Virus record (IMG/VR): IMGVR_UViG_3300034407_000338
Coordinates: 1-21,058 of that record
Length of the DNA stretch: 21,058 nt
Direction: 5' to 3' (one strand)
Source: a virus
In this document: positions 1 through 21,058 of the stretch, piece by piece
Position numbering within the stretch: the stretch's first letter is position 1
Layout: every line of letters begins with the position of its first letter
The notes under the pieces: model-generated
Seen by the model: the letters and a program-made list of their open reading frames with translations, nothing else
Told to the model about the DNA's origin: nothing
Database searches by the model: none
Program-made: the position numbers and the translations under genes

Positions 1-4
1 ATGG

Positions 5-712
5 ATGATAAAAGAATTGTTTGATAAAAAACTATTAAAATCAAAAAACAAAGCTAAGAAATGGAGAATTAAAAACAAAGAAAATAGACTATCTTATATG
101 AAAGAATACAGAGAGAAACATAAAGAGCGTATTCTTAAACAACAGAGAAAATATAAGATTAAAAACAAAGAGAAATGTAATGAGAAAAGAAAAGAATGGA
201 GTTGTAAAAACAGATTAATAAAGAACGCAAAAAATAGAATTTATATGCAGTCTTATACCAAAACAGATAAAGCTATAGAACTCCGTAAAGAAAGAATAAA
301 AAGATACGAACAAAACATTTCATTTAAATTAAAAAAAAATCTATCAGGACGAGTGAGGATGGCTTTAATTCAAGGTCAAATAAGAAAAGAAACAAGCACA
401 AGTAAACTCTTAGGTTGTAACATAGATAACTTAAAAAAACATTTAGAATCTAAGTTTCAAGATGGAATGACTTGGGATAACATGGGTAGAGGTGGTTGGC
501 ATATTGATCACATCATTCCATGCTCATTCTTTGATCTAAGTAAATTAACTCACCAAAAGATTTGTTTTAACTGGGAAAATCTTCAGCCTTTATGGGAAAA
601 AGATAACTGCTCAAAAGGAAATAAATTACATTGGAGTATTTTGTTTACAATTCTAATTAATAACTACAGAACAACAACCAAAAATAAATCATGGACGAAG
701 ACAACGATATAG
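5..712 (+). CDS. HNH homing-type endonuclease
   Basis: This is a predicted free-standing HNH nuclease of 235 aa. The C-terminal half carries the core: a WHIDHIIPCS segment around residues 167-176 (the H-D-H of the first strand), then an N-W-E-N-L-Q-P-L-W segment and a K-x-N-C-S-K-G-N-K ending, the usual ββα-metal layout of phage HNH enzymes. The N-terminal ~100 residues are very Lys/Glu rich, with repeated K-x-K-E-K-x-x patterns that look like a helical DNA-binding arm. Such enzymes nick or cut DNA and spread as selfish genes in phage genomes; no intron is visible around it. Base composition is more A-rich than its neighbours, which fits recent acquisition. The start is uncertain: the ATG lies 4 nt from the window edge and the frame is open upstream, so the protein could be longer. 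Its 3' end overlaps the next gene by 22 nt. Confidence 0.85.
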   Translation: MIKELFDKKLLKSKNKAKKWRIKNKENRLSYMKEYREKHKERILKQQRKYKIKNKEKCNEKRKEWSCKNRLIKNAKNRIYMQSYTKTDKAIELRKERIKRYEQNISFKLKKNLSGRVRMALIQGQIRKETSTSKLLGCNIDNLKKHLESKFQDGMTWDNMGRGGWHIDHIIPCSFFDLSKLTHQKICFNWENLQPLWEKDNCSKGNKLHWSILFTILINNYRTTTKNKSWTKTTI

Positions 713-849
713 AACTAGAAGAACTCCGTTGGGAGTACAAGCAGGAAATAAGACGAGACATCAGTAGACACAGAGGACTCATTGACTTTGATATAGACTA
801 CGATGAGGAAGAATTTATAAAACAAACGGAGGACTGGGGAGATGAGTGA
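691..849 (+). CDS. Small acidic protein, unknown function
   Basis: This is a 52-aa ORF, starting at the first ATG after an in-frame stop (TAA 685-687), so the start is well bounded. The protein is strongly charged, with an acidic start (MDEDNDIELEELRW), a basic middle (KQEIRRDISRHR) and an acidic end. No Shine-Dalgarno is obvious; translation may depend on coupling with the upstream HNH gene, which it overlaps by 22 nt. Its own 3' end overlaps the next small gene by 8 nt (ATGAG arrangement), the tight packing expected of real phage genes. I do not recognise the family. Small acidic early proteins in T7-like phages often inhibit host enzymes, but nothing here shows that directly. Confidence 0.6.
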   Translation: MDEDNDIELEELRWEYKQEIRRDISRHRGLIDFDIDYDEEEFIKQTEDWGDE

Positions 850-973
850 GTTCTTAGGTTTTCAATCTTATCCGTTACCTTTTTGGTGTCCGTTTTGTGA
901 TGAGACATACGAAGAAGATGATGCAGTTTATCACGATCATTGTTGCGAGGAGGAAGAAGATAGTGACACATAA
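842..973 (+). CDS. Tiny zinc-finger-like protein (43 aa)
   Basis: This is a 43-aa ORF with a good Shine-Dalgarno (GGAGG at 828-832, 9 nt before the ATG). The protein has a compact C-P-F-C pair at residues 16-19 followed by H31-D-H33-C34-C35, so the ligand pattern C-x2-C-x11-H-x-H/C could bind one zinc ion in the manner of a C2H2 or treble-clef knuckle. The last ten residues are almost all acidic. It overlaps both neighbours: 8 nt with the upstream acidic gene and 11 nt with the downstream gene. Function is unknown; single zinc knuckles in phage early genes may bind nucleic acid or host proteins. The ligand spacing is what I see; metal binding is inferred. Confidence 0.6.
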   Translation: MSEFLGFQSYPLPFWCPFCDETYEEDDAVYHDHCCEEEEDSDT

Positions 974-1172
974 TTACGAGGACTTTGAATCGTACTTCTT
1001 TGCTGACTCTCGACAGTTCTCTTACGAAGTAGCTGAGAAGTTTGATCTCTTTTGGCAGAACAATGAGCTTGGCTATGATAAGAATGGTAAGTTAATCCGA
1101 ACGGACAGACCAAGGAAGAAACCAAAACATGAGTTTGACTTCACCAATAAGAACAAGAAAAAAAGAACATGA
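963..1172 (+). CDS. Small early protein, unknown, GTG start
   Basis: This is a 69-aa protein. I chose the GTG at 963 over the in-frame ATGs at 897 and further upstream because a strong AGGAGG lies at 948-953, 9 nt before it, and the earlier ATGs would bury the start deep in the preceding gene. The protein begins MTHNYEDFESYFF and ends in a very basic tail (R-P-R-K-K-P-K-H, then N-K-K-K-K-R-T), suggesting nucleic acid contact. Its stop overlaps the RNA polymerase start (ATGA at 1169-1172), so it is likely translationally coupled to the polymerase. Family not recognised; an aromatic, acidic N-terminal half and a Lys/Arg C-terminus are all that can be described. Confidence 0.6.
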   Translation: MTHNYEDFESYFFADSRQFSYEVAEKFDLFWQNNELGYDKNGKLIRTDRPRKKPKHEFDFTNKNKKKRT

Positions 1173-3547
1173 GTAGTGAACATTTAACTGCATCGATGGT
1201 TGAGCTTGGCAAGGCTAGGTACAGGAACGCTAAGAAGTTACGAACACAGAACCAGTTATCATCCGAGACACCTGCTTATATCAGACTAGCTGATCAGATG
1301 CACGAAGGTGTAGCTAATGTAATACAAAAGTTCTTTGATGATTGCTCACAAGTACACGCTCCTTGTCCTGTTTGGTTACCTTTAGTGTGGGAATTAGAAG
1401 CAGATGAAGTAGCTCTGTTAGCAATTAAAAGATCGTTTGATTTACTGGACGGTAACGACATGACCTTTGCTTATGTGTCCTTTGAACTAGCTAAGTCTAT
1501 AGAGGATGAAGTACGAGTCCGTTACTTTAAAGATTATGTGGACAAGAATACTTGGAAGCTATTACAAAGGGACAGGAAGAATGTCCGTAGTAGACAGCAG
1601 TATATATCTAAGTTCTGGGATAAAGAAAAGAACTTACATAGTAAAGGTAGGTACGAACGATTTACACTGTGGACTAAAACAAATAAAGCAAAGATTGGTG
1701 CTTGGTTGTTAGAGACTATAAGGATGCAAACAAACCTCTTTACTTTGAAGAGTACACTGACCAGGAGGGGATCAACAATTAAAAAGATAGCACCTAATCC
1801 ACAGCTACAGGAATGGGTTAGACAATTTGATGAGAACAGTGAGTCACTCCGTCCGTTTTGGTTGGCTACAACTGAAGAACCTTTGAGGTGGGAAAGTAAT
1901 TACGGAGGTGGGTACATGAGTGATGACTTACCTGTCCTACCAATAATGAAGAAAGCATTTGACTTACGGAACAGAGACTTGAGTAAGTTATATGAACCAC
2001 TTAACCGACTTCAAGAAGTACCGTATCGAATAAACAAGAAGGTACACGATATAATGTTATGGGCTTGGGAAGGGGATGTCTCTATCGGAGCGATGGAAAA
2101 GAGAGACCTGTTACCTGTCCTTGAACCTGTTGAGAATTTAAAACAAACAGACCCTGAAGCATTCACAGCGTGGAAAAGAGAAGCTAAGTATGTACATGAC
2201 TGGAACTTAGAGACTAGTGGTAGAAGGATGAGGTCACTACGGATCATGTATGTTGCAAAGTTATATAGTAAGATGGAGAAGTTTTACTTTCCTGTACAGG
2301 TGGACTACAGAGGTAGAGTGTATAGCGTACCATCCTTTGTCAGTCCTCAAAGCTGTGACCTTGGTAGGAGTTGCTTGGAGTTTTACCGAGGTGTAGCAAT
2401 TAAGTGTGAGGAAGATGCTAAGTGGTTAAAGATACACGGAGCGAATGTATGGGGGAGAAAGGGTACATTTGAGGATCGCATAGCTTGGGTGGAACAGAAC
2501 ACTAAAGAGATTGTAACGATAGCTGAAGACCCTAGAACATATAAGCTATGGCAAGACGCATCAGAGCCTTGGGCTTTCCTGGCTTTTTGTTTTGAGTACG
2601 CAGGATATAAGGAGAAGGGTTATGGATTTGTTACTCACCTACCTTGTAGGATGGATGCAAGTTGTAACGGTATTCAAATACTATCGCTGTTGTTAAAGGA
2701 CGAGGAGATAGGCAAGCTAACAAACTTAGTACCTGACCTACCACCACAAGATGTATATCAACACATCGCAGATCGAGTGAACGATAGCTTACACAAACAA
2801 AAGAGTAAGAATAGTTTGGCAGGTGACTGGTTAAAGTGGGGGATAGATAGAAGATACACGAAGAGAATAGTAATGACTAAACCTTTTGGTATGAATGGAT
2901 ACACTAGTACCTTTGAGTTGGAGAGTGTGTTTCTAAAAGAGGTAAAGAATGGTAGGAGTAATCCGTTCGGAAAGAGTGAGTACTTAGAAGCTTTACTTTA
3001 CCTGTCCACCATTGTTAACAAGCAAACTAATATTGTGTTAGAGAACCACATCAACTTTATGAAGTGGATCAAAGCAAAAGTTCTTACTTGTCCAGATACT
3101 TTAAAGTGGGAGACACCATTCGGAATTGAGATTCAACAACACATCTACGAGACCGTACAGATTGGATTGTTCTCTGTGTTAGGAATGGAAAAGACCACAC
3201 TTAACTATCGAAAGAACACAGATAAAGTTGATCCTAAAAGACAAGCTAAAGCAGTGGTTGCCAACTACATACACAGTATTGATGCAAGTGTCGTACATTT
3301 TTTAGCTTGCAAATCTGATTACGATATAACAACTATACATGACTGCTTTGCTACGCACAGTACACACGCACCGAAGATGCACAAAGATTTAAGAGAGATT
3401 TACCACGAGATATTTAATCAAGACCTCACAGGAAAGTTCAAGAGTGAGTTATTGAATCAATCAGGGAACACCGAAGTGACAGACAGCTTTGAACTTGGCA
3501 CATTAGATGTGTCGGCACTAAACGACTGCACTTATATGTTCTCTTAA
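1169..3547 (+). CDS. gp1: T7-like single-subunit RNA polymerase
   Basis: This is the phage DNA-directed RNA polymerase that transcribes the middle and late genes from phage promoters. At 792 aa it is shorter than the 883-aa T7 enzyme, mostly at the N-terminus. Landmarks: VDYRGRVYSVPSF at residues 378-390 (T7 WRGRVYAV region); motif A MDASCNGIQ with catalytic D496 (T7 D537); motif B RRYTKRIVMTKPFG with R561 and K565 (T7 R627, K631); motif C IHDCF with H724/D725 (T7 H811/D812). The position of T7 Tyr639 is F573, and the position of T7 His784 is K690 (within DPKRQAKAVVAN). Both are specificity positions, so the enzyme may be relaxed in sugar selection. It starts at an ATGA overlap with the preceding small gene. 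The cognate promoter could not be identified in the window. Confidence 0.97.
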   Translation: MSSEHLTASMVELGKARYRNAKKLRTQNQLSSETPAYIRLADQMHEGVANVIQKFFDDCSQVHAPCPVWLPLVWELEADEVALLAIKRSFDLLDGNDMTFAYVSFELAKSIEDEVRVRYFKDYVDKNTWKLLQRDRKNVRSRQQYISKFWDKEKNLHSKGRYERFTLWTKTNKAKIGAWLLETIRMQTNLFTLKSTLTRRGSTIKKIAPNPQLQEWVRQFDENSESLRPFWLATTEEPLRWESNYGGGYMSDDLPVLPIMKKAFDLRNRDLSKLYEPLNRLQEVPYRINKKVHDIMLWAWEGDVSIGAMEKRDLLPVLEPVENLKQTDPEAFTAWKREAKYVHDWNLETSGRRMRSLRIMYVAKLYSKMEKFYFPVQVDYRGRVYSVPSFVSPQSCDLGRSCLEFYRGVAIKCEEDAKWLKIHGANVWGRKGTFEDRIAWVEQNTKEIVTIAEDPRTYKLWQDASEPWAFLAFCFEYAGYKEKGYGFVTHLPCRMDASCNGIQILSLLLKDEEIGKLTNLVPDLPPQDVYQHIADRVNDSLHKQKSKNSLAGDWLKWGIDRRYTKRIVMTKPFGMNGYTSTFELESVFLKEVKNGRSNPFGKSEYLEALLYLSTIVNKQTNIVLENHINFMKWIKAKVLTCPDTLKWETPFGIEIQQHIYETVQIGLFSVLGMEKTTLNYRKNTDKVDPKRQAKAVVANYIHSIDASVVHFLACKSDYDITTIHDCFATHSTHAPKMHKDLREIYHEIFNQDLTGKFKSELLNQSGNTEVTDSFELGTLDVSALNDCTYMFS

Positions 3548-3576
3548 TTAACAAAACACATAGAAGGAGAGATAAG

Positions 3577-4215
3577 ATGGCGATTAAAGCTAGAACAAGA
3601 CACCCACAAACAGTGACACCAGTAGGTACAGCTAAGTATCCATATGTTAACACACCTAACACTAGGTTTAACGATGAAGGTGAGTACAGTTGTGATATAA
3701 TAATAACAAAGGAAGAAGCAGATGCTTTGAACCTACAATTCCAACCTTTATTCGATGCTGAATATCAAGCTAAGTTAGAGGAGTTAGGAAAGAAAAAGTT
3801 AAAACTATCTGATGCACCTGTGCGTGAAGATGATGAAGGTAACTGGGTAGTCAAAGCAAAACTAAAGAATGTACTTGCAGGTACTTATAAGAACGGTGAC
3901 CCAAGAGCTGCAAAGTCTATTGCTTTGTATGATTCACAAGGTAAACCTTTAAAGGATACATTGGTAAGAGGTGGATCAAAGGTAAAGTTAGCAGTGCGTC
4001 CAAGGTTTTGGTATGTCGCATCGACTGGGTTTGGCATGAGCCTTGATTTGTTAGCAGTCCAAGTTATCGAGTTAGGAGATGGTGGTCTCAGTGATAAAGC
4101 AGCTGAAAGCTTTGGGTTTACTGAAGTTGAAGGCGGCTATGTTAACGGAGGTGAATCACTCGAAAAAGCACTCGATGCCGAAGAAGAAGAAGACATCATT
4201 AAGGCAGACTTTTAG
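3577..4215 (+). CDS. gp2.5: ssDNA-binding protein (T7 gp2.5-like)
   Basis: This 212-aa protein matches the T7 gp2.5 single-stranded DNA-binding family in size, genome position and architecture. It has an N-terminal OB-fold-like region (MAIKARTRHPQTVTPVGTAK, then a Y-S-C-D-I-I-I-T strand), a Lys-rich middle, a P-R-F-W-Y-V-A segment followed by G-F-G-M-S-L-D-L-L-A-V-Q-V strands, and an acidic C-terminal tail (residues 200-212, DAEEEEDIIKADF) ending in phenylalanine. In T7 that acidic tail with terminal Phe contacts the polymerase and helicase and competes with ssDNA. A good ribosome site (GAAGGAGAG, about 3563-3571) precedes the ATG. It follows the RNA polymerase by 29 nt and overlaps the endonuclease start by 41 nt. 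Confidence rests on the tail, size and synteny more than on sequence identity. Confidence 0.9.
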   Translation: MAIKARTRHPQTVTPVGTAKYPYVNTPNTRFNDEGEYSCDIIITKEEADALNLQFQPLFDAEYQAKLEELGKKKLKLSDAPVREDDEGNWVVKAKLKNVLAGTYKNGDPRAAKSIALYDSQGKPLKDTLVRGGSKVKLAVRPRFWYVASTGFGMSLDLLAVQVIELGDGGLSDKAAESFGFTEVEGGYVNGGESLEKALDAEEEEDIIKADF

Positions 4216-4672
4216 GTCGGGCTTTGAAGAGAGAATAGCAAACCAACTTAAAAGGTGTGGGGTCTGCTACTCTTACGAGTCGTTAGTCATTGAGTACGAG
4301 AGACTTAGTACCTATACTCCTGACTTCATCTTACCTAATGGAATCATTATTGAAACCAAAGGTAGGTGGGTTACGGAGGACAGGTCTAAACATCTGTTAA
4401 TCAAACAACAACATCCTGATTTAGATATTAGGTTGTTATTTCAAAACGCATACAACAAGATTCGTAAGGGTAGCAAGACTACCTATGCCATGTGGTGTGA
4501 AAAGAAAGGAATATTATATGCACATAAACAAATACCAAAGTCATGGCTTTCACTAGAACGCATCAGCAGTGTGCAAAGTGTGGATCGAGTGACGCTCTTG
4601 CGGTCAACGATGACGGAAGCACAAAATGTTTCAGCTGTGATTCATACAGTCGAGGCAGACAACAAACTATGA
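4175..4672 (+). CDS. gp3: Endonuclease I, Holliday junction resolvase
   Basis: This is a T7 endonuclease I homologue that cleaves branched DNA and helps degrade host DNA and resolve replication intermediates. From the Met at 4175 it is 165 aa (T7: 149). Catalytic residues are all present: E18 in FRSGFEER (T7 E20), D50 in YTPDFILPNG (T7 D55), and E60 and K62 in IETKG (T7 E65, K67). KHLLIKQQHPDLDIR and YAMWCEKKGI also match the family. The start is inferred: 4175 gives MPKKKKTSLRQTF, close to the family N-terminus, but in-frame ATG 4139 and GTG 4151 are alternatives. It overlaps the SSB gene by 41 nt. The last ~42 residues, after K-S-W-L, look unlike the family and share DNA with the primase zinc domain. 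The stop (4670-4672) forms ATGA with an internal Met of the primase gene. Confidence 0.93.
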   Translation: MPKKKKTSLRQTFRSGFEERIANQLKRCGVCYSYESLVIEYERLSTYTPDFILPNGIIIETKGRWVTEDRSKHLLIKQQHPDLDIRLLFQNAYNKIRKGSKTTYAMWCEKKGILYAHKQIPKSWLSLERISSVQSVDRVTLLRSTMTEAQNVSAVIHTVEADNKL

Positions 4673-6120
4673 CAATACCTACAACTAATAACGACACCTC
4701 ATTTATCACAGGTAAAGCACAGGAGATAGCTAGGAGGAACTTAACTAAGGAGACTTGTCAGAAGTGGGGCTATCAGATTGGTACACACAACGGAGAACCA
4801 GTTCACATAGCTAACTACAAGAGTAGGAACGGAGCACTTGTCGCACAGAAACTACGATTCGCTAACAAAACTTTTTCAATCAAAGGAGAGCTGTATGGCT
4901 TATACGGACAGCACCTTTGGAGTAGTGGTGGAAGAAGAGTGGTAGTGTGTGAAGGTGAGATTGATGCACTATCTGTAAGCCAAGCATTCGGTAACAAGTG
5001 GGCTGTTGTATCTGTACCTAACGGAGCAGGTGGAGCAAAGAAGTATGTATCACAAGCTATCGATTGGTTGGAGTCCTTTGAGAAGGTAATCTTCTGCTTT
5101 GATAATGATGATCCAGGAAGAGATGGAGCAGCTAAATGTGCTGCACTATTGACACCAGGAAAAGCACACATTGCAGAGTTACCTCTTAAAGATGCTAACG
5201 ATATGTTAGTGGCAAAGCGTAGCGAGGAGTTGGTGACAGCTTTATGGCAAGCTAGAGAGTATAGACCTGATGGGATAGTAAGTGGTGAGGACATATGGCA
5301 AGCTGTTATAAAGGAGGACACCTCTGAATGTCAGCCCTATCCATATGCTTCACTAAACACTATGACACATGGACTGAGGAGAGGGGAGTTGGTGACACTT
5401 TGTGCTGGATCAGGGATAGGTAAGTCCTTGTTCTGTCGTGAAGTATGTCACCATCTCCTTGAACTTGGAGAGACAGTAGGTTATATAGCATTGGAAGAAT
5501 CAGTCAGACGAACTGCACTTGGTATCATGGGTATCCATCTTAACAAACCGTTACACCTTGAGAATGATTTGAAGGAGGAGGAGTTACGGAAAGCATTCGA
5601 TGAGACAATGGGTAACAAGAACTTCTATACCTATGACCACTTCGGAAGTACGGAGAGTGATAACCTGTTAAGTAAGATCAAGTACCTGTGCAAAGGATTA
5701 GGTTGTAAGTGGATATTCCTTGACCATCTATCTATTGTAGTTAGTGGTATCCAAGGTGATGATGAACGAAGGTTAATTGATAACACGATGACACAACTTA
5801 GAAGCTTAGTGGAAGAGACAGGATGTGGAATGGTGTTAGTGTCTCACCTTAGAAGACCACCGAATGGTGGAGGACATGAAGAGGGTGGAGTCACTAGGTT
5901 ATCAGACTTGAGAGGTAGTCATTCGATACCACAACTCAGTGATATGGTAATAGGATTGGAGAGAAATCAACAAAAAGAAAACAATAACGAAACAAAAGTA
6001 AGAGTCTTAAAGAATAGATTCTCAGGTGAGACTGGGCTTGCTACTACCTTGTTATATGATCAAGACAGTGGCAGGTACACGGAAGATGAGAATGTATTTA
6101 AAGATAAATCACCATTTTAA
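4543..6120 (+). CDS. gp4: Primase-helicase (T7 gp4-like)
   Basis: This is a bifunctional replicative primase and hexameric helicase, 525 aa (T7: 566). Domains in order: a Cys4 zinc-binding domain (C10, C13, C29, C32) for template recognition; a TOPRIM primase domain with the VVVCEGEIDAL motif (E137) and FDNDDPGRDG (D187, D189, D191-region); a RecA-like helicase with Walker A GSGIGKS (289-295), Walker B WIFLDHLS (D394), the SHLRRPP element, and an S-D-L-R-G-S-H-S-I-P-Q-L-S-D segment. The C-terminus N-R-F-S-G-E-T-G is typical of the DnaB/gp4 family. The gene starts inside the endonuclease gene (130-nt overlap). An internal ATG at 4669 (Met43), fused as ATGA with the endonuclease stop, could yield a short form lacking the zinc domain, as in T7 gp4B. 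Confidence 0.97.
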   Translation: MAFTRTHQQCAKCGSSDALAVNDDGSTKCFSCDSYSRGRQQTMTIPTTNNDTSFITGKAQEIARRNLTKETCQKWGYQIGTHNGEPVHIANYKSRNGALVAQKLRFANKTFSIKGELYGLYGQHLWSSGGRRVVVCEGEIDALSVSQAFGNKWAVVSVPNGAGGAKKYVSQAIDWLESFEKVIFCFDNDDPGRDGAAKCAALLTPGKAHIAELPLKDANDMLVAKRSEELVTALWQAREYRPDGIVSGEDIWQAVIKEDTSECQPYPYASLNTMTHGLRRGELVTLCAGSGIGKSLFCREVCHHLLELGETVGYIALEESVRRTALGIMGIHLNKPLHLENDLKEEELRKAFDETMGNKNFYTYDHFGSTESDNLLSKIKYLCKGLGCKWIFLDHLSIVVSGIQGDDERRLIDNTMTQLRSLVEETGCGMVLVSHLRRPPNGGGHEEGGVTRLSDLRGSHSIPQLSDMVIGLERNQQKENNNETKVRVLKNRFSGETGLATTLLYDQDSGRYTEDENVFKDKSPF

Positions 6121-6124
6121 AATT

Positions 6125-6301
6125 ATGTTAATAATAATTGAAGACCAAAAAGAAAACATACTCTGTGAGTTTATAATTAATTACGAAGAAGAACTAGCAC
6201 CTATAATATTAGCAGTTAAATCTTGCTTTATTAAAGAGTCTAACTTCACTCAAGAGACAGAGTATATACGCATACAACTAAAGGAGAAAACAACCAAATG
6301 A
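6125..6301 (+). CDS. Small protein between gp4 and gp5, unknown
   Basis: This is a 58-aa ORF occupying the gap between helicase and DNA polymerase. It starts at ATG 6125, 4 nt after the helicase stop; an open frame continues upstream inside the helicase gene, but a start there is unlikely. The stop forms an ATGA overlap with the polymerase start, so it is probably coupled to it. The protein opens with a hydrophobic/acidic segment (MLIIIEDQKENILCEF), has an EEELAPIILAV stretch and ends in a charged K-E-K-T-T-K tail. No ribosome site is clear. T7 has several small genes of unknown role (4.3-4.7) in this position; sequence similarity to them is not visible. Confidence 0.6.
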   Translation: MLIIIEDQKENILCEFIINYEEELAPIILAVKSCFIKESNFTQETEYIRIQLKEKTTK

Positions 6302-8172
6302 AAATACTATTCTTTGATATAGAAACAAACGGCATAGAGGACTTCACTAATCTGAGTGACCTCAAGGTCTGTCATTGCTTGTCGATCTACGATCCAATAG
6401 CAGGTAAGATGATTACCTTTAGTGGTGATGGGATAAAGGAAGGAACAAGGATGTTAGCTAAAGCTGACAAGATCATCGGACATAACATCGTAGGTTTTGA
6501 CCTACCTGTGTTAGCTAAGTTGTATGACTTCTACCCTCCGTTAGTTCAAGTACAAGATACACTAGTAATGAGTAGGTGTATATACCCTGACCTTAGAGAG
6601 GATGACTTCAAACGAAAGGACTTTGATCCTAAGATGATTGGTAGTCACAGCTTGAAAGCTTGGGGACACAGGATGGGTAAGATGTTAAAGCTTACTTACG
6701 GAGAGAACGAAGATGCTTGGGACAGCTACAATGATGAGATGAAGAAGTACTGTGAACGAGATGTCCTTGTTACCAAGACCTTGTACGAACACTTCCTTAG
6801 TAAAGAACCTAGTAAGAAGATGGTAGACATAGAACATTGGTTCGCTTACATCATACGCTTACAGGAAAGCAAAGGGTTTGGGTTTGATATAGCAGCAGCA
6901 GAAGTGTTAGAACAAAAGTTGATCCTGTTAAGAGCAAAGCTACAAGATAAACTACAAGCTATGTTTGAACCTACCGTTAAGAAGATGAAGACTCCGAAGG
7001 GATACTCATTGACTATTAAACACATGGATGGAGTCGAGGTAATCACAGCACCTACTAAAGCAAAGTTAAAAGCTATACTAAAAGAAAGAGGTATGGTACA
7101 GAACTTAGTTAACAAAGCTGAAGCACTTGATGTAAAGGAGGAGATCATACCTTTCAATCCTGGTAGCAGGAAGCAGATCAAAGAACGCTTTGAAGAATTA
7201 GGATATGAGATACCTGTCAGTGAAGACGGTAAGACTATAAAGGTGGATGAACCTACTCTTAAAAAGATAAACCACCCAGCTGCCAAGCTTCTGCTAGAGT
7301 ATCTGTTAGTCGTAAAAAGACTAGGAGCTTTGGCTGAAGGCGAGAATGGGTGGCTTAAATTAGTTAAAGATAAGAGACTACACGGACGAGTCAATACAAA
7401 CGGTGCAGTCACAGGTAGATGTACACATTCCAAACCTAACTTAGCACAAGTACCTGCCACTAGAGCAGAGTACGGTGAGGAGTGTAGAAGTTTATTCATC
7501 CCACTTAACGGTAATGTATTAGTAGGTGTTGACGCTAGTGGGTTAGAGTTAAGAATGCTGGCACACTACCTAGCTATTTGGGATGGTGGTGAGTACGCTA
7601 GGAATATATTAGAGGGTGACATCCACACAGTTAATCAACAAGCTGCTAAGTTAGAGACGAGAGACCAAGCTAAGACATTCATCTATGGATTCTTATATGG
7701 TGCAGGTGACGCAAAGATTGGACAGATAGTGGAAGGTTCAGCAAGAGAAGGAGCAATCTTAAAGAAGAAGTTCCTGTCTAACTTACCTGCGTTAAAGATA
7801 TTGAAGCTAAAGATAGAGGAGAAAGTCAGACGATCTGCTTGTTTAACAGGACTAGATGGTAGAGTATTACCTGTCAGATCAGAACACGCTGCACTTAATA
7901 TGTTACTTCAATCAGCAGGTGCTGTGGTTATGAAGGTAGCACTGATAAAGTTACACAACAAACTACAGCAGTTAGGATGGCAACACGGTAGGGAATATTC
8001 TTTTGTTGGTAATATCCACGATGAGTTCCAAGCTGAAGTTAAACCTGACCTAGCTGAGACATACGGAGAGTTAGCAATCCAAGCAATCCAAGCAGCAGGT
8101 AAAGACTTAAAGTTGAACTGTCCTATGGATGGTGAGTATAAGATAGGTAAGTCATGGGCAGAGACACACTAG
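6298..8172 (+). CDS. gp5: DNA polymerase, family A (T7 gp5-like)
   Basis: This is the replicative DNA polymerase with proofreading exonuclease, 624 aa (T7: 704). The 3'-5' exonuclease domain is intact: Exo I FFDIETNG (D7, E9), Exo II HNIVGFD (62-68), Exo III YCERD (Y151, D155). In the polymerase domain, GRVNTNGAVTGRCTHSKPNLAQVPA-type signature residues precede motif A VGVDASGLELRM (D412, T7 D475), motif B RDQAKTFIYGFLYGAG (K459, Y463; T7 K522, Y526) and motif C IHDEFQ (D575, T7 D654). About 60 residues before F-N-P-G-S-R occupy the place of the T7 thioredoxin-binding loop, but resemblance there is low, so use of host thioredoxin is uncertain. It starts at an ATGA overlap and ends 19 nt inside the next gene. 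Confidence 0.98.
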   Translation: MKILFFDIETNGIEDFTNLSDLKVCHCLSIYDPIAGKMITFSGDGIKEGTRMLAKADKIIGHNIVGFDLPVLAKLYDFYPPLVQVQDTLVMSRCIYPDLREDDFKRKDFDPKMIGSHSLKAWGHRMGKMLKLTYGENEDAWDSYNDEMKKYCERDVLVTKTLYEHFLSKEPSKKMVDIEHWFAYIIRLQESKGFGFDIAAAEVLEQKLILLRAKLQDKLQAMFEPTVKKMKTPKGYSLTIKHMDGVEVITAPTKAKLKAILKERGMVQNLVNKAEALDVKEEIIPFNPGSRKQIKERFEELGYEIPVSEDGKTIKVDEPTLKKINHPAAKLLLEYLLVVKRLGALAEGENGWLKLVKDKRLHGRVNTNGAVTGRCTHSKPNLAQVPATRAEYGEECRSLFIPLNGNVLVGVDASGLELRMLAHYLAIWDGGEYARNILEGDIHTVNQQAAKLETRDQAKTFIYGFLYGAGDAKIGQIVEGSAREGAILKKKFLSNLPALKILKLKIEEKVRRSACLTGLDGRVLPVRSEHAALNMLLQSAGAVVMKVALIKLHNKLQQLGWQHGREYSFVGNIHDEFQAEVKPDLAETYGELAIQAIQAAGKDLKLNCPMDGEYKIGKSWAETH

Positions 8173-8636
8173 AGCTTGAACACGATTACTACTTGAAGGT
8201 TGCTGAATTGTACGATACAGTTGACCTAACATTTCCTATGCCCTCATCAAACACACAACGAATAGGAGCGATAGCAGAGTCTAGGTTTATAACAGAGTGT
8301 TTAGAAAGAAACTTTGAACCGCACCTACCTACCACACCCATGCCTTGGGACTTTATTGTTACTTGTCCAGCAGGTACTTTAAAAGTTCAGATCAAAGCTT
8401 CAAGCAGGAAGTCATCTGTTAATACATACTGTATAAATAGTGGGACAGGATGTAAGAGTAAGGATACTATGTGTGAAACAATAGATGTTGTCGGGTGTTA
8501 TATTATACCTGAGCAAACTTGGTGGATGATACCGAGAGAAGAAATAAAAGGAGTAACACTAAAGTTAAACATCCTACCAGATAGTAAATCAAAACATAAA
8601 AAATACCAAGAGAACTGGAGCATATTCTATGAGTAA
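8154..8636 (+). CDS. PD-(D/E)XK-type nuclease
   Basis: This 160-aa protein has the skeleton of a PD-(D/E)XK nuclease of the resolvase-like group. An N-terminal helix carries a conserved glutamate (IGAIAESRF, E42), then come P-T-T-P-M-P-W-D-F (D66) and the strand LKVQIKAS (Q79-x-K81, a Q-for-E variant common in this fold). It lies between DNA polymerase and exonuclease, overlapping the former by 19 nt and the latter by 8 nt, so it belongs to the replication/recombination block. It may cut branched or damaged DNA, or be a former homing enzyme of the intron-encoded PDDEXK group. T7 itself has no such gene here, although similar genes occur in aquatic podoviruses. Activity is inferred from the motif spacing only. 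Confidence 0.72.
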   Translation: MGRDTLELEHDYYLKVAELYDTVDLTFPMPSSNTQRIGAIAESRFITECLERNFEPHLPTTPMPWDFIVTCPAGTLKVQIKASSRKSSVNTYCINSGTGCKSKDTMCETIDVVGCYIIPEQTWWMIPREEIKGVTLKLNILPDSKSKHKKYQENWSIFYE

Positions 8637-9549
8637 AACAACCATACTAATTGACGCAGATGTATTAGCATTTGAATCGTCAATCATAGCACAAGAAAAT
8701 ATACAATGGGAAGAAGAGCTGTGGACTGTACACGCAGACATGACAGTAGCAAAGGAACGAGTCATTGGAAGGATAGAACAATTCAAAGACTTACTCAAAG
8801 CTGATGAAGTAGTGTTAGCGTTAAGTGACAGAGCAAACTTCAGAAGGAAACTATTCCCTGAGTACAAGTCTAACAGAAGGAAGTCAGTATTACCTGTCAT
8901 CTTAAAACCTATGAAGGAATGGATGATCAATGAACTAGACGCACAACTGTGGGCTAACATAGAAGCAGATGATATACTAAGTATCCTTGCTACTGAAAGA
9001 CCTAACAGACAAGACAAGCGAGTAATAGTATCTATAGACAAAGACTTCAAAGGAGTACCAGGAATATTCTATGACTATAACAAAAAAGAATATCACGAAC
9101 CTACAGAACAAGAAGCAGATAACTTCCACTTGATACAGACATTGATGGGAGATTCTACGGATGGATTCAGTGGAGTCAAAGGAGTTGGTCCTGTTGCAGC
9201 TGAGAGATGGTTGAATGATAACGGATACACTTGGGAATCTGTTGTTGCTTTGTATGAGAAGAAGGGACAGACAGAACAGGATGCTTTAACAAATGCTTGG
9301 ATGGCAAGACTACTAAGAAAAGAACAATATAATAAAAAACAAAAACAAATAACAAAATTATGGACACCGAAGAACTACCAAACCACGGACAAAAGGAGAA
9401 TTACATCACAGGTGCACAGCGTGACAGGGCTACTGGACGAGGACGATTCAGCCTTATTCCTCCAATCGCCCTTCGATCCCTTGCCAAACGATTTGAAGAT
9501 GGAGGAAGACTCTACGGAGACAACAACTGGCACAACGGATTCCCATTAA
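8629..9549 (+). CDS. gp6: 5'-3' exonuclease (T7 gp6-like)
   Basis: This is a 306-aa flap/5'-3' exonuclease (T7 gp6: 300 aa), which removes RNA primers and degrades host DNA to nucleotides. The N-terminus holds the first acidic motif LIDADVLAF (D9, D11). NFRRKLFPEYKSNR is the usual arginine/lysine arch region. E-A-D-D-I-L-S-I-L and VIVSIDKDFKG carry metal-binding acids, and LMGDSTDGFSGVKGVG leads into the helix-hairpin-helix that grips DNA. It overlaps the upstream nuclease gene by 8 nt. The last ~63 residues (from about residue 244), rich in Lys, Thr, Asp and Ser, are low in complexity and share their DNA with the start of the DUF5664 gene in another frame; they are probably not part of the catalytic core. 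Confidence 0.95.
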   Translation: MSKTTILIDADVLAFESSIIAQENIQWEEELWTVHADMTVAKERVIGRIEQFKDLLKADEVVLALSDRANFRRKLFPEYKSNRRKSVLPVILKPMKEWMINELDAQLWANIEADDILSILATERPNRQDKRVIVSIDKDFKGVPGIFYDYNKKEYHEPTEQEADNFHLIQTLMGDSTDGFSGVKGVGPVAAERWLNDNGYTWESVVALYEKKGQTEQDALTNAWMARLLRKEQYNKKQKQITKLWTPKNYQTTDKRRITSQVHSVTGLLDEDDSALFLQSPFDPLPNDLKMEEDSTETTTGTTDSH

Positions 9550-9725
9550 GTAGATTAATAGATAGTATGAATAGACATCTGTTAGCGTTGAACGAAGGAG
9601 ATGACAAAGAAGATCACGCAGGTGCTATATTGTGGAATGCCAGTGCTTTCCTGTGGACCGAGGATCAAATTAATAAAGGTAACTTACCACAAGAACTAGA
9701 TGACAGGAGTTATATAAACAAATGA
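9360..9725 (+). CDS. DUF5664 / dATP-dGTP diphosphohydrolase-like
   Basis: This 121-aa protein matches the phage family described as DUF5664, also named dATP/dGTP diphosphohydrolase N-terminal domain and related to MazG-type all-alpha NTP pyrophosphatases. Visible signature: T-G-A-Q-R-D (residues 17-22), G-R-G-R-F-S-L-I-P-P-I-A-L with L-A-K-R-F-E-D-G-G, Y-G-D-N-N-W (N56/W57), R-H-L-L-A-L-N-E-G-D-D-K-E-D-H (R72, H73, and the acidic cluster E79 to D85), then A-I-L-W-N. The paired acidic residues could bind Mg-nucleotide. It may trim the dNTP pool beside the exonuclease that releases host nucleotides. Family similarity begins near residue 17, inside the 190-nt overlap with the exonuclease gene, so the ATG at 9360 is needed although no ribosome site is clear. 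Substrate is not determinable here. Confidence 0.78.
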   Translation: MDTEELPNHGQKENYITGAQRDRATGRGRFSLIPPIALRSLAKRFEDGGRLYGDNNWHNGFPLSRLIDSMNRHLLALNEGDDKEDHAGAILWNASAFLWTEDQINKGNLPQELDDRSYINK

Positions 9726-9970
9726 TCGCACCAATAAAAGATGACGAACCTTTAAGAGCTGATGGATTTGATGAAGCTATTATAGGTGTTGATTATGCAC
9801 AAGGTAAGTTTGTATATGCTATAGAACTTATGTTAGAGAAGATGATGCAAGAACCTGATAACAAGACAATGGAAGAAGCGATAGAATACTTTGACTTCAA
9901 CATAGGATGTGCTTATGTAGGAGAGATGACACCAATATACATATGGACTAATACAGATGATGATGAATAA
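9722..9970 (+). CDS. Conserved small phage protein, unknown
   Basis: This is an 82-aa acidic protein that starts at an ATGA overlap with the DUF5664 gene. The segment DGFDEAIIGVDYAQGKFVYA, then a helix E-L-M-L-E-K-M-M, then E-E-A-I-E-Y-F-D-F-N-I and A-Y-V-G-E-M-T-P-I-Y, is a pattern I recognise from many aquatic podo- and myovirus proteins of unknown function. A hydrophobic strand, a helix and an acidic turn suggest a small alpha/beta domain. No enzyme motif is visible. It sits between a nucleotide-pool enzyme and virion genes, so its expression is probably middle to late. Confidence 0.78.
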   Translation: MIAPIKDDEPLRADGFDEAIIGVDYAQGKFVYAIELMLEKMMQEPDNKTMEEAIEYFDFNIGCAYVGEMTPIYIWTNTDDDE

Positions 9971-10163
9971 CGAAGAAGAACTACTACCAGCTATAAGTGA
10001 AACTTTAGTTAAAAGATTAGAGAAACTATTTCCTGATAAATGTCCTGACTTGACGAACACAGAAAAAGATGTTTGGTTTAAAAGTGGACAAGTGTCTGTA
10101 ATTAGATTTCTAAGACAAACTTATAACGAACAGCTTCAACAAAACATCTTAACAAAAGACTAA
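9957..10163 (+). CDS. Conserved small phage protein, unknown
   Basis: This is a protein of up to 68 aa. Three consecutive ATG codons (9957, 9960, 9963) sit in a GATGATGATGAA tract that also codes the end of the preceding gene (14-nt overlap), so the exact start is open. The body is helical and amphipathic: E-T-L-V-K-R-L-E-K-L-F-P-D, then D-L-T-N-T-E-K-D-V-W-F-K-S-G-Q-V-S-V-I-R-F-L. The W-F-K-S-G-Q motif before a hydrophobic helix is familiar from short proteins in T7-like aquatic phages, but no role is known to me. There is no signal peptide or catalytic motif. Confidence 0.68.
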   Translation: MMMNNEEELLPAISETLVKRLEKLFPDKCPDLTNTEKDVWFKSGQVSVIRFLRQTYNEQLQQNILTKD

Positions 10164-10165
10164 CT

Positions 10166-10369
10166 ATGTGTATGTCAGCACCAGATATTCCTCCTCCTCC
10201 ACCACCTCCAGCACCACCACCACCACCACCTCCTGTTGCTGAAGCACCTAAGACTGTTAGACAAACACAGCCTAAGAAGAAAAGAAGAGGAGCACAAGCT
10301 CAGTTAGCACGAACTGCTAGACCTACACTAGGTGGAATGTCAGGTGGTACTGGTGTTAATATGTCTTAA
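10166..10369 (+). CDS. Polyproline virion-associated small protein
   Basis: This is a 67-aa protein. Residues 9-23 are seven prolines, an alanine and seven more prolines; a basic stretch follows (Q-P-K-K-K-R-R-G) and then a Gly-rich end (G-G-M-S-G-G-T-G-V-N-M-S). Short proteins with a P-rich start, a K/R-R-G element and a glycine-rich terminus occur near the start of the structural block in many T7-like phages and are often listed as minor virion or internal proteins; that assignment here is inferred. Two nucleotides separate it from the previous gene. The proline run would form a stiff polyproline II helix and may need the translation factor EF-P to be read efficiently. Confidence 0.68.
   Translation: MCMSAPDIPPPPPPPAPPPPPPPVAEAPKTVRQTQPKKKRRGAQAQLARTARPTLGGMSGGTGVNMS
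10190..10234 (+). repeat. CCN trinucleotide run (polyproline)
   Basis: Fifteen codons of CCT, CCA and one GCA encode P7-A-P7. Five CCA codons are consecutive in the second half. The run lies inside the 67-aa polyproline gene and is prone to slippage, so its length may vary between related phages. Confidence 0.9.
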
Positions 10370-10391
10370 CAAACTTTTTATTAACTAATAA

Positions 10392-10403
10392 CTATATATT
10401 ATC
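10392..10403 (+). promoter_or_regulatory. AT-rich leader before structural cassette
   Basis: The 34-nt gap 10370-10403 separates the metabolism block from the structural block and is almost pure A/T, ending CTATATATTATC directly before the ATG. Similar CATATAT strings precede the starts at 15700 and 16339. It could be part of a phage promoter or simply an unstructured leader that aids translation. No host -35/-10 pair and no T7-type consensus is recognisable. Confidence 0.2.
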
Positions 10404-10721
10404 ATGCTTCGCACACTCTCAAAAAAGACTTTGCTATCATCTGTTACTTCTACAGGGGCTGGCAGTTCATTCTCAGTAGAGCGTTCTAAGGGTTGGACCT
10501 TTGTAATCGCTTCTTCATCAGTAACTTCAGGAGGTACAGTAGACATAGAAGCCTACATCGGTGGTGCTTGGTATGTTGTTCACTCTGAAGTAGTAACAGC
10601 AGATGGAGCAGTAATGGTCAGAGATGATCACGGACACTACGAAAAGATAAGAGCTAATCTATCTGCTAGATCAGATGGTACTTACAGTGTATTTGCTACA
10701 GGTACTACAGACTCTCTTTAA
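10404..10721 (+). CDS. Small beta-rich structural protein
   Basis: This is a 105-aa protein opening the cassette ahead of the portal. It is rich in Ser, Thr, Gly and Val with alternating hydrophobic strands (S-F-S-V-E-R-S-K-G-W-T-F-V-I-A, V-D-I-E-A-Y-I-G-G-A-W-Y-V-V-H-S-E), and ends Y-S-V-F-A-T-G-T-T-D-S-L. This is typical of small phage surface proteins, such as capsid decoration proteins or fibre-associated beta-sandwich domains. No signal peptide or cysteines. The A-Y-I-G-G-A-W-Y strand followed by a D-D-H-G-H-Y turn resembles lectin-like or collar proteins, but I cannot assign a family. It is transcribed with the genes downstream (4-nt gap to the next). Confidence 0.68.
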   Translation: MLRTLSKKTLLSSVTSTGAGSSFSVERSKGWTFVIASSSVTSGGTVDIEAYIGGAWYVVHSEVVTADGAVMVRDDHGHYEKIRANLSARSDGTYSVFATGTTDSL

Positions 10722-10725
10722 TTAG

Positions 10726-10923
10726 ATGTCTTTGATTTATCCATATGCTACTCAGGAGAAACCGAATGGCATTGTCATTGCTCCTAGTAACTTCATCCGT
10801 CCTGAGTTTGGGGAGACCTATGCTTTTGATGAACGAGATGAGATGTTACTTACTGAGTTACTACAAGCGTTATTGACTGAGGATAATGACCGCATCACAA
10901 TAGACAACGAAATAGATAATTAA
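10726..10923 (+). CDS. Small acidic protein, unknown
   Basis: This is a 65-aa ORF, 4 nt after the previous gene and 5 nt before the next. The N-terminal half reads MSLIYPYATQEKPNGIVIA; the C-terminal half is acidic and helical (D-E-R-D-E-M-L-L-T-E-L-L-Q-A-L-L-T-E-D). No family recognised. Its place in a run of probable virion proteins suggests a linker, chaperone or minor structural role, but only the position supports this. Confidence 0.6.
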   Translation: MSLIYPYATQEKPNGIVIAPSNFIRPEFGETYAFDERDEMLLTELLQALLTEDNDRITIDNEIDN

Positions 10924-10928
10924 ATAAA

Positions 10929-11525
10929 ATGGCTAACAAGAAGATAACGGAACTTTCAAACCTGGCTACTCCTAATGGTGCTGATGTATTGGCTATTGTG
11001 GATGACATTGCAGGTACAGCTACCACTAAAAAGGTAACAGCAACTAACCTAATGACTCTTGCACCTGTTCAATCAGTAGCAGGAAGGACAGGTACAGTAA
11101 CACTCAGTAACACAGACATTAGTGGATTAGGTACGGCAGCTACTCAGAATGTAGGCACAGCAGACACAAATGTAATTGCAGTTTCTAGCGGCACAGTCGA
11201 TTTAGGAGGTAATAAACTAGAAGATTTTAATGCTAGTATAAATGATCAAACAGGAACTGCATACACTTTATTAGCTGGAGATAACGGTAAGGTAGTAGTC
11301 CTTAATAATGGATCAGCAGTAACTGTAACTGTACCTAGTGGATTGGGTGCTGGGTTTAATTGTTCGTTCGTTCAGAAAGGTGCAGGGCAAGTTAGCTTTA
11401 GTGCTTCAGGTACTACCATTAACAACAGACAGTCTCACACGAAGATCAATGCTCAGTATGGTGTAGCTAGTATAGTAGCTTATGCTGATAATGTATTTGT
11501 TTTAGCTGGAGACACAGCTTCCTAA
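10929..11525 (+). CDS. Tail fibre-like protein
   Basis: This 198-aa protein has an N-terminus of the type found on many phage fibres: M-A-N-K-K-I-T-E-L, then A-T-P-N-G-A-D-V-L-A-I-V-D-D, then T-T-K-K-V-T-A-T-N-L (residues 2-42). A P-V-Q-S-V-A-G-R-T-G-T-V-T-L-S block at about 46-60 follows, a very common repeat-like motif of tail fibre stalks. The rest is a Ser/Gly/Thr/Val beta domain, ending Y-A-D-N-V-F-V-L-A-G-D. It probably assembles as a trimeric stalk with a small head domain. It is much shorter than T7 gp17 and lies upstream of the portal rather than at the end of the genome, so it may be an accessory fibre or an adaptor. Confidence 0.75.
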   Translation: MANKKITELSNLATPNGADVLAIVDDIAGTATTKKVTATNLMTLAPVQSVAGRTGTVTLSNTDISGLGTAATQNVGTADTNVIAVSSGTVDLGGNKLEDFNASINDQTGTAYTLLAGDNGKVVVLNNGSAVTVTVPSGLGAGFNCSFVQKGAGQVSFSASGTTINNRQSHTKINAQYGVASIVAYADNVFVLAGDTAS

Positions 11526-11527
11526 GA

Positions 11528-12136
11528 ATGTTCGTTCTTCCTACATTTGGTCTAGGAGTCATAGGTAGTCCTACTGCACCGCCTGAGACTTTTGATACTG
11601 CTACTTTGGATAATGGACAGACTGCAATCGGTAACTCTAACACTCTAACTTTTACAGTTAACCCATCAGCCGCAATAGGTGCTTCTAGCACTGTAACTAT
11701 AGCTGGACTCACAGGATCGCAGACATCAGATAGTGGTTCATTAACAGTTGGAGGTGCTGGTGCGGCAATCTTTGGCTCAAGTGGATCATGGACTCAGTCA
11801 TCAGGTACTTTAGTTCTTACAGTTGCTGGCGGTCAAAGTGTACCAACAGGCTCAGATACTGTAATTACATTTACGCTTACTAATCCATCTTCAGCGAATG
11901 CTGGAGTCACAGGAATTACTTTAGCTTCTAGTGGATTTACAACGGCAAATATTAGCGGAACATTTTTAAATGCAGTCGCTACCTACAATGTAACAACAAG
12001 AGATACTGAAGCTAACATTCTAGCTACTTCACCAAGCAATCCTAGCGGAGAAGTTACTAATGCTTACGGCACGGACACGAACGATCTGTATGTTTATGAC
12101 GGCAGTGTTTGGTATATTTATAACAACGATTCTTAA
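11528..12136 (+). CDS. Beta-rich fibre-associated protein
   Basis: This 202-aa protein starts 2 nt after the fibre-like gene. The main body (residues ~20-155) is a long Ser/Thr/Gly/Val beta-sandwich-like sequence with few charged residues, resembling an Ig-like or bacterial cohesin-type repeat (L-T-F-T-V-N-P-S-A, then T-V-T-I-A-G-L, then V-I-T-F-T-L-T-N-P-S). The last 44 residues form a separate module ending Y-G-T-D-T-N-D-L-Y-V-Y-D-G-S-V-W-Y-I-Y. This matches the beginning of the next protein. Role inferred: part of a receptor-binding or decoration complex. No enzyme motif is visible. Confidence 0.68.
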   Translation: MFVLPTFGLGVIGSPTAPPETFDTATLDNGQTAIGNSNTLTFTVNPSAAIGASSTVTIAGLTGSQTSDSGSLTVGGAGAAIFGSSGSWTQSSGTLVLTVAGGQSVPTGSDTVITFTLTNPSSANAGVTGITLASSGFTTANISGTFLNAVATYNVTTRDTEANILATSPSNPSGEVTNAYGTDTNDLYVYDGSVWYIYNNDS

Positions 12137-12144
12137 ACACAATT

Positions 12145-13071
12145 ATGAGTACATTTAGCACTTGCACATCAAGCACACGCCCTGGTTCTCCAGCGAATGG
12201 CGATGTATTATTTGAAACAGACACTAATAATGTTATCCTTTGGGACGGCTCGGCTTGGATAGGCTATAACTACGATTCTACCACTGCTTTTAGTAACACA
12301 CTCTCTTTAAATTTCGATGGAACAAACGATAGTTTAACGACTAATTATAGTCCAACTGCTTCGTCTGCTTTTAGTGTCAGTATGTGGACAAAAAGCTCAA
12401 ATACTTCACTATCGATGACATACTTTTCAAATGGTACAGGGGCAGGATCGCCTGGCGGTTTTCAATTATTAACTCCAGCAGCTACAAAAAACTTTTATGT
12501 TTTGGTTAGCAATGGTAGTAGTAATTACACAAACAATGCTTTTGGTGCGACTGCTGGATCACTAGATATTCGTGATGGGGAATGGCATCACCTCGCACTG
12601 ACGATAAATGGAACAGCTATAAAACTTTACTTGGACGGAGGGGATGCCGCTATTAACACAGGCAGTCCAACTAACACTCAAGGTAGTCCCTACGCTACAG
12701 CTACAAGTACAGTTAGTTACACAGGAAACACAGGTAATGTTTATCATTTAGGAAAAAATGGGGCATACAACTCGTATTATTACAGCGGATTACAAGACGA
12801 AATAGCCTTCTTTAAAACAGAATTAAGTGGTGCAAATATTTCTGCAATTTACAACTCAGGAGTTCCAAACGATGTGGGTGCAAACGGATTAAATCTTTCA
12901 CCTGATGCCTACTTCAGATGTGGTGATGGATCAAGCGATACAAATAGTTCAGGTGGTACACCTAGTAATGCTGACTCAGTAGGTACAGTTACTTCTATTT
13001 TGAATAGTTATACTGCTACCCAAAGCACAACTGCGAATAAGCCAACCTACTCAAACGATGTCCCAAGCTAA
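12145..13071 (+). CDS. LamG/concanavalin-like lectin domain protein
   Basis: This 308-aa protein has two parts. Residues ~4-45 repeat the D-T-N-x5-W/Y-D-G-S-x-W module seen at the end of the previous gene. Residues ~50-240 form a laminin G-like / concanavalin A-like jelly roll: L-S-L-N-F-D-G-T-N-D-S-L, S-A-F-S-V-S-M-W-T-K-S, then D-G-E-W-H-H-L-A-L-T-I-N-G-T-A-I-K-L-Y-L-D-G-G, then D-E-I-A-F-F-K-T-E-L-S. The W-H-H-L-A-L-T and L-Y-L-D-G strands are diagnostic for the fold. A C-terminal region (D-A-Y-F-R-C-G-D-G) follows. Such domains bind carbohydrate, so the protein likely sits on the virion surface and binds host polysaccharide. The ligand is unknown. Confidence 0.82.
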   Translation: MSTFSTCTSSTRPGSPANGDVLFETDTNNVILWDGSAWIGYNYDSTTAFSNTLSLNFDGTNDSLTTNYSPTASSAFSVSMWTKSSNTSLSMTYFSNGTGAGSPGGFQLLTPAATKNFYVLVSNGSSNYTNNAFGATAGSLDIRDGEWHHLALTINGTAIKLYLDGGDAAINTGSPTNTQGSPYATATSTVSYTGNTGNVYHLGKNGAYNSYYYSGLQDEIAFFKTELSGANISAIYNSGVPNDVGANGLNLSPDAYFRCGDGSSDTNSSGGTPSNADSVGTVTSILNSYTATQSTTANKPTYSNDVPS

Positions 13072-13080
13072 TTTAATACT

Positions 13081-13338
13081 ATGAAATATATTTTATACAG
13101 TACCGAGACGGCATGGAATGCGAGTAACAATGCGATGAATACTTTATTTGGTTTACCTGACGACAATGGAAACGAAAGGTACGCTGAAATTTCGCAAGTT
13201 ACTAACGAAGATAATTCTGACTATGGAAAATATATTTTTCCTGTTACTACTGAAGGCAGCTTTATCATAGTCGATAAATTTAATGTAACCGAGATGGTAG
13301 AATTTGATCCTACCTGGTCACCACTTGAGTCTGAGTAA
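13081..13338 (+). CDS. Small virion cassette protein, unknown
   Basis: This is an 85-aa ORF between the lectin-like gene and the portal. It begins M-K-Y-I-L-Y-S-T-E-T-A-W-N-A-S-N; small phage proteins starting M-K-Y-L-L-Y-S-T-E-x-E often accompany tail fibre genes. The middle contains Y-A-E-I-S-Q-V-T, the end is acidic (F-D-P-T-W-S-P-L-E-S-E), and there are no cysteines or membrane segments. It may be an adaptor or chaperone of the upstream fibre-like proteins. The stop is one base before the portal start, so the two are probably translated together. Confidence 0.62.
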   Translation: MKYILYSTETAWNASNNAMNTLFGLPDDNGNERYAEISQVTNEDNSDYGKYIFPVTTEGSFIIVDKFNVTEMVEFDPTWSPLESE

Positions 13339-13339
13339 T

Positions 13340-14896
13340 ATGCAAGAAACAGCCCAAGGTCTATACCACTCCTTAGAGAACCAAAGGTGGTCTTTCTTGG
13401 ATCGAGGTCGTACCTCATCTGAGTTAACAATACCTTACATAATGCCACCTGATGGTCATAGTCACGCTACTAAGTACTACACACCATATCAAGGAGTAGG
13501 AGCTAGAGGAGTTAACAACTTAGCTTCTAAATTACTGTTAGCACTGTTACCACCTAACGCTCCATTCTTCCGTCTTGTTATTGACAGGTATGAATTAGAT
13601 AAAGCAAAGCAGGAGTTAGGACCAGAGGGAGGAGAGCAGTTACGATCTGACTTAGAGAAAGCACTAGCAGATGTAGAACGAAGTGTATCTCAAGAAGTAG
13701 AAGTAGAAGCATTTCGAGTAGGAGTGTTTGAAGCGTTAAAGAATTTATTAGTGACAGGAAATACTTTGTTATACTTACCTGATGATGGTGGGATGAGAGT
13801 ATTCAGACTTGATAGGTACTGTGTAAAGAGAGACCCGATGGGTAATGTAACACACATAGCTATTAAAGAAACTGTTGCTCCAATGATGTTACCTGAGTCT
13901 GTAAGAGAGGAAGTATATCGTCAAGAGAAAGAGAATAGCTGTGACTTGTACACCTCTGTAGTTAGAGAAGGTAATGAATTTGTAGTACAACAAGATGTAA
14001 AAGGAATTGTTATTGAAGAGTCAAAGGGTAGGTATCCTATCGAGAAGACTCCGTTCCTACCTCTTCGTTATACAAGGATAGACGGTGAAGACTACGGTCG
14101 TGGATTTGTAGAGGAGTACATTGGTGATCTTAAATCTTTAGAGTCGTTAACAAAAGCGATAGTCGAAGGTAGTGCAGCAGCAGCCAAGGTATTGTTCATG
14201 GTTAATCCTAACGGTACAACCAGGGCTAAGACTTTATCTGAATCTCCTAACGGTGCAATTGTACAAGGTAGTGATGGAGATGTATCTGTCTTACAACTTA
14301 ACAAGTTCAATGACTTCCGTACTGCACAAGGAGTAATGAATGGGATTAGTGATAGACTCTCTCAAGCTTTCCTACTTAACAGTGGTGTAGTCAGAGATGC
14401 AGAACGAGTAACAGCAGAGGAGATAAGAATGTTATCTCAAGAGTTGGAAGCTGCACTTGGTGGTCTGTATTCTTTATTGTCACAAGAGTTTCAAATGCCT
14501 GTCGTTACTAGGTTAATGGCAAGGATGAGTAAAGAAGGAAGACTTCCTAAGTTACCTAAAGACATTGTTAAACCTACTATTGTTACTGGTGTTGAAGCAC
14601 TAGGACGAGGTAATGATTTACAAAAGCTTGATCTATTTCTTGCAGGAGCTAATCAAATCGTTGGTCCACAAGCAGTTGCACAATATGTTAATGTATCTGA
14701 CTACTTCAAAAGAAGAGCTACAGCGTTAGGTATTGAGACTGAAGGACTGATTAAATCAGAAGAAGAAATTCAACAAGCTATGCAGCAAGCCCAACAACAA
14801 GAGATGATGATGAAGTTGGGTGGACCTGCTGTAGCACCTGCTATCAATGCTGCACAAGAGCAGTACATGGCATCACAACAACCACAAGAAGAGTAA
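13340..14896 (+). CDS. gp8: Portal / head-tail connector (T7 gp8-like)
   Basis: This is the portal protein (connector) that forms the dodecameric ring through which DNA enters and leaves the head; 518 aa from ATG 13340 (T7: 536). The in-frame ATG at 13304 is rejected because it lies inside the previous gene, whereas 13340 sits one base after that gene's stop. Recognisable regions: Y-H-S-L-E-N-Q-R-W-S-F-L-D-R near the N-terminus; G-A-R-G-V-N-N-L-A-S-K-L-L-L-A-L-L-P-P-N-A-P-F-F; T-R-I-D-G-E-D-Y-G-R-G-F-V-E-E-Y; R-D-A-E-R-V-T-A-E-E-I-R; and a Gln/Met-rich C-terminus (Q-Q-A-M-Q-Q-A-Q-Q-Q-E-M-M-M-K). All are usual in the gp8 family, and it lies directly upstream of the scaffold gene. Confidence 0.96.
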   Translation: MQETAQGLYHSLENQRWSFLDRGRTSSELTIPYIMPPDGHSHATKYYTPYQGVGARGVNNLASKLLLALLPPNAPFFRLVIDRYELDKAKQELGPEGGEQLRSDLEKALADVERSVSQEVEVEAFRVGVFEALKNLLVTGNTLLYLPDDGGMRVFRLDRYCVKRDPMGNVTHIAIKETVAPMMLPESVREEVYRQEKENSCDLYTSVVREGNEFVVQQDVKGIVIEESKGRYPIEKTPFLPLRYTRIDGEDYGRGFVEEYIGDLKSLESLTKAIVEGSAAAAKVLFMVNPNGTTRAKTLSESPNGAIVQGSDGDVSVLQLNKFNDFRTAQGVMNGISDRLSQAFLLNSGVVRDAERVTAEEIRMLSQELEAALGGLYSLLSQEFQMPVVTRLMARMSKEGRLPKLPKDIVKPTIVTGVEALGRGNDLQKLDLFLAGANQIVGPQAVAQYVNVSDYFKRRATALGIETEGLIKSEEEIQQAMQQAQQQEMMMKLGGPAVAPAINAAQEQYMASQQPQEE

Positions 14897-14905
14897 CAGA
14901 GAGAT

Positions 14906-15676
14906 ATGGCTGAATTACACCGAGTAGAGATAAATGAGAGAGCACCACAGGAGATTGACCCAGAGTCAGAAGAAGCTGTTGATGCAGTATCTGAAGAACA
15001 AACACAAGAAACGCAAGAGGATAGACCTGAGTGGTTACCTGAGAAATTCAAGAGTCCTGAAGACATGGCTACTGCCTATAGTGAACTTGAAAAGAAGATG
15101 GGATCGAACGAAGATCAACAAGAAGAACAACCACAAAGCGATGAACAACAAGAGGACACCGATACAGAAGATACGAATACTAATACTGTTATTGCTGAAG
15201 CTAGTAAAGAGTTCTTTGAGAATGACGGTGTTATATCTGAAGAGACCTATAAGAATCTTGCTGAGGTTGGGTTACCGAAAGAGTTAGTAGATAGCTACGC
15301 TGCTGGTCAACAAGCACTACAACAAAGTGAAGAAGGTAGTATTAAATCTGTTACTGAAGGTAATTGGGATCAAATGGCTGAGTGGGCTGCTAACAATCTA
15401 TCACCTGAAGAAGTAAATACTTTTGATGATATCGTACAGAACGGTAGTGTTGAACAAGCTAAACTTGCTACCAAAGGATTATACGCACAATTTAAAGCAG
15501 AGAACGGAGTTACTCCTAAGTTGGTACAAGGTGCTGTAAATGGTTCATCTACAATGCCTTTTAAATCTAATCAAGAACTTGCTCGTGCAATGTCTGATCC
15601 TCGATACAAGAGTGGTGACAAAAGTTATCACGAAGAGATTGACAGACGCATCGCAGTTAGTCACAATTACCTGTAG
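14906..15676 (+). CDS. gp9: Scaffolding protein (T7 gp9-like)
   Basis: This is the capsid assembly scaffold, 256 aa (T7: 307). The first half is extremely acidic and Gln-rich (D-E-Q-Q-E-D-T-D-T-E-D-T stretches), with a D-R-P-E-W-L-P-E-K-F-K-S-P-E-D-M-A motif at about residues 39-54 that is typical of this family. A helical middle (S-K-E-F-F-E-N-D-G-V-I-S-E-E-T-Y) and a C-terminal region (A-M-S-D-P-R-Y-K-S-G-D, then Y-H-E-E-I-D-R-R-I) would bind the capsid protein. It lies between portal and capsid genes as expected. Scaffold is needed for procapsid assembly and leaves before maturation. A 117-aa basic ORF in another frame is a shadow of its acidic codons. Confidence 0.92.
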   Translation: MAELHRVEINERAPQEIDPESEEAVDAVSEEQTQETQEDRPEWLPEKFKSPEDMATAYSELEKKMGSNEDQQEEQPQSDEQQEDTDTEDTNTNTVIAEASKEFFENDGVISEETYKNLAEVGLPKELVDSYAAGQQALQQSEEGSIKSVTEGNWDQMAEWAANNLSPEEVNTFDDIVQNGSVEQAKLATKGLYAQFKAENGVTPKLVQGAVNGSSTMPFKSNQELARAMSDPRYKSGDKSYHEEIDRRIAVSHNYL

Positions 15677-15699
15677 TTTTATTTGGTAGGTTCATATAT

Positions 15700-16116
15700 A
15701 TGAAGCCTTGGACTCCATCTTTTTTCTTGCCAGTGTTGGTTCTGGTTCTTTTAGGTGGATGTTCCAAGGCTTCTTTTTATCCGTTAGCAGGAAGTGTGGG
15801 AGGAGCAACAGTGGGTGCTTTAGGTGGTCCTGGTCCTGCTGCTGGTGGTGCTGCCCTTGGATGGGGGATAGGAGAGGGAGCTAAATTGATGGAAGAGAAT
15901 AAAGGATTAGCTAACAAAGTAAAAGCAATCACTGAAGGAGATGTACAAAAACTTGTACAACAACAACTCAATGAAGAGATGGATAATGGATTCTTTGATT
16001 CTATGTTGGATGAGATATATGGGTTCTTGAAACTATGTCTTATTGGTGTTATCCTTTGGAATGTAGTACCGTTAATCTACACTCGCTATGTTCACAATAA
16101 AGCACAAAACAAATGA
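15700..16116 (+). CDS. Predicted lipoprotein with glycine zipper and TM
   Basis: This 138-aa protein has an N-terminal signal for lipid attachment: K2, a hydrophobic core S-F-F-L-P-V-L-V-L-V-L-L, then L-G-G-C (lipobox cysteine C21). Mature residues ~30-60 are a glycine/alanine-rich stretch with a G-x3-G pattern (glycine zipper, as in SlyB- or OmpA-like lipoproteins). A charged helix (~65-100) leads to a second hydrophobic helix, L-K-L-C-L-I-G-V-I-L-W-N-V-V-P-L-I at 110-126, and a basic tail. This is unusual in the middle of a T7 head operon. Candidate roles: lysis (spanin or holin helper), superinfection exclusion at the envelope, or a membrane-associated entry protein. Its stop overlaps the next ORF as ATGA. 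The topology is seen in the sequence; the function is unknown. Confidence 0.7.
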   Translation: MKPWTPSFFLPVLVLVLLGGCSKASFYPLAGSVGGATVGALGGPGPAAGGAALGWGIGEGAKLMEENKGLANKVKAITEGDVQKLVQQQLNEEMDNGFFDSMLDEIYGFLKLCLIGVILWNVVPLIYTRYVHNKAQNK

Positions 16117-16217
16117 ATAAACTCATAAAAATTTATAACTCACTTACAAAGAAGGAGAAAGCTATTGTCTTGACTGTTCTTTGCTTAGGTGGAATTATAC
16201 TACTTAATTTACTTTAA
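16113..16217 (+). CDS. 34-aa single-pass membrane peptide
   Basis: This is a short ORF starting at an ATGA overlap with the lipoprotein gene. The peptide has a basic, polar N-terminus (M-N-K-L-I-K-I-Y-N-S, then T-K-K-E-K) and a hydrophobic C-terminal helix from about residue 17 to the end (A-I-V-L-T-V-L-C-L-G-G-I-I-L-L-N-L-L). That is the layout of a tiny N-in membrane protein such as a small holin or antiholin, or a regulator of the lipoprotein. There is no own ribosome site; the overlap suggests coupled translation. The composition is hard to explain by chance, but with 34 codons only moderate confidence is justified. Confidence 0.5.
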   Translation: MNKLIKIYNSLTKKEKAIVLTVLCLGGIILLNLL

Positions 16218-16325
16218 ATGACAATTAGTAAGGCTAATGTCAAGACCCACTGCGGTGGACAATCTCGATCAAAGGTTCAAACGAAAGTCACAACAAATAC
16301 ATACACAATTATAAACTTAAAATAG
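16218..16325 (+). CDS. Possible 35-aa basic ORF before capsid gene
   Basis: The ATG follows immediately after the stop of the 34-aa peptide (TAA then ATG, no gap), and the frame closes at TAG 16323-16325, whose bases are part of the capsid gene's ribosome site region. The peptide is polar and basic (M-T-I-S-K-A-N-V-K-T-H-C-G-G-Q-S-R-S-K-V), ending in a Thr-rich strand. It has no recognised family and no Shine-Dalgarno of its own. The stretch could instead be the capsid gene's untranslated leader. Several T7-like aquatic phages have tiny basic ORFs in this place. Confidence 0.3.
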   Translation: MTISKANVKTHCGGQSRSKVQTKVTTNTYTIINLK

Positions 16326-16338
16326 GAGATCATATATT

Positions 16339-17403
16339 ATGGCAGAAGAAGGTATAACAGACCCCAGTCGTGTAGGTCAGATTAATTCCGCAGGTGATGT
16401 GGATGCGTTGTTTCTTAAAAAGTTCAGTGGAGAAATTCTACAGACCTTTGAGGAGTCCAATGTTTTCAAACCCTTACACACTATTCGTACAATTGAGAAC
16501 GGTAAATCCGCTCAGTTCCCAGTAACAGGTATTGCAACAGCTAATTACCACACACCAGGCGAGAACATCGCTGAAGAAGGTGGTACTAGTAGCACATACC
16601 TCAGCGACATTAAGAAAGCTGAACAGACAATAACTATCGATAAGATGCTTGTTGCTTCTACTTTCTTAGCTAACATTGATGATGTAAAGAATCACTACGA
16701 CATTCGTTCAGTTTACGCTAACGAGTTAGGTAAGGCTCTTGCACTTCGTTTTGACACTGCTATCTCTAAGACATTCATTGCTGCTGCTCGTAGCTCTGCT
16801 GTTATCACAGGTGGTAAGACAGGTGGACAACTTGATGTTGCTAACAATGACTTCAGTGCAGGTGATGTTGCTGGTACTCCAGCTGCTGTTACAGGTGCAG
16901 AGTTAATTACTGCTTTGTTCACAGCTGCTCAAAAGCTTGACGAGAACGATATTCCTGGTGACGGACGCTTTGCAGTTCTTCGTCCTAGTGAATACTACAA
17001 ACTTATTACAGGAGGTAGTGGTGCAGTTGCTATCAATACTTCTGCTGCTAATAAAGATGTAGGAGGTTCAGGATCACTTGCTTCTGGTAGCATTGCACAA
17101 GTAGCTGGTATCCAAATCTATAAGTCAACTCACATTCCATCAACTGATTTATCAGCTGTTACTACTGGAGACGGTGCTGCAAGCAATGATGTTTTCGGTG
17201 CAGGTGGAGCAGGATACAACGGTGACTTCCGCAATAGCTTGGGTATCGTAGGACACTCAGCTGCTGTTGGAACAGTTAAGTTACTTGATCTTGCTACTGA
17301 GTCTGAATATCAGATTGAGCGTCAAGGTACATTGTTCGTTGCTAAGTATGCTATGGGACACGGAATCCTCCGTCCTGAGTGTGCTATCGAACTTGTTTCC
17401 TAA
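16339..17403 (+). CDS. gp10: Major capsid protein (T7 gp10-like)
   Basis: This is the major head protein, 354 aa (T7 gp10A: 344), an HK97-fold shell protein. Family features: an N-terminal segment with D-A-L-F-L-K-K-F-S-G-E-I-L-Q-T-F-E, N-G-K-S-A-Q-F-P-V-T-G (the strand before the E-loop), H-T-P-G-E-N-I, I-T-I-D-K-M-L-V-A-S-T-F-L-A-N-I-D-D, R-F-D-T-A-I-S-K, P-G-D-G-R-F-A-V-L-R-P-S-E-Y-Y, and a C-terminus R-Q-G-T-L-F-V-A-K-Y-A-M-G-H-G-I-L-R-P-E-C-A. A clear Shine-Dalgarno (TAGGAG, about 16323-16328) lies ~10 nt upstream of the ATG. Codon choice shifts to more C/T-ending codons such as CGT, CTT and GGT, as expected for the most abundant protein. A terminator-like hairpin follows the stop. Confidence 0.97.
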   Translation: MAEEGITDPSRVGQINSAGDVDALFLKKFSGEILQTFEESNVFKPLHTIRTIENGKSAQFPVTGIATANYHTPGENIAEEGGTSSTYLSDIKKAEQTITIDKMLVASTFLANIDDVKNHYDIRSVYANELGKALALRFDTAISKTFIAAARSSAVITGGKTGGQLDVANNDFSAGDVAGTPAAVTGAELITALFTAAQKLDENDIPGDGRFAVLRPSEYYKLITGGSGAVAINTSAANKDVGGSGSLASGSIAQVAGIQIYKSTHIPSTDLSAVTTGDGAASNDVFGAGGAGYNGDFRNSLGIVGHSAAVGTVKLLDLATESEYQIERQGTLFVAKYAMGHGILRPECAIELVS

Positions 17404-17426
17404 CTTAGGATTCTCTCTTCGGTGTT

Positions 17427-17478
17427 GGGGAGGTTTGGATTCGTTCCACTCCCCTTCACTGATATTTTTATTTATTAA
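17427..17478 (+). terminator. Hairpin terminator after capsid gene
   Basis: The inverted repeat GGGGAG (17427-17432) and CTCCCC (17449-17454) encloses a second short stem, TGGA (17436-17439) with TCCA (17445-17448) and a 5-nt TTCGT loop; GTT at 17433-17435 bulges out. A T-rich stretch (TATTTTTATTTATT) follows within ~10-25 nt. T7 places its main terminator at the same spot, between gene 10 and gene 11, to raise capsid mRNA relative to the tail genes. A weak or partial terminator acting on the phage polymerase is the best reading. Confidence 0.7.
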
Positions 17479-17481
17479 GCT

Positions 17482-18060
17482 ATGGCACTGACAACGAAAC
17501 TAGAAGCGGTAAACATTATGATCTCTGTAATAGGAGAGTCACCTGTTAATACTTTAAGTGGAACAAGTGTTCCTGTAACCGTTACACAAGCAGTCCATGC
17601 GTTAGAAGAAACTAGTAAAGCTATTCAATCAGAAGGATGGCATTACAATACAGAGTATGATTATCCATTAGTACCAGATTCTAGTACTAGTAAGATTACT
17701 CTTCCGATTAACACTTTAAAGGTAGACTTAGACCCTGAGATATACACAGACTCTGATCCTGTACAAAGAGGTACTACACTGTACGACAGGAAGAACCACA
17801 GAGATACTTGGACTAAGGACTTAAAAGCTATTATTACTTTTGAGTTGGATTTTGAAGAACTACCTGAACAATTTAGACATTACATAGCTGTTAAATCAGC
17901 TAGAATCTTTGCTGCTAGGTTCTTAGGCAGTCGTGAGATAGAAGGGTTTGCTTTGAGAGATGAGATAGAAGCAAAAGCTAGAGCTATTGAAAGCGACTCT
18001 GAGAATGCAGACAGAACTATATTTGATAACTACAGCGTACTAAGAGTACTTGACAGGTAA
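17482..18060 (+). CDS. gp11: Tail tubular protein A (T7 gp11-like)
   Basis: This is the tail tube/gatekeeper protein that joins the portal to the nozzle, 192 aa (T7: 196). Features: N-terminal L-E-A-V-N-I-M-I-S-V-I-G-E-S-P-V-N-T-L, A-L-E-E-T-S-K-A-I-Q-S-E-G-W-H-Y-N-T-E-Y-D-Y-P-L (the classic G-W-x-F/Y-N element), then L-P-I-N-T-L-K-V-D and Y-D-R-K-N-H; and the F-E-E-L-P-E-Q-F-R-H-Y-I-A-V-K-S-A-R-I-F-type element (split here for brevity: residues about 131-150). It follows the terminator by a few bases and is followed after 2 nt by tail tubular protein B, the same pair and order as in T7. Confidence 0.94.
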   Translation: MALTTKLEAVNIMISVIGESPVNTLSGTSVPVTVTQAVHALEETSKAIQSEGWHYNTEYDYPLVPDSSTSKITLPINTLKVDLDPEIYTDSDPVQRGTTLYDRKNHRDTWTKDLKAIITFELDFEELPEQFRHYIAVKSARIFAARFLGSREIEGFALRDEIEAKARAIESDSENADRTIFDNYSVLRVLDR

Positions 18061-18062
18061 AG

Positions 18063-21058
18063 ATGCCACTGCTTAACACCAGTATTCCTAACCTTGCCCA
18101 AGGTGTATCACAACAACCTGACAATTTAAGATACCCTGGACAGTGTGATGAGCAGATAAATGCTTGGTCAACTGTAGTAGAGGGACTTGTTAAAAGACCT
18201 AACAGTAGGTTCTTAAATCAAATCAACGCACAGCTAGGTACTAATCTTACAGCTGAGATATTTACTCACTATGTTGATAGAGATAATGACAATAGATATG
18301 TTATTACTTACGACAGAGGTAACGGATTAAAAGCTTTTGATTTAGAAGACGGTGGACCAATGACTATTACTGTAGAGGACGCTACTGCTCAAGCTTATCT
18401 ATCTGTATCGTCAGGTGACTTTAATCCTGTCAAAGACCTCAGAGCGTTAACCATTGCAGACTCTACCTTTCTTGTTAATAAAAATAAGACTGTAGCTAAG
18501 AAAACAGATGCCGATTTAAAAACTAGAGATTTAGATAAAGATGCTTTGATATTTGTTAAGTTAGGAGACTATGAGAAAGCTTACAGTATTTACTTAGACG
18601 GTCAGTTAGTTCCTTTAGTTTCTTCTTTACAAGGTAATACTTCTGGTGCTCATCACGATTATACTAACACAGCTCACGGTAACGCAGGAGTACCTCCTGC
18701 TACTTATATTAGTGGACCAGCAGATGTAGAACCTAAAGGAGCACATGCTGACACAGAGTTTATAGCTAAAGATTTACTATCTTGTATAGATGAGCTTACA
18801 GCAAGTGGAGGCACTTTAGATGCTTTGAGTTTAACAGGAGGTTCAGGATTTCCTGATACATTTAGTAGCTACAGGAGGGGTAGGGATTACACTTTTAGTG
18901 TATCTCAATATAACAGTAGCGGTGCTGTAATAGGAAGCGGTGCTGGAGGTGTGTTAACGATAAGTGGAAATCAAGTTACTTCTTCTACGATAACTCATAA
19001 AGGTTCAGGGTTTAGCAGTACTTTATCTACATCTTATAGAGACCCTAACGCAGTGGATAAAAGTGGTTTCAGGTTAATAATAAAAGCTACAACTAGAGAC
19101 ACCACGACAACTACCAATATCAGATCAATAGACAGACGACCTAAAACTACTTATAAAACTACAAGTTATGACAGCGATGGTGGAACAGGTACTTTCCCTA
19201 CTCTATCAGGTGTAACTATTTCTAGTTCTGCTAAGTTCACTACAGATAGACAAGGGAGTGTTATAAAGATTTCTGCTGATACAGATTTTAGAGTTAGAGT
19301 CACTGATGGATTAGCTAATCAAGGATTAGGTGTTATTTACAAAGAAGTAGACAGCATCACTGATCTTCCTAAATCTTGTTACAATTTATTTAGAGTTAAG
19401 ATTATTGGAGACGCAGATTTAGACCAAGATGATTACTATGTACAATTTAAGACCAAGGACAACGAAGAGTTTGGAGAAGGAAGTTGGATAGAAACATCAG
19501 GATGGCAAAATGATAGTACAGACAAAGGACTTTCTACTGGTATAGATTCTTTCTTAGATGAAGACACAATGCCTGTTAGGTTAGTACCTACTCCGTCCAC
19601 AGGTAAGATTACAGGGTTTACTTTAAAAACTGTTGAGTGGGAAGGTAGGAATGCAGGGGATGATTTTAGTAATCCATTTCCTTCTTTTACTGACAACACG
19701 ATCAATGACATCTTCTTCTTTAAGAATAGACTAGGATTCTTGGTTAACGATGGAGTTATAATGTCTGAAGCAGATGAATACTTTAACTTCTTTAGGACTA
19801 CCACACAATCTCTGTTAGACTCTGCTCCAATAGATGTAGGTGTATCACACACTAAGATTAGTATTCTTAAACACGCACAAGCTTTCCAAGAGAAGTTAAT
19901 GTTGTTTTCTCCGAAGACTCAGTTTGTACTTAGAGGTGGAGATTTGTTAACACCTAAGACTGTTACTATATCACCTGTGACTGAGTTTGATGTATCGGAA
20001 ACTATTCGTCCGTTAGCACTTAGTAGTTATATATACTTTAACTTTAAAAGAAATAACTTTGAAGGACTGCTTGAATACACAGTAGATAATAACACTGAGA
20101 CATACAGATCAGCTGAGATAACAGAACAGATAAACAAGTACATACCTACTAACATAGTCAGGATGGAAGGTAGTGCAGCTGAGAATATGGTGGTTGTACA
20201 ATCAGATAGTGACTATAAGAAGCTGTATGTATATAAGTACTTTTGGCAAGGGAATGAGAAGATACAGAGTGCTTGGATGACTTTCTCTTTTGCTAAGGAT
20301 GTAAGAAGTTTCTACTTCATTGAGTCTACACTTTATGTTATAACTACCGACAGTATAGGTACTTACATTGAAACGATTCCGATGGAAAATGGATTGGTTG
20401 AAAGTGATAAGAACTATGCTTTATTGTTAGATCATAGACTTCCAGGTAGTTCTACTTTCTTAACTTTTCTAGGTTGGTATGTGAGTTCAACTGTTAATAT
20501 TAACGGACAGAACATATCCAACGCTACTGAAATAGGTACACAGAGTGGGTTTAAATTCCAAACTGGTATGTCGTTATATACTAAGAATGGTAACAAAAGA
20601 GAATTAATCATAGATAACACAGACGATACAAGAGCAGTGGTGAAAGGATTGATTGCTGACTTTGTTAGTTATGGTGCTGATCCTGTACAGGTAGGAAATA
20701 TTAAATACATCTGTACACAAACACATACATCAGACGCAGCTAAGAAGCCTGGAGAAGGTGCTGATTGGCAAAGCTATTGGAGGATTATAACAACAACTCA
20801 AGCAGCAGCGTCTTGGTCTAGTGGGCAGAGCTACACTGAAGAAGTGTTATATGTATGTACTAGAGGTCATGTATCTACTGATGCGAATAAACCTCCCTCA
20901 AGTCCTGAATGGGGATTAGCTGGTGCTTTTGCTTCTGCTGCTCCGCTATGGCAAGAAGGATATGAGTACTTAGATAGTAATGATTTCTTCATAGGATTTG
21001 AATATGATATGTTATACAGGTTCTCTAAGCAGAACTTAAAACAACCTACAGAGAGAGG
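18063..21058 (+). CDS. gp12: Tail tubular protein B, partial (T7 gp12-like)
   Basis: This is the nozzle protein of the tail, open to the end of the window: 998 codons and still no stop (T7 gp12 is 794 aa). The start ATG 18063 is 2 nt after gp11. The N-terminus M-P-L-L-N-T-S-I-P-N-L-A-Q-G-V-S-Q-Q-P-D, then R-Y-P-G-Q, Q-I-N-A-W-S, and V-K-R-P is diagnostic of the family. Further along are N-D-I-F-F-F-K-N-R-L-G-F-L and Q-L-M-L-F-S-P-K-type beta-propeller signatures (F-Q-E-K-L-M-L-F-S-P-K). Extra length comes from an insertion (about residues 200-410) rich in Ser/Thr/Gly, and from two tandem modules near residues 881-950 with Y-x-C-T-x-x-H-x-S and a following W, like CBM5/12-type carbohydrate-binding repeats. 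The family C-terminus begins at about F-I-G-F-E-Y-D-M. Confidence 0.95.
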   Translation, partial: MPLLNTSIPNLAQGVSQQPDNLRYPGQCDEQINAWSTVVEGLVKRPNSRFLNQINAQLGTNLTAEIFTHYVDRDNDNRYVITYDRGNGLKAFDLEDGGPMTITVEDATAQAYLSVSSGDFNPVKDLRALTIADSTFLVNKNKTVAKKTDADLKTRDLDKDALIFVKLGDYEKAYSIYLDGQLVPLVSSLQGNTSGAHHDYTNTAHGNAGVPPATYISGPADVEPKGAHADTEFIAKDLLSCIDELTASGGTLDALSLTGGSGFPDTFSSYRRGRDYTFSVSQYNSSGAVIGSGAGGVLTISGNQVTSSTITHKGSGFSSTLSTSYRDPNAVDKSGFRLIIKATTRDTTTTTNIRSIDRRPKTTYKTTSYDSDGGTGTFPTLSGVTISSSAKFTTDRQGSVIKISADTDFRVRVTDGLANQGLGVIYKEVDSITDLPKSCYNLFRVKIIGDADLDQDDYYVQFKTKDNEEFGEGSWIETSGWQNDSTDKGLSTGIDSFLDEDTMPVRLVPTPSTGKITGFTLKTVEWEGRNAGDDFSNPFPSFTDNTINDIFFFKNRLGFLVNDGVIMSEADEYFNFFRTTTQSLLDSAPIDVGVSHTKISILKHAQAFQEKLMLFSPKTQFVLRGGDLLTPKTVTISPVTEFDVSETIRPLALSSYIYFNFKRNNFEGLLEYTVDNNTETYRSAEITEQINKYIPTNIVRMEGSAAENMVVVQSDSDYKKLYVYKYFWQGNEKIQSAWMTFSFAKDVRSFYFIESTLYVITTDSIGTYIETIPMENGLVESDKNYALLLDHRLPGSSTFLTFLGWYVSSTVNINGQNISNATEIGTQSGFKFQTGMSLYTKNGNKRELIIDNTDDTRAVVKGLIADFVSYGADPVQVGNIKYICTQTHTSDAAKKPGEGADWQSYWRIITTTQAAASWSSGQSYTEEVLYVCTRGHVSTDANKPPSSPEWGLAGAFASAAPLWQEGYEYLDSNDFFIGFEYDMLYRFSKQNLKQPTER
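20703..20912 (+). repeat. Two tandem carbohydrate-module-like repeats in gp12
   Basis: Translated copy 1 (20703-20780): K-Y-I-C-T-Q-T-H-T-S-D-A-A-K-K-P then W and Y-W. Copy 2 (20847-20912): L-Y-V-C-T-R-G-H-V-S-T-D-A-N-K-P then P-E-W. The copies are 48 residues apart, and copy 2 is preceded by S-W-S-S-G-Q-S-Y, the usual entry of a CBM5/12-like module. The nucleotide copies have diverged, so this is an old duplication. Confidence 0.7.

Follow-up and report, generated by a model that had tools for sequence, protein, structure and literature searches.

The single-subunit RNA polymerase (RNAP) of an uncultured phage carries phenylalanine in place of the gate tyrosine of T7 RNA polymerase (Tyr639), and the sequence evidence shows this replacement to be genuine and ancient, to have arisen once and to have been kept. 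The lineage is a natural Y639F single variant and not a Y639F/H784 double variant, because the lysine once placed at the second site (K690) corresponds to T7 His772, while the residue corresponding to His784 is a conserved histidine (H702). The gene lies in an IMG/VR record of 21,058 bases (the whole record, hereafter the window), which is probably a genome fragment. The features on which the analysis rests are as follows.

1169..3547, + strand: T7-type single-subunit DNA-dependent RNA polymerase, 792 aa (Pfam, PHROG, PDB and model matches)
2654..2656, + strand: codon of D496, corresponding to T7 Asp537, catalytic (alignment)
2669..2671, + strand: codon of G501, corresponding to T7 Gly542 (motif A, D+5); Gly in the window, replaced by Ala in five members of the Phe clade
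2849..2911, + strand: motif B, R561-S581 region (RRYTKRIVMTKPFGMNGYTST), where R561 corresponds to T7 R627, K565 to K631 and M569 to M635
2885..2887, + strand: codon of F573 (TTT), corresponding to T7 Tyr639, the last O-helix residue (alignments and model)
3236..3238, + strand: codon of K690, corresponding to T7 His772 and not His784, a variable position (alignment and survey)
3272..3274, + strand: codon of H702, corresponding to T7 His784, conserved (334/334 distinct sequences that reach this site have His)
3341..3343, + strand: codon of D725, corresponding to T7 Asp812, catalytic (alignment)

The polymerase and its residues at the T7 639 and 784 sites

The 792-aa ORF matched the Pfam families PF00940 (RNA_pol; 1.3e-68, 232 bits against a cut-off of 22) and PF14700 (RPOL_N; 31.8 bits against a cut-off of 30.1), as well as PHROG 414, RNA polymerase (6.5e-172), and T7 RNA polymerase ranked first when the protein was searched against the PDB (6.4e-71). 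Its AlphaFold model (mean pLDDT 87) had the T7 RNAP fold (Foldseek against the T7 elongation complex 1s76: TM 0.86/0.82, E 5e-41), at an identity to T7 RNAP of ~26%. The catalytic set was present (window/T7: D496/D537, K565/K631, R561/R627, Y530/Y571, H724/H811, D725/D812, R383/R425). Papers on phage-type RNA polymerases treat Tyr639 as a conserved residue (PMC4411677, PMC3022604, PMC11617373, PMC5014404), and two of them list it as catalytically essential (PMC4411677, PMC3022604). Since fold, the other catalytic residues and homology place the F573 enzyme among the single-subunit RNA polymerases, this tyrosine should be read as a family-typical rather than a family-defining feature.

The genes around the RNAP, all on the + strand, formed an Autographiviridae-type set (SSB_T7, Phage_endo_I, Helic-prim_T7_N, DNA_pol_A, Head-tail_con, Phage_T7_Capsid, Gp10A-like) and included 5'-3' exonuclease, portal, scaffold and capsid genes; a tail protein of PHROG 446 (tail tube) was also encoded in the window. 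The source is an uncultured T7-like (Autographiviridae-type) phage, with the RNAP as its transcriptase. Among the remaining genes, a basic protein with a weak endonuclease VII/HNH-like match was encoded just upstream of the RNAP region (5-712), a PD-(D/E)XK endonuclease-like protein (PF11645) between the DNA polymerase and exonuclease genes (8154-8636), and a protein with a concanavalin A-like lectin domain (Laminin_G_3) before the portal gene (12145-13071), the last of these possibly a receptor-binding tail protein.

The motif B sequence TKRIVMTKPFG begins at RNAP residue 564, and phmmer, MAFFT L-INS-i and HMM alignments agreed in placing F573 on T7 Y639 without a gap. In the AlphaFold model the O-helix was predicted to span residues 561-573, with F573 closing it at the C-terminal end. 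Tyr639 is likewise the last residue of the T7 O-helix (PMC6511863). An earlier reading of the window, made by eye from sequence alone (the sequence-only reading), had assigned F573 to the Tyr639 site, and the three alignments together with the position at the helix end in the model bear this out. Among the findings which that reading had named as speaking against it were Tyr in all near relatives and another Tyr in the site. Neither of these two was found: Phe was present in 71/71 distinct clade members, and Y578, rejected as a stand-in for Y639, corresponds to T7 F644, a position that is Tyr in most enzymes with Tyr639 too. A sequencing, assembly or alignment error, with the true residue being Tyr or with a different Tyr in the site, is therefore exceedingly improbable given 74 distinct ORFs (Phe codon TTT in 66, TTC in 8) from many independent assemblies, 20 DNA spellings of the motif, a gapless alignment and the location of F573 at its O-helix position.

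The second claim of the sequence-only reading, that Lys occupies the His784 site, did not hold. It came from matching DAHKQ in T7 with DPKRQ in the window, an alignment that stands but was misnumbered: by residue count in T7 gene 1 (NC_001604), DAHKQ starts at 770 and its His is H772, and NFVHS starts at 781 and its His is H784. T7 'NFVHSQD' aligns with window 'NYIHSID', which contains H702 and whose His codon lies just beyond the interval that the reading had covered (2861-3265). Residues at position 772 were diverse (R 120, K 60, L 27, S 26, A 20, N 19, H 18, V 16 and others), with Arg and Lys commonest (180/335), and varied even inside the Phe clade. The comparison drawn with the laboratory Y639F/H784A enzyme thus does not apply, as H702 is retained and is the ordinary invariant His. 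A double variant carrying Lys in place of His784, for which there was only the by-eye alignment, is hardly credible against the residue count, H702 and the invariance of His at 784.

A single clade with Phe639

The survey drew on protein-based scans of viral contigs, genome contigs and named phages and yielded 342 distinct RNAPs covering position 639, which carried Tyr (271) or Phe (71) and no other residue. All 71 Phe sequences shared K-P-F-G-M-N and belonged to one clade of uncultured phage contigs, with identities to the window RNAP from 98% down to ~52%; this clade was the sole exception to Tyr639 among the 342 sequences. In a phylogeny of 119 representatives, a single change accounted for Phe (support 100); the group next to the Phe clade, its sister (L073-L077, L082), carried Tyr639. 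Among the clade-diagnostic columns listed, 639 was the only one at which the remaining 107 representatives (6 from the sister group and 101 others) were uniform for a single residue other than that of the clade.

Two motif B patterns, each representing part of the motif B spellings, were also used as probes. A scan of all IMG/VR with K-[R/S]-x-V-M-T-x-x-F-G recovered Phe RNAPs only in this clade, and a scan with IVM[C/T]KPF again returned RNAPs from the Phe clade alone. Independent origins of Phe were rejected for the spellings covered, as both scans gave only one RNAP clade. None of the 27 RNAPs from genome contigs added to the survey carried Phe639, no cellular or prophage clade members were found in the GTDB genome collection, and no report of a natural Phe at 639 was found in the open-licence literature. 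Between close relatives, dN/dS was ~0.08-0.11 (synonymous divergence 9-12x nonsynonymous); the RNAP gene is under strong purifying selection, with its catalytic residues kept.

A further change in the pocket was nested within this clade. It concerned motif A D+5 (T7 Gly542), a residue at the edge of the ribose and the site of the steric gate in family A DNA polymerases. All surveyed sequences from outside the Phe clade had Gly at this position, and five Phe-clade members from five contigs (L264, L267, L268, L269 and L276) had Ala (codon GCT); these five formed one nested group (support 87). The Phe clade accounts for ~4.5% of tree branch length, yet holds the only Gly542 change, which is suggestive of a link to Phe639 but not proof of one. 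Gly542 leaves space for the 2'-OH, whereas DNA polymerases have a bulky residue there (PMC11617373).

Pocket architecture and ribose selection

Across the Phe clade, R425, Y427, K472, D537, Y571, R627, K631, M635, G640, H784, H811 and D812 (T7 numbering) were kept. Four residues were specific to the clade, F639, M641, N642 and V779 (window F573, M575, N576 and V697). Several other peculiarities were common to the Phe clade and its Tyr sister. T7 Asp471 contacts the triphosphate and metal B; no residue aligned to it in either group, whereas Asp was found in 95/101 other representatives, and in the window this gap falls at 2440-2480, around K431. The spacer between H784 and D812 (window 3272-3343) was 23 residues in both groups, compared to 27-28 in nearly all other ssRNAPs. 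Both also had K/R-P before the gate, and R632 varied in both. The D471 gap, the short spacer and K/R-P, being common to the Tyr sister, are therefore older than the Phe.

In the T7 enzyme, Tyr639 packs against the template base at -1 and touches the 2'-OH via Mg2+ at pre-insertion; with Y639F, discrimination between rATP and dATP drops from ~120-140-fold to ~5-7-fold and activity is modestly reduced (PMC9836923). Acceptance of 2'-F substrates rises on Tyr-to-Phe replacement in T7 and SP6 (PMC13286181) and with Y564F in Syn5 (PMC4538805). In the lineage of the window RNAP, the gate Tyr was replaced by Phe once, in the clade ancestor, and has been kept as Phe since. The Phe ring would still stack on the template -1 base and gate the site, so that catalysis and translocation work, while the Tyr hydroxyl, with its metal-mediated contact to the ribose 2'-OH, would be lost. 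Discrimination between rNTPs and dNTPs or 2'-substituted NTPs would then be reduced, roughly as in T7 Y639F, with leftover selection coming from His784 and Gly542 and with the cellular rNTP excess keeping the product mainly RNA. The effect of the Phe is not simply transferable from T7, because the two enzymes share only about a quarter of their residues, D471 is missing, the spacer is 23 residues long and R632 is variable. We consider lowered ribose selectivity the likeliest outcome for the window RNAP, at slightly better than even.

The main rival is that a remodelled pocket restores ribose selection to the level of wild-type T7, which we regard as a real possibility, though one falling short of even. 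M575, N576 and V697 near the gate could restore selectivity, as clade-fixed residues (T7 641 = M, 642 = N, 779 = V), and the D471 gap and shorter H784-D812 spacer, both also in the Tyr sister, might contribute; long conservation under purifying selection moreover implies a fit enzyme. However, features common to the Tyr sister predate the Phe, no clade-specific new hydroxyl- or His-bearing residue was evident next to 639, and the Tyr at T7 F644 recurs in most Tyr639 polymerases. To our knowledge, none of the candidate positions contacts the 2'-OH. Two features were rejected as compensation, K571 (T7 L637), a position that is K/R in the Tyr-bearing sisters as well, and the short spacer, which was in place before the Phe. 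A less expected reading, and one that overlaps with lowered selectivity and differs from it only on whether the trait matters, is neutral drift, in which the Phe was fixed by chance, the loss of selectivity has no consequence with rNTPs far exceeding dNTPs, and reversion gains nothing. A single origin fits one accidental fixation, and T7 Y639F is active (PMC13286181), with activity modestly down (PMC9836923). Yet a single base separates TAT/TAC from TTT/TTC, and 0/71 sequences had reverted down to ~52% identity, which argues for selection keeping Phe in its context.

Improbable, in our judgement, is a stepwise loosening of the ribose gate (Y639F in the ancestor, then G542A in the subclade) with deoxy-rich or mixed-substrate transcripts as an advantageous trait. 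The confinement of the Gly542 change to the Phe clade bears on this idea, and nothing in the gene content of the window pointed to a use for mixed transcripts. A protein with a dATP/dGTP diphosphohydrolase (pyrophosphohydrolase) N-terminal domain (PF18909) was encoded at 9360-9725; its gene occurred in most Phe-clade and many Tyr-bearing relatives, and a link to Phe639 was rejected given its presence in F and Y lineages alike. Neither an adenylosuccinate-synthetase-like (PurZ-type) gene nor a ribonucleotide reductase large subunit was found in ten records. No convincing candidates came from a search for repeats resembling promoters. In the family A DNA polymerase of the window (6298-8172), the Glu that usually forms the sugar gate was in place at motif A D+5 (DASGLE), as was a T7-like O-helix (KTFIYGFLYG), so only the RNA polymerase is unusual.

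Relation to known enzymes

Tyr639 is where polymerases have classically been engineered for sugar-relaxed transcription. A wild Phe639 clade means that natural enzymes can do without the gate tyrosine, and provides ready-made scaffolds already adapted to the substitution. It opens a direct test of whether gain, loss or compensation follows when nature removes the sugar-sensing hydroxyl, and the Gly542Ala subclade makes a second step testable too.

The closest annotated phage was MedDCM-OCT-S45-C18 (Ayaqvirus, AP013544, uncultured), whose RNAP belongs to the same family and is 31.5% identical. The order of RNAP, SSB, endonuclease I, primase and DNA polymerase was common to both; unlike the window F573, its RNAP has Tyr at 639. 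Among laboratory enzymes, the nearest counterpart is the T7 Y639F mutant, reportedly from Sousa and Padilla, with which the window RNAP has in common Phe at the gate and wild-type residues at His784, Arg425, Lys631 and Gly542. It differs in that its Phe is natural and clade-fixed, its neighbouring residues (K571, P572, M575, N576) are others, the D471 residue is missing and the H784-D812 spacer is five residues shorter. The T7 Y639F/H784A (FA) enzyme also has Phe639, but His784 is kept in the window (H702), which is thus not of FA type. T7 VRS is G542V/H772R/H784S with Tyr639 retained. The window RNAP resembles it in the basic residue at 772 (K690), common in ssRNAPs, and five other clade members have Ala542; VRS, however, keeps Tyr639 and changes His784, and the window RNAP does the reverse. 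Syn5 RNAP has Tyr at the presumed site (Y564), and an engineered Phe there lowers discrimination further.

Follow-up and report, generated by a model that had tools for sequence, protein, structure and literature searches.

A candidate u-spanin-like lipoprotein and an overlapping transmembrane peptide in the scaffold–capsid interval of marine T7-like phages

What is the function of small membrane-protein genes in the scaffold–capsid interval of a T7-like phage? In phage T7 itself, as a preliminary description of this locus pointed out and inspection of the T7 gene order confirms, gp9 and gp10 have no gene between them. The locus is in a 21,058-nucleotide IMG/VR fragment (IMGVR_UViG_3300034407_000338, positions 1 to 21,058; referred to here as the window), part of a marine T7-like phage. 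Its 5′ part contains early genes, RNA polymerase and replication genes, followed by the head genes (Table 1). The closest named phages by capsid comparison are the uncultured phage MedDCM-OCT-S45-C18 (59%) and LUZ100 (48%), both members of the Autographiviridae, and many relatives have small genes in the scaffold–capsid interval. We suggest, at about even odds, that the lipoprotein encoded here works like a unimolecular spanin (u-spanin) with a 34-aa peptide as its inner-membrane partner. Spanins are phage proteins with a part in breaking the outer membrane of the host, and a u-spanin consists of one piece. We also note two other features of the window: a terminator-like hairpin with a T-rich tail directly 3′ of the capsid gene (17414-17433) that resembles T7 Tphi, and a 67-aa protein with a long proline run (MCMSAPDIPPPPPPPAPP...; 10166-10369) that is kept in relatives.

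Table 1. Positions of features in and around the scaffold–capsid interval of the window.
Feature	Position	Strand	Basis or remark
Portal gene	13304-14896		upstream of scaffold
Scaffold gene	14906-15676		precedes lipoprotein gene
138-aa lipoprotein gene, u-spanin-like layout	15700..16116	+	homologues, alignment, pN/pS 0.13
Lipoprotein signal peptide, residues 1-20	15700..15759	+	alignment and hydrophobicity scan
Lipobox Cys21, Ser at +2	15760..15762	+	invariant in 29/29 aligned homologues
Glycine-zipper segment, Gly/Ala-rich, residues about 31-60	15790..15879	+	alignment; Pfam PF13488
C-terminal TM, residues about 108-126, then short basic tail	16021..16077	+	hydrophobicity scan
34-aa single-TM peptide gene	16113..16217	+	overlaps lipoprotein stop by ATGA
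35-aa ORF, rejected as gene	16218..16325	+	ATG in 24/189 loci, pN/pS 1.08
Conserved non-coding element (RNA leader of the capsid mRNA, proposed)	16220..16289	+	alignment of 25 sequences
AGGAGA, Shine-Dalgarno-like, of capsid gene	16324..16329	+	read from window sequence
Capsid gene	16339-17403		ATG 16339; then tail tube A and part of tail tube B

The lipoprotein has homologues in at least 130 IMG/VR contig stretches, gathered by four scans of viral contigs, the last two of which confirmed about 132 stretches each. Fifty-four distinct mature sequences were read and 29 of these were aligned, with identities of 61–100% over the aligned set. The signal peptide varies in sequence and is hydrophobic in every homologue (alignment, hydrophobicity scan), and the lipobox, LGGC in the window copy, follows the family pattern [L/F][G/S/A/T/N/F]GC. 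A GCSKA[ST]FYP core, the glycine zipper, a GFFD segment and the C-terminal transmembrane segment (TM) with YTRYV are kept across all 29 proteins. The mature protein is under purifying selection (Table 1), and the lipobox at Cys21 and C-terminal TM of the preliminary description are both borne out. The glycine zipper proposed there stands in part: the segment is Gly/Ala-rich and 17 of the 29 members match Pfam Gly-zipper_Omp weakly (best E 1.2e-4), but the copy in the window falls short of a match; the segment could instead form a membrane hairpin. A search of bacterial genomes found no homologues, and in the Protein Data Bank the family profile had chance matches only. An apparently split lipoprotein gene (loci L071 and L072, contig IMGVR_UViG_3300038825_000589) is an assembly artefact, with 10 N and a foreign-looking insert.

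The second gene encodes a peptide of 34–42 aa across the family with a basic N-terminus and one TM. It is present behind the lipoprotein gene in 189 of 190 loci (a count in which some contigs were entered more than once), and the remaining locus is cut by the contig end. Clades differ in where it starts: 1, 5, 14, 26 or 35 nt ahead of the stop codon of the lipoprotein gene and, in rare cases, immediately 3′ of that codon. An apparent loss of the peptide in one clade was rejected, as the two genes overlap further there and the peptide is present. The 42 distinct peptide sequences have a pN/pS of 0.35, indicating purifying selection, and the ATGA-coupled single-TM peptide noted earlier is thus a real gene. 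A profile of the peptide, scanned separately, never hit a locus without the lipoprotein, and since it is present in nearly all loci and only behind the lipoprotein gene, we regard the two as a unit. The two genes are co-conserved among IMG/VR contigs. The peptide has no match to holin families.

What defines a u-spanin is a lipobox at the N-terminus together with a TM domain at the C-terminus (Kongari et al. 2018, PMC6139136). Fifty-eight are known, in 13 families of which 6 are singletons; none of the 58 has a periplasmic cysteine, and they occur in Autographiviridae (KP34) and in marine podoviruses (SIO1) (PMC6139136). The lipoprotein has this layout, with a lipobox cysteine invariant in the 29 homologues, a single C-terminal TM (hydrophobic over residues about 101–126 in the scan) and no periplasmic cysteine: there is 0% cysteine at residues 22–107, and C113 is inside the TM. 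We screened genomes in six frames for the same layout, using simple hydrophobicity instead of a trained predictor. Exactly one ORF was recovered in each of T1 (gp11, the prototype), KP34 (gp54) and SIO1, and none in T7, which has a two-component spanin, LUZ100 or MedDCM-OCT-S45-C18. In five relatives with an intact copy the lipoprotein is the sole match; a sixth (G006), in which the copy is broken by an assembly gap, was negative. The screen is not exhaustive, as it missed VpV262, which is listed as a u-spanin carrier (PMC6139136). No other lipoproteins common to the complete genomes inspected were seen.

If the lipoprotein works in this manner, a simple scheme can be proposed. The 138-aa protein would be exported and lipidated on Cys21, and from the serine at +2 it is predicted to be sorted to the outer membrane. 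The C-terminal TM would remain in the inner membrane, so that a single molecule spans both membranes with about 80–87 residues between them; we infer this localisation and topology from sequence. Late in infection, when the cell wall is weakened, the lipoprotein would help to join or disrupt the two membranes and allow virions to escape, as in the T1 gp11 type. The 34-aa peptide would be a small inner-membrane partner with its basic N-terminus inside, and its role is most likely holin-like or antiholin-like, or that of a timing factor. We word the proposal as 'works like a u-spanin' and not as 'is one', as it derives from the layout. The lipoprotein has no similarity to known spanins (tblastn on phages, Pfam, PHROGs; none names a spanin), although this does not bar it from membership because the known families are themselves mutually dissimilar at their defining thresholds. 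Other observations also count against the proposal: the lipoprotein is well conserved, whereas spanins are usually very diverse, and there is no endolysin next to the gene or recognised elsewhere. A u-spanin usually acts alongside an endolysin of the same phage, although this is not part of the definition. The periplasmic part is Gly/Ala-rich and then probably helical, unlike the beta-rich T1 family, but an AlphaFold model of the lipoprotein built from 29 homologues is too poor (pLDDT 50) to judge by; in this model a helix at 98–135 covers the C-terminal TM. The suggestion of a compact lysis unit in the preliminary description thus gains support for the lipoprotein, with its u-spanin layout, and the co-conserved peptide, and fails for a third, 35-aa ORF that is not a gene (see below).

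An envelope lipoprotein could instead block related phages or mask the receptor so that progeny are spared from binding to debris, with the peptide as a helper. Small phage lipoproteins with an exclusion role do exist (e.g. T5 Llp), the protein here belongs to the envelope, and T1 carries a separate exclusion gene, Cor. However, lytic phages usually express such genes early and this gene is in the late head module, and masking of a receptor needs no C-terminal inner-membrane anchor. There is also no PADLOC match, a weak argument as PADLOC covers bacterial defence systems. We consider superinfection exclusion unlikely. The position between scaffold and capsid raises a different role, in which a glycine-zipper membrane protein is packaged in the head and aids formation of a trans-envelope channel (compare the T7 internal proteins and gp6.7/gp7.3), and the zipper is of an outer-membrane-protein type. 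This virion or ejection role seems quite unlikely, as the invariant lipobox cysteine implies Sec export before assembly, which does not agree with cytoplasmic packaging, and homologues of gp13 and gp14 together with proteins in the places of gp15 and gp16 are present separately.

The window was correctly described as having no other lysis gene, although this is uninformative as it stops within the gp12 homologue. Among the relatives, G004 closes on itself, its two ends overlapping inside the portal gene, while the terminal overlaps of G003 and G012 are 127 and 123 nt long; these three are complete genomes by these features (loci L082-L085 and L219-L221). Eight families of peptidoglycan hydrolases are absent from the three closed genomes and from five near-complete contigs. 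Phage positive controls were found in the searches for amidase 2, amidase 3, lysozyme and SLT; the remaining families had bacterial control genomes only, and the GH108 control was weak. Pfam and PHROGs scans of most of the remaining G004 proteins found no hydrolase. Marine relatives have an amidase or peptidase gene directly 3′ of the large terminase gene, a slot that is empty in G004. The wall-degrading enzyme of these phages may belong to an unknown family or be a domain of a virion protein. A conserved 83-aa protein with a TM and a coiled coil, encoded directly behind the tail fibre at the T7 holin position (L084:16336-16587), is a holin candidate; it is strongly conserved and in the same place in G001, G003, G005, G006, G011 and G012. 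Standard lysis genes elsewhere in the genome, together with presence of the lipoprotein in virions, had been named as a point against a lysis role; the closed relatives answer half of this, with no recognisable endolysin and a membrane protein at T7's holin place. Two further observations are recorded in their own right. The gp16-like internal virion protein (L084:9996-14498) contains a metalloprotease-like HELWHSL (HExxH) motif and, unlike T7 gp16, has no SLT domain match. In the early region there is a single-TM peptide of 45–64 aa (L085:3541-3678), with equivalents in G003, G006, G011 and G012.

The 83-aa protein also invites a two-component spanin, in which it would act as i-spanin and the lipoprotein as o-spanin; the C-terminal TM of the latter would then be incidental. 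The gene for the 83-aa protein is present in all genomes that include the region, and the protein has an N-terminal TM ahead of a coiled coil and matches families of Rz-like spanins (E 0.002) and holins (E 0.006) weakly. Coiled coils typically give weak matches of this kind, the o-spanins that are known have no TM, and the two genes are far apart, and this arrangement is improbable. It is more improbable still that these phages encode no endolysin at all and that the pair is a compact lysis system able to open the envelope with no muralytic enzyme from the phage; the peptide could then, for example, resemble in its action the single-gene lysis peptides known from small phages, with the lipoprotein breaking the outer membrane. 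As the closed genomes apparently lack any known endolysin, how the wall is broken is a directly testable question.

The 35-aa ORF is open in the window and its ATG directly abuts the preceding stop codon, but that it is a gene for a basic peptide, as first described, is extremely improbable, as the start codon and pN/pS (Table 1) both speak against it and it is the nucleotides and base pairs that are conserved. In the other loci the first codon is CAG, ACG, ACA or a stop. The conserved sequence has two hairpins, of which one carries a UGCG tetraloop, and lies directly before the capsid gene; it comprises GAC/GUC closing pairs, a stem (16224-16227/16235-16238) and a hairpin (CCAC-UGCG-GUGG, 16247-16258). 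Among 25 distinct sequences there are 11 consensus pairs, none broken and three with changes on both sides, although independent covariation events are few. The element beats 500 of 500 column shuffles both in cells paired and in covariation score, and is far above slid versions. Single-sequence folding is not clearly better than that of shuffled sequences (z between -1.4 and +0.8), and as folding energies are not unusual it is covariation that carries the case for an RNA element. Rfam gave nothing at the gathering threshold for this region, and there is no tRNA. A phage promoter was considered but is not supported, as the element does not recur in the rest of the window, nor in three relatives. 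Most of the element is missing from one contig (L021). We infer, on good but not overwhelming grounds, that the sequence behind the peptide gene is a structured RNA leader of the capsid mRNA. A spurious micro-gene is thereby replaced by a conserved RNA element in front of the capsid gene.

Lysis in marine T7-like phages is poorly mapped, and annotation is known to overlook spanins (PMC6139136). With the lipoprotein, a widespread uncultured lineage has a spanin candidate that is located in the head module and not in a lysis cassette, and that is tied to a conserved overlapping TM peptide.

Several known systems bear comparison. In the related T7-like Pseudomonas phage LUZ100 the same scaffold–capsid slot encodes a small lipoprotein, gp38, that is 63 aa long, has no C-terminal TM and is not homologous to the protein described here. 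LUZ100 gp38 (L074:3217-3408) is unannotated and has two periplasmic cysteines, and is a possible o-spanin; no spanin was reported by the authors of LUZ100 (PMC10134795). Like the Gly-zipper_Omp outer-membrane lipoproteins (PF13488) the lipoprotein described here combines a lipobox with a Gly-zipper segment; the match is weak, however, and the lipoprotein has a C-terminal TM in addition. It differs from known u-spanins in its glycine zipper, in the place of its gene in the head module, in having no sequence similarity to them and in coming from a genome with no recognised endolysin; the periplasmic domain is beta-rich in the T1 gp11 family, whereas the low-confidence model (pLDDT 50) shows helices here. 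With T1 gp11, KP34 gp54 and the SIO1 type it shares the N-terminal lipobox, the one C-terminal TM with a short tail, the absence of periplasmic cysteine and the occurrence of this layout once per genome. The length is similar (138 aa, versus 133–134 aa for the known u-spanins compared), as is the distance from the cysteine to the TM (about 80–87 residues, versus 85 in T1 and 87 in KP34). The KP34 holin has 83 aa and a basic C-terminus and is followed by the endolysin, whereas the peptide here has 34–42 aa and a basic N-terminus, with no endolysin behind it; however, the gene order is the same, the u-spanin gene of KP34 (Autographiviridae) overlapping its single-TM holin gene by 8 nt.
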